Shown here: piece by piece, positions 1 to 64,000 of the stretch
Layout: each line of letters begins with the position of its first letter
Position numbering within the stretch: position 1 is the stretch's first letter
Assembly: GCF_900113935.1 (NCBI RefSeq)
Contig: NZ_FORF01000012.1
Coordinates: forward strand, 62,001-126,000
Direction of reading: 5' to 3'
Length of the DNA stretch: 64,000 nt
Source of the DNA: Aquamicrobium aerolatum DSM 21857
GTDB taxonomy: Bacteria > Pseudomonadota > Alphaproteobacteria > Rhizobiales > Rhizobiaceae
Translations under genes and position numbers: made by a program
Notes under the pieces: generated by a model
Seen by the model: only the letters and a program-made list of their open reading frames with translations
The model's database searches: none
Told to the model about the DNA's origin: nothing

Positions 1-411
1 AGTGGCATTGCCAGGGATCGGCGCAGGGCCGACCTTGGCCGGCTCCACCGGAGCCGCAGGTGCATCAGCCGATGCAACCTCAGGGTCGGGAGCGGGCTCG
101 GCCTTTGGCTGCATTGCCGCATCCAGACCTGCCCGCACATCCTTTGCCGCCTGCTCCATGGGCGCGAGCGCCTTGCGGATCTCGTTCTTGGGGTTGAGCG
201 CGCGAACGTCGTCGGCGACCTTCTTCAGATCGTCGAGTTCGGCTTCCTTGAGAGCCTCGTCAAATTGCTTGCGAAAATCGTTCGCCATGACGCGCAACTT
301 GCTGGTCGTCTTGCCGAACGTACGCAGCATGCCGGGCAGCTCTTTGGGACCGACAACCACGATTATGACAATCGCGATCACCAGCATTTCGCCCCAGCCG
401 ATGTCTAACAT
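1..411 (-). CDS. tatB: Sec-independent protein translocase subunit TatB (3' end beyond window)
   Basis: TatB is the inner-membrane receptor component of the twin-arginine system, which exports folded proteins with RR signal peptides; it works with TatC. Translation from the ATG at 409-411 opens with MLDIGWGEMLVIAIVIIVV, the short periplasmic start and single membrane helix of the family. The conserved GP hinge (VGPKELPGMLR), an amphipathic helix and a charged Pro/Ala-rich tail follow. The reading frame stays open for 137 codons to base 1, so the C-terminus and any tatC lie outside the window. It follows tatA by 47 bp on the same strand, as in ordinary tatABC operons. Confidence 0.93.
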   Translation of the reverse strand, partial: MLDIGWGEMLVIAIVIIVVVGPKELPGMLRTFGKTTSKLRVMANDFRKQFDEALKEAELDDLKKVADDVRALNPKNEIRKALAPMEQAAKDVRAGLDAAMQPKAEPAPDPEVASADAPAAPVEPAKVGPAPIPGNAT

Positions 412-458
412 CGCTTCTCAACTCCAAGGCAGACAGATCAGACACGCTCGCGTGCGTT

Positions 459-683
459 TCAGGAGGGCTTGCTCGCCTTGTCCTTGGACTGGACGACCGC
501 TTCATCGGTGCGGTGCTCGACGGTCTTTGCCGCCTCCGCCTCGTCCTCGTCGCTCATGCCCTTCTTGAAGCTCTTGATGCCCTTGGCCATATCGCCCATC
601 AGCTCCGGAATCTTGCCACGTCCGAACAGAAGCAGGACGACAACCAGGACGATGAGCCAGTGCCAGATCGAGAAAGTACCCAT
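459..683 (-). CDS. tatA: Sec-independent protein translocase subunit TatA
   Basis: TatA forms the size-variable translocation assembly of the Tat pathway in the inner membrane. The 74-residue protein has the family plan: a short N-terminus ([13 protein letters not shown]), one hydrophobic helix (about residues 5-20), the [23 protein letters not shown] hinge and amphipathic helix (written here as [10 protein letters not shown] then [13 protein letters not shown]), and an acidic then basic polar tail. The start is preceded by an AAAGAG ribosome site. In relatives tatA normally follows scpB directly; here an ABC ATPase gene (740-1837) lies between them. Confidence 0.95.
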
Positions 684-739
684 TTCAATCTCTTTCGAAT
701 GTTTCCCGCAGTCGTTTTGCCACGACTCCGATTGTTGAC

Positions 740-1837
740 TTATGCGCTTTCGCCTGTCTTTTCAAACACAAGCACATCGGATGGTCTTACCGTGAGCCAA
801 ATTTCCCGATGATGAGAGGACAAAGCGCCGCATCTGACGCGCGCGCGTATATTTTTCTCCACCCCCGGAACTGCCAGCTCGAGCAATTCCACAACCCCCA
901 AGAAACGGCGTGATACCACTCTCGCGGGGATTTCGCCATGCGTATCGGAGACATCGAATGCCGACAGACGCATGGCAACCGACGCAAGAGAGCCATTTGT
1001 GACGGCTGGAGCCGGAAACCGACCGAGCGGCGTTTCAGCATGACCATCGGTCACGCGGGCAGTGAAGACGTTCAGTTCCGAGAAAAAGCCAGCCGCGAAC
1101 AGGGTTGCGGGATTGTTGTACAATTCATGGCCTGTCGCCAACTGAACCAGCCTGCCCTCGTTGAGCAACGCGATCCTGTCCGCCATTCGCATGGCTTCTT
1201 CAGCATCATGCGTGACGACTATGGCCGTAGCGCGGCTTTGACGCAAAATCGATAAAGTGTCGGCACGGACAGAGTCCTTCAGCCGCGAATCAAGACCGGA
1301 AAATGGCTCATCCATCAGCAGTACCGCAGGCCTTGGCGCGATGGCACGCGCCAGTGCGACACGCTGCTGCTGCCCGCCAGAAAGGATATTCGGAAAGGCG
1401 TTGGCATATTGCGCGAGCCCAACACGTTCCAGCGATATCATCGCTTCCCGGCGCGCTTCTTCCTTTGAAAGCGCCGTCAGGCCGAAGCGGACATTGTCGA
1501 GAATGCTCAGATGCGGAAACAGGGCATAGTCCTGAAAGACCAGTCCAACGGAGCGCTGCTCTGGCGGGAGAAACACGTCCGGACCGGAGATCTTGCGCTC
1601 GTTGAGAAAGACCGCACCACTGGTCTGGCGTTCAATGCCGGCGGCGATGCGCAGAAGCGTCGTCTTACCCGAGCCGGATGGGCCAAGAAGACAAAGCACC
1701 TCCCCCGGTTCCGCCGCGAGAGAAATATCGCGCAATGTCGGCAGGCCGGGTCTGAATTCGTGTCCAACGCGGTCGAACGACAGCCGAGCGGCAAAAGAGA
1801 CGCCTGCGGTGACCGTCGTGGCCGAGCCTACTGCCAT
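740..1837 (-). CDS. ABC transporter ATP-binding protein, Fe(III)/FbpC-like type, without partner genes
   Basis: This is a 365-residue ATPase subunit of an import ABC transporter. Visible motifs are Walker [10 protein letters not shown] (about residues 53-61), a Q-loop in [11 protein letters not shown], the signature LSGGQQQR, Walker B VLLMDEP and the switch histidine in VTHDAEEAM. The C-terminal 120 residues look like the TOBE-type regulatory domain of the CUT1/FbpC group. Similarity to Fe(III) importer ATPases is my reading; the substrate is not proven. No permease or binding protein is adjacent. A GGAGG ribosome site lies 10 nt before the ATG. It sits between scpB and tatA, which are usually neighbours, and a palindromic repeat lies just upstream. 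Confidence 0.88.
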
Positions 1838-1925
1838 TACTTCATTGCCTCCAAATTCCTTGCCGCGGTTTCAAAGCGCATCGCGATCTTCCGGATTCGC
1901 TTGCGGGCCTGAAACCCTTGTAGTC

Positions 1926-1990
1926 GCGCATATCTTCATCCTGAGACCGGTTTTCACGTTCGGGAGACATGCTTTAGCTGCTGTAACAGG
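1926..1990. repeat. Rhizobiales-type intergenic palindromic element, diverged copy
   Basis: Between scpB and the ABC ATPase gene lies a partly self-complementary stretch. Read on the minus strand it goes GCATGTC, CCCGAAC, GTGAAAACCGG and ends GATATGC, so GCATGTC pairs with GATATGC through one G-U. The GCATGTC/AAAACCGG core resembles the short palindromic elements abundant between genes in Rhizobiales. Bases 1845-1920 carry further repeat-like sequence. No gene is seen in the 183 bp gap. The family assignment is from memory and needs a genome-wide copy count. Confidence 0.55.
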
Positions 1991-2020
1991 CCCGACGCAA
2001 CAAGCATTGGCTGTTCGTCA

Positions 2021-2755
2021 TCAATCGTCGTTGATGCGGGGGGTGAGCAAGCCGAGCTCCTCAAGATCGATGTCGGTCAGCGGTTCCTCGTCATCGCCGA
2101 ACAGATCAGGATCGGCAGGTGGCTGAGGCATGACGAAACTCGACGGCATGCGCGACGATAAAAGCCCGGCACCTTTCAACTCGTCCATTCCCGGCAGATC
2201 GCGGATCTCTTCAAGTCCGAAATGGTCGAGGAAAGTGTCGGTCGTGCCATAGGTGACAGGGCGGCCCGGTGTGCGGCGCCTGCCCCGCATCCGTATCCAG
2301 GCACTTTCCATCAATGTGTCGATGGTGCCCTTGGACGTCTCCACGCCGCGTATCTCTTCGATCTCGGCGCGGGTGACAGGTTGATGATAGGCAATGATCG
2401 CCAGAACTTCGAGGGCGGCGCGCGAAAGCTTCTTCTGCTGGACGGAATCGCGGCTCATCAGGAACGCCAGATCGCCCGCCGTGCGAAATGCCCAGGCATC
2501 GGCGACCCTGACAAGGTTCACGCCCCGCCGCTCATACTGCCGCTGAATTTCAGCCATCACGGCATCGACATCGACGCCATCGGGCAGGCGTTGCGCGAGA
2601 GCCTTCCGCGAAACGGGCTCGGCAGCGGCGAAGACGATAGCTTCAGCCATCCGCACAGCTTCCATCATGTCGAACGCAGGGGTGTCGACGCCGGTGTCTT
2701 CGCTGTCAGCCCCATCGAGCACGAAGGGCACCACATTTGCGCCGCTCTCACTCAT
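2021..2755 (-). CDS. scpB: Segregation and condensation protein ScpB
   Basis: ScpB is the kleisin-binding dimeric winged-helix subunit of the SMC-ScpAB condensin, which organises and segregates the chromosome. The 244-residue product has the two winged-helix regions of the family; recognisable blocks are EAIVFAAAEPVS, LEVLAIIAYHQPVTRAEIE and the RMRGRRRTPGRPVTYGTT turn. The frame is open further upstream, but the ATG at 2753-2755 overlaps the scpA stop by 8 bp, which indicates translational coupling and fixes the start. The acidic C-terminal tail (about residues 205-244) is an extension common in alphaproteobacterial ScpB. Confidence 0.94.
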   Translation of the reverse strand: MSESGANVVPFVLDGADSEDTGVDTPAFDMMEAVRMAEAIVFAAAEPVSRKALAQRLPDGVDVDAVMAEIQRQYERRGVNLVRVADAWAFRTAGDLAFLMSRDSVQQKKLSRAALEVLAIIAYHQPVTRAEIEEIRGVETSKGTIDTLMESAWIRMRGRRRTPGRPVTYGTTDTFLDHFGLEEIRDLPGMDELKGAGLLSSRMPSSFVMPQPPADPDLFGDDEEPLTDIDLEELGLLTPRINDD

Positions 2756-3575
2756 GGATCGTCTCTGCCTCACGCGATGCCGGACGCAGATAGATGGGCG
2801 CGAACGCCTTGTCCTGACGCACCTCCAGCTTGCCCTCCCTGACAAGCTCCAGACTGGCGGCAAACGAGCTGGCAATCGCCGTGACACGGTCTTCGGGTGA
2901 CGAAATATAGCGCAGCAGGAACATGTCGAGCGCGGTCCAGTCGCCAACATCACCGATGAGGCGCGACAACACTTCCCGAGCGTCCTTGAGGGACCACACG
3001 CCACGTCTGGCGATGTGAACATTGGTCACAGCCTGGCGCTGGCGCAGCGAAGCATAGGCGGTGAGAAGATCGTAGAGCGAGGCGGAGTATTCGTTGTGAC
3101 GCTCGACAATGACCGTTTCCGGCATGCCGCGCGCGAAGACGTCACGTCCCAGGCGGTTGCGGTTGACGAGCCGCGCTGCGGCGTCACGCATCGCCTCAAG
3201 ACGGCGCAGACGGAACTGCAGCACCGCCGCCATCTCTTCGCCGCTCTGCTCACCATCGGCAGTCGGACGCGGAATGAGCAGGCGGGATTTGAAATAGGCC
3301 AGCCATGCCGCCATTACGAGATAGTCGGCGGCCAGTTCCAGCCGGAGGCGCTGTGCGCGATCGATGAAGGCAATATATTGCTCGACCAGCGCAAGCACGG
3401 AAATACGCGACAGATCGACCTTCTGGGCCCGTGCAAGATGCAACAAAAGGTCGAGCGGGCCTTCGAAGCCTTCGACATCGACGACGAGCGAGGGCTCCGA
3501 CAGGCCGCGTTCCTCATCGGAACCGTCCCACAGCGCGTCCATTGGCGTGGACTTTGCGTCGGATGCTGCGTTCAA
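2748..3575 (-). CDS. scpA: Segregation and condensation protein ScpA
   Basis: ScpA is the kleisin subunit that bridges the SMC heads in bacterial condensin. The 275-residue product carries the diagnostic N-terminal block VEGFEGPLDLLLHLARAQKV (about residues 34-53), which contacts SMC, a helical middle that binds ScpB, and a C-terminal winged helix. The start is a TTG at 3575: AAGGA stands 7 nt before it, whereas the next ATG (3542) has no ribosome site. It begins 10 bp after the nagZ stop and overlaps scpB by 8 bp, giving the order nagZ-scpA-scpB. Confidence 0.93.
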   Translation of the reverse strand: MNAASDAKSTPMDALWDGSDEERGLSEPSLVVDVEGFEGPLDLLLHLARAQKVDLSRISVLALVEQYIAFIDRAQRLRLELAADYLVMAAWLAYFKSRLLIPRPTADGEQSGEEMAAVLQFRLRRLEAMRDAAARLVNRNRLGRDVFARGMPETVIVERHNEYSASLYDLLTAYASLRQRQAVTNVHIARRGVWSLKDAREVLSRLIGDVGDWTALDMFLLRYISSPEDRVTAIASSFAASLELVREGKLEVRQDKAFAPIYLRPASREAETIHE

Positions 3576-3585
3576 GCTGATGTCC

Positions 3586-4611
3586 TTAGGCGACAGCCTC
3601 CATCAGAGAGGCGAATTCGTTCCTGACCTGTACTTCATCTGCGTCGTCGCGCATGCCGAGCCCGATGACTGCCTTCTGGGCCCGCTCAAGCGCCCTGCCC
3701 GACAGCACCGGCGCGCGCGCCGCAACAGCGCGCATTTCGTCCATCAGGCCATTGCAATGAAGAACGACATCGCATCCGGCTGCAAGGATCGCATCCGTTC
3801 GCGAGGCGAAATCCCCAGAAAGCGCCTTCATCGAGACGTCATCGCTCATCAAAAGGCCGTCAAAGCCCAGTTCTCCCCGAATGATGTGATCCACGGCGTG
3901 ACGCGATGTGGTGGCCGGATTGTCCTTGTCGATGGCAGTGTAGACCACATGGGCGGTCATCGCCATCGGGGCATCGGCCAGCGCCGCAAAGGGCGGAAAG
4001 TCATGCGCGCGCAGTTCGTCAAGCGAAGCTTCCACCACGGGGAGATGATGGTGGCTGTCGGCGAAAGCCCTGCCATGGCCCGGAATGTGCTTGATGACCG
4101 GCAGGACGCCGCCATCCTGCAGCCCCTGCATCGCGGCCCTGCCCATCGCCGCAACGATGGCAGGCGTCTTGCCGTATGCACGGTTGCCGATCACGTCGTG
4201 GGCACCCTCAACGGGCACGTCGAGAACCGGCAGGCAGTCCGCATTGATGCCGTAGGACAAGAGATCGAAGGCGTGCAGCCGCGACATCAGCCATGCGGCG
4301 CGCAAGCCAGCCTCACGGTCGTGCTGATAGAGCGCACCGAGCGCGGCGCCGGACGGATAGTCCGGAGCCATCGGCGGACGAAGGCGCTGAACCCGGCCAC
4401 CTTCCTGATCGATAAAGATCGGGGCGTCAGGCTGGCCGACGCAATCGCGCATTTCTGCCGCAAGATCGCGCAACTGGTCAGGCTCGGCGATGTTTCGGGC
4501 AAAGACAATAAAGCCCCATGGACGTTCGCCACGGAAGAAGGCTTTTTCATCTTCTGTCAGAGACAGGCCGGAACTACCGAGAATAAGTGCTTTGGATGCT
4601 GATTCGCTCAT
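3586..4611 (-). CDS. nagZ: Beta-N-acetylhexosaminidase NagZ (glycoside hydrolase family 3)
   Basis: NagZ removes the N-acetylglucosamine from anhydro-muropeptides in the cytoplasm during cell-wall recycling. The 341-residue protein shows the family signature KHIPGHGRAFADSHHHLP (about residues 184-201) with the mobile His/Asp acid-base pair, the nucleophile region LLMSDDVSM (about 267-275), and FIDQEGGRVQRL in the sugar-binding part. No signal peptide is present, as expected for a cytoplasmic enzyme. It leads the scpA-scpB operon and follows the SPOR-domain gene by 115 bp. Confidence 0.95.
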   Translation of the reverse strand: MSESASKALILGSSGLSLTEDEKAFFRGERPWGFIVFARNIAEPDQLRDLAAEMRDCVGQPDAPIFIDQEGGRVQRLRPPMAPDYPSGAALGALYQHDREAGLRAAWLMSRLHAFDLLSYGINADCLPVLDVPVEGAHDVIGNRAYGKTPAIVAAMGRAAMQGLQDGGVLPVIKHIPGHGRAFADSHHHLPVVEASLDELRAHDFPPFAALADAPMAMTAHVVYTAIDKDNPATTSRHAVDHIIRGELGFDGLLMSDDVSMKALSGDFASRTDAILAAGCDVVLHCNGLMDEMRAVAARAPVLSGRALERAQKAVIGLGMRDDADEVQVRNEFASLMEAVA

Positions 4612-4660
4612 CTGCTCATCTTAGCCTGTAGACGGAATTTTCGCATCTCGTGATGCGACA

Positions 4661-4693
4661 GGACCGCCCTGCCAGCAAAGGCAGCAGCGGTCC
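4661..4693. other. Strong hairpin downstream of the SPOR-domain gene
   Basis: GGACCGC (4661-4667) pairs with GCGGTCC (4687-4693), and an inner CTGCC (4669-4673) pairs with GGCAG (4680-4684). On the minus strand this lies just after the SPOR gene stop, but no U-run follows, so it is not a textbook intrinsic terminator. It may be a weak terminator, an RNA-stabilising hairpin or a small palindromic element. Confidence 0.4.
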
Positions 4694-4726
4694 TGAAGAA
4701 CGAGTGCTTCTCATAGGATAACGCGA

Positions 4727-7700
4727 TCAGCGCGACACGAAGCAGCTGCCGCCAGCCGACTTGTAGCGGGTGCAGAGCTGGATCGCTTCGTCGCGGCTCG
4801 CCGCCGGAATCCTGACACGGTAATAGGTGCCCATGCCCTGAATGTCGGCGCGAACGATGTTGACACCACGCCCCTGCAACACGCTGCCATAACGACGCGC
4901 CAGATCCTGATAGGCGGCCTGAGCGCCCTCGGCAGTCGGCTGCGATGCAACCTGCATCGACCATTCGCTGGTGGCTCCCGAAACAGGCGCAGCTGCAGCT
5001 GGTGCGGAAACCGGCGTTGCTGGTGCCTGCTGCTGGACCGGAGCCGGGGATGGCGCGGCGGCGGGTGCCTGCGCAACGCTGGTTTGCGGTGCAACGCGAG
5101 GCGTCGGGACAACCGAAACGCTTTCCGGTGTGTTGACGACCGGGCCATCATCCTGAGACGCAGCCTGATCCATGCCCGGAACTTCACCCAGCGGGGGAAC
5201 CGGAGTAGTTGGCTGACCAAGCACCGTTTCCTGCGGTTGCTGGACAACGGGTTCAGATACTTCAGGCGCGATTTCCTCACGCGGAACCATCGTGCCATCC
5301 GGACGCACGACCATGGTGCGCACACGGCGCGGCGCGACTGCGGCCAGATCTTCGGGTGTTCCCGCAACGCCCGGCTCGGCTTCCGGCAGAATACGGTCCT
5401 CGGACTTGGCAAGGCCTTCGATCGTGTCTTCGCCGTCCACGCCGGAGCTGAACGAAGGCGGCAGAATCTCCGCGTCTTCGACCTGAGCCGTCACGTCGAT
5501 CGGCTCTTCCGTATTGGCAATCAGGCGCTCCTGGCCGGGAGCCGCCGTCGGCCCACCTTCCGTCACGCGCTGATAGACCTGGCTGTCCTGATTGGGAACC
5601 GTCGCGCCACCTGGATTTTCCGGGCGAACCTTCATCGGATCGTTATCGGCACGGACAATCGCAGGGCTATCCGAACCGCCCCCAAACAGCGACATCGCGT
5701 AGAGACCCGCGCCACCGACGACAGCGACACCGAGAACCGCTGCCGCGATCATCACACCACGACGATGCGACGGTGGCGAAGCGCGGTCCTCATAAGAGGC
5801 CATGCCGATCGCCTGCTCCAGATCGGTCTCATAGTCGAAACCGTCGTCAGCAAGCGCCGTGTTTGGCGTCCACTGTCCCGAATCCTGGGTGGCGTCGTCC
5901 TGCTGCTGGTCCGCGAAGCTATTGCTGCCAGCGCCGCCCGCATAGGCATGGGACGCAGCTGCGGCAGTCACCGCCGCGGCAGCAGCCGGAACCGCCGCTG
6001 CGCTCCAGCTTGCAGGCTCTTCTGCAGCGGGATCTGCGGCATGTCCGCCAAACGCTTGCGAGATTTCGCTCTCAAGATCGTCGAAAAGCAGAGGCTCTTC
6101 GTCGCCATAATCAGCTTCAGGGATTTCGAGGTCGTCGAACAGCGGCTGAACGGCCTCGACCACGTCGACAGTCTCGATCTCCGGCATTTCCTCACGTGTC
6201 GCCGCATGGGCCGGGAATGCCGCGTAAGAGGCGGCAGCGCTCATCGTCGGCTGCTCCGGCTGAAGCTCCGGAAAGGCCGAGGGCGCGCTGGCTGCCGCCG
6301 GATAGGCGGAGCCGCTTGCAAAAGCGGTGTCGCGTTGATCTGCCGACGAGCTCCACGAAGGCGAAGTAGCGGTCGCGTAGGATGGCGTTACCTCACTTGC
6401 AGCGTAGGAGAACGCCGGCTCCGGCTCGGTAACCTCACCCAAGTCAGGTTCGAAATCAGCCTCGAAGAAATTGGCGAACTCGTCATCAAGAGACGATTCA
6501 ACTTCGGGCTCGACATGAGACGCTGCCGGAACTGGCGCCGGCTCGAACGAGATTGGCTCGCCGACTGGCTCGGGCTCTTCCATTGCCGGAACATCAAAGT
6601 CGAAATCGCTTTCGTCGAGAGCGAACGGCTCGACATCTTCGACAACAGGCTCGTTTACCGGTTCAAAGGCAGGAGCTGGCGCATCCACCGCCTCGCGATA
6701 AGGCTCTTCGGCGCGCGGCGAAATGAAATTAGCGCGGCCATAGGTGTTGGTCGGCGCGCTGAATGCCGGCTCGGTCCTAACTGCTGGAATGATTGAATCT
6801 TCGGCCAGCAACGCCGCCAGTTCGTCTTCCAGCGTGTCGGGTTCTTCGACAGGGACCGGAGCAACCACAGGCTCAGGCTCCCATGTGGAAGCCTCAATTT
6901 CAGCCACCGGCTCCTCTTGCCACGACACAGTCTCGGCCTCGGCAACGGGCGCAACTTCATAGGTTGGTTCCGCGCTCGTCATTTCGCCCTGCAGGGCGCG
7001 TGCAAGCTCGGCATCGAGATCAAATTCGCCAGTTGCGGGCTCGGGCTGTTCCGACAAGGGCTGCGTTGCGACAGCCTCGACAGGGTCGGGCTCCCATGCG
7101 GGCACGGACGTTTCTTCAACCGCCGCAACTGCATCCCATGACTGCGCCGCCATCGCAGGCTCGGCCGCATAGTCTGGCTCGACTTCATAGGCAGGCTCGG
7201 CGGCCACGTTCATTTCCGCAGCGAGCGCAAGACCAAGATCGGCGTCGAGGTCAATTTCGGCCTCCACCGGATCATCCGAATAGGATTCCAGCTGCGGAGA
7301 AACATCAGCGACGACGACTTCAGGCTCATGATAGGCGGTTGCTTGCGCCTCGATGGAGAAAGTCGGCTCTTCCGGCGCAAAATCCTCAACCTCTGACGGA
7401 AGATTGAATGCTTCGAACTCAGCCTCCAGCAATTCCTCAACGCGAAGATCGATTTCGTCCCGCGCATCTGCCTGCGCAGGCTCATAGGCCGACGAAGCAT
7501 AGTCGGGCTCAGGCTCAACCGCAGGAGCGTAGGCTGTCTGCTGATATGCGGTCGACTGATCTGAATAGCTGGTTTCGTAGCGCGCGGAGACGGGCTCTGG
7601 CGCTGCATAGGATTGCGGCGACGACGATGTGACCTCAACGGATGCCTGCGGCTGGTCGAACTCATCGAATTCGAAATCGCCCATCAGCTCTTTTTCAAGA

Positions 7701-7885
7701 TCGATATCGAAGTCGCCCGCAAACGAATCGCGCTCGACCGCCGTCGGGCTGACAGCGGACGCTTGCTGCGCGGCGCTGCCCGCCTCGCCACGCGGGTCAT
7801 GCCCCATGATTCTGGTCAGTTCAGCAAACGGATCGTTTTCAGCAAAGCCAAAATCGTCACGTCGGGTCTGATTGTTGTCTGCCAT
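4727..7885 (-). CDS. Large SPOR-domain inner-membrane division protein (RgsS/FtsN-like)
   Basis: This 1052-residue protein has three parts. Residues 1-700 form a very acidic, low-complexity cytoplasmic region with repeated short motifs of the type [FI]D-L-x(2)-[ED]-L-x(2)-[AE]-L. A single membrane helix lies at about 708-732 (GVMIAAAVLGVAVVGGAG). A Pro/Ala/Gln-rich periplasmic linker leads to a C-terminal SPOR domain (about 970-1052, SEWSMQVAS to the end), which binds denuded peptidoglycan at the septum. The topology resembles FtsN with a greatly enlarged cytoplasmic part. From memory, rhizobia have a SPOR protein in this neighbourhood (RgsS in Sinorhizobium) needed for septation; I infer equivalence from position and architecture. 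Confidence 0.85.
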   Translation of the reverse strand: MADNNQTRRDDFGFAENDPFAELTRIMGHDPRGEAGSAAQQASAVSPTAVERDSFAGDFDIDLEKELMGDFEFDEFDQPQASVEVTSSSPQSYAAPEPVSARYETSYSDQSTAYQQTAYAPAVEPEPDYASSAYEPAQADARDEIDLRVEELLEAEFEAFNLPSEVEDFAPEEPTFSIEAQATAYHEPEVVVADVSPQLESYSDDPVEAEIDLDADLGLALAAEMNVAAEPAYEVEPDYAAEPAMAAQSWDAVAAVEETSVPAWEPDPVEAVATQPLSEQPEPATGEFDLDAELARALQGEMTSAEPTYEVAPVAEAETVSWQEEPVAEIEASTWEPEPVVAPVPVEEPDTLEDELAALLAEDSIIPAVRTEPAFSAPTNTYGRANFISPRAEEPYREAVDAPAPAFEPVNEPVVEDVEPFALDESDFDFDVPAMEEPEPVGEPISFEPAPVPAASHVEPEVESSLDDEFANFFEADFEPDLGEVTEPEPAFSYAASEVTPSYATATSPSWSSSADQRDTAFASGSAYPAAASAPSAFPELQPEQPTMSAAASYAAFPAHAATREEMPEIETVDVVEAVQPLFDDLEIPEADYGDEEPLLFDDLESEISQAFGGHAADPAAEEPASWSAAAVPAAAAAVTAAAASHAYAGGAGSNSFADQQQDDATQDSGQWTPNTALADDGFDYETDLEQAIGMASYEDRASPPSHRRGVMIAAAVLGVAVVGGAGLYAMSLFGGGSDSPAIVRADNDPMKVRPENPGGATVPNQDSQVYQRVTEGGPTAAPGQERLIANTEEPIDVTAQVEDAEILPPSFSSGVDGEDTIEGLAKSEDRILPEAEPGVAGTPEDLAAVAPRRVRTMVVRPDGTMVPREEIAPEVSEPVVQQPQETVLGQPTTPVPPLGEVPGMDQAASQDDGPVVNTPESVSVVPTPRVAPQTSVAQAPAAAPSPAPVQQQAPATPVSAPAAAAPVSGATSEWSMQVASQPTAEGAQAAYQDLARRYGSVLQGRGVNIVRADIQGMGTYYRVRIPAASRDEAIQLCTRYKSAGGSCFVSR

Positions 7886-7988
7886 GGTATTTTTCCCGCA
7901 CTCACACTCGGTCGGACGCCGGCGACGTCACATAGGTTCGGCCCTACCAGCGTATTGTGGGTAAAAGGTGACAGGAATCACGCGTAGT

Positions 7989-9746
7989 TTAGCGCATCTC
8001 GGCTGGAGCATCAGCCCCGACCAGCGCCAACCCAGACGACAATACGTCCGAAACGGCCTGCACCAAACCCAGTCTGGCGTGGGTCAATTCTGGCTCGTTA
8101 ACCTTAATAAAGCGTAAGTCGTGGTTCTCAGATCCCCGGTTCCAGTGCGAATGGAAGGTCTGCGCGAGATCGTACAGGTAGAACGCCAGACGATGCGGCT
8201 CCATCGACTGCGCAGCCGACTCAATAAGGCGCGGATATTCAGCCAGCTTGCGAATGATCGACAGCTCGCCCTCATCCGTGAGCAAGTGCGCCGCTGCCTT
8301 CATCGCCGAACGTGGCACGCTGGAGCTGCCCAACTGCTCGTTGGCCTGGCGGAATACTGAATGGCAACGGGCCGACGCGTACTGGACGTAGAAGACCGGG
8401 TTGTCCTTCGACTGCTCGGTCACCTTCGCGAAGTCGAAATCAAGCGGCTCGGTGCTCTTGCGATAGAGCATCATGAAGCGGATCGGGTCGCGCCCCACTT
8501 CGTCAACGACGTCGCGCAGGGTGACGAACTCGCCTGAACGCTTCGACATGCGCACCGGCTCGCCATCGCGGAACAGCTTGACCAGATTGCAAAGCAGAAT
8601 AGTGACGTCGACAGCGCCGCCCGACAGAGCCTTGCCCAGCGCTTCCATGCGCTTGACATAGCCGCCGTGGTCAGCGCCGAGAATGAAGATCAGCTGCTCG
8701 AAATCGCGCTCGATCTTGTCCTTCATGTAGGCAACGTCGGCGGCGAAATAGGTGTAGGCCCCGTCAGACTTCATCAGCGGGCGGTCCATGTCGTCGCCAA
8801 CATCGGTGGACCGGAACAGGGTCTGCTCGCGGTCTTCCCAGTCGTCGCTCTTCTCACCCTTCGGAGGCGGCAGCTTGCCCTTGTAGACATGGCCCTTGAG
8901 GGTCAGATCGTTGATAGCCGTGCGAATGGCGCTGGCGTTGTTGGCATGGAGCGTGCGCTCGGAGAAAAACACCTCGTGGCGAACATTGAGCGCGGCCAGA
9001 TCCTCGCGGATCATCGCCATCATCGCGTCGATGGTGCGATCCTTGATCAGCGCCATGGCCTCTTCTTCAGGCATGGACAACAGCTTGGTGCCGAACTCGT
9101 CGGCCAGCGCCTTGCCAACCGGCACGAGGTAATCGCCGGGATAGAGGCCGGCCGGGATCTCGCCGATCTGTTCGCCCAGCGCTTCGCGGTAGCGCAGCAT
9201 CACCGAACGCGACAAAACGTCGATCTGCGCGCCGGCGTCGTTGATGTAATATTCCTTGGTGACGTCGTAGCCGGCAAAACCCATGATATTGGCCAGCGCG
9301 TCGCCGACAACGGCGCCACGGCAATGGCCGACATGCATCGGGCCAGTCGGGTTGGCCGAAACGTACTCGACGTTGACCTTCTTGTTACCGCCAACCGTCG
9401 AATGACCATAATTTTCAGCGGCTTCTAGCATATCGCCAAGGCGGGCCTGCCAGAAACCGTCGGCCAGCCGCAGATTGACGAAGCCGGGCCCGGCAATCTC
9501 GACAGCGGCCACATCGGGATCGGAACGCAACGCCGCGGCCAGCTGCTCTGCGAGCGCGCGCGGATTTTGCCCGACGGACTTCGCCAAAACCATTGCCGCA
9601 TTGGTCGCAAGGTCGCCATGGCTCGGATCGCGCGGCGGCTCGACGGCGACTCGGGTCAGATCAAGCTCTCCGCCCGCCTGTGGGACCAGGCCCAGCGTGC
9701 CGATTGCCTGCTCGATGCGCGACGCGAACTGCGCGAAAATATTCAT
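7989..9746 (-). CDS. argS: Arginine--tRNA ligase
   Basis: ArgS charges tRNA-Arg with arginine at the expense of ATP. The 585-residue class I synthetase shows the HIGH-type motif in [16 protein letters not shown], the KMSKS equivalent MSKRSG, and a C-terminal helical anticodon-binding domain ending in [15 protein letters not shown]. The frame extends 15 codons further upstream, but the ATG at 9744-9746 ([11 protein letters not shown]) matches the usual N-terminus of the family. It lies between dgt (57 bp upstream) and the SPOR gene on the same strand. Confidence 0.95.
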
Positions 9747-9803
9747 GGTTGTTAATCCGATGGGGTTTGAAACCGCCCGAAAGGCCGCCAATTCGGCGCT
9801 GAA

Positions 9804-11027
9804 CTAACCCAATTCGGGAGTCCGGTCAAACAGGCGGCGGTGTTCTTTCACCGCATAAGTGTCGGTCATGCCTGCAATGAAGTCTCCGACATCGCGCGCC
9901 TTGATGCGCTCGTCTGCACGATCCAGGCCTTCGCGCCAGCCTTCCGGCATGTCGCGCGGATTGGCAAAATAGCGCCCGAAAAGATCGCGGACGATCTGAT
10001 CCGCGTTGCGTCGAACAGCCATGACATCCGGGTGGCGGTAGAGATTGGCGTAGAGAAACGCCTTCAGCTCCTTCTCGAGCGCAGCCATTTCATCCGAGAA
10101 TGTGACGATGGTCTGTCCGGCATCGTGTACATCCTGCAAGGAGTTGGGCGCGAGCGCGGCAAGATTCGCACGCGAGTTGGTAATTACGTCCTCGACCATG
10201 GCAGTGATCTGCCTGCGCATCAGCTCATGGCCGGTGCGGACCGGATCGAGCGCCGGATAGCGCTCTCGGACCTGCGCAAGTATGCCGCCGGGAAGCGCGA
10301 CATCCTCCAGCATGTCGAGCGTCAGAAGGCCGGAGCGCAAGCCATCATCAATGTCGTGGGTATTGTAGGCGATATCGTCGGCTATCGCCGCTGCCTGAGC
10401 TTCGATAGAGGCGAATTTTCCCAATTCGAGGTCAAACAGGCTGGAAAAGTTGAGAATCGTGGCGGGAACCGGGTCTTTCAACGCCCTGCCCTCGGAATCA
10501 ACCAGCGGCCCATTGTGCTTGACCAGCCCCTCCAAGGTCTCCCAACTGAGATTGAGGCCGTCAAATTCGGCGTAGCGGCGCTCGACGCGCGTGACGATGC
10601 GCAGCGACTGGGCATTGTGATCGAACCCACCCCACGGCGCCATCATCTCGTCCAGCGCGTCCTCGCCAGTGTGACCGAACGGCGTGTGGCCGAAATCGTG
10701 CACAAGCGCGATGGCTTCGGCCAAATCCTCATCGACGCTGAGAGCGCGGGCCAATGCGCGCGCGATCTGCGACACCTCGATCGTATGGGTCAGGCGGGTG
10801 CGATAGTGATCGCCCTCATGAGCGATGAAGACCTGCGTCTTGTGCTTGAGGCGACGAAAAGCGGTGGAATGGATGATGCGGTCGCGGTCGCGCTGAAACG
10901 GCGTGCGGGTTGGGCTTTCAGGCTCCGGATAGAACCGACCACGGCTTCGGGACGGATCGCAGGCGTAGACTGCGCGCGGTCGATAGCCGAAGCCGATTCC
11001 GTCAAACGATGATGTCAGTTCCGTCAC
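9804..11027 (-). CDS. dgt: Deoxyguanosinetriphosphate triphosphohydrolase-like protein (HD domain)
   Basis: Dgt-like enzymes cleave dNTPs to deoxynucleosides and tripolyphosphate. The 407-residue protein shows the HD metal site: H in [12 protein letters not shown], then the HD pair in [18 protein letters not shown], and a later Asp in [18 protein letters not shown]. The N-terminal [21 protein letters not shown] block (split here as [13 protein letters not shown] and TRTPFQRD) is typical of the type 2 group in Alphaproteobacteria. It is divergent from the Fe-S carrier gene and probably heads a dgt-argS transcription unit. Confidence 0.92.
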
Positions 11028-11055
11028 GTGAGGTCGGCCCCAAGATGTGCGGGCG

Positions 11056-11084
11056 TTGACTTGCCCCTGTCCACTTCATACCTA
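11056..11084 (+). promoter_or_regulatory. Predicted sigma-70 promoter for erpA-xthA
   Basis: TTGACT (11056-11061), a 17-nt spacer and TACCTA (11079-11084) form a reasonable housekeeping promoter 31 bp upstream of the chosen ATG of the Fe-S carrier gene, in the divergent gap with dgt. Confidence 0.6.
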
Positions 11085-11114
11085 TTGGATGAATGAGAAG
11101 GCAAGGTGACCGCC

Positions 11115-11465
11115 ATGGGCGTCGATGCAAAGAATGACATGAAAACCGTCCAGCTGAGCGACGCTGCTGCCAAGCGGATCAAGGAGATCATCGCCAAGCA
11201 GCCTGACAAGATTGCGTTGCGCGTTTCGGTCGAAGGCGGCGGGTGTTCCGGGTTTTCCTATCAGATGGATCTGGTCGATAACCGCAACGACGACGACGTC
11301 GTCATCGAGAACGATGGCGCGTCGGTGTTCATCGACGATCTGTCGCTGGTTTATATGGGCGGATCAATCATCGATTTCGTCGACGATCTGATGGGCCAGT
11401 CCTTCCAGATCCGTAACCCCAACGCAGTTGCCTCGTGCGGTTGCGGAACGTCGTTCTCGATCTGA
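11115..11465 (+). CDS. erpA: Iron-sulfur cluster carrier protein, HesB/ErpA family
   Basis: A-type Fe-S carriers hold a [2Fe-2S] or [4Fe-4S] cluster and pass it to apo-enzymes. The 116-residue product has the three conserved cysteines: one in VEGGGCSGFSYQM and two in the C-terminal ASCGCGTSF. A GTG at 11106 and a later ATG (11139) are alternative starts; the ATG at 11115 follows an AAGG-type site. Whether it is the functional ErpA, IscA or another A-type carrier cannot be decided from sequence alone. Its stop overlaps the xthA start (TGATG), so the two genes are coupled. Confidence 0.87.
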   Translation: MGVDAKNDMKTVQLSDAAAKRIKEIIAKQPDKIALRVSVEGGGCSGFSYQMDLVDNRNDDDVVIENDGASVFIDDLSLVYMGGSIIDFVDDLMGQSFQIRNPNAVASCGCGTSFSI

Positions 11466-12250
11466 TGAAAATCGTTACCTGGAATATTAACGGGGTCAAA
11501 GCCCGTATCGACGTGTTGCTGCACTGGCTTGAAGAGAGCCAGCCCGACATCGTGTGCCTGCAGGAAATCAAGTCCGTTGACGAAGGGTTTCCACGCCTCG
11601 AGATCGAAGCGATGGGATATCACATCGAAACACATGGCCAGAAAGGCTTCAACGGCGTCGCGATCCTATCCAAACTGCGATTTGACGAGGTCAATCGCGG
11701 CCTGCCCGGCGATGACGAAGACGAGCAGGCACGCTTCATCGAGGGCGTGATCTCCACGGATGGTGGTGTTTTACGCGTCGTCTCGCTCTACCTGCCCAAC
11801 GGCAACCCGATCACTGAAGATCGCAAGTTTGGTTACAAGCTGCGCTGGATGGAGCGCCTCGAGCGCTGGGCGGCCGAGCGGCTGGCGCTGGAAGAACCGC
11901 TGGTGCTGGCCGGCGATTACAACGTCATCCCGCAGCCGATCGACGCACGGCAGCCGGAGCTTTGGGTGAACGACGCCCTCTATCAGCCAGAGAGCCGCGG
12001 CGCGTTGCGTCGCCTTGAATATCTCGGCTTCACCGAGGCGATTCGCACGGTGAGCGACGAGCAGATGTTCACGTTCTGGGATTATCAGGCGGGTGCGTGG
12101 CAGAAGAACAACGGCATCCGCATCGACCATCTGCTGCTGTCGCCGGAAGCCGCGAATCGTCTCGCTTCAGCCTCGATCGAAAAGCATGTGCGCGGCTGGG
12201 AAAAGCCGTCGGATCACGTGCCGGTGGCAGCGGAATTAGCTTTTAATTGA
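11465..12250 (+). CDS. xthA: Exodeoxyribonuclease III
   Basis: ExoIII is the AP endonuclease and 3' phosphatase/exonuclease of base excision repair. The 261-residue protein shows the EEP-family residues: WNINGVKAR (Asn), the metal-binding Glu in LQEIKS, GDYNVIP (Asp, Asn) and the C-terminal RIDHLLLS and SDHVPV (catalytic His). The ATG at 11465 overlaps the stop of the Fe-S carrier gene by one base. Alternative upstream start codons would overlap that gene and lack support. Confidence 0.95.
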   Translation: MKIVTWNINGVKARIDVLLHWLEESQPDIVCLQEIKSVDEGFPRLEIEAMGYHIETHGQKGFNGVAILSKLRFDEVNRGLPGDDEDEQARFIEGVISTDGGVLRVVSLYLPNGNPITEDRKFGYKLRWMERLERWAAERLALEEPLVLAGDYNVIPQPIDARQPELWVNDALYQPESRGALRRLEYLGFTEAIRTVSDEQMFTFWDYQAGAWQKNNGIRIDHLLLSPEAANRLASASIEKHVRGWEKPSDHVPVAAELAFN

Positions 12251-12267
12251 ATGGGTTATGAAATCTT

Positions 12268-12296
12268 CTGCGCGTGATGGTCGAGTTCACGCGCAG
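12268..12296. terminator. Hairpin between convergent xthA and exoR
   Basis: CTGCGCGTGA (12268-12277) pairs perfectly with TCACGCGCAG (12287-12296). It lies 18 bp after the xthA stop and about 50 bp beyond the exoR stop on the other strand. No clear U-run follows on either strand, so it is a weak or Rho-assisted terminator at best. Confidence 0.45.
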
Positions 12297-12347
12297 GTGC
12301 CTGCTGTCCATCAAGCGACCACCTGACGAGTCTCGTTCCAGCAGAAA

Positions 12348-13154
12348 TCAGTGGCCCTTGGCGATGATATCCTGGGCCAGCGCGATGGCGGTACGCCGGT
12401 CGCTTTCCTGAGCGAGCGCAAAAGCCTCTTCCTGCATGCCGCGTATCCACGGCTTGTCGCCCTTTTCCGCACGCTCGAGTGCTGCGGTCATCATGGCAAG
12501 ACCGCGAACAGCGCGGCCGCTCTGGAACAGGAGGTTGCCAAGCAACGCCTGCGCTCCGGTGTGGCCCTTTTCGGCCGCTAGTTGGAGCCAGTTGCCGGCA
12601 AGCTGCACGCTTGCCTTGCCGCCAGCATCGCCCTGAAGGAACATCTTGCCGAGTTCGAATTGGGCCGACGGGTTGCCGAGATTGGCAGCTGTCCGCAGAT
12701 AGTCCTGTGCGGTCTGCGGATCTGCGTGAATTGGGGTGCCGGGAATGCCTGTGCGCACATAGCCCGACAGCGCAACCAGCGCGTCGGCCACGTAGTTCTG
12801 CTCACGCGAACCGGGCTCAACGTCCTGCGAGGCGATCTCCTGGAAGAAACGGAACGCCTGATAATCGTTCTGGGCAACCCCGTCGCCTTCGGCATACATG
12901 CGTGCCAGCTTCCAGCGCGCGCCGATCTGTCCATTGTCAGCGGCATAGCGGTAGGCCTCGACCGCCTGCTCCTTCTGCCCGCTCTGGTAAGCGGAAAAGC
13001 CGAGACGAAAGGCCGCCCAAGGGTCGCGCTGCTTTTCGTTGGGATTACCAATAACCGACTGGTCGAGCGCGTGAGCGCTCTCGGCTGCAACTCCGAGCGC
13101 CCCTATGGCGACGGTGCAGACCAGACCAGTTCTAAGAAACTCCGAGATACTCAT
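12348..13154 (-). CDS. exoR: Exopolysaccharide regulator ExoR, secreted Sel1-repeat protein
   Basis: In rhizobia ExoR is a periplasmic repressor of the ExoS/ChvI two-component system, controlling succinoglycan, flagella and symbiosis or virulence functions. The 268-residue product has a signal peptide (about residues 1-29, ending SAHA) and several Sel1/TPR-like repeats: AVEAYRYAADNGQIGARWKLARMYAEGDGV (split: AVEAYRYAADNGQ, IGARWKLARMYAEGDGV), YLRTAANLGNPSAQFELGKMF and WLQLAAEKGHTGAQALLGNLLF (from WLQLAAEK onward). Its length equals rhizobial ExoR as I recall it. An AGGA site precedes the ATG. The exoS/chvI partners are not in the window. Confidence 0.85.
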   Translation of the reverse strand: MSISEFLRTGLVCTVAIGALGVAAESAHALDQSVIGNPNEKQRDPWAAFRLGFSAYQSGQKEQAVEAYRYAADNGQIGARWKLARMYAEGDGVAQNDYQAFRFFQEIASQDVEPGSREQNYVADALVALSGYVRTGIPGTPIHADPQTAQDYLRTAANLGNPSAQFELGKMFLQGDAGGKASVQLAGNWLQLAAEKGHTGAQALLGNLLFQSGRAVRGLAMMTAALERAEKGDKPWIRGMQEEAFALAQESDRRTAIALAQDIIAKGH

Positions 13155-13497
13155 GATCCTGCGCTTCTCTCGCCCTGACCAGAGATGTCGTCATGAATCC
13201 GGATGCCATCGTCCGCCCGGTGGCGAAAAATATGTGGCAAACCCGAAGACATCACAGCGTTCATCTCAATCCTTGCCGCGGACGCCAGCGGCCTCTCTGT
13301 TTGGTTCGGCGCTCTCCGGCACCTTTGTTGTGTATACGAGGTAGCGACCTGTTTATGGCGGGAAGTGGGCACCCCCTCGATGCCGGGCACCATAGCCCAA
13401 CTGATGTATAGAAAGTGTTGCTGAAACAGCACAAATGACAACGCCCGTGACTGGCACGGGCGTTGGGCAGATTTAGATACTGGCAGGGAAGCTGTGC
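13155..13497. other. 343-bp gap between ilvD end and exoR start
   Basis: I see no convincing gene here. The part next to exoR should hold its promoter (reading leftwards); an AT-rich CATATTTTTC block on the minus strand about 75 bp before the start is a possible -10 region. The part next to ilvD holds the ilvD terminator hairpin. Confidence 0.5.
13439..13465 (-). terminator. ilvD terminator hairpin
   Basis: CAACGCCCGTG (13439-13449) pairs with CACGGGCGTTG (13455-13465) around a 5-nt loop. On the minus strand it follows the ilvD stop by 33 bp and is followed by TGTCATTTGT, a modest U-rich tail. Confidence 0.7.
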
Positions 13498-15333
13498 CTA
13501 TTCAGGCAGAATGCGTACCGCGCCCTTGTCAGCGCTGGACGCAAAGGCTGCATAGGCCTTCAACGCCGTCGTCACATTGCGCTTGCGCGGGGCAGCCGGC
13601 TTCCAGCCCAGCTTGTCCTGCTCGGCGCGGCGACGTGTGAGTTCTTCATCCGAGACCCGCAGATTGATCGTGCGGTTGGGGATGTCGATGTCGATCATGT
13701 CGCCATTGTGTACAAGACCGATCGCACCGCCCTGCGCCGCCTCAGGAGACGCGTGGCCGATCGACAGACCGGACGTGCCGCCGGAGAAGCGTCCATCAGT
13801 GAGCAGCGCGCAGGACGCGCCCAGCCCCTTCGACTTCAGATAGCTGGTCGGATAGAGCATCTCCTGCATGCCCGGACCGCCCTTCGGGCCTTCATAGCGA
13901 ATGACAACGACGTCGCCAGCCTTCACCTCATTGCCGAGAATGCCCTTCACGGCGGCATCCTGGCTCTCGTAGACGATGGCAGGACCAGAGAAGACGAGAA
14001 TCGACTCGTCGACGCCAGCGGTCTTCACCACGCAACCGTCGAGCGCGATGTTGCCTTCAAGGATTGCCAGACCGCCATCCTTCGAGAACGGATGCTCCAC
14101 GGAGCGGATGACGCCATTTTCACCATCAGTGTCCAGCTCGTCCCAGCGGGCCTGCTGGCTGAACGCGGTCTGAGTCGGAACGCCACCCGGCGCCGCCTTG
14201 AAGAAATTATGGACGCTTTCGCTCTTCGTGCGGGTGATGTCCCAGCGGTCGATGGCGTCGCCCAATGTCGGAGCGTGAACCGTGGGAGTGTCACGGTGGA
14301 TCAAACCACCGCGATCCAGTTCGCCAAGAATACGCATGATGCCGCCGGCGCGATGGACGTCTTCCATGTGCACGTCCGCCTTGGCGGGAGCGACCTTGGA
14401 AAGACACGGCACATTGCGCGACAGGGCATCAATATCCGCCATGGTGAATTCGATTTCACCTTCATGTGCCGCCGCCAGAATGTGCAACACGGTGTTTGTG
14501 GAGCCACCCATGGCGATATCGAGCGACATAGCGTTTTCAAATGCGCGCTTGTTGGCGACATTGCGCGGCAGCACGCTGTCGTCGTCCTGCTCATAGTAAC
14601 GCTGGGCGATGTCGACGATCAGATGGCCGGCCTCGACGAACAGGCGGCGACGGTCGGCATGGGTTGCCAGCGTCGAGCCGTTACCGGGCAGCGACAGGCC
14701 AAGCGCTTCGGTCAGGCAGTTCATCGAATTGGCGGTGAACATGCCAGAGCACGAGCCGCAGGTCGGGCACGCCGAGCGCTCGATGGTGGCGACATCTTCA
14801 TCGGACATGGTGTCATCGGCAGCTGCAACCATCGCGTCAACGAGATCGAGTGCCTGGGTGCGACCATGCAGGATCGCCTTGCCTGCTTCCATCGGACCGC
14901 CGGAAACAAACACCGACGGGATATTGAGACGCATGGCGGCATTGAGCATGCCGGGAGTGATCTTGTCGCAATTGGAAATGCAGACCATGGCGTCAGCGCA
15001 ATGCGCGTTGACCATGTATTCGACCGAGTCCGCGATGATTTCGCGCGAGGGCAACGAATAAAGCATGCCGTCATGGCCCATCGCGATCCCATCATCGACC
15101 GCAATGGTATTGAATTCCTTCGCCACGCCACCCGCCGCCTCGATCTCCCGCGCGACGAGCTGGCCCAGATCCTTGAGGTGGACGTGGCCCGGCACGAACT
15201 GGGTAAACGAGTTAACCACCGCGATAATCGGCTTGCCGAAATCGCCATCCTTCATGCCTGTTGCGCGCCAGAGGCCGCGCGCCCCTGCCATGTTGCGACC
15301 GTGTGTGGTGGTTCTGGAGCGATAAGGAGGCAT
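13498..15333 (-). CDS. ilvD: Dihydroxy-acid dehydratase
   Basis: IlvD converts 2,3-dihydroxy-isovalerate and -methylvalerate to the 2-keto acids of valine and isoleucine synthesis, using an Fe-S cluster. The 611-residue protein has the cluster cysteines in [12 protein letters not shown] and [18 protein letters not shown], and the C-terminal block [19 protein letters not shown]. Full length matches the family. It is transcribed alone between TerC and exoR. No leader peptide rich in branched-chain residues is apparent upstream. Confidence 0.96.
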
Positions 15334-15469
15334 AGCGATTCCAGTCTCTTTCTCAGCTGAGGCGTGCTGACACCAGACGGTCCGCTACGTCAGCCCTTGT
15401 TATCTATATGCCTGCCGAAACCTCGTGCTGAGCCGGCGGCATTCCTGCCTACAGAATACCGGAACTGAT

Positions 15470-15519
15470 CAAAAAAAGAAATGGACCGTACCGGCGGGTA
15501 CTCCCCCGATACGGCCCAT
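15470..15519 (-). terminator. Terminator downstream of the TerC gene
   Basis: ATGG-CCGTA (15481-15490, one mismatch) pairs with TACGG-CCAT (15510-15519) around an inner GGG/CCC stem. Read on the minus strand the hairpin is followed by CATTTCTTTTTTTG, a good U-run. It lies about 35 bp past the TerC stop. Confidence 0.75.
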
Positions 15520-15552
15520 TCATTCGTCCGTCAATAGTCTCTTGACGTCAGG

Positions 15553-16527
15553 TCAGGCGCTACCTGCCTCGCCTTCGCTACCCTTGGCTTCGACTTTGTC
15601 AGCGTCCGAAGCTTCGGTCTCTTCCTTGATCAGGATCGAGGCGATGACGGAGCCGACAATCAGCAAGCCGACCACGCCGAGCGAAATCGCGGATGGGAGC
15701 TTGTACCAATGCTGAACCAGCATCTTGGCGCCAACGAAGATCAGCACCAGGGACAGACCGTGCTTGAGGAAGCGGAATTCGCGCATCATGCCCGAAAGCA
15801 CAAAGAACAGGGCACGCAAGCCCATGATCGCGAACACGTTAGACGAGAAGACGATGAACGGATCATTCGAAATCGCCAGAACTGCCGGGATCGAATCGAC
15901 CGCGAACACGAGGTCCGTGATCTCAACCGTTACCAGCACGAGGAACAACGGTGTCATGAACAGGACGCCATTGCGTCTCGTCAGGAACTTGGAGCCTTCA
16001 TATTCCTCGGTGACGCGTCCGGTTGAACGCAGCCATTTCACGACGCGGCTATTGCCGGGGTCTGCCATTTCGTCGTCCGACGTCATCATCTTGTAGCCGG
16101 AGACCAGCAGCACGACGCCAAGAAGTGCGCCGACCCACCAGAACTGATCGACTAGCTTGACGCCAGGGACGATCAACGAAAGCCGCATGATGATTGCGCC
16201 GACGATGCCGTAGAACAGCACGCGGTATTGCGCCTCTTCGGGCACTTTGAAGTAGGCGAAAATCAACGCCATCACGAAAATATTGTCGAGAGACAGGGCC
16301 TGCTCGACAAGATAACCGGTCAGGAACTCAGAGCCGCGATCAGCGCCTTCAAAATAGAAGATCGAAGCTGCAAAAAGCATTGCCAGCGAAACGTAGCCGC
16401 CAACGGTCAGTAGCGCCTCGCGGGTGGAAATGACGTGGTCCTTTCGATGAAGGACGAACAAGTCAAAAAACAGGATCAGGGCGACGAACGCCAAGAATCC
16501 GGGCCAAAGCCATTCATGGTCAAACAT
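15553..16527 (-). CDS. TerC family integral membrane protein (Alx-like)
   Basis: TerC proteins are multi-pass membrane proteins linked to metal (manganese) homeostasis and tellurite resistance. This 324-residue protein has about eight or nine hydrophobic segments and the family blocks EQALSLDNIFVMALIF (with the conserved acidic DN pair) and TVEITDLVFAVDSIPA (second acidic half-site). The C-terminal 25 residues are polar and charged. The ATG at 16525-16527 has no clear Shine-Dalgarno sequence, unlike most genes here, which fits control by the structured leader upstream. Calling it a manganese exporter would be inference. Confidence 0.9.
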   Translation of the reverse strand: MFDHEWLWPGFLAFVALILFFDLFVLHRKDHVISTREALLTVGGYVSLAMLFAASIFYFEGADRGSEFLTGYLVEQALSLDNIFVMALIFAYFKVPEEAQYRVLFYGIVGAIIMRLSLIVPGVKLVDQFWWVGALLGVVLLVSGYKMMTSDDEMADPGNSRVVKWLRSTGRVTEEYEGSKFLTRRNGVLFMTPLFLVLVTVEITDLVFAVDSIPAVLAISNDPFIVFSSNVFAIMGLRALFFVLSGMMREFRFLKHGLSLVLIFVGAKMLVQHWYKLPSAISLGVVGLLIVGSVIASILIKEETEASDADKVEAKGSEGEAGSA

Positions 16528-16540
16528 GGTGAGAGTTTTC

Positions 16541-16658
16541 GGTAGCGCTGCGTTGGCGCGGCGTCGATCGGTCCGACATCACAGGCGACGCCTCGCCTGC
16601 CAGAGGGGCCCGGCCCGGGTGACAACCCCAAAATGAGGCACGTCCGGCACGATTTCAA
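16541..16658 (-). promoter_or_regulatory. TerC leader: predicted promoter and alternative hairpins
   Basis: On the minus strand, TTGAAA (plus 16653-16658), a 17-nt spacer and CATTTT (16630-16635) form a possible promoter about 105 bp before TerC. The leader then holds a 7-bp hairpin, CAGGCGA with TCGCCTG (16582-16588 and 16593-16599). A competing 7-bp pairing joins CGACGCC with GGCGTCG (16586-16592 and 16560-16566). The two cannot form together. It lacks the GGGGAGUAG core of the yybP-ykoY manganese riboswitch often seen before terC/alx genes. Confidence 0.5.
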
Positions 16659-16741
16659 GTAAAATCGCGCAAATATCAGCAGTATTCGCGAAACTTGATC
16701 CTGCAAAGACGTTCGGCAGGCTGGAACCCTCGCATAGAATT

Positions 16742-16776
16742 GAAAAACCCGGTCCAGCGATTTGCCAGACCGGGTT
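16742..16776 (-). terminator. Terminator of the FadL-like gene
   Basis: AACCCGGTC (16746-16754) pairs with GACCGGGTT (16768-16776) around a 13-nt loop. Minus-strand reading ends in a run of T from the AAAAA at 16743-16747. It lies 31 bp past the porin stop. Confidence 0.85.
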
Positions 16777-16806
16777 GCGTTCAAATAGCCCGCAGAGCGA
16801 ACAAAA

Positions 16807-17964
16807 TTAGAAGCCGAGCTTGTAGCCCAGGTTGAAGGCGTAGGCCCAATTTGCGCCAACCGCGTTGTTTTGTCCTGCCGGGTAGCGAGTCTCCGAAGCA
16901 GAGGTCAGGTAGGTAAAACCAAGACCGCCACGGAACTCACCGCCGATATTATCCTTCACCGAGCCGCCCAGAGAGAACGTCCAGGTATCGCTCGAGAGAT
17001 CCCAGCCTGTACCAACGCCCTGATCCCAGCTTATGGCTGCCAGACCGGAAACACGCTCGTTGAAGGCGTGTCCGATACCACCCGAGACAGTCCAGCCATC
17101 TTTCCAGTTATAGGTGTCAGGCACAGCGCCTGTCAGCGGCGTTGTGACAACCAGAGCGCGCTGCACGCTCCAGTCGGTCCATTTGACCGAACCGAATGCA
17201 AGCCAGCCCGGCGCGATGCCGCTCTGAACCTTCAGTTCAACGCTTTGAGGAAGATTTCCAGTGCCGGTAGCAGCAACTGTCTGCGGACCACCTGCCATCG
17301 CAGGCAACCCAAGCGTAAAGTTGCCGTTCGCGCCATAGGATGTGCCGGAGCGGTACATCAACTGCGTGCGGAAAGCGATATCGGGAATTTCATACGCAAC
17401 ACCAAGACGGTAGCCGTAGTCCGTTCCGTTCAGACGCAGACCTGCGTCCACCAGCACGGGAACCGGCGCGCCGACCATTGGGCCGATATCGGCCAGCTGG
17501 GTGCGCTTGTAGTTGAACTGTTCGACGAAGCCGCCGCCAAGCAGGTGCAGATTTCCGCTGCCAACCTGGAAATTGACGGAGCATGTGAGCGCATATTCAT
17601 CAACGCCCATGTTCTCGACCAGCTTGCCAGCCGTCGTCCGTCCTTCATAATTCGTGTCGCCGCCATGAGCCTGCACGTAGGTGCCAGCACAGGCAAGCTG
17701 ATCCGCCAGCCTCGCCTTCACTGCGACGGAAGGCACAGTGTAACTCGACGTATAACTCTTGCCGACGAGAGCCGGGTCAGAGTGTACGGTAAACTTACGC
17801 GTCGGCACGACATGCGTCACACCAGCCCGCAGATCGAAATTGCTTTTCTCAAAAAGAATATCCGTATCTGCAGAACCGCGAGAAAAACCTCCGGCATGTG
17901 CAGTCGCCCCCGCCAACAGCACAATGCTGCCCGCGACGATTGCGAGAACTGGTTTCGATGTCAT
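16807..17964 (-). CDS. Outer membrane protein of the OmpP1/FadL/TodX family
   Basis: FadL-type barrels carry hydrophobic compounds such as long-chain fatty acids across the outer membrane. The 385-residue protein has a signal peptide (about residues 1-24, ending AHAG) and then the N-terminal GGFSRGSADTDILFEKSNFD region of the family. Alternating beta-strand pattern follows, and the chain ends in a terminal aromatic (NLGYKLGF), the usual barrel-assembly signal. A GGAGGGAG ribosome site precedes the ATG. It is monocistronic with its own terminator. The transported substrate cannot be read from sequence. Confidence 0.85.
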   Translation of the reverse strand: MTSKPVLAIVAGSIVLLAGATAHAGGFSRGSADTDILFEKSNFDLRAGVTHVVPTRKFTVHSDPALVGKSYTSSYTVPSVAVKARLADQLACAGTYVQAHGGDTNYEGRTTAGKLVENMGVDEYALTCSVNFQVGSGNLHLLGGGFVEQFNYKRTQLADIGPMVGAPVPVLVDAGLRLNGTDYGYRLGVAYEIPDIAFRTQLMYRSGTSYGANGNFTLGLPAMAGGPQTVAATGTGNLPQSVELKVQSGIAPGWLAFGSVKWTDWSVQRALVVTTPLTGAVPDTYNWKDGWTVSGGIGHAFNERVSGLAAISWDQGVGTGWDLSSDTWTFSLGGSVKDNIGGEFRGGLGFTYLTSASETRYPAGQNNAVGANWAYAFNLGYKLGF

Positions 17965-18131
17965 CTAGATCTCCCTCCAATGCCTGTGTTTCAAGGCACT
18001 CCAACCTGAAGTCTGCATGCAAAAAGAAAAAATGTGAAGACCCCTCACTGTTTTGAGGAACCCGCCATCGCAATTCATTGAGTTATCAAGCAAACAACGT
18101 CAAGCCGCCCGCAAATCTTGGTGCTCGCCAA

Positions 18132-18160
18132 TAAAAAAGGCCGCTCAATGTGCGGCCTTT
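18132..18160 (-). terminator. valS terminator
   Basis: AAAGGCCGC (18136-18144) pairs with GCGGCCTTT (18152-18160). On the minus strand the hairpin ends in TTTTTTAT, 23 bp after the valS stop. Confidence 0.88.
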
Positions 18161-18182
18161 CAAGTTCTTGCTGCGACTCAGG

Positions 18183-20966
18183 TCAGCCTGCGTCGCGTAC
18201 CCGCGTCAGCGCAGTCTCAAGTCGTGACTTCGCTTCCGTCAGCTCCGCCAGCTTCTCACGCTCGGCCTCCACAATTTCCTCTGCTGCCTTGGCAACGAAA
18301 TTCGGGTTGGAAAGCTTTTTCTCGATACGCCCACGCTCGTCGGCATTTTTCGCCAGTTCTTTCGAAAGACGTGCCTCTTCCGCCTTAAGATCGATCAATG
18401 CACCGAGTGGCAGGCAGGCCGTCGCCTCGCCAATGACCAGCTGGGCTGAACCCTTCGGCGCACCAGAATCGAACCCGACCTCTGCCACGCGCGCCAGACG
18501 CTGAATTGCCGGCTGATGGCGGGCGACACGCTCGCGCGTTTCAGAATTGGCGCCAACCATAACCAGCGGCGCGGTCGCCGACGGTGGAACGTTCATTTCA
18601 GAACGGACCGACCGAATGCCGGAAACCAGCTCGACCAGCCAATTGAGCTCAGCGGCCGCCTCGGCGTCCTCGAAATCAGGCGTCGGCCATGCCGCGTGGC
18701 ACAAGAGCGTTTCGCGCGCTGGTCCATCGCCAACTGTCTGCTGCCACAACTCTTCGGTCATGAACGGCATCATTGGATGGAGCAGCTTGTAGATCTCATC
18801 CAGCACATAGGCCATGCACGCGCGGCTTTCAGCCTTTGCGGCTTCGTCCTCACCGTTGAAGACAGGCTTGAGCAGTTCGACATACCAGTCACAGAACAGG
18901 TTCCAGACAAAGCGATAGGCTGCTGCCGACGCTTCGTTGAACCGGTAGTTCGAGATGCCATCCGAAATTGCCTTCGCCGTCCGCGTCAATTCGGTGAGAA
19001 TCCAGCGATTGAGCATCAGCTTGGCGTCTTCCGGCTGGAAATCCGGGTCGCGCTTGACGCCGTTCATCTCGCCGAAACGCGTTGCGTTCCACAGCTTCGT
19101 GCCGAAGTTGCGGTAGCCGGCGACACGCGCGGGATCGAGTTTCACGTCACGCCCCTGCGCCGCCATGATCGCCAGCGTGAAGCGCAGCGCGTCAGCGCCG
19201 TACTCGTCGATGAGGTCGAGCGGGTCGATGACGTTGCCCTTCGACTTTGACATCTTGGCGCCGCTCTTGTCGCGCACGAGTGCGTGGACATAGACGGTGT
19301 GGAATGGCTCTTCCTTCATGAAATGAAGGCCCATCATCATCATCCGGGCGACCCAGAAGAAGATGATGTCGAACCCGGTGACCAGAACGTCGGTCTGGTA
19401 ATAAGTTTCGAGCTCCTTGGTCTGGTTCGGCCAGCCAAGCGTCGAGAACGGCCACAGAGCCGACGAGAACCAGGTGTCGAGCACGTCTTCGTCGCGCGTC
19501 AGGATCTTGCCCGGTTCGTAGTTCTCGAGCTGGTCCTTGACCCAGTCACGCCACGGCGTATCGACGGCGAGATAGTATTCGACCGCCTGGTCGAGCGCTT
19601 CCTGTTCGGACTTGGCGACAAAAACATGGCCGTCCGGGCCGTACCAGGCGGGAATCTGGTGACCCCACCACAGCTGGCGCGAAATGCACCAGGGCTGGAT
19701 GTTTTCCATCCATTCGAAATAGGTCTTTTCCCAATTTTTCGGGACAAAGTTGGTCCGGCCCTCGCGAACACTTGCGATTGCGGGCTTCGCCAGGGTCTTG
19801 GCGTCGACATACCACTGGTCGGTCAGATAGGGCTCAATCGGAACGCCGCCACGGTCGCCATGCGGAACCATGTGCTTGTGCGGCTCGATCTTGTCGAGGA
19901 AACCACCCTCGTCCATGATCTGGACGACGAGCTTGCGTGCCTCGAACCGGTCCATGCCATGCAACTGAGTCCAGATGCCCTGACGCATCTCAGTGACTTC
20001 AACGCCCTCAAGAAAATCGTCGTTCTCGAGAATGTTGATCGTCGCATCCGGATTGAGAATGTTGATCATGCGCAGATCATGGCGTTTGCCGACGTCAAAA
20101 TCGTTGAAGTCGTGCGCCGGGGTCATCTTGACCGCACCGGTGCCTTTTTCCGGGTCGGAGTACTCATCAGCGACGATGACAACGCGGCGGCCGACAATCG
20201 GCAGAACAACGTGCTTGCCGACGAGATGGGTGTAGCGCTCATCCTCAGGGTGAACGGCAACACCGGTATCACCGAGCATCGTCTCCGGGCGCGTCGTGGC
20301 GACGACGATATAGGTCGACGCATCTTCCGGGTCGTAGGTCTTGCCTTCGATCGGATAGCGGAAATGCCAGAGGCTGCCGCTGGTCTCGACCTGCTCGACC
20401 TCAAGGTCGGAAATCGCCGTCAGGAATTTTGGATCCCAGTTGACCAGGCGCTTGTCCTTGTAGATCAGCCCTTCGCGATACAGAGTGACGAAGACTTCCA
20501 GGACAGCTTCCGACAGACCTTCGTCCATGGTGAAGCGCTCGCGCGACCAGTCGCAGGACGCCCCAAGCCGCTTCAGCTGGTTGAAGATGATGCCGCCCGA
20601 CTCGCCCTTCCACTCCCAGACCTTGTCGATGAATTCGGCGCGGGTCAGGTCGCGGCGGTGGATATTTTGCGCAGCAAGCTGGCGCTCAACCACCATCTGC
20701 GTCGCGATGCCGGCATGGTCCATGCCCGGCTGCCACAGCACGTTCTTTCCGCGCATGCGCTCGAACCGGACCATGATGTCCTGAAGTGTGTTGTTGAGCG
20801 CATGGCCCATATGCAGCGAACCCGTGACGTTCGGCGGCGGGATCACGATCGTGAATGCTTCAGCGCCCGGCTTGGAGCCGGCACCGGCAGCGAATGCGTC
20901 ACCATCTTCCCACGACTTTGCAATCCTGGGTTCGACGGCTTTGGAGTCATAGGTCTTGTCGAGCAT
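18183..20966 (-). CDS. valS: Valine--tRNA ligase
   Basis: ValS charges tRNA-Val and edits mischarged threonine. The 927-residue class I synthetase has HIGH in PPNVTGSLHMGHALNNTL, the KMSKS loop in GAKMSKSKGNVIDPLDLI, a CP1 editing domain (about residues 200-350), the anticodon-binding domain and the C-terminal coiled coil (about 860-927, ELAKNADERGRIEKKL) that is diagnostic for ValS. It ends the popZ-valS pair; popZ lies 148 bp upstream with its own terminator. Confidence 0.96.
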   Translation of the reverse strand: MLDKTYDSKAVEPRIAKSWEDGDAFAAGAGSKPGAEAFTIVIPPPNVTGSLHMGHALNNTLQDIMVRFERMRGKNVLWQPGMDHAGIATQMVVERQLAAQNIHRRDLTRAEFIDKVWEWKGESGGIIFNQLKRLGASCDWSRERFTMDEGLSEAVLEVFVTLYREGLIYKDKRLVNWDPKFLTAISDLEVEQVETSGSLWHFRYPIEGKTYDPEDASTYIVVATTRPETMLGDTGVAVHPEDERYTHLVGKHVVLPIVGRRVVIVADEYSDPEKGTGAVKMTPAHDFNDFDVGKRHDLRMINILNPDATINILENDDFLEGVEVTEMRQGIWTQLHGMDRFEARKLVVQIMDEGGFLDKIEPHKHMVPHGDRGGVPIEPYLTDQWYVDAKTLAKPAIASVREGRTNFVPKNWEKTYFEWMENIQPWCISRQLWWGHQIPAWYGPDGHVFVAKSEQEALDQAVEYYLAVDTPWRDWVKDQLENYEPGKILTRDEDVLDTWFSSALWPFSTLGWPNQTKELETYYQTDVLVTGFDIIFFWVARMMMMGLHFMKEEPFHTVYVHALVRDKSGAKMSKSKGNVIDPLDLIDEYGADALRFTLAIMAAQGRDVKLDPARVAGYRNFGTKLWNATRFGEMNGVKRDPDFQPEDAKLMLNRWILTELTRTAKAISDGISNYRFNEASAAAYRFVWNLFCDWYVELLKPVFNGEDEAAKAESRACMAYVLDEIYKLLHPMMPFMTEELWQQTVGDGPARETLLCHAAWPTPDFEDAEAAAELNWLVELVSGIRSVRSEMNVPPSATAPLVMVGANSETRERVARHQPAIQRLARVAEVGFDSGAPKGSAQLVIGEATACLPLGALIDLKAEEARLSKELAKNADERGRIEKKLSNPNFVAKAAEEIVEAEREKLAELTEAKSRLETALTRVRDAG

Positions 20967-21061
20967 GAAATTGGTCCGCCAGTTCAGGAAAAGGATTGAA
21001 GCGGTGTAAACCGGATGGACCGGTGCGAGTCAACTGTGAGCCAGCCTGCCGGCTCCACGCA

Positions 21062-21091
21062 ACGAAAAACGCCGCCCCTGCAGGCGGCGTT
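21062..21091 (-). terminator. popZ terminator
   Basis: AACGCCGCC (21068-21076) pairs with GGCGGCGTT (21083-21091). Minus-strand reading continues into TTTTCGTT. It lies 24 bp past the popZ stop and upstream of valS. Confidence 0.8.
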
Positions 21092-21114
21092 CAGAAAAGG
21101 CAGCAAATGCCCCG

Positions 21115-21768
21115 TCAGCTACCGCGCGCGACGCGTTCGATTTCCTCGCGCACCAGCTTCTCGACCAGATTGGGCAAATTGTTGTCGAGCCATTCCTGCA
21201 GCATGGGGCGCAGCATCTCTTCTGCCATCTCGTCGAACGAGCGGCGGCGGCTTGCTGCGAATGCGTCAGACAGCTCTCCGAAAGCGGCGGCGACCTGACG
21301 CGCCGGCTGCTCGGAGATCAAGGAGGTGCGCAATTCTTCCTTCACGCTGGCTTCCGCAGCGACCACAAACGCGCTGGTTTCTACCGGCTGCGCTGGCTTG
21401 TCCAAGGCGGGAGCCAGGCTCTCCTCGACCTGCGCGCGCGCGGGTTCCGGGTCAGCGTGCAGAGTGTGTACATCGGCGACGGGCTGCATTACCGGCTCAA
21501 ACGACACCTCGGCAGCTTTCCGGGCCACCGGTGAGTCTACGACAGGCGGGGTGTGAACGACGGTCGGCTCGTCCAATTCAAGACGAAAAGCCGCCACTTC
21601 GCTGGCCGCGTCCGTTTGCGTGTTCGCAGCGGTCACCTCAAAGTCACCGCGCTGGTCGGCCTCCTCAGACGGAGCCCCAACCGCATCGCTGTCCTCGATG
21701 ATCCTGCGGATCGAGGCCAGTATCTCTTCCATCGAAGGTTCGCGCTGTGCGCTGCCTGCCTGTGCCAT
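21115..21768 (-). CDS. popZ: Polar organizing protein PopZ (DUF2497)
   Basis: PopZ forms a polymeric hub at alphaproteobacterial cell poles, tethering the origin through ParB and recruiting cell-cycle proteins. The 217-residue product has the conserved N-terminal helix EPSMEEILASIRRIIED (client binding), a long acidic Pro/Glu/Val-rich disordered linker, and the C-terminal oligomerisation block MLRPMLQEWLDNNLPNLVEKL followed by VREEIERVARG (the first block shown from LRPML). A TTG two codons upstream is possible; the ATG at 21766-21768 is chosen. The popZ-valS neighbourhood is common in Rhizobiales. Confidence 0.88.
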   Translation of the reverse strand: MAQAGSAQREPSMEEILASIRRIIEDSDAVGAPSEEADQRGDFEVTAANTQTDAASEVAAFRLELDEPTVVHTPPVVDSPVARKAAEVSFEPVMQPVADVHTLHADPEPARAQVEESLAPALDKPAQPVETSAFVVAAEASVKEELRTSLISEQPARQVAAAFGELSDAFAASRRRSFDEMAEEMLRPMLQEWLDNNLPNLVEKLVREEIERVARGS

Positions 21769-21922
21769 ATTCAAATACGCCGCTCATCTTGATCCGACTA
21801 CCGGCTTTGCCCATCCCTTGAACAGTCACCGAATCACGGACAAGCCTAGACGACGCATCGGGGCGCGAGAATCCCCCCGCTGAAGATGGTGTGGTTTTCA
21901 CACAGATTTGACGGCTGGAAGC

Positions 21923-22038
21923 AGAAAACCCGGCTTGCGCGCCGGGTTCAGACGGTAGACTGACCGCCAGGGCAGATAAATGCAGCCAAAAGTTCACGCT
22001 CTGGAGGCCCCAAAAAAGAGGCGGCCGACGGCCGCCCC
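21923..22038 (-). terminator. Two tandem terminators after the BMP importer operon
   Basis: The first (22011-22038) pairs GGCGGCC (22020-22026) with GGCCGCC (22030-22036) and on the minus strand ends in CTTTTTTG. The second pairs AACCCGGC (21927-21934) with GCCGGGTT (21941-21948) and ends in TTTTCTGC. Both follow the binding-protein stop at 22060. Confidence 0.88.
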
Positions 22039-22059
22039 TAGATGGCAATGATCTACCGG

Positions 22060-23130
22060 TTACTGCGGCAGCTGGTCGTCCACGCCTTCGACGTAGAAGT
22101 TCAGGCCAAGCAGGAAGCCGTCTTCGGCCACTTCACCGTCAGCCAGCCACTGCGTGCCGTCCTGCTTGTTGATCGGGCCGGTGTAAGGATTGAATTCACC
22201 AGACTTGATCTTGGCTTCGGTCTCTTCAGCCAGCTTCTTCACGTCGTCCGGCATGTTGGTGTAAGGCGCCATCACAACGTGGCCTTCCTTCATGCCACCC
22301 CAGACGTCCTGCTGCTCCCAGGTTCCGTCCATCACCTTGCCGATGCGCTCGATGTAGTACGGACCCCAGTCGTCGATGATCGACGTCAGCTGCGTCTCCG
22401 GACCGAACTTGATCATGTCGGTCGCCTGGCCAAACGCCTTGATGCCGCGCTCGGATGCAACCTGGATCGGGGCAGTGGAGTCGGTGTGCTGGGTGATGAT
22501 GTCGACGCCCTGGTCGATCAGCGCCTTGGCAGCGTCAGCTTCCTTGCCGGCGTCGAACCAGGTGTTTGCCCACACGACCTTGACCTTGAAGTCTGGGTTG
22601 ACTGACTGCGCGCCGAGAACAAAGGCATTGATGCCCATGACGACTTCAGGGATCGGGAACGACGCGATGTAGCCGGCAACGCCCTTCTCGGACAAGCTGG
22701 CAGCGATCACACCCTGCACGTAACGGCCTTCGTGGAACTTCGAGTTATAGGTCGCAACGTTGGGGTGTTCGCGCTTGTAGCCCGTGGCGTGCTCGAACTT
22801 GATGTCCGGGAAGCGCCCTGCAATCTTGTTGGTGGCGTCCATGAAGCCAAACGAGGTCGCGAAGATGATGTCGCAGCCCGAGCGAGCGAAACGCTCGATG
22901 GCGCGCTCTGCGTCAGCACCTTCCGGAACGCTCTCCAGATAAGCGGTTTCCAGCTTGTCGCCAAAATGCTTCTGGGCGTCGAGCAGGCCCTGATGGTGCT
23001 GGTAGGAATAGCCGAAGTCACCGATGGGACCGACATAGATGAAGCAGGCTTTGGTCTTGTCCTGTGCGCTTGCGGCACCGGGGAGCAAGATTGCGGCCGA
23101 GGCAGCCAAAGCCAGAAGGTATTTTTTCAT
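22060..23130 (-). CDS. BMP family ABC transporter substrate-binding protein
   Basis: BMP (PnrA/Med) proteins are periplasmic or lipid-anchored receptors for nucleosides and related compounds. The 356-residue product starts at MKKYLLALAASAAILLPGA, a signal peptide cleaved near residue 23 (AASAQD); there is no lipobox cysteine. Family blocks include GPIGDFGYSYQHHQG and FATSFGFMDATNKIAGRFPD (the last as ATSFGFMDA). An in-frame ATG three codons upstream is less likely because AAAGGA is well placed for the downstream ATG. It is last in its operon, 48 bp after the second permease, and carries the terminators. Confidence 0.92.
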   Translation of the reverse strand: MKKYLLALAASAAILLPGAASAQDKTKACFIYVGPIGDFGYSYQHHQGLLDAQKHFGDKLETAYLESVPEGADAERAIERFARSGCDIIFATSFGFMDATNKIAGRFPDIKFEHATGYKREHPNVATYNSKFHEGRYVQGVIAASLSEKGVAGYIASFPIPEVVMGINAFVLGAQSVNPDFKVKVVWANTWFDAGKEADAAKALIDQGVDIITQHTDSTAPIQVASERGIKAFGQATDMIKFGPETQLTSIIDDWGPYYIERIGKVMDGTWEQQDVWGGMKEGHVVMAPYTNMPDDVKKLAEETEAKIKSGEFNPYTGPINKQDGTQWLADGEVAEDGFLLGLNFYVEGVDDQLPQ

Positions 23131-23178
23131 GACAACCATCCTTTGAAATTGCAGTTCACGATGAGGCTTACGAGTAGC

Positions 23179-24093
23179 TTACCGATCGGGAACAAACGGC
23201 TGCCCTAGCGAAGCCGGTGTGTTCACCATTGTCAGTCTCTTGTTGCGCGAGATTAGTACGAGAACGATGATCGTCGCCAGATAGGGCAACGCAGAAAGCA
23301 GTTGAGAAGGTATCGGCCATCCCAACGCCTGGGCGTGAAGCTGGCCGATGGAAACCGCGCCGAAAAGATAAGCTCCGGCGAGCACGCGTCCCGGCCGCCA
23401 GGAAGCAAATACCACGAGCGCCAGCGCGATCCAGCCACGCCCCGCGCTCATTCCTTCGACCCACTGAGGAACGTAAACAAGGGCCAGATAGCCGCCTGCA
23501 AGACCTGCGCATGCGCCGCCGAACATGATGGCCATATAGCGGATCGCGATGACCCGGATGCCGAGAGCGTGCGCAGACGCATGATTGTCGCCGACCGAAC
23601 GAAGTGTCAGTCCGGCCTTGGTGTAGAACAGGAACCAGCTCACCCCAATGGTCAGGGCAATTGAAATGTAGAAAATCGGATCCTGACCGAACAACAGCCG
23701 TCCCACATATGGGAGTTCGCTGAGATAGGGGACGTTCACAGTCCCCATCTTCACGCCGGGAAGTCCGACAAAGCTCTCTCCGATCATGCCTGACAGGCCA
23801 AGCCCCAACAGGGTCAGGGCAAGCCCGGTCGCGACCTGATTGGTAACCAGCGTCAGCGTCAGGAAGCCAAAGAGTAGCGAGAACAACGCGCCCACGACAA
23901 TAGCTGCGAGAACCCCCAGCCAGGGAGAACCGGTCATGTAGGCGACACTGAAACCAGTGACCGCACCCATGATCATCATGCCCTCAACGCCGAGGTTGAG
24001 GACACCGGAGCGCTCGACGACCAGCTCTCCCATTGCAGCGATGAGCAAGGGCGTCGCTGCGGTCGCAATCGTAATGACGATGGCCTCAAACAT
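23179..24093 (-). CDS. ABC transporter permease, nucleoside/BMP type (second permease)
   Basis: A 304-residue inner-membrane permease of the branched-chain/ribose/BMP superfamily with about nine hydrophobic segments. The N-terminal block GELVVERSGVLNLGVEGMM (about residues 23-41) is diagnostic for the NupQ/YufQ-like subunit. The ATG at 24093 overlaps the preceding permease stop by 8 bp, which indicates coupling and excludes the longer upstream reading. It pairs with the permease at 24086-25195 to form the channel. Confidence 0.9.
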   Translation of the reverse strand: MFEAIVITIATAATPLLIAAMGELVVERSGVLNLGVEGMMIMGAVTGFSVAYMTGSPWLGVLAAIVVGALFSLLFGFLTLTLVTNQVATGLALTLLGLGLSGMIGESFVGLPGVKMGTVNVPYLSELPYVGRLLFGQDPIFYISIALTIGVSWFLFYTKAGLTLRSVGDNHASAHALGIRVIAIRYMAIMFGGACAGLAGGYLALVYVPQWVEGMSAGRGWIALALVVFASWRPGRVLAGAYLFGAVSIGQLHAQALGWPIPSQLLSALPYLATIIVLVLISRNKRLTMVNTPASLGQPFVPDR

Positions 24094-25195
24094 TTGGCAC
24101 CTGTGCTGCTGCCAAACTCGCGGTGGCCGCCTTCGATTTAACAAACCGGATCTGGTAGTGAATGAGAGTGTCGCAAGCCAGGACGAAGAAGAGGATCATC
24201 CCCTGGAAGGCACGAACGACCTTGTCGGAGAGGCCGACAGAAATCTGCGCAGCCTCGCCACCAAGATAGGTCAACGCCAGCACGAGCCCGGCGGCAACAA
24301 TCCCCAACGGGTTCAATCGCCCAAGAAACGCAACGATGATCGCGGTAAATCCGTATCCGGGAGAGATGGCCGGACGCAATTGGCCGATAGCTCCTGACAC
24401 TTCAGAAATACCTGCCAAACCCGCCATGGCGCCTGACACGGCGAATGCAAACAAAGTCATCTTGCCAGCCGAGAAACCGGCGAAACGCCCTGCCCGCGGA
24501 CTTTGTCCGAGTACCTTGATTTCAAAGCCCTTGAGCGTTTTCGACAAGACGAACCAAAGCACGATCGCTGCGATGATTGCAAAGACGAAACCCCAATGCG
24601 CGCGGCCCGAAGCCGGCAGGATTTCCGGCAAGATCGCGTAGCTGTGGAAGGTCCGCGTTTCGGGGAAATTCATCCCTGCCGGGTTCCGCCACGGTCCGCG
24701 CACCAGCCAATCAAGGAATAGCTGAGCGACGTAGACGAGCATCAGACTGGTGAGAATTTCGTTGGTATTGAAGCGAACCTTCAAGATGCCGGGGATAGAC
24801 GCGTAAGCGGCTCCGCCAATCATTCCCATGATCAGCATCAACGGCAGCACGAACCAGAACTGAAAGTCGGGAAACATGACCGGAAGCACTGAGCCAACAA
24901 CCGCACCGATCACAAACTGGCCTTCAGCGCCGATATTCCAGTTGTTCGACAGGAAGCAAACCGACAGACCGACCGCGATCAGAATGAGTGGCGCTGCCTT
25001 GATGGCGAGTTCGTGCAGCGACCAAACCTCCATCAACGGCTCTACGAAATAATAGTAGAGGGTCGTTGCTGGATTCTTGCCGAGGGCTGCAAATAGGATC
25101 GCCCCTGCGATGATGGTCAGCCCAAATGCAATGAATGGCGACAAGGCACTGAAAGCCCTGGACTGCTGCGGGCGTTTGACGAGTTCGAGGCGCAT
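24086..25195 (-). CDS. ABC transporter permease, nucleoside/BMP type (first permease)
   Basis: A 369-residue permease with an N-terminal membrane helix after about 20 polar residues and roughly nine further segments. The block NNWNIGAEGQFVIGAVVGS is typical of the NupP/YufP-like subunit, and GSVLPVMFPDFQFWFVLPLM follows (as WFVLPLM). Its ATG overlaps the ATPase stop by one base (TGATG) and its stop overlaps the next permease, so three genes form one tightly coupled block. Confidence 0.9.
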   Translation of the reverse strand: MRLELVKRPQQSRAFSALSPFIAFGLTIIAGAILFAALGKNPATTLYYYFVEPLMEVWSLHELAIKAAPLILIAVGLSVCFLSNNWNIGAEGQFVIGAVVGSVLPVMFPDFQFWFVLPLMLIMGMIGGAAYASIPGILKVRFNTNEILTSLMLVYVAQLFLDWLVRGPWRNPAGMNFPETRTFHSYAILPEILPASGRAHWGFVFAIIAAIVLWFVLSKTLKGFEIKVLGQSPRAGRFAGFSAGKMTLFAFAVSGAMAGLAGISEVSGAIGQLRPAISPGYGFTAIIVAFLGRLNPLGIVAAGLVLALTYLGGEAAQISVGLSDKVVRAFQGMILFFVLACDTLIHYQIRFVKSKAATASLAAAQVPNV

Positions 25196-26760
25196 CAGGC
25201 GGCGTCTCCTTTGGATTCGGTTGCCGTCTGTGAGCCGCCCATCAAGAGGCCGATGCGCTCCAGCGTCATCTCGGCAGCAGGTAGCGGTGAGGAGAGTTGG
25301 CCGTCATGCATGACGGCAATGCGGTCCGATACCTCAAACAACTCGTCGAGATCCTGGCTGATCACCAGCACTGCGGAGCCCCCCCGAGCAAGATCGATGA
25401 GCGCCTGTCGAATCCGGGCTGCAGCGCCAGCGTCCACACCCCAGGTCGGCTGGTTCACGATGATCACCGATGGTTGGCGATCAAGCTCGCGGCCGATGAT
25501 GAATTTTTGCAGATTACCACCAGAAAGAGACGCCGCCTCGGGGTCTTCCGCGCTCTTGCGCACGTCCATCTCCGAAACGATCCGCTTGGAGGCTTCCGCA
25601 ATCGCCGATGTGCGAACCATGCCGAATTTGCCCAGAAATGCTTTTGTGTCGGTCTTGAAACGCGACAATAAGAGGTTTTCGGACAGTTTCATGCGCGGGG
25701 CCGCACCGTGACCCAGTCGCTCTTCGGGTACAAAAGCCGCTCCCATCAGGCGACGTTCGGAAATTCCGAGCTTGCCGACGGGATTACCACGGATGCGGAT
25801 CACGTCCGGGCTCTCCTGAGTGACCTCCCCCGAAATCGCCTCGAAGAACTCGCCCTGTCCGTTGCCAGCAACACCTGCAATGCCAAGCACTTCTCCGGCT
25901 TTCATGGTGAGCCAGATATTCTTGAGCGCAACAGAAAACGGGCCTGCGGGCTTTCGTGAGAGGCCACAAATGCTCAAAAGTTCCGTCGCATCGGCAATCG
26001 CGGCGGGTGGCCTCGTCGCCGTGATCACCTCCGACCCCACCATCATCCGGGCGAGAGACGCGGCGGTTTCCTGACGCGGGTCACAATGGCCCACGACCTT
26101 GCCATGACGAAGAACGGTGGCGCGATCGCAAAGCCGCTTCACCTCCTCCAGTCGATGAGAAATGTAGAGGATTGATTTGCCCTCAGAGCGAAGGCGCTCA
26201 AGAGTTTCAAACAATTTGTCGGCTTCTTGCGGCGTCAGCACAGAAGTCGGTTCATCAAGGATGATGAGTTCCGGTTCCTGCAGGAGGCAGCGGATGATCT
26301 CAATGCGCTGTCGTTCACCCACCGAGAGGTCGCCGACGAGCGCAAACGGATCGAGCGGCAGCCCGTAAGCCTTCGACAATCCGTGCGCTTTTTCCGCGAT
26401 TGCAAGGATGGACGTGTCGTCATCCAGCGACAGCATGATGTTTTCAGCGGCGGTCAGCGCCTCGAACAAAGAGAAATGCTGGAACACCATGCCGATGCCA
26501 AGCTTGCGAGCCTGGCCGGGGTTGGAAATCGTTACGCCCTGTCCGTTCCAGAAAATTTCGCCGCTCGCGGGCTCAAGGGAGCCGAACAGCATTTTGACCA
26601 GCGTGGACTTGCCTGCCCCATTCTCGCCGAGAAGTGCGTGAATTTCACCCTTGCCGATCGTCAGGTCTATCGAGTCGCAGGCCTTCAACTGTCCAAAGAC
26701 TTTGGTCAGGCCCTTCACCTCCAATAGAGGTGTGCCGTCGACTGCGCGCGTTTGGCTCAC
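25195..26760 (-). CDS. ABC transporter ATP-binding protein, duplicated ATPase, BMP/nucleoside type
   Basis: A 521-residue protein with two ABC domains. The first has Walker A LLGENGAGKSTLVKML, signature LSVGERQRIEI and Walker B LIILDEPTSVLTP. The second has degenerate motifs: GVAGNGQGEFFEAI in place of Walker A, LSGGNLQKFI as signature and VIIVNQPTWGVD in place of Walker B. Asymmetry of this kind is usual in the group. The start is GTG with GGGAGG upstream. It is first in the operon ATPase-permease-permease-binding protein. Purine nucleosides are the likeliest substrate by family; no purine-metabolism gene is adjacent. Confidence 0.91.
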   Translation of the reverse strand: MSQTRAVDGTPLLEVKGLTKVFGQLKACDSIDLTIGKGEIHALLGENGAGKSTLVKMLFGSLEPASGEIFWNGQGVTISNPGQARKLGIGMVFQHFSLFEALTAAENIMLSLDDDTSILAIAEKAHGLSKAYGLPLDPFALVGDLSVGERQRIEIIRCLLQEPELIILDEPTSVLTPQEADKLFETLERLRSEGKSILYISHRLEEVKRLCDRATVLRHGKVVGHCDPRQETAASLARMMVGSEVITATRPPAAIADATELLSICGLSRKPAGPFSVALKNIWLTMKAGEVLGIAGVAGNGQGEFFEAISGEVTQESPDVIRIRGNPVGKLGISERRLMGAAFVPEERLGHGAAPRMKLSENLLLSRFKTDTKAFLGKFGMVRTSAIAEASKRIVSEMDVRKSAEDPEAASLSGGNLQKFIIGRELDRQPSVIIVNQPTWGVDAGAAARIRQALIDLARGGSAVLVISQDLDELFEVSDRIAVMHDGQLSSPLPAAEMTLERIGLLMGGSQTATESKGDAA

Positions 26761-27143
26761 AGTGCCTCCCAGTTCATTCTGTCGGTCCCCGGTTTGCTCC
26801 GGGTAATTTTTGTTCCCGGCTCATCGTAGGCCTCTGCCGTCCCGCTCGCAAATCACTGCGAATTTTGAAAGTGATTCAACATTTTCAGCAAGGATGCACA
26901 AGTGGGAGAAACAAGTTCTAGGCTATCAATCATAGCTGGAACTGCTGTCTGCACGGCTTCCAAGGCTGCATGGGCCCGCACCGTGTCAGTCAAGCTACAT
27001 CTTTCGGACCAGCGTCTATGGAATCCAGGCCTGCCGCCTTGTGGCGTCTGAGTACCTTACCCACGCCGGATTGGCCGCAGACAGCTTCTCCTGGCTTGTT
27101 GTCCAGGAGCCGCCCTTCGTGGATGTGAACAGAGTTCTTCGTC
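26761..27143. other. 383-bp gap between pcs end and the BMP importer operon
   Basis: No supported gene is seen. The left part holds the importer operon's upstream region, including the inverted repeat at 26851-26876. The right part follows pcs on the minus strand and contains CTCCTGG (27088-27094) pairing with CCAGGAG (27103-27109), a hairpin without a U-run. I looked for a purine riboswitch and did not recognise one. Confidence 0.45.
26851..26876. promoter_or_regulatory. Inverted repeat upstream of the BMP importer operon
   Basis: AATCACT (26851-26857) and AGTGATT (26870-26876) are perfect inverted copies separated by 12 nt, about 90 bp before the ATPase start. Spacing of about two helical turns suits a dimeric regulator. 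The regulator is unknown. Confidence 0.4.
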
Positions 27144-27926
27144 TTAGCCTTTTCTCAGGCCGAGACGTGGGAAGAGCTGCATGATGCCCCCGATGAAGAA
27201 CAGGTAGATGCCCGTAACGCCAACGCCGATCTGTACGAGGCTCATCGCATTCATGTCCTGAAGCAACGCGACTGCACCCAACACGCACCAGGACAGGAAA
27301 ACTGCCAGATTCAGTGTGCGAAGCCGTTTCACACGAACGGGGTGGAGGAAGTTCATCGGTACGAATGAAAGGATCGCCGCGATGACGACCACCGCAAAAG
27401 ATGCGTACTCTCCGGGTGCGATCACAAAGAGCGTAAAAACCAGCATGTTCCAGACGACAGGGAACCCCTTGAAGAAGTTTTCCTTCGTCTTCATCCCCGT
27501 ATCGGCATAGTAGATCGCGCTCGAAACAACGATGATTGCGGCTGAAACGAACGAAAGTCCCTCACCCATGAAACCGCTTTGATAAAGGGCGAATGCGGGT
27601 ATCAGGACGTAGGTGACATAGTCGATGATATTATCGAGGAGCTCGCCCGACCAGGTCGGCAGGACTTCCTTGACATCGAGCTTACGCGCGATTGGTCCGT
27701 CGATCCCGTCGACGAACAGCGCCAACCCTAGCCACAGAAACATCGCCGTCCACTGCTTCTCAGCTGCAGCGACAAGCGACAGAAAAGCAAGAAACGAGCC
27801 GGACGCCGTCAGCAAGTGCACCGAGAAGGCGCGAGCCTGAGGCCAGGTCACCTTCTTCTTGGGCCGCGGTATGCGATCCGAAAGCTTTTTCTTCAATGGA
27901 GCGTTTTCGTTCACGGTCTCGTCCAT
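27144..27926 (-). CDS. pcs: Phosphatidylcholine synthase
   Basis: Pcs condenses CDP-diacylglycerol with choline to give phosphatidylcholine in the inner membrane, a one-step route found in rhizobia, Brucella and some other bacteria. The 260-residue protein has a basic cytoplasmic N-terminus, about eight membrane helices and the modified CDP-alcohol phosphotransferase motif: DGIDGPIARKLDVK followed by GELLDNIIDYVTY. The ATG at 27924-27926 (MDETVNENAP) has GGTGGA upstream; a TTG 13 codons earlier is less likely. It is monocistronic. Confidence 0.93.
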   Translation of the reverse strand: MDETVNENAPLKKKLSDRIPRPKKKVTWPQARAFSVHLLTASGSFLAFLSLVAAAEKQWTAMFLWLGLALFVDGIDGPIARKLDVKEVLPTWSGELLDNIIDYVTYVLIPAFALYQSGFMGEGLSFVSAAIIVVSSAIYYADTGMKTKENFFKGFPVVWNMLVFTLFVIAPGEYASFAVVVIAAILSFVPMNFLHPVRVKRLRTLNLAVFLSWCVLGAVALLQDMNAMSLVQIGVGVTGIYLFFIGGIMQLFPRLGLRKG

Positions 27927-28011
27927 CGCCCATCCACCACAGCTCTGCCGCTCCGTAATGACCAAAGATAGCTTCGCTGACCGATCTTTGTGTGCGGTCT
28001 ATTTTTCGCGC

Positions 28012-28032
28012 GTTCCCTGCGGCCGCAGGAAC
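28012..28032. promoter_or_regulatory. Long near-palindrome in the pcs/ubiH-like divergent gap
   Basis: The 14-bp perfect palindrome CCTGCGGCCGCAGG (28016-28029) is flanked by GTTC (28012-28015) and GAAC (28029-28032). It lies in the 309-bp gap between the divergent starts of pcs and the hydroxylase. It could be an operator or an RNA hairpin. Nothing else is recognised in this gap. Confidence 0.4.
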
Positions 28033-28235
28033 AGACCCTACTCGCACGCTGGCGGACCGTACAAGCCATACTCGACATTCCGCGGCGTCGAAATTGGAAT
28101 TTCCACGAAAGCTTTGCACAATTGCCGGAGCCTATCCTTCAGAAACTCCGACACAAGCCGCGCAATGATGGCAATTCGACACGTTGATCTGACCGGCAGG
28201 TGGGCACTATATGCTCTCAAATGACTGGAGCAGAC

Positions 28236-29417
28236 ATGATCATCGAGAGCGATATCGTCGTTGCCGGGACCGGTCCGGCTGGACTTCTTGCGGCGCTTGC
28301 AATTTCGCGGAACGGATTTCGCGTCGCGCTGGTGGGGCCTGATGTCAATCTGGGTGACGGCCGAACCACGGCGCTGATGAAACCACAGCTGGACTTTCTC
28401 GACAGCCTTGGGCTCCTCGAAGACATTCGCACGGATTCTGCTCCACTGAAGACGATGCGCATTGTGGACGGCACCAGCCGCCTTTTGCGAAGCCCCACCG
28501 TGAACTTTCGCGCGACGGAAATCGGTCAAGACTATTTCGGCCTGAATATACCGAACCGGCACATGTTGCGTGTGCTTGCCCGAGCGCTCGAGGATTCGGA
28601 AATTGTCCGGGTAAATGGGCTTGTCAAAGAATGGTCTTCCGCACCCGAACATGTCGAAGCGGAGCTTCTGGACGGAACAGTTGTGCGTGCCAGGCTGGCG
28701 GTAGCGGCCGACGGAAGAAACTCTCCGGCCCGCGATTCTGTCGGTATCAAGGTTAGATCGACGCCATCGCAACAGTCTGCGCTGGTTCTGAACTTCCAGC
28801 ATACGCGATCCCATCAAGACACATCGTGTGAATTCCACACGGAACATGGCCCGTTCACGCAGGTTCCGCTGCCGGGCCAGCGCTCCAGCCTGGTATGGGT
28901 CAACCGGCCGCACCGGGCGCAGGAGCTCGCGCGCCTCGACGAATCAGCTCTGTCACGCCTGATCGAAGACCGAATGCAATCCATGCTTGGCCGCGTCACA
29001 GTCGAGTCGGGAAGCCAAGTATTTCCTCTATCTTCCGCGCTGCCGCAACGCTTCGCCAAGGATCGAGTGGCGCTGATCGGCGAGGCCGCGCATGTATTTC
29101 CGCCCATCGGCGCGCAAGGTCTCAATCTAGGGATCCGCGACATCGAGGGACTGATCGAGATCATCACGCGCCATCCGGTGGATCCGGGCGCAGAAGATGT
29201 GCTGGCCGCTTACGATCGAGCACGCCGACCCGACATTGTAGCGCGATCTTCCGCGGTCAATTTGCTCAATCGGTCGCTGCTGTCAGACATGCTCCCCACG
29301 CAGATGGCGCGTGCGCTCGGCCTGTCAATGCTTGAGGCGACACCGCCGCTGCGTGCGCTATTCATGCGCGAAGGGCTGCGTACCGGAAGCGGCATCGGCA
29401 GCTTGTTCCGGAGCTGA
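28236..29417 (+). CDS. UbiH/UbiF/COQ6 family FAD-dependent hydroxylase
   Basis: Enzymes of this family hydroxylate the ubiquinone ring or act on related aromatics with FAD, NAD(P)H and O2. The 393-residue protein shows the N-terminal dinucleotide fold VVAGTGPAGLLAALAI, the DG motif in AVAADGRNSPARD and the second FAD motif RVALIGEAAHVFPPIGAQGL (GEAAHVFPPIGAQG). The GAQGLN block is typical of ubiquinone hydroxylases such as UbiL. The start is the ATG at 28236, 5 nt after GGAG; upstream GTG and ATG lack such a site. No other ubi gene is adjacent, so the position hydroxylated is not assigned. Confidence 0.85.
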   Translation: MIIESDIVVAGTGPAGLLAALAISRNGFRVALVGPDVNLGDGRTTALMKPQLDFLDSLGLLEDIRTDSAPLKTMRIVDGTSRLLRSPTVNFRATEIGQDYFGLNIPNRHMLRVLARALEDSEIVRVNGLVKEWSSAPEHVEAELLDGTVVRARLAVAADGRNSPARDSVGIKVRSTPSQQSALVLNFQHTRSHQDTSCEFHTEHGPFTQVPLPGQRSSLVWVNRPHRAQELARLDESALSRLIEDRMQSMLGRVTVESGSQVFPLSSALPQRFAKDRVALIGEAAHVFPPIGAQGLNLGIRDIEGLIEIITRHPVDPGAEDVLAAYDRARRPDIVARSSAVNLLNRSLLSDMLPTQMARALGLSMLEATPPLRALFMREGLRTGSGIGSLFRS

Positions 29418-29513
29418 ATTTCGAGCCCCTTCTCTTTCATCGCAGCAACTAAACTACATAGTCTGTTGTCTTATATGGCTTTTACGCGAACGCTTGGTGC
29501 TTCTAGAATTGTT

Positions 29514-30476
29514 TTATCGAAACAAGTCGCGCGGCAAAGCGCCCGAAGTGATGAGATAAAGCAATGCGGTTAGCGTGAACACGGAAAGCGCCGTGGTGAT
29601 CACGACGCTGGCCGACGCGCGCTCCACCCAGACGTCATATTGCTGTGCAAGCACGTAGACATTAGCGGCGGCTGGCAAGGCGGCGAGCATCACCGCAGAG
29701 TAAAGCCATACATCCGGAAAGTCGCCAATAAGGCTGAGAACAACGTAGCAGAGAGCCGGATGAACGATCAGTTTCAGCCCGGCGATTACTCCAAGCTCCG
29801 CGGGAACGCGTTTGAGCGGACGCAGTGCCAGCGTCACACCCATCGCAAAAAGTGCGCAGGGCGCTGCTGCCTGGGCCAGAAGCTCCAGCAAGCGATCAAG
29901 CGCCTGCGGCGGCTCGAACCGCATCACCGCCGCCAAGATGCCCAGCATCGTGGACAGGATGAGAGGATGAAGAACGATGCGCCGAACGGCGCGGAACGCG
30001 ACAACCCCGATTGGTTCTTCGGCTCGACCTGAAAACGCCATCATGAGCGGCGTGACGGCAAAGTGAAACACGTTCTCTGCGCACACAATCAGCGCAACCG
30101 GCACCGCCGCCGATGGCCCGAAAACCAGTATGGCCAAAGCGGGCCCCATATAGCCGATATTGCCATATGCGGCAGACAGCCCCTTGATGGTGCTTTCGGC
30201 CAGATTGCTGCTTGTGAAGATCAGGGAGCCGAAGCACATCAGGCCGAAGATCACGAATGTCGAAAATACGGAGCCAATCACGAATGTCCATTCGGACAAC
30301 TGGTCGACCGGCGTACGCGATACGAGTTGAAAAAACAGGGCCGGCAGCGCTGCATAGATGATGAACGTATTCATCCACCCCAGCGCCTCGAGCGGTTGGC
30401 GGGTCTGGCGTGCAAAGAACGCGCCGAGAAGGATCAACCCGAAGAAGGGCAGCACCAGCCCGAGCACGTCAGCCAT
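29514..30476 (-). CDS. AEC (auxin efflux carrier) family transporter
   Basis: AEC proteins are ten-helix permeases; bacterial members move dicarboxylates, amino acids or unknown solutes. The 320-residue product has about ten hydrophobic segments in two inverted halves, each with a broken helix: KGLSAAYGNIGYMGPALAIL (as YGNIGYMGPAL) and the later MLAALPAAANVYVLAQQYD (as LPAAANVYVLA). GGAGGATAT precedes the ATG. It converges with the hydroxylase gene (96 bp gap) and is divergent from hspQ. The substrate cannot be read. Confidence 0.85.
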   Translation of the reverse strand: MADVLGLVLPFFGLILLGAFFARQTRQPLEALGWMNTFIIYAALPALFFQLVSRTPVDQLSEWTFVIGSVFSTFVIFGLMCFGSLIFTSSNLAESTIKGLSAAYGNIGYMGPALAILVFGPSAAVPVALIVCAENVFHFAVTPLMMAFSGRAEEPIGVVAFRAVRRIVLHPLILSTMLGILAAVMRFEPPQALDRLLELLAQAAAPCALFAMGVTLALRPLKRVPAELGVIAGLKLIVHPALCYVVLSLIGDFPDVWLYSAVMLAALPAAANVYVLAQQYDVWVERASASVVITTALSVFTLTALLYLITSGALPRDLFR

Positions 30477-30609
30477 ATATCCTCCCGCGCGGTTCTTCCG
30501 CGCCGCGTCGAGCCAAACTATTGGCTGACAGACTGCATCAAACCATCAGCTTCCAAACTGCTGGAATTGTGCGATGCTATACACATCAGCGCACGTCAAG
30601 GTACAGGCT

Positions 30610-30942
30610 ATGGGTGAAGTCAAAGTTGCCAGGTTCAGGATCGGCCAGGTCGTCCGGCATCGGTTGTTCCCTTTTCGGGGGGTGATCTTCGATGTTGACC
30701 CGGAGTTTGCGAACACGGAAGACTGGTACAATGCCATCCCGGCGGAAGTCCGGCCTGCTCGCGACCAGCCATATTATCACCTCCTGGCCGAAAACCAGGA
30801 AACTGAATATGTGGCATATGTGTCCGAACAGAACCTGCTCGACGACAGTTCAGGAGAGCCGGTGCGTCATCCCCAGCTGGCTGAATTCTTCGACAAGACC
30901 AGCGATGGGCATTACGCTCCGAAGGGCCGGCCTGCGCACTAA
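30610..30942 (+). CDS. hspQ: Heat shock protein HspQ (hemimethylated-DNA-binding YccV family)
   Basis: HspQ in E. coli is a heat-induced protein that binds hemimethylated origin DNA and acts as a specificity factor for the Lon protease. The 110-residue protein shows the family core KFRIGQVVRHRLFPFRG-like segment (here ARFRIGQVVRHRLFPFRGV), VDPEFANTEDWY, QPYYHLLAENQE and YVSEQNLL. The ATG at 30610 follows CAAGG; an ATG 12 codons upstream lacks a ribosome site. It ends in a strong bidirectional terminator. Confidence 0.93.
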   Translation: MGEVKVARFRIGQVVRHRLFPFRGVIFDVDPEFANTEDWYNAIPAEVRPARDQPYYHLLAENQETEYVAYVSEQNLLDDSSGEPVRHPQLAEFFDKTSDGHYAPKGRPAH

Positions 30943-30980
30943 AACGCGTCGCGATCTTTTAGCTATGACTTGAGGTCATA

Positions 30981-31009
30981 AAAAAACGGGCCATTGAGGC
31001 CCGTTTTTT
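30981..31009. terminator. Bidirectional terminator between hspQ and the IalB gene
   Basis: AAAAAACGGGCC (30981-30992) pairs with GGCCCGTTTTTT (30998-31009) around a 5-nt loop. The T-run follows on both strands, serving convergent hspQ and the IalB family gene. Confidence 0.95.
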
Positions 31010-31027
31010 TGTTTGCTCAAGCGAGGA

Positions 31028-31660
31028 TCAATTGCCCTGCTTGGCGCGCTCTTGCTCTTCCTTGAGCTTCTGCGCGAAATCATCGGTGTTGCGATCGACG
31101 AATTCCTGAAGGCGACGCTGGCGATCTTCGATGTCGGACTGCTGGAGCGGCTCACCATCAAAAGCAGTCGTGAAGCCGGCAAGCGTCACCTTGATCGGGT
31201 TGGCCTGGTTCTGGAAGTTGACCGAAGTCAGCGTCAGTTCCGATCCACGCTTGAACGAGGCGATCAGATTGTCCGTCAGCTGGCCTTCAGCGATGCAGCG
31301 GTCAGGAAGGCAGATCATGTAGTCGATCTTCTGCGTCTGTCCGCCATCGATCTGCATGCCGATACCGGGAGGAACAAGACGACCGGTCGGAACCGTGATC
31401 TGGAAAATGCGGCGGTTGGTCTTGCCCTTGACCTCGATCATGCTGATGCCGGTCAGGAAATGTCCCGAATCTGCGAACAGGATATTCTGCACGTTGCAGA
31501 TGTCGATGTCTTCCTGCTTGCTGCAGACCTTGTACCAGCCCTCAGGCATGTTCTGCTGCTGCTGTTGAGCATGGGACGGCGCAACTGCGCTCATCGCAAT
31601 GCCGAACACGCCGGCGGCCAGAAGGGAAAGTCGGGTCGCATTGGTCTTGCGGCGATTCAT
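31028..31660 (-). CDS. Invasion-associated locus B (IalB) family secreted protein
   Basis: IalB-like proteins are exported proteins common in Rhizobiales; in Bartonella one is linked to red-cell invasion, but in free-living relatives the role is unknown. The 210-residue product has a signal peptide (about residues 1-31, ending PSHA), a Gln-rich stretch, then the family core WYKVCSKQEDIDICNVQN and DYMICLPDRCIAEGQL, whose paired cysteines probably form disulphides. The C-terminal 40 residues are a charged helix. It is monocistronic and divergent from the binding-protein gene. Confidence 0.87.
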   Translation of the reverse strand: MNRRKTNATRLSLLAAGVFGIAMSAVAPSHAQQQQQNMPEGWYKVCSKQEDIDICNVQNILFADSGHFLTGISMIEVKGKTNRRIFQITVPTGRLVPPGIGMQIDGGQTQKIDYMICLPDRCIAEGQLTDNLIASFKRGSELTLTSVNFQNQANPIKVTLAGFTTAFDGEPLQQSDIEDRQRRLQEFVDRNTDDFAQKLKEEQERAKQGN

Positions 31661-31888
31661 TGGGTCCGTTTCCTCTTAGAACGTGGGCTGCGGCACTGCC
31701 TGCAATCGGCCCGCTAGTGCTGGTGAATTGCGGCGACAGCATGACTCCAAGCGCCTGTTACACCGTGGCTGCTGGCAAATCCAGACCCGCTCTTCAATTT
31801 ACTGGGATCGTCCAAGGGATTCCGGCACAGAAAGCAAACTGCTAGGGTGCGCCGAATCGCCCTTCCCGAGACATCGCGCCGGAGTTTC

Positions 31889-33703
31889 ATGATGCGACTG
31901 TCGTTGCTTGCCGTTCTTGCTGCCATGTTTGCGGTACCAGCGGGCCCCATTGCCGCCCAGAACGGACCCTCGCATGCCATTGCCATGCACGGAGAGGCGG
32001 CCCTGCCCGCCGACTTCGCGCATCTCCCCTACGCCAACCCCAACGCGCCGAAGGGCGGACGGATTGATTATGCGTGGCAGGGCTCGTTCGACAGTCTCAA
32101 CCCGTTCATCGTTCAAGGCGATGGCGCCCGCGGGCTGTTCGACCAGTATTTTGGCAACAACGTCTTCGAAACGCTGCTCATGCGGTCGCGCGATGAAGCA
32201 TTCACGCTCTATCCGCTGATTGCCGATAGTGTCGAGACCGATGACGAGCGCAGCTTTATCGCGTTCACCATCAATCCCCTCGCCCGCTTTTCCGACGGCC
32301 AGCCGATCACGCCTGAAGACGTCGTGTTCTCGATGGAATTGCTGCTGGAGAAAGGGCGCCCAAACTACCAGAACTGGATCAAGGCGGTTGAAAAAACCGA
32401 GATCGTCGGTCAAAACGGTATCCGCTTCACCATGAAGCCCGACGCCGGGCGCGAGTTGCCGTTGCTGTTGTCGCAACTGCCGATCCTGCCCAAACATGCG
32501 ATCGACGCGGAAAATTTCCACCGCTCGTCGCTCAAGCCCATGATCGGCTCTGGTCCTTACGTGATCGAGAGCGTGCGCCCTGGCGAAGTGGTCGTCCTGA
32601 AGCGCAACCCGGATTATTGGGCGAAAGATATCCCAACCAAACGCGGTTTCGACAATTATGACGAAATCCGCATCAATTACATGCGCGACGACAACACGAT
32701 CTTTGAATCGTTCAAGCGAGGCCTGACCTCGCTCCACGCAGAGACGGACACGGGCCGCTGGGCAACCGGCTACGATTTTCCCGCCTTCCGCGACGGACGT
32801 GTCCTACGTGAAGAATTTGAAACGCGACTGCCGTCGGGAATGTATGGCTATGTCATGAACACGCGTCGCGAAATGTTCGCGGACAGGACAGTACGGCAAT
32901 CCTTGGCGGGGCTTCTGGATTTTGAGTGGGCTAACCGCAATCTCTACAATGACGCCTATAAACGAATCCGCAGCTATTATGACGGGTCCGATTTGTCGTC
33001 GTTCGGCTTTCCTGCAAGCGACGCCGAACGAGAACTGCTGGCGCCCTTTCCTGACGCCGTCCTTCCCGAGATTATGAACGGGACATATCAACTGCCGGTT
33101 TCTGACGGCTCCGGCCGCGATCGGGAGTTTTTGCGTCTTGGCCTGGAGGGACTTCAGTCGGCAGGTTACCGGATGGAAGACGGCAAGCTCGTCGACAAGA
33201 ATGGCAAGCAGCTGAGCTTCGAAATCTTGCTCAATGGACCGGCCGGCCAGTCGCTGGCGATGTCGTGGACCCGTACCCTGAGCCGCCTGGGCATTGTCGC
33301 CAATATGCGTATCGTTGACTCGGCCCAATATTTTCAGCGCCAGCGCACCTACGATTTTGACGTCATGTTGATGAACTATACGTCGTCGCTGTCACCGGGT
33401 GCCGAACAACTGGCGCGCTGGGGGTCGGCTACACGCGATCTCGACGGAACCTATAACTTTGCAGGCGTAGCGGACCCTGCGGTGGATGCGCTGATCGACA
33501 GGCTTCTCAATGCGCGAAGCCAGGATGAGTTCGTCACTGCCGTTCGCGCTTATGATCGCGTGCTCATGAGCGGTGCTTACGTGGTGCCGCTATACAATCC
33601 GCTGACAAATAGTTGGATTGCGCACTGGAAACAGTACAAACGCCCCGATGTGACTCCTATTTATGGACCTCAGTTCCAGACCTGGTGGTACGAGGCCGAC
33701 TGA
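31889..33703 (+). CDS. Extracellular solute-binding protein family 5 (peptide type, YejA-like)
   Basis: Family 5 binding proteins capture peptides or other solutes in the periplasm for ABC import. The 604-residue protein has a signal peptide (about residues 1-24, VPAGPIAAQ) and family blocks such as GGRIDYAWQGSFDSLNPFIV, FSDGQPITPEDVVFSMELL, MIGSGPYVIESVRPGEVVV and RNPDYWAKD. The long form with FDNYDEIRINYMRDD resembles YejA. Two adjacent ATGs (31889, 31892) follow GGAG; the first is used here. No permease or ATPase is adjacent, so it must work with a transporter encoded elsewhere. Confidence 0.87.
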   Translation: MMRLSLLAVLAAMFAVPAGPIAAQNGPSHAIAMHGEAALPADFAHLPYANPNAPKGGRIDYAWQGSFDSLNPFIVQGDGARGLFDQYFGNNVFETLLMRSRDEAFTLYPLIADSVETDDERSFIAFTINPLARFSDGQPITPEDVVFSMELLLEKGRPNYQNWIKAVEKTEIVGQNGIRFTMKPDAGRELPLLLSQLPILPKHAIDAENFHRSSLKPMIGSGPYVIESVRPGEVVVLKRNPDYWAKDIPTKRGFDNYDEIRINYMRDDNTIFESFKRGLTSLHAETDTGRWATGYDFPAFRDGRVLREEFETRLPSGMYGYVMNTRREMFADRTVRQSLAGLLDFEWANRNLYNDAYKRIRSYYDGSDLSSFGFPASDAERELLAPFPDAVLPEIMNGTYQLPVSDGSGRDREFLRLGLEGLQSAGYRMEDGKLVDKNGKQLSFEILLNGPAGQSLAMSWTRTLSRLGIVANMRIVDSAQYFQRQRTYDFDVMLMNYTSSLSPGAEQLARWGSATRDLDGTYNFAGVADPAVDALIDRLLNARSQDEFVTAVRAYDRVLMSGAYVVPLYNPLTNSWIAHWKQYKRPDVTPIYGPQFQTWWYEAD

Positions 33704-33723
33704 GCCTCTGCAGGAGAAAAATT

Positions 33724-34416
33724 ATGAGCGAGCGCACCAGCATAACCATAGACGTGATCTCGGATGTCGCATGTCCATGGTGCTTTCTCGGCATGAAACG
33801 TCTTGAACACGCCGTTGAACTGGCGTCCGACGTTGACGTGCAAATTCGTTGGCGGCCGTACCAGCTTGACCCGTCGATCCCCAAGGAAGGATTGCCACGC
33901 CGCAAATACATGCTGGACAAGTTCGGCGACGAATCCAGGCTGACGGCAGCGCACGAACGGCTGACGATGCTGGGCGAGGTTGAGGGCATCCGCTTCAATT
34001 TCGATGCCATGCAGGTTTCCGCCAACACTTTGGACGCGCATCGCCTCATTCGCTGGGGCGGGTCGCCAAAATCACCGCCCGGCGCACAGGCGCAGGTCGT
34101 CAAGCGCCTGTTCGAGATGAATTTCGAAGAGGCACGAGATATCGGAGCGCGCGATGTGCTGACGGAGGCTGCCGCCGACGCTGGCATGGACGCCAATCTC
34201 GTGGAGGCCCTGCTGTCGTCTCACGCCGACGTTGAGTCGCTTCAAAACGAGATTGCCGCTGCAAGCCAGATGGGCGTGACTGGCGTTCCATGTTTCCTGC
34301 TCGAAGGGAAATACGCCGTCATGGGCGCCCAGGAAGCAGAAGTCCTCGCCGACGCCATCAAGCAAGTGGCAGCAGCCAAGGAACGCGGCGAACTCGATCA
34401 GCCACAAGCGAATTAG
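33724..34416 (+). CDS. DsbA family oxidoreductase, FrnE-like
   Basis: FrnE-like proteins are cytoplasmic thioredoxin-fold proteins with an inserted helical domain, related to 2-hydroxychromene-2-carboxylate isomerase and DsbA; some act in oxidative-stress defence. The 230-residue protein has the CPWC motif in SDVACPWCFLGMKRL (about residues 17-20) right after the first strand, no signal peptide, and the cis-proline loop in MGVTGVPCFLLEGKYAV. AGGAG precedes the ATG at 33724. It follows the binding-protein gene by 20 bp and probably shares its transcript. Confidence 0.88.
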   Translation: MSERTSITIDVISDVACPWCFLGMKRLEHAVELASDVDVQIRWRPYQLDPSIPKEGLPRRKYMLDKFGDESRLTAAHERLTMLGEVEGIRFNFDAMQVSANTLDAHRLIRWGGSPKSPPGAQAQVVKRLFEMNFEEARDIGARDVLTEAAADAGMDANLVEALLSSHADVESLQNEIAAASQMGVTGVPCFLLEGKYAVMGAQEAEVLADAIKQVAAAKERGELDQPQAN

Positions 34417-34435
34417 GCAAACTCGTTACGAAAGA

Positions 34436-34459
34436 CCCGAAGTCTGTTAAGGCTTCGGG
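34436..34459. terminator. Hairpin between convergent frnE-like gene and mfd
   Basis: CCCGAAG (34436-34442) pairs with CTTCGGG (34453-34459). It lies between two convergent stops (34416 and 34467). The minus-strand side runs into TCTTTCG and the plus side into CCATTCTTC, so termination is moderate in both directions. Confidence 0.65.
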
Positions 34460-34466
34460 CCATTCT

Positions 34467-37400
34467 TCATGCCTTTTCGGCAATTCTCGCCAATTGCGTC
34501 ATCACGACAGCAGAACCGGCGAGGCGCTTTTGCGCGCTCGGCCAGTCCCGCATCAGCACAATGCTGTGGTCCGGCCTGATCTTGGCCAACGAACCCTGCT
34601 CGCTGATGAATTTCACCAGACCGGCAGGTTCCGGGAACGTCTTGTTGCGGAAGTGCAGGACGATTCCCTTCGGGCCGGCGTCGAGCTTTTCAACCTGGGC
34701 CTTGCGGCACAGCGCCTTGATGAACACGATCTTCAGCAGGTGATCGACTTCTTCCGGCATCGGGCCAAACCGATCGATGAATTCTGCGCCGAAGCCGTCG
34801 ATCTCTTCTGTCGTCTCCAGTTCCGAGAGGCGACGATAGAGAGCAAGGCGCAGCTGGAGGTCGGGAACGTAGGATTCCGGGATCATCACAGCAGTGCCAA
34901 TGGTGATCTGCGGCGACCAGCTGCCGTCTCCAGCCTCCGCATCCCCCTTCATCTCAGCGACTGCTTCTTCCAGCATCTGCTGATAGAGCTCGAAGCCGAC
35001 CTCCTTGATGTGACCGGATTGCTCATCCCCCAAAAGGTTGCCCGCGCCGCGTATATCGAGGTCATGGCTCGCCAGCTGGAAGCCTGCACCGAGCGTGTCG
35101 AGAGATTGCAGAACCTTCAACCGCCGCTCGGCGAGTTTCGTCATCATCTTCTTGGCGGGCAATGTGAACAGGGCATAGGCCCGCAACTTCGAACGCCCAA
35201 CCCGACCGCGCAGCTGATACAGCTGTGATAGTCCGAACATATCCGCACGGTGCACGATCATCGTGTTTGCGGTCGGGATATCCAGACCTGACTCCACGAT
35301 GGTCGTCGACAGCAGCACGTCATATTGGCCGTCGTAGAAGGCATTCATGATGTCGTCGAGTTCGGTGGCGGCCAGCTGACCGTGGGCGGTCGCCACTTTT
35401 AGCTCGGGCACCTGCTCCGCCAGAAACTGCTTGATTTCCGCCAGATCGGCGATGCGCGGCACCACATAAAAGCTCTGCCCGCCACGATAGCGCTCGCGCA
35501 GAAGCGTCTCGCGCACCACCAGCGGATCGAACGGCGAGATGAACGTGCGCACGGCCATCCGGTCTACCGGTGGCGTGGTAATCAGGGACAATTCCCGCAC
35601 GCCCGTCAGCGCAAGCTGCAAGGTGCGCGGGATAGGCGTCGCGGACAGCGTCAAGACGTGAACGTCGGTTTTCAGCTCCTTGAGCCGTTCCTTGTGCTTG
35701 ACGCCGAAATGCTGCTCCTCGTCGATGATCAGCAGCCCAAGGTTCTTGAAGCTGACGGCAGAACCAAGCAGCGCATGTGTTCCGACCACAATGTCGACGG
35801 TTCCCTCGGCCATGCCCTTCTTAGTTTCGTTCAGTTCCTTGGCCGTCACCAGCCGCGATGCCTGACGAACATTGATTGGCAGCCCGGCAAAACGCTGACT
35901 GAAAGTGCGGAAATGCTGACGTGCCAACAACGTGGTTGGCACCACCACCGCCACCTGAAAGCCTTCCATGGCGGCGAGGAACGCAGCGCGAAGTGCAACC
36001 TCCGTCTTGCCGAAACCGACGTCACCGCAAATGAGTCGGTCCATCGGCCTTCCAGCGGCAAGATCGTCGGCCACCGCGTCAATCGCGTTCTGCTGGTCCT
36101 CGGTCTCGTCGTAAGGAAAGCGCGCCGCGAATTCACCGTAGACGCCGTCTGGCGGCATGATAACAGGAGCTGGACGCATCTGCCGCTCGGCCGCAATCGC
36201 GATCAGCTGGCCAGCCATCTCCAGCAGGCGGCGCTTGAGCTTGGCTTTGCGCGATTGCCACGCCACGCCGCCGAGCTTGTCGAGGGCGATCTCGGCAGAA
36301 TCCGAGCCAAAACGCGACAAAAGCTCAATATTTTCTACCGGCAGGAACAGCCGGTCGTCGCCGGCATAGACCAGTTCAAGGCAATCGTGCGGCGCGCCAG
36401 CGGCTTCGATCGTGCGCAGTCCGACGAATCGTCCGATGCCGTGATCGGCGTGAACCACGACATCGCCAGCCGACAATGCCGACACTTCCGCAATGAAATC
36501 AGAAGCTTTCTTGCGTTTTTTACCACGACGGATGAGACGATCGCCGAGAATATCCTGCTCGGCGACGATGACCATGTCAGCGGTCTGGAACCCGGCTTCC
36601 AACGGAAGCACGGCAAGGCTCGCCTCTCCGGCCTTCAGCTTCGCAACTTCATCGAGCGACGCGACGTTCTTCAGATTTCCGAGACCATGCTCAACCAGCA
36701 CCTGCGAGAGGCGGTCGAGAGAACCTTCGCTCCACCCGGCGACGATCACCCGGCGACCAGCTGCGCGCAGGTCCGCGATGTAGTTCACCGCATGTTCGAA
36801 CACATTCGCATTGGGATCGGCGCGTTCTTCAGCAAAGCTGCGTCCGGCAGAAGCTCCGGCGTGGCGCAGCGCCCTGCCACTTGTTTCGGGAACCTCAAAC
36901 GGGGTCAGTTCGGCGTAGACGCGCTCGGCAGCAAGCTTTTCGACCTCTTCTGTCGAAAGGTACAAGTGATTGGGCGCAACCGGCTTGTAGGGCACAGAAT
37001 CGGCAAACGATCCTGCCTGCTGGCGCGTGCGCGCTTCATAGTGGTCAACGATCAGCGCGTGACGCTCACCAAGAGCTTCCTTTGCGAGATAATCGAAAAT
37101 GATTGGAGCATCAGGCAGATAGTCGAAAATCGTCTCCAGTCGCTCGTAAAAGAGCGGCAGCCAGTGCTCCATGCCTGCAAAGCGACGCCCTTCGCTGATC
37201 GCCGCATACAGCGCATCGTCACGTTGAGGCGCGCCAAACGCCTCGATATAGGCACGGCGAAAGCGCGAAATCGATTCGGGCGTCAGTGAAACTTCGCTCA
37301 TCGGCTTGAGCGAGAACTGCTGGCGCTGACCCGTCGTGCGCTGTGTCGCGACCTCAAAGGCGCGGACCGATTCCAGCGTGTCGCCAAAGAAGTCGAGGCG

Positions 37401-37949
37401 CAGCGGCTCGCCGCCTGGAGCATAGACGTCGAGAATGCCACCGCGCACAGCGAACTCGCCAACGTCACGCACCGTGGGCACGCGCTCAAAGCCAGCAGTA
37501 TCGAGCCGACCGGCCAGAACGTTCATGTCGATCTGATTGCCGGGCTTGGCAACGATGGCCTGCGCTGCCATCTCATCGGCCGGTGGCATCCGCTGCAGCA
37601 GGGCGTTGGCACTGACCAGAACGACGGCGCGGTGCGGCTTGTCGCGCAGGGCGACCATGGCGGCCATCGCATCCAGACGGCGGGCCGCCGCATCGGCGCC
37701 CGGAGACACGCGGTCGTAAGGCAGGCAGTCCCACGCCGGCAGTTCTAGCACCGGCAGGCCAGGCGATACGAAGGCGAGCGTTTCCGCGATTGCCGGCAAC
37801 CGCTGGCCGTCGCGGACGACGAATATCAGCGGTTTGTCACCAAGGTCTGCCGCGACAGCGGCGAGCGCGAACGCTTCATAACCGTCTGCCACGCTGTCGA
37901 TAGTGGCTGCGCCGGTTGCGGGCAGGCGAATGGGCTGGATCAGTTTCAT
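34467..37949 (-). CDS. mfd: Transcription-repair coupling factor Mfd
   Basis: Mfd removes stalled RNA polymerase from DNA lesions and recruits UvrA. The 1160-residue protein has the N-terminal UvrB-homology module (about 1-340), an RNA-polymerase-interaction domain ([16 protein letters not shown], about 490-505), the helicase core with [20 protein letters not shown] (Walker A), the DEEQ box in [18 protein letters not shown], the TRG region [14 protein letters not shown], and a C-terminal TRCF domain. uvrA is also in this window. sdhE lies 6 bp upstream, so the two are probably co-transcribed. Confidence 0.96.
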   Translation of the reverse strand: [1160 protein letters not shown]

Positions 37950-37955
37950 CTGCGA

Positions 37956-38243
37956 TCAGACGTTGACGCTACTGCGATAGGACAGGATCTTGGCAAAGAT
38001 GGGGGTATCATGACGCGCGGGAACCGAAGTTTCTCCAGTCACCCATTTCAGGATGTCGGCATCGGACTCAGCCATGAAATCCTCGTAGATCGAAAGCTCG
38101 TCGTCAGTCAGCCGATCAATCTCCGCATCCACGAATGAGCCGAGAATGAGGTCGACTTCGCGCATGCCGCGATGCCAGGAACGGAAGAATGCCTTGCGGC
38201 GGCGAGTGTCGAGGTCCGCGCTGGACCGCAATGTTCCGGTCAT
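37956..38243 (-). CDS. sdhE: FAD assembly factor SdhE (succinate dehydrogenase assembly factor 2)
   Basis: SdhE promotes covalent attachment of FAD to the flavoprotein subunit of succinate dehydrogenase. The 95-residue protein carries the RGxxE motif (RGMRE, about residues 25-29) in FRSWHRGMREVDLILGSFV, and the YEDFMAESDADILKWVTG block of the family. The ATG at 38243 follows AAGGG; the open frame upstream runs into the recG promoter region. It precedes mfd by 6 bp and is divergent from recG. Confidence 0.92.
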   Translation of the reverse strand: MTGTLRSSADLDTRRRKAFFRSWHRGMREVDLILGSFVDAEIDRLTDDELSIYEDFMAESDADILKWVTGETSVPARHDTPIFAKILSYRSSVNV

Positions 38244-38338
38244 AAACAAAAACCCTTGTGGATGAAGTCGGCATATAGCGGGTGTCGGCGGCAATGTCAG
38301 CCTTTGCGGACACACTCTCCCGACATAAGCTTGGCGTC

Positions 38339-40447
38339 ATGCGCCCTTCTCTTCTCGATCCCCTTTTCGCTCCTGCCACGACCCTCGACGGCATCGGCCC
38401 GAAAGTGTCGGCGCTGCTTGCCAAAGTTTTGCCCTTCGACACGACAGGTCGGGAAGTGCGGGTCGGCGATCTGCTGTTCGTCCTGCCACATACGATGATT
38501 GACAGGCGCAAGCGCTATCCCATCGCTGAAGCGCCAGAAAACGCAGTGGTCACGCTGGAGGTCAGCATCGACTATCACCAGCCCGCGCCACAGGGAAATC
38601 GCTCCGCTCCGTATCGCATCTTTGCCCATGACGATTCCGGCGAGATCGCGCTGACCTTCTTCCGAGCCAAGGGGGACTGGCTGACCAAGGCTGTGCCGGA
38701 AGGCGCACGCATGATCGTCTCGGGCCGTATCGAGTGGTTCAACGGGCGGGCGTCGATGGTTCATCCCGACCATATGGTGCCCGCCGACAGGGCCGGCGAT
38801 CTGCCTGCCGTGGAACCGGTCTATCCGCTCACGGCAGGTCTGTCGTCGAAAGTACTGCGAAAGGCGGTTGCCGCCTCTGTCAATCGCCTGCCCGAGCTTC
38901 CTGAGTGGCTGGACCCGACACTGATGACCCGCCATTCGTTTCCTTCGATCCGCATGGCGCTCCACCGCGTGAACACACCTGACGATCCACTCGACATCAA
39001 TCCTGACAGTGCAGCGTGGCGACGGTTGGCATATGACGAGCTTTTGGCGGGGCAACTTGCGCTGGCGCTGGTGCGCGCCCGTGTTCGGCGCAATGCAGGC
39101 CGCGCGCTGACAGGCGACGGCCGGATCGAGAAGCAGGTCCGTGCAGCGCTGCCCTACTCGCTCACACACTCTCAGGAGCAGGCGCTCGTCGAAATTCATG
39201 GCGATCTTGAATTGCCAAAGCGGATGCTGCGGCTATTGCAGGGAGATGTCGGGGCTGGAAAGACCGTAGTTGCGCTGCTGACTGCGGCGCGTGCTGCTGA
39301 GGCTGGCGGACAGACGGCTCTGATGGCGCCCACCGAAATACTTGCTCGCCAGCATCTGGCAACCATTGCGCCACTGGCCGCGAAAGCCGGATTGCGGGCC
39401 GCCGTTCTCACCGGACGCGAAAAGGGACGCGAACGCACCGAGATCCTGCGTGCGGTGGCCGCCGGGGAAATCGACATCCTCATCGGCACCCATGCCCTGT
39501 TCCAAGACACCGTGGTGTTTCATGACCTGGTGCTGGCGATCGTCGACGAACAACATCGCTTCGGGGTCCATCAGCGGCTGGCAATTTCCGCGAAAGGCGA
39601 CGCCGTCGACATGCTGGTGATGACGGCGACACCGATTCCGCGGACGCTGGTGTTGACCGCCTTCGGCGACATGGATGTATCGCGCCTGACGGAAAAGCCG
39701 GCAGGTCGTCGTCCTATCCAGACCGTCACATTGCCGATGGAGCGGCTACCGGACCTGGTCCAGCGAATCCGAAGCGCCGTCGGCGACGGGCAGAAAGTCT
39801 ACTGGATTTGTCCGCTTGTCGAAGAATCAGAAGAGATCAAGCTGATGTCAGCCGAAGATCGGCACGCATCGCTAGCATCTGTTTTTGGCAAATCCGTCGG
39901 TCTCATCCACGGGCGAATGAACGGCGGCGACAAGGATGAGGCGATGCGCGCCTTCAAGGATGGCGACACGCGCATCTTGGTCGGCACCACCGTTGTGGAG
40001 GTGGGAGTCGATGTTCCTGACGCGACGATCATCGTCATCGAACACGCGGAACGCTTCGGGCTTGCACAGTTGCATCAGTTGCGCGGACGGGTCGGGCGCG
40101 GCGACAAGGCGTCAACCTGTGTGCTGCTCTACAAGGAACCGCTGGGGTTGGTCGCAAAACAGCGCCTGTCGGTGATGCGAGAGACGGAAGATGGCTTCAG
40201 GATCTCCGAAGAAGATCTGAAGCTGCGCGGCGAAGGCGAGCTTCTTGGCACCCGCCAGTCCGGCACACCCGGATTTCGTGTTGCACAAGTGGAGCGACAC
40301 GGCGACCTCCTGGAAATCGCCCGCGACGATGCGAGGTTGATTCTCGAACGCGACCCCGAATTGTCATCGCCACGCGGTCAAGCGCTGCGCGTGCTGCTCT
40401 ATCTCTACGGGCGCGACGATTCGATCCGCTTGCTGCGCGCCGGCTGA
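38339..40447 (+). CDS. recG: ATP-dependent DNA helicase RecG
   Basis: RecG reverses stalled replication forks and processes branched DNA. The 702-residue protein has the N-terminal wedge domain (about 1-250), the helicase core with [19 protein letters not shown] (Walker A), the DEQH box in [34 protein letters not shown], and the C-terminal [16 protein letters not shown] motif. The ATG at 38339 ([10 protein letters not shown]) matches the usual rhizobial start; GTG and ATG codons up to 19 residues upstream are alternatives without a clear ribosome site. It converges with ccdA, 2 bp apart. Confidence 0.95.
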   Translation: [702 protein letters not shown]

Positions 40448-40449
40448 AG

Positions 40450-41223
40450 TCAGCCGAGCGTTCCCAGTACGGGGAACGTTTCGAGCAGCCAAAACGATGC
40501 CGCCTGGATGCCGCCGGTGAGGAAGAGAACACCGGCAATGACCAGAAGCGCGCCCATGATTCGTTCAACCTTGCCCAGATGGAGGCGGAAGCGCTGCAGA
40601 AAACGCATGAATGCGCCGGAAAACAACGCTGCCAGCAGAAATGGTATCCCGAGCCCAAGCGAATATGCAGCCAGCAGCAGCGCGCCGTCGCTGACAGTGG
40701 CGCTGCCACCGGCCAGGGTAAGAATCGGACCAAGGACCGGGCCGATGCAGGGCGTCCAGCCAAATGCGAAGGCCAGGCCCATTACATAAGCGGCGGCGGC
40801 GCTCGCAGGCTTGCCGCCCGGCTGGAAACGCGCTTCGCGCGACAACAGCGGTATGCGCAAGATGCCAAGAAAATTCAGTCCCATCAGGATGATGAGCACG
40901 CCGGCGACCATTGCCAGCTCCTGCTGCCACATCCGCAGCAATCCGCCGATCGTCGAGGCACCCGCGCCCAGCGCCGTGAACACGGTGGAAAAACCAAGCA
41001 CAAACGCAACAGATGCTGTCATCAACGCCAGCCGTGGCGCCGTGCCAACTACCGCCGCTGTCCCGTCACCCTGCTTGATCAGGCCAGGATCGCGACGGAA
41101 ATCATCCATGGAGACGCCAGCCATATAGCACAGATAGGGCGGCACGAGCGGAAGCACGCAAGGCGAGAGGAAAGAGAGCGCCCCTGCTCCGATCGCGCTG
41201 ATATAACTGACATCAATCGCCAT
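40450..41223 (-). CDS. ccdA: Cytochrome c biogenesis protein CcdA
   Basis: CcdA carries reducing power from cytoplasmic thioredoxin across the inner membrane to periplasmic thiol proteins, mainly for cytochrome c maturation. The 257-residue protein has six to seven membrane segments and the two redox cysteines in the conserved FLSPCVLPLVPPYL and FGWTPCIGPVLGPIL blocks. The ATG at 41223 follows GGGAAG. No thioredoxin-like partner is adjacent. It converges tightly with recG. Confidence 0.92.
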   Translation of the reverse strand: MAIDVSYISAIGAGALSFLSPCVLPLVPPYLCYMAGVSMDDFRRDPGLIKQGDGTAAVVGTAPRLALMTASVAFVLGFSTVFTALGAGASTIGGLLRMWQQELAMVAGVLIILMGLNFLGILRIPLLSREARFQPGGKPASAAAAYVMGLAFAFGWTPCIGPVLGPILTLAGGSATVSDGALLLAAYSLGLGIPFLLAALFSGAFMRFLQRFRLHLGKVERIMGALLVIAGVLFLTGGIQAASFWLLETFPVLGTLG

Positions 41224-41410
41224 TGCTTCCCGCCAATTCCAATCTTTCAGTCTGCCGCACCTATAGCCGCACGGTCGCGATGAGGCCAAATCACTAGTCT
41301 GTGGCTAACCGTCGCTGAGTTAGCCACAGAAAGCTCACTTTTACCGGTTGACCGAAGAAATCTGGCTCCCTATGTTCCGGCCACTTTCGAAGCAGATCAA
41401 TCGCTTCCGT

Positions 41411-41486
41411 GATCGCGTAGCTCAGTCGGTAGAGCATTCGACTTTTAATCGAATGGTCGTGGGTTCGAGTCCCACCGCGATCACCA
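41411..41486 (+). tRNA. tRNA-Lys (anticodon UUU)
   Basis: A complete cloverleaf: acceptor GATCGCG (41411-41417) pairs with CGCGATC, D-arm GCTC/GAGC, anticodon stem TTCGA/TCGAA around CTTTTAA (anticodon TTT), T-arm GTGGG-TTCGAGT-CCCAC, discriminator A and an encoded CCA (41484-41486). Confidence 0.97.
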
Positions 41487-41585
41487 TCCCTCCACTCCCC
41501 ATGGGCGAGCCTCGCTTCCTTTAATTTTGCTGGCATGACATTCCGGCATTCATTAATGGGAACATTCGGCACGCGTGGCCGTTTT

Positions 41586-41611
41586 AGAGCAAATAGGGCA
41601 ACGTTTGCTCT
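41586..41611. promoter_or_regulatory. Inverted repeat upstream of the BA14K-like gene
   Basis: AGAGCAAA (41586-41593) and TTTGCTCT (41604-41611) are perfect inverted copies with a 10-nt spacer, ending 26 bp before the start codon. It could be an operator over the promoter or an RNA hairpin near the ribosome site. Confidence 0.45.
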
Positions 41612-41637
41612 ATGCGCTGATCCAAGGGAGATCGAGC

Positions 41638-42192
41638 ATGATCAAGATTATTTCCAGTGTGTGCGCTGCGGCCATGCTGACACTGCCCTTCGCTACGGGC
41701 GTGATGGCCATGCCGAAAGCGGCTCCTTCGTCGGTATCGCCAATTATTTTGGCTCAGTCATCGTCGCCGGGTGGTGACGGACAGAGCGGACAGCCACGGA
41801 TACGTCGTGACTGGGATGGCGGACGAGATCGCGGCGAATGGCGCGACCGTGGTGAGTGGCGTGATCGTGGCGAATGGCGCGACCGCCGCGACTGGCGAGA
41901 CGCCCGGGATCGACCACGCGGTGAAGCCTATTACCGGGGCTATCGGGGCTATCGAGATCCAAGGCCGGGATACCGCAGACACGGTGATTTTTGGTTCCCG
42001 CCTGCAGCCTTCATAGCTGGCGCTATTCTGGGCGGAGCGATGACGGCCCAGGAGCCGCCAATCCGCTATCGTCCGCGCGGCAACGATCACGTCAGCTGGT
42101 GCTATAATCGCTACAAGTCGTATCGCGCTTCGGACAATACTTTCCAGCCCTACAATGGCCCGCGCCGACAGTGCCAGTCGCCTTACGGCTGA
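41638..42192 (+). CDS. BA14K-like secreted protein with Arg/Asp/Trp tandem repeats
   Basis: BA14K proteins were described in Brucella as immunoreactive, lectin-like proteins; the general function is unclear. The 184-residue product has a signal peptide (about residues 1-24), then a repeat region of three DRGEWR units followed by variants (RDRRDWRD), a Tyr/Arg/Gly-rich stretch, one hydrophobic segment ([13 protein letters not shown]) and the C-terminal BA14K block [19 protein letters not shown] with [20 protein letters not shown] precedes the ATG at 41638; the frame's earlier start codons lie before it without support. Confidence 0.85.
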
Positions 42193-42213
42193 TTTAACTG
42201 TCATGGAGACCTG

Positions 42214-42244
42214 AAAGGCCTGCCATCGTGCAGGCCTTTTTTTC
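42214..42244 (+). terminator. Terminator of the BA14K-like gene
   Basis: AAAGGCCTGC (42214-42223) pairs with GCAGGCCTTT (42230-42239), followed by a T-run to 42243. Confidence 0.93.
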
Positions 42245-42332
42245 ATGAGGAGAGCCCACAAAAATCAGTCATGCATCACCTTAAGAGCCAAGATTAATTG
42301 ACTGATATACATGATGTTTTCGAGGCTCACCG

Positions 42333-43463
42333 TCAAAGGGGCGGCAAGTCACCTGCATCCCAGGCTGCAGTGATCACCTGCGCACGGGTCGCAAAACACC
42401 CGGCCTCGATGGCGGCACGAATGTCGGCCATCAGACTCTGATAATAGGCAAGATTGTTCCAGGTCAGCAGCATGCCGCCGAGCGCCTCGCCTGACTTGAC
42501 CAGATGATGGAGATAGGCGCGCGAATAGTCGCGCGCAGCGGGGCAGTCGCTCTCTTCATCGAGCGGGCGGTGATCTTCGGCATGACGCGCATTGCGCAGA
42601 TTGACCTTGCCGCGGCGTGTGTAGGCGAGACCATGGCGACCAGCGCGCGTCGGCATCACGCAATCGAACATGTCGATGCCCCGCGCCACCGATTTCAGCA
42701 TGTCGTCGGGCGTGCCGACCCCCATCAGATAGCGCGGCTTGTCGTGCGGCAACACAGGACAGGTCACGTCCAGCATCTCCAGCATGACCTCCTGCGGCTC
42801 CCCGACGGCAAGGCCACCGACAGCGTAGCCCTTCAGGTCCATCGCCTTCAGCGCCTCCGCCGAGCGCTCGCGCAAGGCTGCGTTGTCACCACCCTGAACG
42901 ATGCCGAACATGGCCTTGCCGCGCTGGTCGCCGAAAGCCACCTTGCAGCGCTCGGCCCAGCGCAGCGACAGTTCCATCGCGCGGGCCATGTCCTTTTCCG
43001 TGGTCGGCAACGCGACGCATTCGTCCAGCTGCATCTGGATGTCGGAATCAAGCAGACCCTGAATTTCAATCGAACGTTCCGGCGACATTTCGTATTTCGC
43101 GCCGTCGATATGCGAACGGAAGGTGACGCCCTGCTCATTTAGCTTGCGCAGTTTTGCCAGCGACATCACCTGAAAGCCGCCGGAATCAGTCAGGATCGGT
43201 CCCGACCAGCCGCCGAATTCGTGCAGGCCGCCCAGCCGCGCCACCCGCTCGGCGCCGGGGCGCAGCATCAGATGATACGTGTTGCCCAGAATGATGTCGG
43301 CACCGAGGTCGCGAACCTGGTCCATATACATCGCCTTGACCGTCCCACCGGTGCCGACTGGCATGAAGGCCGGCGTGCGAATGGTGCCGCGCGGCATCGA
43401 GATCTCGCCACGGCGCGCCTTGCCGTCCGTCGCCAGCAGCTTGAAGGTAAAGTTTTCGCTCAA
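42333..43463 (-). CDS. tgt: Queuine tRNA-ribosyltransferase (TGT) with degenerate zinc site
   Basis: TGT exchanges G34 of GUN-anticodon tRNAs for preQ1 on the way to queuosine. The 376-residue protein has the general catalytic parts: [35 protein letters not shown] and [13 protein letters not shown]. The zinc site is eroded. Against E. coli ligands C302, C304, C307 and H333, this protein has Ser305, Cys307, Ala310 and Asn336 (in [17 protein letters not shown] and LTWNNLAYY). The TTG start overlaps the queA stop by 4 bp (TTGA), so it is coupled to queA in the same pathway. Confidence 0.93.
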
Positions 43464-44536
43464 CTTTCATTCCTGAACAAAAGGCTGGAATCGCCATAGG
43501 AATAGAAGCGATAGTTGCTGTCTATCGCGTGCTTGTAGGCGGCGTGCATCGTCTCAAGGCCGCTGAATGCCGACACCAGCATGAACAGCGTGGAGCGCGG
43601 CAGATGAAAATTCGTCATCAGAATGTCAGCGGTGCGGAAACGGTGGCCAGGCGTGATGAAGATATCGGTCGAGCCGGACCAGGCACGGAATGTGCCGTCG
43701 TCGGCGACCGAACTCTCCATCAGGCGCAGAGACGTCGTACCGACCGAGATAATCCGACCGCCTCGCGCCTTGACGCCGTTGAGCGCGGCAGCGGTTTCCT
43801 CGCTGACATGGCCGATCTCGGCATGCATGCGATGGTCTGTTGTGTCATCGACCTTCATCGGCAGGAAAGTTCCCGCCCCGACATGAAGCGTCACGAAATG
43901 GCGTTCGACGCCTGCCGCGTCGAGCGCCGCCATCAGTTCCGGGGTAAAATGCAGCCCGGCGGTCGGCGCAGCAACTGCCCCTTCCTCCCGCGCAAAAATC
44001 GTCTGATAGTCGCTGCGGTCGCGCGCATCTTCGGCGCGCTTGCCGGCAATGTAGGGCGGCAGCGGAATCTTGCCGACTGCGTGGAGTGCCTCGTCAAGAA
44101 CTGGTCCGGAAAGGTCGAAGGCCAGCGTCACTTCGCCCGCTTCGCCCTTTTCGGCAACGGTCGCGTCCAGTGTACCGAGAAAGCAGGAGTTGCCATCATG
44201 GCCGAACTGGATGCGGTCGCCCACTGCGAGGCGCTTTGCCGGGCGCATGAACGCCTTCCAACGGTCGGGCGCGGTGCGCATATGCAGTGTCGCGTCGACC
44301 TGCGCGACCGAACCCTCGCGGCGACGCAGACCGGTTAGCTGAGCTGGAATGACTTTGGTATCGTTAAAAACAAGCGCATCCCCCCGCCGCAGCAGCGACG
44401 GGAGGTCGAAGACAACCTTATCCTCGAATGACTGATCGGGCTTTACGACGAGCAGACGCGCAGCGTGCCGGGGCTCTGCCGGGCGTACTGCGATCCGCTC
44501 ATCGGGGAGCTCAAAATCAAAGAGATCGACGCGCAC
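43460..44536 (-). CDS. queA: S-adenosylmethionine:tRNA ribosyltransferase-isomerase QueA
   Basis: QueA transfers the ribosyl part of AdoMet to preQ1-tRNA, forming epoxyqueuosine. The 358-residue protein starts [16 protein letters not shown], the typical N-terminus, from a GTG codon at 44536. Family blocks follow: [45 protein letters not shown] and [20 protein letters not shown]. It overlaps tgt by 4 bp, placing two consecutive steps of queuosine synthesis in one unit. Confidence 0.95.
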
Positions 44537-44566
44537 GGTGCGCTCCGTCCGTGTCGCGTTTCAGGA

Positions 44567-45040
44567 TCATACGTCAGCAGCAACACGCATGGTGACGATG
44601 GAATCGGGATCGCGCACCGGCTCGCCGCGCTTGATCTTGTCGACGTTTTCCATGCCTTCGATGACCTGACCCCAAACCGTGTATTGGCGGTTCAGGAACG
44701 CTGCGTCCTCGAAGCAGATGAAGAACTGCGAGTTGGCCGAGTTCGGGTTCTGCGCACGCGCCATCGAGCAGGTGCCGCGCGAATGGTTCATGTTCGAGAA
44801 CTCAGCCTTCAGGTCAGGCTTGTCCGAACCACCCATGCCGGTGCCGGTCGGATCGCCCGTCTGCGCCATGAAGCCTTCGATGACGCGGTGAAACACGATG
44901 CCATCATAGAAGTTTGCACGCGCCAGTTCCTTGATACGGGCAACGTGGCCTGGGGCAAGGTCAGGGAACAGTTCGATGACCACCTTGCCCTTGGTGGTTT
45001 CCATGATGATCGTGTTTTCCGGGTCCTTGATCTCGGCCAT
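44567..45040 (-). CDS. ppiB: Peptidyl-prolyl cis-trans isomerase, cyclophilin type, cytoplasmic
   Basis: Cyclophilins speed up proline isomerisation during folding. The 157-residue protein lacks a signal peptide and has the core blocks FYDGIVFHRVIEGFMAQTGDP (catalytic Arg; shown in part), MARAQNPNSANSQFFICFED and WGQVIEGMENVDKI. It lies 32 bp downstream of a second, exported cyclophilin on the same strand and upstream of queA-tgt, and all may share a transcript from coaD. Confidence 0.93.
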   Translation of the reverse strand: MAEIKDPENTIIMETTKGKVVIELFPDLAPGHVARIKELARANFYDGIVFHRVIEGFMAQTGDPTGTGMGGSDKPDLKAEFSNMNHSRGTCSMARAQNPNSANSQFFICFEDAAFLNRQYTVWGQVIEGMENVDKIKRGEPVRDPDSIVTMRVAADV

Positions 45041-45072
45041 GCGAGGTCCTTCCTAAGTAGTTGAATTATTTA

Positions 45073-45654
45073 TCAGTTAGCATCCGCGGCAATGCGCGCG
45101 GAGATGATGCGATCCGGGTCGGTGACAGCGCCGCTCTGCGGCTGCCCCTTCTTGATGTTGTCAACCAGTTCCATCCCGCTCTCGACATTGCCGACAATGG
45201 TGTACTGGCCATCAAGGAACGCACCCGGTGCGAACATGATGAAAAACTGCGAATTGGCGGAGTTCGGATCCTGCGCCCGCGCCATGCCGACGGTGCCGCG
45301 CGCAAAGGTTTCCTTGGAGAACTCTGCCTCGATATTACCCAGCGACGAGCCACCGGTGCCGGCGCGCTGGCTGCTGTAACCATCGGTCATGTCGCCATAT
45401 TGCACGTCGCCGGTCTGGGCCATGAAGCCCTCAATGACACGGTGGAACGCAACATTGTCATATTCGCCGCCACGGACGAGCGTCTTGATCTGCTCGACAT
45501 GTTTTGGAGCAAGGTCAGGACGCAGGGCGATTGTCACATCGCCGTCCTTCAGCTTGAGGATCATGGTGTTTTCGGGTTCAGCTGCCACGGCTGCGCTGGC
45601 GGCCAAAAGCCCGACGGACAAAACCAGCGACGAGGCAATTTTCAGAAACTGCAT
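45073..45654 (-). CDS. ppiA: Peptidyl-prolyl cis-trans isomerase, cyclophilin type, exported
   Basis: A 193-residue cyclophilin with a signal peptide (about residues 1-24: LKIASSLVLSVGLLAASAA), so a periplasmic folding helper. The core has VAFHRVIEGFMAQTGDVQYG, MARAQDPNSANSQFFIMFAP and VGNVESGMELVDNI. The ATG at 45654 follows GGGAG; the open frame upstream overlaps coaD and is not supported. It is 16 bp downstream of coaD. The pair of cytoplasmic and periplasmic cyclophilins probably arose by duplication. Confidence 0.92.
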   Translation of the reverse strand: MQFLKIASSLVLSVGLLAASAAVAAEPENTMILKLKDGDVTIALRPDLAPKHVEQIKTLVRGGEYDNVAFHRVIEGFMAQTGDVQYGDMTDGYSSQRAGTGGSSLGNIEAEFSKETFARGTVGMARAQDPNSANSQFFIMFAPGAFLDGQYTIVGNVESGMELVDNIKKGQPQSGAVTDPDRIISARIAADAN

Positions 45655-45670
45655 GAAGAACTCCCGGTTC

Positions 45671-46171
45671 TCAATTCTTGAACTTCGACACCAACGCGTT
45701 CGCCACATTGGCTGGAACGAACGGGTGAATGTTGCCACCCATGGAAGCTATCTGGCGCACGAGTGTGGCAGTAATAGAACGTACAGCCGGGCTTGCCGGC
45801 AGAAAAACCGTATGAAGCTGCGGCGCCATAGTGCCGTTCATGCCGGCCATCTGCATTTCATAGTCAAGATCGGTGCCATCGCGCAGCCCGCGGATCAGCA
45901 GAGTCGCCTCATGCTCTCGGGCAACATCGACCAGCAAGCCTTTGAATGAAACGATCTTCAGCCGTTGCGCATCCGCGCCATAGGCTGCTTTCGCCCATTC
46001 GCTGATGAGCGCAACACGTTCTTCGAACGTGAAAAGCGGCTGCTTGGACGCCTGGATGCCGATACCTATGACCACCTGGTCTGCAAGCGCCAACGCACCC
46101 GCAAGCACGTCTGCGTGACCATTTGTCATCGGGTCAAAGGACCCTGCATAGAATGCGATGCGTTGCTTCAT
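45671..46171 (-). CDS. coaD: Phosphopantetheine adenylyltransferase
   Basis: CoaD makes dephospho-CoA from 4'-phosphopantetheine and ATP, the penultimate step of coenzyme A synthesis. The 166-residue protein has the nucleotidyltransferase motif [15 protein letters not shown] (H18), [18 protein letters not shown] and the C-terminal ATP-binding [15 protein letters not shown] (usually S-S-T; here S-I-T-A-T). A predicted promoter with -10 TACAAT lies 48 bp upstream and contains a LexA-like box. Confidence 0.95.
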
Positions 46172-46218
46172 AGCGGGCTTCTAGCTGGCATGGAACTTAA
46201 ACGCAATCAGATCAGCAC

Positions 46219-46246
46219 ATTGTACGGAGATGAACCTGTGATGAAC
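46219..46246. promoter_or_regulatory. LexA-like box and predicted coaD -10 element
   Basis: GAAC-CTGTGAT-GAAC (46232-46246) is an exact GAAC-N7-GAAC direct repeat, the reverse complement of the alphaproteobacterial SOS box GTTC-N7-GTTC. Reading left, TACAAT (plus 46219-46224) would be the -10 of coaD, with the box in the spacer/-35 region. Reading right, the 44-residue ORF starts 100 bp away. Which gene responds, if either, is open. Confidence 0.6.
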
Positions 46247-46298
46247 GCCACCCTCAGCGCAGGTTCAACCGTTGCGACTAAAATCACAACGAATATGA

Positions 46299-46317
46299 AA
46301 CGAAAGTCTGTTTCGTT
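46299..46317. promoter_or_regulatory. Inverted repeat before the small ORF
   Basis: AACGAAA (46299-46305) and TTTCGTT (46311-46317) are inverted copies around a 5-nt loop, ending 29 bp before the ATG. A possible promoter (TTGCGA at 46272-46277 and TATGAA at 46294-46299, 16-nt spacer) lies just upstream, so the hairpin would sit in the 5' leader. Confidence 0.4.
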
Positions 46318-46346
46318 CGTTGATAGAGGACGAAGGAGTGACGGGA

Positions 46347-46481
46347 ATGATGATCTACCTGCTTGCTGCTACCATGACACTGGCGATGCTGATCGCCACT
46401 GCTTTCGGCCTTCACAACGAAGCGCAGAACGCCCGCCTGGAACGGCAGCGCCGGGATACCCAGCGCTACCGTATGGGCTGA
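46347..46481 (+). CDS. Putative small membrane protein, 44 residues
   Basis: The ORF has a strong ribosome site, AAGGAG (46333-46338), 8 nt before the ATG. Residues 1-22 (MMIYLLAATMTLAMLIATA plus FGL) form one hydrophobic helix; residues 23-44 are polar and basic (RLERQRRDTQRYRMG). It fills an otherwise empty 311-bp gap and stops 1 bp before the convergent gyrA stop. A LexA-like box lies 100 bp upstream. I do not recognise a named family. Small single-helix proteins under LexA control include Caulobacter SidA, a division inhibitor; this is an architectural analogy only, with no sequence similarity claimed. Confidence 0.6.
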   Translation: MMIYLLAATMTLAMLIATAFGLHNEAQNARLERQRRDTQRYRMG

Positions 46482-46482
46482 C

Positions 46483-49263
<2,781 letters not shown>

Positions 49264-49561
49264 TTGAGATCACGATCATACTTTAGAATCACTGTTCCCT
49301 TATATAGGAACAGAGCCCGCATTTCCAAATTTGGCGGGACGATTTCCAAAGCCAATTTTCTTTGATAGTTCAAATGTTTAAATCACGCGATGCTTGGCGA
49401 GGCGTCGTGACGCAACCGCTTGATCAGTGCAATCGCCATTTCAGTCGACAATTCGCCGAATCGCCGACCTTGCGCGTATCTATGAGTTGCTTGAGAACGC
49501 GATCTGGAAAACAATCGCCGGCGCCTGCTACGCGGGAGCAGAGCTGCCAGGGAGGGGTGCA
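49264..49561. other. 298-bp divergent gap between gyrA and marC
   Basis: Next to gyrA lie its predicted promoter and a palindrome (49292-49313). Bases 49322-49350 contain CCAAATTTGG, a 10-bp palindrome, and two direct copies of TTTCCAAA 21 bp apart. The rest leads to marC; an open frame runs through it from 49427 but has no support as coding before the GTG at 49562. Confidence 0.45.
49292..49313 (-). promoter_or_regulatory. Palindrome over the predicted gyrA promoter
   Basis: CTGTTCC (49292-49298) and GGAACAG (49307-49313) are perfect inverted copies around CTTATATA. Read on the minus strand the spacer gives TATATAAG, a good -10 box, with TTGGAA about 18 nt before it. The start codon is about 30 bp downstream, so a protein bound here would block gyrA transcription. 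Confidence 0.55.
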
Positions 49562-50191
49562 GTGCCTAGCTTCGATCTTATCTTCAACGCATTCGTGACG
49601 ATTTTGGTCACCATCGACCCACCCGGTCTTGCGCCGCTGTTTCTGGCGCTGACTGGCGGCATGAACCGCTCCGAACGCATGCAGGTGGCGATACGCGCAT
49701 CGGTCATCGCGTTGATCGTTCTAGCGGTATTTGCAGTTGCAGGTAATGCGATTCTTCAGATGTTTGGGATCACGCTGCCCGCATTTCGCGTCGCGGGCGG
49801 TCTGCTGCTGTTCTACATCGCCTTCGAGATGATTTTCGAGCGCCGCCAGGAGCGCAAGGAAAAGAGCGCAGACAAGGCAATCACCCGTGACCATATCCGC
49901 AACATTGCAGCCTTCCCCCTCGCAATCCCGTTGATGGCCGGCCCAGGCGCGATCTCTGCCACAGTCCTGCTTTCCGGCTCATTCCAGACAGCAGTGGGCC
50001 ATCTCCTGCTGGTGGGAATCATTGCCGCCTGTATTGCAATCAACTGGATCATGTTTGCTGCGGCGGAGCGTGTTGATCACTTCCTCGGCGAAACCGGTCG
50101 GTCGATCCTGACACGCCTTCTCGGCGTGATCCTGGCAGCGCTGGCAGTCCAGTTTGTAGCTGACGGCATCAGGGCCTTGATACTGGCGTAA
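49562..50191 (+). CDS. MarC family integral membrane protein
   Basis: MarC/YhgN proteins are six-helix membrane proteins without an agreed function; the old link to multidrug resistance was not confirmed. The 209-residue product has the typical N-terminal block FNAFVTILVTIDPPGLAPLFL, about six hydrophobic segments and the second-half motif FPLAIPLMAGPGAISATVLL (split as FPLAIPLMAGPG and AISATVLL). The GTG at 49562 follows GGGAGGGG and gives the usual family length, so the open frame upstream is not used. Confidence 0.9.
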   Translation: MPSFDLIFNAFVTILVTIDPPGLAPLFLALTGGMNRSERMQVAIRASVIALIVLAVFAVAGNAILQMFGITLPAFRVAGGLLLFYIAFEMIFERRQERKEKSADKAITRDHIRNIAAFPLAIPLMAGPGAISATVLLSGSFQTAVGHLLLVGIIAACIAINWIMFAAAERVDHFLGETGRSILTRLLGVILAALAVQFVADGIRALILA

Positions 50192-50246
50192 AACTCGCTC
50201 GGCGCCGTCATCAGCGCCGAGCCTTCCCACCACCGGCTGCGTGAGC

Positions 50247-50672
50247 TTATTCCTGTGCGGGGGCAGGCTGCTGCCCTGCCGCCTCTGTAATATGCGTATT
50301 GATCTTCTGCGCCAGATCTGGGTCAGTCTGGGCCGCTTCGATGATCTGGTTGTATTCTTCGATGTTGATGCCGCCGGCTCCATTGACGGCTTCCACCATC
50401 TCCTGCCCTGCCTCTTTTTGCAGCGTCTGGCGATCCGAATCCGACTTGGCCGCTTCGATTTTTGGCTTGTAGGTCTGCGAAACCTTTGTGACGCCTAGAA
50501 ACGCGACTGCGAAGGACTTCAGCTTTCCATCATCGACGGCAGCCGCCGGCGCGGCGCTCTCTGCCTGAGGCACCGGGGACGCGGCTTCCTGAGCGGCGGA
50601 GATGCTCGCCATTGTACCAAGACCGAGCGTTGCGGTAGCCAGGCCGGCGATGAGTTTGTTTCTGAATTTCAT
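50247..50672 (-). CDS. DUF4168 domain exported protein
   Basis: A 141-residue protein of unknown function. It has a signal peptide (about residues 1-27, ending ISAAQ), an Ala/Pro-rich spacer, then the DUF4168 region (KLKSFAVAFLGVTKVSQTYK to YNQIIEAAQTDPDLAQKIN, each shown in part), which is predicted helical with the pattern of a periplasmic small helical domain. GAGGAAAG precedes the ATG at 50672. It converges with marC. The 246 bp upstream, before the GyrI-like gene's stop, holds no clear gene. Confidence 0.83.
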   Translation of the reverse strand: MKFRNKLIAGLATATLGLGTMASISAAQEAASPVPQAESAAPAAAVDDGKLKSFAVAFLGVTKVSQTYKPKIEAAKSDSDRQTLQKEAGQEMVEAVNGAGGINIEEYNQIIEAAQTDPDLAQKINTHITEAAGQQPAPAQE

Positions 50673-50918
50673 GGTCTTTCCTCTTTTTGTCCTTGGATGG
50701 ACGGAAAGACTGTCGTCAGCCACGCCGCGTCAGACATAGTTCCCTGCGGGGTCGAGTTGTCCATCGCCGGCGTCGCCAGACAGCCAGGCACCAGACAAAC
50801 GGCGCAACCGGCCCTGAGTGTGTCCCGATCAAGGGGAAAACGTGGCGCATTCTCACTTTGGCGCTGCGGACGAGACAAAACTTGAAGAGAGGCTGGCGAT
50901 CCTCGACGCAGCTCGCGC

Positions 50919-51419
50919 TCAGTCGAACTGGCGATAAACCGGGATCATCAAGCGAAAGCTGCTCTGGCTGCTGCCATCTGTGTCATGGGGATATTCTTCG
51001 CGGCGCTCACAGATCGCGGAACTTGCGGTGTAGCCATGCGCGCGCAGCCAATCGGCCATTGCCAAATAGCGGTCTTCGACCAAGCCATCCGTCGGCCCAT
51101 GCCACACCGAAACCAGATCCATCTCAGGAGCGTCGAAAAAGACGAAATCCGAAGGGATCTCTGGAGCCTCTCCGAGGTCGACGCCAATGAAATAAGAACA
51201 GCTGCCTGGCGCTTGACGCAAAATACCAACAAGTGGACTTTTCCAGATGCTGGTGCGCGTCGCCGAGAAGGCGGCGACACGCGCGATTGTTGGCTCAAGA
51301 TCAAGCCTGTCGGGCAGATGACCCACGCCGCGCCACCACAAGCCGGCAAGCCTGTGCGCGGGGCGACTGGTGACCGAAAATTCAGCCGCCTGGCCAGCCG
51401 CCTCGCACAGAACACACAT
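50919..51419 (-). CDS. GyrI-like (effector-binding domain) protein coupled to ssb
   Basis: GyrI-like/SHS2 domains bind small molecules or act alone; E. coli GyrI (SbmC) is an SOS protein that modulates DNA gyrase. The 166-residue product is a single domain of two halves, marked by RPAHRLAGLWWRGV in the first and LVSVWHGPTDGLVEDRYLAM with WLRAHGYTASSA and FRLMIPVY in the second. The ATG overlaps the ssb stop by one base (TGATG), so it is translated from the ssb mRNA, whose promoter carries a LexA box. Gyrase binding is not shown by sequence; it could equally be a free ligand-binding domain. Confidence 0.75.
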   Translation of the reverse strand: MCVLCEAAGQAAEFSVTSRPAHRLAGLWWRGVGHLPDRLDLEPTIARVAAFSATRTSIWKSPLVGILRQAPGSCSYFIGVDLGEAPEIPSDFVFFDAPEMDLVSVWHGPTDGLVEDRYLAMADWLRAHGYTASSAICERREEYPHDTDGSSQSSFRLMIPVYRQFD

Positions 51420-51940
51420 CAGAACGGGATTTCGTCGTCCAGATCGCGACCGTAGCCGCCACCACCGCCACCGCCACCGCGTCCGCCACGGTCATCGGAC
51501 GGAGAGGACTGGCCGAAGTCCGAACCACCGCGTCCGCCACCATAGGAACTGCCGCCGCGATCCGAAATCTGACCGCCACCGCCCTCGCCCCGCGAGTCCA
51601 GCATCTGCAGTTCGCCACGGAACTTCTGCAGCACGATCTCAGTCGTGTAACGATCCTGACCGTTCTGATCCTGCCATTTGCGGGTCTGAAGCGCGCCTTC
51701 AAGGTACACCTTCATACCCTTCTTCAGGTACTGCTCGGCAACCTTGGCCAGATTGTCGTTAAAGATGACGACGCTGTGCCATTCTGTCTTCTCGCGACGC
51801 TCGCCACTTCCCTTGTCGCGCCAGGACTCGGACGTCGCAATCCGCAGATTGACGACCGGATCTCCTGAATTCAGGCGCCTGATTTCCGGATCGGCACCAA
51901 GATTGCCGACCAGAATGACCTTGTTGACGCTACCAGCCAT
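51419..51940 (-). CDS. ssb: Single-stranded DNA-binding protein
   Basis: SSB coats single-stranded DNA and recruits repair and replication partners. The 173-residue protein has the OB-fold (about 1-112): [20 protein letters not shown], the [19 protein letters not shown] block and [20 protein letters not shown] Gly/Ser/Asp-rich linker with GGG tracts follows, and the acidic tip DDEIPF binds partner proteins. It heads a two-gene unit with the GyrI-like gene under a strong promoter with a LexA box. Confidence 0.96.
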
Positions 51941-52049
51941 TACACACTCCTGCGCTTGTCCGAAATTCTATCCGGCGACTACACGACTGAATGGCCGCCA
52001 GCCAGCTTTTGAATCGTCTTTATGAGCGCGCCCACAAGCTATTCAGTTC

Positions 52050-52083
52050 GTTCTTATTATGTTCTCGCCGAACGCACTGTCAA
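52050..52083 (-). promoter_or_regulatory. ssb promoter with LexA box over the -10
   Basis: On the minus strand TTGACA (plus 52078-52083), a 16-nt spacer and CATAAT (52056-52061) form a near-consensus promoter 110 bp before ssb. GTTC-TTATTAT-GTTC (52050-52064) matches the alphaproteobacterial LexA site exactly and covers the -10 box, so repressor binding would block transcription. Confidence 0.82.
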
Positions 52084-52146
52084 GAATGGTAATTTGGCGC
52101 GTTATTTCGTCAGAATATCTTCCTCGACACCCTTCAGCATTCGCAT

Positions 52147-52575
52147 TCAGATATCCGCACTATCTTCCAGCGTTCGCTCAGCAATACCGTGCGACATGTT
52201 CACGGCATATTCCAGCACAAGATCATCTTCGTCATCAAGATATGTGCGACCGAAACGGGTCTGCCGGTTCCATGCATTGATAGCGTCGAGCTGAGCAGGC
52301 TCGTCCCAATAGGCCCAGAACTGGATATTGCGGCACTTTTTACCGTTGTTGCAGTCGAAGAAGAACACTTCGTACGTCTTGCCGTTCATGCGGCCACTGA
52401 TCGCGGGATCGCCGTCGGAATGAGTGCCCAGCCGCGCAATCCCGAAGCCTTTGAGGAGTTCCGCGATGCGCTCCGGCTCAGTGGCGTAGATCATCTCCTG
52501 AGCTTGCACCGCCGACGAAGCAAGCACAGAAGCTGCTAGAAAGCCGCCGACAAACGTCCCGATCGCTGCGCGCAT
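52147..52575 (-). CDS. YbjN domain exported protein
   Basis: YbjN-domain proteins (type III chaperone-like fold) are linked to stress and motility regulation in enterobacteria; this one appears to be exported. The 142-residue product has a signal peptide (about residues 1-26, ending AVQAQ). The core reads AELLKGFGIARLGTHSDGDP, VFFFDCNNGKKCRNIQFWAY (from FFDCNNGKKC) and INAWNRQTRFGRTYLDDEDD, with two cysteines. AAGGGGA precedes the ATG. It is upstream of ssb on the same strand but 206 bp away and probably a separate unit. Confidence 0.83.
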   Translation of the reverse strand: MRAAIGTFVGGFLAASVLASSAVQAQEMIYATEPERIAELLKGFGIARLGTHSDGDPAISGRMNGKTYEVFFFDCNNGKKCRNIQFWAYWDEPAQLDAINAWNRQTRFGRTYLDDEDDLVLEYAVNMSHGIAERTLEDSADI

Positions 52576-52722
52576 GTGCGATCCCCTTCACCAAAACTAT
52601 TCCGGAAACGCCTTATTAGGCCTTCCCGGCTGATGCCTCAATGCGCATCACTGCGGATCCGACGTTATCCCCTTCGGCCCTTTGCAAGCGTGGCATTCTT
52701 GCCATAACGGTGTCAGGATCGC

Positions 52723-52737
52723 GTTCGCTCTCTGTTC
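52723..52737 (+). promoter_or_regulatory. LexA box upstream of uvrA
   Basis: GTTC-GCTCTCT-GTTC (52723-52737) is an exact match to the alphaproteobacterial SOS box, 141 bp before the uvrA start. A clear -35/-10 pair could not be placed with confidence beside it. Confidence 0.75.
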
Positions 52738-52877
52738 TTTTCAGTTGCCCTTGGCGTGAGAATGCGTGAAAAGCCAAGAGTTTGCCACCGGTGTCTCGAC
52801 GGGCACCTTTTCAAGCACCATATGGGCGAATGCTGGTAACAGCTTTCCACGAATTGCAAGCAGGGCAGCGGCGAGCC

Positions 52878-55799
52878 ATGGCGGATCACAAATACATTTC
52901 CATTCGCGGTGCACGCGAGCACAACCTGAAGAACATCGACATCGACCTGCCTCGCGACAAGCTGATTGTCATGACGGGCGTTTCCGGGTCGGGAAAGTCG
53001 TCGCTCGCGTTCGACACGATCTATGCGGAAGGCCAGCGCCGCTATGTCGAAAGCCTGTCGGCCTACGCCCGCCAGTTCCTCGAGATGATGCAGAAACCGG
53101 ACGTCGACCAGATCGACGGCCTTTCGCCCGCTATCGCCATTGAACAGAAAACCACCTCGAAGAACCCGCGCTCCACTGTCGGCACGGTCACCGAGATTTA
53201 TGACTATATGCGCCTGCTGTTTGCGCGGGCCGGTATCCCCTACTCACCGGCGACCGGGTTGCCGATCGAGAGCCAGACGGTCAGCCAGATGGTGGATCGT
53301 GTACTCGAGCTTGAGGAGGGCACACGGCTTTACATCACCGCGCCGATCGTGCGTGGGCGCAAGGGTGAGTACAAGAAGGAACTGGCCGAACTTCAGAAAA
53401 AGGGGTTCCAGCGCGTCAAGGTAGACGGCGTCTTCTACGAAATCGCCGATGTCCCTGCGCTCGACAAGAAGTACAAGCACGACATCGATGTCGTGGTGGA
53501 CCGTGTCGTGGTTCGGCCTGATCTGGCGTCGCGGCTTTCGGATTCGATTGAGACGGCCCTGAAACTTGCTGAAGGACTGGCAATCGCGGAATTTGCCGAA
53601 AAGCCCCTGCCCGCGGATCAGACTGGCGCCAGCGCGATCAACAAGTCGAAGAACGACACCCATGAGCGGATCCTGTTCTCCGAAAAATTTGCCTGTCCGG
53701 TCTCCGGCTTCACCATTCCTGAGATCGAGCCGCGCCTTTTCTCGTTCAACAATCCGTTCGGCGCCTGCCCGACCTGCGACGGGCTTGGCACGCAGCGCGC
53801 GATCGATCCGACGCTCGTGGTGCCTGAAGCCCATGTATCTCTGCGTGAAGGCGCGGTTGCACCATGGGCAAAATCAACGTCGCCCTATTACCGCCAGACC
53901 CTCGAAGGTCTCGGTGCGGTCTACGGATTCAGCATCGGCGATCGGTGGCGCGACCTTTCGGACGAAGCCCAGAATGCGATCCTGCATGGCACAGGCGATC
54001 GCAAGATCGAGTTCAACTATGACGACGGCTTGCGCTCCTACAAGACCACCAAGACGTTCGAAGGCGTAGTGACCAATCTGGCGCGGCGCTGGAAGGAGAC
54101 CGAATCTGCATGGATGCGCGAGGAGATCGAGCGGTTCATGTCGTCGACTCCCTGCCCGGCCTGCGCCGGCTACCGCCTGAAGCCGGAAGCGCTCGCCGTG
54201 AAGGTGGGCGGTCTGCATATCGGTGAAGTAACGGATATGTCGATCCGCAAGGCCTCGGCCTGGTTCTCAACCATTCAAGATATGCTGAGTGAAAAGCAGA
54301 ACGAAATCGCCGCGCGAATCCTCAAGGAAATCCGCGAGCGGCTGCGTTTTCTCAACGATGTCGGGCTGGATTATCTGACGCTTGCGCGCAATTCCGGCAC
54401 CCTTTCGGGTGGTGAGAGCCAGCGTATCCGGCTTGCTTCGCAAATCGGCTCCGGCCTCACGGGCGTGCTTTATGTGCTTGATGAGCCCTCCATCGGCTTG
54501 CATCAGCGCGACAACGAGCGCTTGCTGGAGACGCTGAAGCATCTGCGTGATCTCGGCAACACGGTGGTCGTGGTCGAACACGATGAAGAAGCGGTGCTCA
54601 CCGCCGATTATGTTGTCGATATCGGTCCCGCTGCCGGCGTCCATGGCGGCGAAGTGATCGCACAGGGCACCCCGGCCGAAGTGATGGCCAACCCAAAATC
54701 CCTGACGGGCCAATATCTTTCCGGCGAGATGGGCATTGCGGTGCCTGCGGAGCGCCGTCCAGGTACCAAGGGCAAGAAAATCAAGGTTGTCGGCGCACGC
54801 GGCAACAATCTGAAAAATGTGACGGCTGGCTTTCCGCTGGGCACTTTCACGTGCGTCACCGGCGTATCCGGCGGCGGCAAGTCCACGTTCCTGATTGAAA
54901 CGCTGTTCAAGGCCGCATCGCGCCGGATCATGGGGTCACGCGAGCACCCTGCCGATCATGACCGGATTGAAGGGCTCGAATTCCTCGACAAGGTCATCGA
55001 CATCGACCAGAGCCCCATCGGGCGCACGCCGCGCTCCAATCCTGCCACCTATACCGGCGCTTTCACGCCGATCCGCGACTGGTTCGCGGGGCTGCCCGAG
55101 GCGAAGGCACGCGGCTACCAGCCGGGCCGTTTCTCGTTTAACATCAAGGGTGGGCGCTGCGAGGCATGTCAGGGCGACGGCGTCATCAAGATCGAGATGC
55201 ACTTCCTGCCCGACGTCTACGTCACTTGCGATGTCTGTCACGGCAAGCGCTACAACCGCGAAACGCTCGAGGTTTTGTTCAAGGGACGCTCCATCGCCGA
55301 TGTTCTCGACATGACCGTGGAAGAGGGCGTCGAGTTCTTTGCCGCTGTTCCGGTCGTCCGGGACAAGCTTGAGACACTGAAAAAGGTGGGGCTTGGCTAC
55401 ATCAAACTCGGCCAGCAGGCCACGACCCTCTCTGGCGGTGAGGCGCAGCGCGTCAAGCTGGCCAAGGAACTGTCGCGCAAGGCGACGGGTAAGACACTTT
55501 ACATCCTTGATGAGCCGACCACCGGCCTGCATTTCCACGACGTCGCCAAGCTACTCGAACTGCTTCAGGAACTGGTCGACCAAGGCAACACAGTTGTCGT
55601 GATCGAGCACAACCTTGAGGTCATCAAGACCGCCGACTGGCTGATCGACATCGGTCCCAATGGCGGTGACGGCGGTGGCGAACTGGTCGCTGCGGGAACG
55701 CCGGAAGCGATTGCGGCCGAGCCGCGCAGTCACACCGGCAAGTTCCTGAAGGATTTGCTGGAGAAAAGACCCGGCCAGCGCCGCGTCGCAGCTGAATAG
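52878..55799 (+). CDS. uvrA: Excinuclease ABC subunit UvrA
   Basis: UvrA is the damage-recognition ATPase of nucleotide excision repair. The 973-residue protein has two ABC modules: Walker [21 protein letters not shown] and signature [14 protein letters not shown] in the first half, [17 protein letters not shown] and [16 protein letters not shown] in the second. Zinc-binding cysteines occur in the [18 protein letters not shown] and [18 protein letters not shown] segments. The ATG at 52878 ([19 protein letters not shown]) gives the canonical start. Mfd, which recruits UvrA, is also in the window. A LexA box lies upstream. Confidence 0.97.
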
Positions 55800-55808
55800 A
55801 GGTTAGCC

Positions 55809-56618
55809 ATGAGCAAGTCGGGGACCATCAGGGCGGGAATGGGCGGCTGGACCTTCGAACCGTGGGAGGGAACCTTCTACCCCGACAAGCTGGCCAAGAC
55901 GAAACAGCTTCGACACGCCGCAAGTCAGGTCAAAACGATCGAGGTCAACGGCACCTATTATTCGACATTCAAGCCTGAAACCTTCGCCAAATGGGCGGCG
56001 GATGCTCCAGAAGATTTCGTTTTTTCACTGAAGGCAACGCGATATTCGACCAACCGCAAGGTGCTCGCCGAAGCCGGGGAGTCGGTCCAGCGTTTCCTCG
56101 GATCGGGAATTTCAGAGTTGGGCGACAAGCTCGGTCCCATCGTCTGGCAATTCGCGCACACCAAGAAGTTCGAGCCGGACGATTTTGAAGGGTTCGTCCA
56201 ACTGCTCCCCTCGCATCAGGACGGCGTAGAGCTTCGTCATGCGCTTGAGGTGAGACATGGCAGTTTCGCCTGTCCCGAATTCGTCGCCATGGCCAAGAAA
56301 TATGGCGCTGCCATCGTCTATGCGCATCACGAAAAGTATCCGGAAATTGCCGATCTGACAGGTGATTTCGTATACGCACGCCTCCAGCGCGGCAGCGATG
56401 ACAACCCGGACTGCTACACTGATACAGAACTGGACGGCTGGGCGAAACGGGCGGACATCTGGGCTAAGGGAGGTCAACCTGATGATCTGCCTTATGCAAA
56501 TCCTGCATCCAAGGCAGCCTTGAATCCGCGGGATGTGTTTGTCTATTTCATCTCCGAAGGAAAGAGCCGCGCCCCATTCGGCGCTATGGCTCTGCAACAG
56601 CGCGTGGACGCGACCTAA
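55809..56618 (+). CDS. DUF72 family protein (YecE-like)
   Basis: DUF72 proteins have a TIM-barrel fold with conserved pocket residues; the activity is not established. The 269-residue protein shows the N-terminal GGWTFEPWEGTFYPDKLA, VEVNGTYYS-type strand (KTIEVNGTYYSTFKPETF), FVFSLKATRYSTNRKVL and the later FVYARLQRG. It starts 9 bp after the uvrA stop with AGGTTAG upstream and is probably co-transcribed with uvrA, so it may be expressed during SOS. Confidence 0.88.
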   Translation: MSKSGTIRAGMGGWTFEPWEGTFYPDKLAKTKQLRHAASQVKTIEVNGTYYSTFKPETFAKWAADAPEDFVFSLKATRYSTNRKVLAEAGESVQRFLGSGISELGDKLGPIVWQFAHTKKFEPDDFEGFVQLLPSHQDGVELRHALEVRHGSFACPEFVAMAKKYGAAIVYAHHEKYPEIADLTGDFVYARLQRGSDDNPDCYTDTELDGWAKRADIWAKGGQPDDLPYANPASKAALNPRDVFVYFISEGKSRAPFGAMALQQRVDAT

Positions 56619-56620
56619 AC

Positions 56621-56678
56621 CCATTGTTTTCAAGCAATTCCGAACGCAAAACCGCTTCGCACTTTTCCTGAAATTGCT

Positions 56679-56682
<4 letters not shown>
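56621..56682. repeat. Rhizobiales-type intergenic palindromic repeat
   Basis: On the minus strand the element reads TAGAGCAATTTC, AGGAAAAGTGCGAAGC, GGTTTTGCGTTCGG, AATTGCTTG, with AGCAATT pairing to AATTGCT (56633-56639 and 56672-56678). This matches a dispersed element I know from many Rhizobiales genomes. It fills the gap between the convergent DUF72 and nnrD genes, and its leading TAG serves as the nnrD stop codon. Confidence 0.75.
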
Positions 56683-58125
<1,443 letters not shown>

Positions 58126-58181
58126 CCGGGAACGACAGTTCCCTCCCCAAATTTTGCAATGTCATCACAGGAAAACAATCA

Positions 58182-59591
58182 ATGACGACCGCAAGCGATA
58201 TCATGAAGCAGATTTCGGATAACGACGTTAAGTTCGTCGACCTGCGCTTCACTGATCCCAAGGGCAAGTGGCAGCATGTGACGATGGATGTCGTTGCGGT
58301 TGACGAAGACATGTTTGCAGACGGCGTGATGTTCGATGGTTCGTCGATTGGCGGCTGGAAGGCCATCAATGAGTCCGACATGGTTCTGATGCCAGACCCA
58401 GAGACCGCGCATATGGACCCGTTCTTCGCGCAGTCGACCATGGTCATTGTCTGCGACATCCTCGACCCGGTGTCGGGCGAAGCCTACAACCGCGACCCGC
58501 GTGGCATCGCCAAGAAGGCTGAGGCCTATCTGCGCGCGGAAGGCATCGGCGACACCGTATTCGTCGGCCCGGAAGCCGAGTTCTTCGTGTTCGACGACGT
58601 CAAGTACAAGGCCGACCCCTATAACACTGGCTTCAAGGTCGATTCATCCGAGCTGCCTTCGAACGACGACACCGACTACGAGACCGGTAACCTCGGCCAC
58701 CGTCCACGCGTCAAGGGCGGTTACTTCCCCGTCCCGCCGATCGACAGCCTCCAGGACATGCGCTCCGAGATGCTGACGGTCCTGTCCGAGATGGGCGTCG
58801 TGGTCGAAAAGCACCATCATGAGGTGGCAGCAGCACAGCACGAACTGGGCACCAAGTTCGACACCCTTCTGCGCAACGCCGACAAGATGCAGATCTACAA
58901 GTACGCCGTGCATCAGGTCGCCAATGCCTATGGCAAGACTGCGACCTTCATGCCGAAGCCGATCTTCGGTGACAACGGTTCCGGTATGCACGTCCACCTG
59001 TCGATCTGGAAAGACGGCAAGCCGACATTCGCTGGAAACGAATATGCTGGGCTGTCGGAGTCCTGCCTGTTCTTCATCGGCGGCATCATCAAACACGCCA
59101 AGGCGCTGAACGCCTTCACCAACCCGTCGACCAACTCCTACAAGCGTCTGGTCCCGGGCTATGAGGCTCCGGTGCTGCTAGCCTACTCGGCGCGCAACCG
59201 TTCGGCGTCCTGCCGTATCCCGTTCGGCTCCAACCCGAAGGCAAAGCGCGTTGAAGTGCGCTTCCCCGATCCAACGGCAAACCCGTACTTTGCCTTTGCC
59301 GCGCTGCTGATGGCCGGCCTCGACGGCATCAAGAACAAGATCCATCCCGGCCAGGCGATGGACAAGGATCTTTACGACCTGCCATCGAAGGAGCTGAAGA
59401 AGATCCCGACTGTCTGCGCCTCGCTGCGTGAAGCACTGCAGTCGCTCGACAAGGATCGCGGCTTCCTGAAGGCTGGCGGCGTATTCGATGACGACCAGAT
59501 CGACTCGTATATCGAGCTCAAGATGGCCGAGGTGATGCGCTATGAAATGACGCCTCACCCAGTCGAGTACGACATGTACTATTCGGTCTGA
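58182..59591 (+). CDS. glnA: Glutamine synthetase type I
   Basis: GlnA makes glutamine from glutamate, ammonia and ATP. The 469-residue GSI-beta type subunit has [21 protein letters not shown] (shown to MVL), the catalytic [21 protein letters not shown], and NRSASCRIP with [14 protein letters not shown]. The adenylylation tyrosine is present in [11 protein letters not shown], so activity is probably controlled by GlnE and P-II. It follows glnB by 56 bp and ends in a strong terminator. Confidence 0.97.
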
Positions 59592-59611
59592 CCTTAGCGT
59601 CAGACAACAAA

Positions 59612-59643
59612 AAAGGGCCGGAGCATTGTTGCTCCGGCCCTTT
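59612..59643. terminator. Bidirectional terminator between glnA and atp12
   Basis: AAAGGGCCGGAGC (59612-59624) pairs with GCTCCGGCCCTTT (59631-59643). T-runs follow on both strands, serving the convergent glnA and ATP12 genes. Confidence 0.95.
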
Positions 59644-59655
59644 CCGATTTCAGCG

Positions 59656-60447
59656 TCAGGCCTTTATGGCGTCCGCCAATGCGACGGCCGCGTCGAAGTC
59701 CTTGCGTCGCGCAATGCGGCGAGCCGTCGCCTCTGCATCTTCGCCCCAGTGTTCGTTGGTCCAGTCCTCATCGACATGGGCAATCTTCCAACCCTCATCG
59801 GGGGTGATCGCACCGGCTTCGACTGCCAGCGCTATCAGCGCTGAACCAGTCAGCGAAGTCATGAGGTGTATTGATGACAGACGAAACGCGTCCTCGCGCT
59901 GCTTCAGCCATATGCCGACTGCAGTGACGGCTTCGCGGGGCTGTGCCACATGCATGATGCCCTCACCCAAGATGAACCGTGCGCCCAGAGTGGTCTGCGC
60001 CCAGTCCAGGATCGGATCCCACGCATCGGCCTGCCGCTGAACCAACTCTTGAGGCGCGTCGGCGCGATAGCAAACGAGATCGGAACCTGAAAAACGCATC
60101 ACATCTTCCAGGACAGCCTGAAGGTCCGTCGCGACACCATCAATCGCGGTATTGACCAGGCGAACCACCGGCATGCTCACCGGATTGATCGTTTCTTGCT
60201 GGGCGTCGAACTCAGCTGCGAGCAATTCGGCAGCGGGCTGGGTCGGCACGGCGAGCAGCGCCTTGCCGGGTGTGCGAACCGGCTTCCCATCCAGCTGCAC
60301 CGAAAATCCGTCGTCGACCTGCGTGACCGTCACGTCCTTGTAGAAGCGCTTCGGCAGTGGCTGGCGCATCTGAATCTGGGCCCGTTTCACCGGGTCAGGA
60401 TCGGAAAGATAGCGCCCCGCCTCAATGTCTTCGAGCTGATCTCGCAT
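59656..60447 (-). CDS. ATP12 family chaperone
   Basis: Atp12 in mitochondria assists assembly of the F1 alpha subunit; alphaproteobacterial homologues are presumed F1-ATPase assembly factors. The 263-residue protein shows the family blocks KRFYKDVTVTQVDDGFSVQLD (to FSVQ), LDGKPVRTPGKALLAVP, the NPVSMPVVRLVNTAID segment and the C-terminal DEDWTNEHWGED. The ATG at 60445-60447 is preceded by AAGGTG. It is last in the rarA-crcB-rlu-DMT-atp12 direction, 36 bp after the DMT gene. Confidence 0.9.
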   Translation of the reverse strand: MRDQLEDIEAGRYLSDPDPVKRAQIQMRQPLPKRFYKDVTVTQVDDGFSVQLDGKPVRTPGKALLAVPTQPAAELLAAEFDAQQETINPVSMPVVRLVNTAIDGVATDLQAVLEDVMRFSGSDLVCYRADAPQELVQRQADAWDPILDWAQTTLGARFILGEGIMHVAQPREAVTAVGIWLKQREDAFRLSSIHLMTSLTGSALIALAVEAGAITPDEGWKIAHVDEDWTNEHWGEDAEATARRIARRKDFDAAVALADAIKA

Positions 60448-60483
60448 CACACACCTTCAATCACAAGAAACCAGCGCCGCGCC

Positions 60484-61392
60484 CTAGCGTCGAACCGGAC
60501 GGTTCACGACCAGAATGCCGGCGGCTATCAGCAACAACGCAGCCCAGATACGAACGGACAGCGGTTCGTTCAACAGCAGCCAGCCAGAAAGAACACCGAA
60601 TGCGGGCGTCAGAAAGGCGAAGCTGGAAAGGCCGGATGCGGGATAAACGCGCATCAGCCAGAACCAAAGAACATAGGTGAACGCGACGACGAAAACTGCC
60701 TGATAGAGAAACGCAGCTGTTGCAAGTGTGCTGACGTCGCGCAAAAGCGGCCCTGCAAGCGGCACGAACGGCACCAGAATGACCGCGGACACCAGCAACT
60801 GATAAAGCAGCGTCTTCTCTGCGCTCGCGCTGGTCAACTTCGATCGCTTGATGACAAGGATCGTTGCGGCCCAGAACATACCCGCTACCAGGCACATCAG
60901 ATCGCCGATCAGGCCGTCCGGACCGGGCGCACTCAGCTTGTCGGAAAACACGAGGCAAACACCAGCAAAAGCCAGTGCAACCCCGACGGTCTTCTGAACT
61001 GTCAAACGTTCGCCGAGCAGGAAGTGTGCACCAACCAGCACCCAGAACGGCATGGTGTTGACCATCAGCGTTCCGCGCGCGGCGGTGGTGTAATCAAGAC
61101 CCGCGAAGATCAGTGCAAATTCAAAACCGAACAGCGCACCGACGATGATACCCGAGACCAGCGTCCCGTCACGCTCGAACAGCGGAATACGTCGCCACAG
61201 GCACCACAAGAATACGAGCGCCCCGCCGACCAGCGAGCGGGCGACGGTCAGCAGGATCGGATTGTACCCCGAGTTGGCGACCTTGATCGCCACCTGGTTC
61301 AGGCCCCAGCTCAGGGTGATGAAGACCATCATCCCGACCGCCAGTGAATCGATTGCCGCCCTGGGCTGCGCTCCTCGCTGGACCCGCGTCAA
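60484..61392 (-). CDS. DMT superfamily transporter (EamA domains)
   Basis: Drug/metabolite transporters of this type export metabolites or amino acids; the substrate is unknown. The 302-residue protein has ten predicted helices in two EamA repeats, with TLSWGLNQVAIKVANSG near the N-terminus and FLTPAFGVLSGWLLLNEPLS in the second repeat (to LLNEP). The TTG start overlaps the preceding gene's stop by 4 bp (TTGA) and has AGGTGA upstream; an ATG pair about 20 codons further on is the alternative. In relatives a HAD-type hydrolase often sits at this place. Confidence 0.85.
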   Translation of the reverse strand: MTRVQRGAQPRAAIDSLAVGMMVFITLSWGLNQVAIKVANSGYNPILLTVARSLVGGALVFLWCLWRRIPLFERDGTLVSGIIVGALFGFEFALIFAGLDYTTAARGTLMVNTMPFWVLVGAHFLLGERLTVQKTVGVALAFAGVCLVFSDKLSAPGPDGLIGDLMCLVAGMFWAATILVIKRSKLTSASAEKTLLYQLLVSAVILVPFVPLAGPLLRDVSTLATAAFLYQAVFVVAFTYVLWFWLMRVYPASGLSSFAFLTPAFGVLSGWLLLNEPLSVRIWAALLLIAAGILVVNRPVRR

Positions 61393-62375
61393 TTATCTTC
61401 ACCTGCGCTGGCTTCTTCGAAACCCAGCAGGTTCCAGCTTTGACGCATATGCGGAGGCATTGGTGCGGTCACATCAATCACCCCGTGTTTCGGATGCGGA
61501 ATCACAATTCGACGCGCCAGAAGGTGCAGTCGGTTCTGCATTCCACCCGGAAAATCCCAGTTGGTGTCGGCTTCAAAATATTTCGGATCACCGATGATCG
61601 GGCACCCCAGATGCGCAGCATGAACACGCAGCTGGTGCGTACGGCCGGTGTGAGGCTCCATCTCAAGCCAGGACAGGTTCTGGCCAGCCTGCTCGACGAC
61701 GCGATAGTAGGAGACCGCGTGATCGGCCCCCTTCTCGCCATGCGCAGCCACGCGCATGCGATCGCCATCCGGCGTCTGTTCCTTGACCAGCCATGTCGAA
61801 ATCTTGTCTTCCCGCTTGCGCGGAACGCCCTTGACCAACGCCCAATAGTATTTCCTGGCGTCACGGCCACGAAACGCTTCGGCGAGTTTCATGGCAGCAA
61901 GGCGGCTGCGCGCAACAACGAGGACGCCTGCTGTATCGCGGTCCAGTCGATGCACGAGCCTTGGCTTCTCGCCCTTCTTGTTGCGAAACGCTTCCAGCAT
62001 ATCGTCGATATGGCGCACAACGCCGGAACCGCCCTGCACCGCCAGACCGGCTGGCTTGTTGAAGACGTAGACCGACTCATCTTCGTAGAGCAGCATCTTC
62101 TTGAGAACTTCGCCGTCGTCCTGTCCGCGCATCGTGCGCGCAGTGACGGGAGCATCTCCCTTCCGATCGACTTCCAGCGGCGGCACGCGGATGATCTGTC
62201 CGGCTTCCAGGCGCGTATCTGCCTTGGCCCGGCTGCCGCTCACGCGCACCTGCCCCGACCGAAGCAATTTCTGGAGATGGCCAAAGCCAAGTCCCGGATA
62301 GTGAACCTTGAACCAACGATCGAGCCGCATGCTCGCTTCGTCAGCTTCAACAGTGATTTGTTCTACGCCTGCCAT
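61389..62375 (-). CDS. RluA family pseudouridine synthase (RluC-like)
   Basis: This family converts specific uridines of 23S rRNA to pseudouridine. The 328-residue protein has an N-terminal S4 RNA-binding domain (SMRLDRWFKVHYPGLGFGH to SGQVRVSGSRAK, each in part) and the catalytic HRLDRDTAGVLVVARS with the nucleophile Asp, then GRTHQLRVHAAHLGCPIIGD (to CPII). Length and S4 domain favour RluC or RluD-like function over RluA. The ATG at 62375 is used; longer frames overlap crcB. Confidence 0.9.
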   Translation of the reverse strand: MAGVEQITVEADEASMRLDRWFKVHYPGLGFGHLQKLLRSGQVRVSGSRAKADTRLEAGQIIRVPPLEVDRKGDAPVTARTMRGQDDGEVLKKMLLYEDESVYVFNKPAGLAVQGGSGVVRHIDDMLEAFRNKKGEKPRLVHRLDRDTAGVLVVARSRLAAMKLAEAFRGRDARKYYWALVKGVPRKREDKISTWLVKEQTPDGDRMRVAAHGEKGADHAVSYYRVVEQAGQNLSWLEMEPHTGRTHQLRVHAAHLGCPIIGDPKYFEADTNWDFPGGMQNRLHLLARRIVIPHPKHGVIDVTAPMPPHMRQSWNLLGFEEASAGEDN

Positions 62376-62412
62376 GTCTCGCCAATCTCTATCTCGCGCG
62401 TGCGAGATAGCA

Positions 62413-62793
62413 TCACGCAAGCGTTCTTGCGAGCCACATTCCCAAGAACAGGGCCGCAATCGACATTATCACGCTCCCGGCAACGTAAACTAACGCCAGA
62501 ATGAAGTCTCCCCGCTGGTACAGCTCGGCTGCATCCAGAGAAAACGCGGAGAACGTTGTGAAGCCACCGAGAATACCGGTCGCGATGAACAATCGCAATT
62601 CGGGCGATCCACCCCATCGCCGCGCCAGAATCTCGACAAACAACCCCATGAGAAGTGCGCCGAGAACGTTTACCCCCAGCGTCGCCCATGGAAAGCCAGG
62701 TCCGAAAAGTCGCAAGCTGCCGACATTTGCAAGATGTCTCAACGACGCACCAACCGCACCCCCAAGCGCGACGAGGAGCAACTGTCCGATCAC
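62413..62793 (-). CDS. crcB: Fluoride efflux transporter CrcB (Fluc)
   Basis: CrcB/Fluc forms dimeric fluoride channels that protect the cell from cytoplasmic fluoride. The 126-residue protein has four membrane helices and the family motifs LGGAVGASLRHLAN, WATLGVNVLGALLMG (with the conserved Asn) and GILGGFTTFSAFSLDA (the fluoride-pore FTTFS segment). The GTG at 62793 overlaps the rarA stop by 4 bp (GTGA) and gives the usual length. There is no room for a fluoride riboswitch in front of it. Confidence 0.93.
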   Translation of the reverse strand: MIGQLLLVALGGAVGASLRHLANVGSLRLFGPGFPWATLGVNVLGALLMGLFVEILARRWGGSPELRLFIATGILGGFTTFSAFSLDAAELYQRGDFILALVYVAGSVIMSIAALFLGMWLARTLA

Positions 62794-64000
62794 GACTGAC
62801 GCTCTCGCCGCAGCCGCGACCAATAATCAAGCCGCTTTCGGATTTCGCGCTCGAAACCGCGATCTGGCGGATCGTAGAAGTTTTGCCGCCCTATTGCCTC
62901 CGGGAAATAGTCCTGTCCCGAAAACGCATCCGGCATGTCGTGGTCATACTGATAGGTCGCGCCGTAGCCCTCAGACTTCATCAACTTGGTCGGCGCGTTG
63001 AGAATGTGCTTGGGCGGCATCAGTGAGCCGTTTTCCTTGGCCACACGCATCGCTGCCTTGTAGGCGGTGTAGACGGCGTTGGATTTGGGCGCGGTCGCCA
63101 GATAGACGCAAGCTTGGGCCAGTGCCAATTCACCTTCCGGCGAACCTAGATAGTCGTAAGCGTCCTTCGCTGCATTCGCGATGCCAAGCGCCTGCGGGTC
63201 GGCAAGGCCGATATCTTCAACCGCCATCCGGACCAGCCTGCGGCCGATATAAAGCGGATCCTCGCCTGCATCGAACATCCGGCAAAGATAATAGAGGGCG
63301 GCATCCGGGTCGGAGCCACGAACCGCTTTGTGCAGCGCAGAGATCAGATTGTAGTGGCCATCCTGGCTCTTGTCGTAAATGGGCGCGCGGCGCTGCACGA
63401 CGTTCTGCAGCGTCTCGGCGTTGAACACCTCGCCCTCGCCCGCCGCACGCCACGCTTCCTCGGCAAGCGTCAGGGCCGCACGGCCGTCACCATCCGCCAT
63501 CCGCAGAAGTACCGCCCTGGCCTCGTCATCAATCGGTAGCGGACGTCCCTCGGCTTCTTCGGCACGTTGCAGCAACGCCGCGATACTTTCAGGCGAATGG
63601 GCGTGAAAGGTGAGAACGCGTGCACGCGACAGAAGCGCCGCGTTTAGTTCAAACGAAGGATTCTCCGTGGTTGCTCCGACCAGAACCACAGTGCCGTCTT
63701 CCATGACCGGAAGGAATGAATCCTGCTGGGCACGGTTGAACCGGTGGATCTCATCGACAAACAACAGCGTCTGACGTCCGCTCGCACGGCGCATGCGCGC
63801 CGTTTCAAATACCTTCTTGAGATCCGCGACGCCGGAAAAAATCGCGGAGATCTGCTCGAATGCGAGATCCGTCTCGCCAGCAAGAAGTCGTGCCACGGTT
63901 GTCTTGCCAGTTCCGGGTGGCCCCCAGAAAATCATCGACCCAAGCGACCCCGAGCGGATCATGCGCGTCAGGACGCCATCTTCCCCCGTCAGATGATCCT
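62790..64000 (-). CDS. rarA: Replication-associated recombination protein A (5' end beyond window)
   Basis: RarA/MgsA is a clamp-loader-like AAA+ ATPase acting at stalled forks. The frame stays open to the right edge, reading [20 protein letters not shown] before Walker A ([16 protein letters not shown]), so the N-terminal 30-odd residues lie outside. Walker B is [11 protein letters not shown], sensor 1 is [14 protein letters not shown], and the C-terminal tetramerisation domain has [19 protein letters not shown] and [13 protein letters not shown]. Its stop overlaps crcB by 4 bp. Confidence 0.95.

Follow-up and report, generated by a model that had tools for sequence, protein, structure and literature searches.

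The FeuPQ two-component system of Sinorhizobium meliloti acts in cyclic glucan export and root-nodule invasion and is activated by a plant peptide, as described in excerpts of three reports (PMC3616915, PMC12486126, PMC5539429). In the same excerpts FeuN appears as a periplasmic protein which restrains FeuQ and is the known small modulator linked to FeuP (PMC12486126), TTCA-N7-TTCA is given as the candidate FeuP site (Motif 3; PMC3616915), and S. meliloti is credited with a further FeuP/FeuQ-like pair, SMc02366/SMc02367 (PMC5539429). MgrB is described, in abstracts, as a small membrane inhibitor of PhoQ (PMC2789325, PMC10576120).

The window analysed here is a stretch of 64,000 nucleotides from Aquamicrobium aerolatum in which a 44-residue ORF, preceded by an exact GAAC-N7-GAAC, lies between coaD and gyrA. 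The first-pass annotation had taken the repeat for a LexA-like box and the product for a possible SOS-induced small membrane protein, perhaps a division regulator, with SidA as its comparison. SidA of Caulobacter is a small single-helix inner-membrane protein which is under LexA control and acts on the division machinery, and LexA requires the final C of GAAC. The reading favoured here, with good but not full assurance, is that the ORF is the gene of an inner-membrane protein of 44 residues, and that its control would lie with FeuP, and probably with an ECF-type (EcfG-like) sigma factor too, and not with LexA. The features concerned are the following.

45671..46171, minus strand: coaD, the divergent neighbour, whose homologue is annotated coaD in S. 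meliloti
46231..46267, plus strand: proposed FeuP operator TGAACCTGTGATGAACGCCACCCTCAGCGCAGGTTCA, 37 bp, TGA-N8-TGA-N9-TCA-N8-TCA, proposed from genome counts and its conserved distance from the ORF
46232..46246, plus strand: GAACCTGTGATGAAC, the 'LexA box' of the first-pass annotation, an exact GAAC-N7-GAAC forming the distal half of the 37-bp operator
46279..46284, plus strand: P1, TAAAAT, candidate -10 of the FeuP-activated promoter, 11 nt past the operator and conserved in position
46297..46321, plus strand: P2, GAAAC-N16-CGTT, candidate ECF-sigma (EcfG-like) promoter, recognised by a loosened pattern in leaders
46333-46338, plus strand: Shine-Dalgarno AAGGAG, 8 nt 5' of the ATG at 46347
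46347..46481, plus strand: the small gene, a 44-residue ORF with its stop at 46479-46481, having homologues, synonymous differences and a predicted single helix
46483..49263, minus strand: the convergent neighbour, presumably gyrA, its name being recognised from its translation
52050..52064, minus strand: GAACATAATAAGAAC, an exact SOS box upstream of ssb, the control for the LexA comparison

The sequence facts of the first-pass annotation (the GAAC-N7-GAAC repeat, AAGGAG 8 nt before the ATG, the 44-residue ORF, the hydrophobic segment and the basic tail) proved exact. Residues 1-22 of the ORF are hydrophobic, with a 19-residue mean hydropathy of up to 2.0, and the basic tail holds six Arg, two Glu and one Asp. 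AlphaFold2, run from the single sequence of the 44-residue protein, gave one helix over residues 3-42 with a mean pLDDT of 88. No family of Pfam or NCBIfam reached its cut-off with the three members of the small-gene product that were tried.

When 60 relatives were searched for the 44-residue sequence, 32 had matches at E <= 1, and the strong matches lie at the coaD locus. The loci compared were the best 80 among the matches listed for a coaD query, and they are phylogenetically uneven, with many from Mesorhizobium. Locus L006 (3 kb without coaD), other loci without coaD and L031 (a duplicate of L003) were omitted. Three coaD gaps shorter than 100 nt were left uncounted: L062 has its gap at the edge of a contig, and the other two, from Bartonella, measure 18 nt. 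By HMM the ORF was found in 15 of the 18 coaD gaps of one locus set and in 71 of the 77 of a second, most of these matches being so by construction as the HMM was trained on ORFs found by pattern; those outside the training set are L014, L016, L017, L018, L028 and L101. On the opposite strand of the coaD gaps the HMM gave zero matches. Three of its nine misses (L010, L012 and L104) do have the ORF, with the stop past the cut edge of the gap, another three (L035, L093 and L099) are loci where no gyrA was found adjoining coaD, and in the coaD gaps of L011, L102 and L107 the HMM found no match to the small gene. The gap of L107, from Phyllobacterium calauticae, has no recognised ORF but does have GAAC-N7-GAAC, exact and as far from coaD as usual.

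The 81 distinct coding sequences span 41-52 residues and truncation is absent among them, their openness itself being by construction. Stops are found in frame +1 of all 81 and in frame +2 of 31. The ratio dN/dS, computed for 1663 of the 3240 pairs, has a median of 0.38 and is below 1 in 98% of them, and close pairs differ by nine synonymous and one nonsynonymous changes, 11 and four, and 15 and three. By this pattern of substitution and conservation the ORF is a true conserved coding gene. The first-pass annotation had supposed a small single-helix membrane protein gene, under the usual gene-calling size, which should have counterparts in related coaD gaps and mostly synonymous differences; the homologues present in most of these gaps, the synonymous bias and the helix model all bear it out. 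Moreover, among 16 hand-picked members M10 is invariant in the helix and A17 and T18 are kept in at least 90%, a conservation which suggests a protein partner.

When the upstream DNA of 81 loci was aligned, GAAC-N7-GAAC was revealed as half of a longer element made of two 11-bp direct pairs placed face to face. In the 82 ORF-bearing gaps (the duplicate L031 removed) this operator is matched exactly in 63, with one mismatch in 12, with two in 2 and with three or more in 5. At most one mismatch is thus seen in 75 of the 82 gaps vs 0.05% of shuffles, and a best match with at most two mismatches is reached in 0.5% of shuffled leaders. Among 69 distinct operators, each letter of TGAA in the two left half-sites has an information content of 1.89-2.00 bits, and the final C of GAAC one of 1.37 and 1.01 bits, the fourth-position A being kept in 69 and 68 of the 69 and the T at position 34 in all of them; the loci were picked by the TGA/TCA pattern and part of these figures is therefore by construction, since T, G and A belonged to the selecting pattern whereas the fourth-position A, the T at 34 and the final C did not. 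The end of the operator lies at a median of 80 nt from the ATG (interquartile range 80-81, range 62-106) and its distance from coaD varies from 50 to 1237 nt. Judged by this fixed spacing on one side and variable spacing on the other, the four-half-site element belongs to the small gene.

The repeats are of OmpR type, and for this reason ChvI and BvrR were considered as regulators. ChvI was rejected as its motifs in the published excerpts, TTGC-N3-GCAA and N-GCC-N8-GCC, differ, and BvrR as no matching motif letters occur in excerpts of the literature on it. A site of the TTCA-N7-TTCA type is present in front of the small gene. The distal pair of the window, TGAA-N7-TGAA, is exactly the reverse complement of the FeuP motif, and the proximal pair is TCA-N8-TTCA, that is the conserved form TCA-N7-TTCA with one more base. 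The genome also encodes a FeuP orthologue whose own operon bears the motif: of nine loci with PF00486 in the source genome, taken as 3-kb stretches, only one holds an exact TGAA-N7-TGAA or TTCA-N7-TTCA. This locus encodes a 103-aa exported protein, a response regulator and a sensor kinase, the motif lies just before the unit, and the response regulator is 83.6% identical to the annotated S. meliloti FeuP (in feuN-feuP-feuQ).

Matches to FeuP at E <= 1e-70 were found in 57 of 60 genomes, with an identity of 65-100% in 56 and of 56% in the remaining one (G051). An exact TTCA-N7-TTCA stands 308-505 nt upstream of feuP in all 30 loci fetched, and a small exported ORF between motif and feuP is recognisable in most of the 30, not in all. 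No exact TTCA-N7-TTCA lies within 700 nt of the Met taken as the start of the ndvA-like gene in the source genome.

In S. meliloti the motif TTCA-N7-TTCA occurs upstream of feuN and ndvA, both in CP090106.1. This 3.72-Mb sequence of strain Ak57 is labelled plasmid pSymB and carries coaD, carB and feuPQ, so that the label is probably wrong. The exact four-half-site operator occurs in it at two places, and at seven when one mismatch is allowed, the control giving 0. One exact operator is situated 109 nt from coaD, and a 43-aa ORF (MGLALFSMAMFFAMVVATIHALRDEDRDRA...) begins 82 nt after it, with GGAAC-N17-CGTT in front of this homologue; the gene table of CP090106.1, which is incomplete, has no entry there. 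The other exact operator precedes a 57-aa hypothetical protein (1156883-1157056) near AMP nucleosidase.

Two candidate promoters follow the operator. Of 69 relatives, 68 have an A at the 14th position past it, and at the 13th a T is seen in 42 and a C in 18; the window has an A at this 13th position, its TAAAAT starting one base earlier, at position 12. Past the TTCA-N7-TTCA of feuP, TA is found at positions 13-14 in all 28 distinct loci, two of the 30 having dropped out of this count, and the spacing to the -10 is similar between the small-gene operator and the feuP motif. The strict form TTCA-N7-TTCA-N11-TANNNT had 0 matches in S. meliloti; most of the promoters compared have N12. The consensus of EcfG promoters is GGAAC-N16/17-CGTT. 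A pattern G[GAC]AAC-N15-17-CGT[TA] occurs in 71 of 80 distinct leaders as compared with 0.5% of shuffles; of these 71 elements, 65 end 21-24 nt before the ATG. Most relatives have GAAAC as their -35 instead of GGAAC. The second element looks like an ECF promoter, probably of the EcfG kind.

The exact four-half-site pattern was found at two places in the A. aerolatum genome and at 123 places in 50 of 60 related genomes, these including a TGACA sub-class; the pattern read backwards gave 0 in the source genome and in all 60. Seven genomes (G017, G027, G029, G033, G042, G053 and G056) have a FeuP match and no exact four-half-site operator. The operator is likewise absent from the three genomes in which FeuP had no match (chance 0.0035 if independent), and these are the smallest ones. 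Operators of the TGACA version lie 355-369 bp from genes of FeuP paralogues (54-55% identity) in three genomes (G046:C70:17754-17790, G049:C86:18920-18956 and G043:C116:7553-7589), the paralogue copy of G043 having an internal stop. It is as if paralogous regulators had split in site letters with the same geometry kept.

Downstream of the operators elsewhere there are mostly small single-helix or signal-peptide proteins, as seen in 52 flanks chosen by eye among the TGAAC-like places listed; the flank script, limited to hydrophobic N-termini preceded by a Shine-Dalgarno, came back empty for 9 of 53 loci, that of the window among them, and some of its finds are doubtful. The eight genomes belonging to the genus (G000-G007) all have a protein of 52-55 aa behind the second operator place, and in the source genome the protein behind it (L112:1289-1456, G000:C17) belongs to a 52-57-aa family near amn. 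In nine aligned members of this family there are two N-terminal Arg and a single helix, and the short tail, probably periplasmic, has two Cys that never vary, so the protein near amn looks more MgrB-like in layout than the 44-aa protein does. Homology of the 44-aa and 52-57-aa families is unsupported (hhalign probability 5%, six columns). In two genomes of different families (L179, G006:C1, and L221, G045:C10) the operator lies 74-93 nt before similar exported proteins that contain VTTDLNVRTGPG and VTGDVNLRAGPS, which by eye resemble an SH3-type domain.

A LexA site at the box, with a SidA-like SOS division inhibitor as product, is a highly improbable account of these data. It would fit a product that is small and single-helix, and a repeat that is exact in the source strain and in 43 of 77 operators. 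Nevertheless the final C drifts to T in relatives, and the longer operator also precedes unrelated envelope genes. Both the base pattern and the A/T content are unlike those of the exact SOS boxes of ssb loci: from 36 genomes 30 such loci were fetched, and an exact GAAC-N7-GAAC with an A/T-rich interior stands upstream in 24 of them and is missing in six. In addition GAAC-N7-GAAC alone is not clearly beyond chance, as it occurs five times in the window vs a shuffled mean of 2.32, a count reached in 14 of 100 shuffles, and its 148 exact copies in the genome vs 103 of the reversed pattern are a modest excess. The LexA/SOS control put forward in the first-pass annotation is thus unsupported, given the drifting C and the contrast with the exact, A/T-rich boxes of ssb, and support for the division inhibitor falls along with it. 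Since the box of the source strain is exact, weak LexA binding may be conceivable there. Another exact GAAC-N7-GAAC, GAACAGAGAGCGAAC (52723-52737, minus strand), lies just before a gene reading as uvrA and is probably a real SOS box.

Ownership of the operator by another OmpR-family regulator, CenR foremost, would leave the gene as one for an envelope-stress small protein, and it seems rather unlikely. In an excerpt on Rhodobacter sphaeroides, CenR recognises TGA-N8-TGA, usually 5' of the envelope genes that it activates (PMC9275681), and this spacing is identical to that of the operator. However, conservation here extends past TGA to TGAA and GTTCA, the CenR-dependent srlA repeat given for S. 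meliloti in another excerpt is a different one, AGTCAC-N6-GTGACT (PMC9561847), and of the nine PF00486 loci, taken as one group in which cenR is not told apart, the feuP-like one alone has TTCA-N7-TTCA inside its 3 kb. That the element is an RNA hairpin, for which GAACCTG...CAGGTTC can pair in the source strain, or a control element of coaD, between which and the ORF it sits, and no operator of the small gene, is extremely improbable: related genomes have the same element at many further sites, its distance is fixed to the ORF and not to coaD, and a -10-like hexamer lies downstream.

Under control by FeuP, osmotic or envelope stress would cause FeuQ to phosphorylate FeuP, and FeuP-P would occupy 46231-46267 in a Pho-box-like way beside the -10 at 46279 and turn P1 on, the Pho-box manner of activation serving as the comparison. 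General stress would turn the small gene on through P2. The product would probably leave only a very short N-terminal end on the outer side of the membrane, and the positive-inside rule predicts a cytoplasmic place for its basic helical tail. It would probably bind another envelope-stress membrane protein, most simply a sensor or transporter of the regulon; FeuQ or another regulon protein as partner is a guess. A bolder and unlikely, though not implausible, extension would be that FeuP, by way of a four-half-site operator spread over the Hyphomicrobiales, drives two tiny inner-membrane proteins of opposite layout, the 44-aa one with its tail inside and the 52-57-aa one near amn with its two-cysteine tail outside, which tune FeuQ or its targets from both sides, as an MgrB-like feedback layer beyond FeuN, the 44-aa one being also on a general stress sigma factor.

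No small gene between coaD and gyrA was found in literature titles and abstracts, and it may already stand in the list of FeuP-dependent genes (Griffitts 2008) or in supplements. The main text of the S. meliloti small-proteome paper, in the excerpts to which this applies, names no coaD, kdtB or gyrA, its tables being outside this scope (PMC10117765). The published candidate FeuP site is TTCA-N7-TTCA only, shorter than the four-half-site operator, and the long operator, nearly without chance matches, would allow a cheap reading of the FeuP regulon in Hyphomicrobiales genomes and points to conserved small envelope proteins in its core. Moreover an OmpR-type operator can mimic the alphaproteobacterial SOS box, as GAAC and 11-bp repeats occur in both.

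Among the known systems SidA is alike, by description and not by sequence, in being a small single-helix inner-membrane protein, and unlike in its LexA control, which is unsupported for the 44-aa gene. MgrB, likened without sequence comparison, is also a small single-helix membrane protein, and the 44-aa gene would likewise be switched on by an envelope two-component regulator, but its product has an apparently reversed layout, with the tail inside, and no cysteine pair. The FeuPQ/FeuN regulon, as far as excerpts describe it (PMC3616915), resembles the present locus in the half-site letters, the 11-bp repeat, the spacing to the -10 and a small envelope product, and both the operator and a homologue next to coaD are present in S. 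meliloti. The two differ in that the feuN promoter has one pair whereas the small gene has four half-sites in facing pairs, and in that FeuN is periplasmic whereas the 44-aa product is predicted to be a membrane protein with a cytoplasmic tail.
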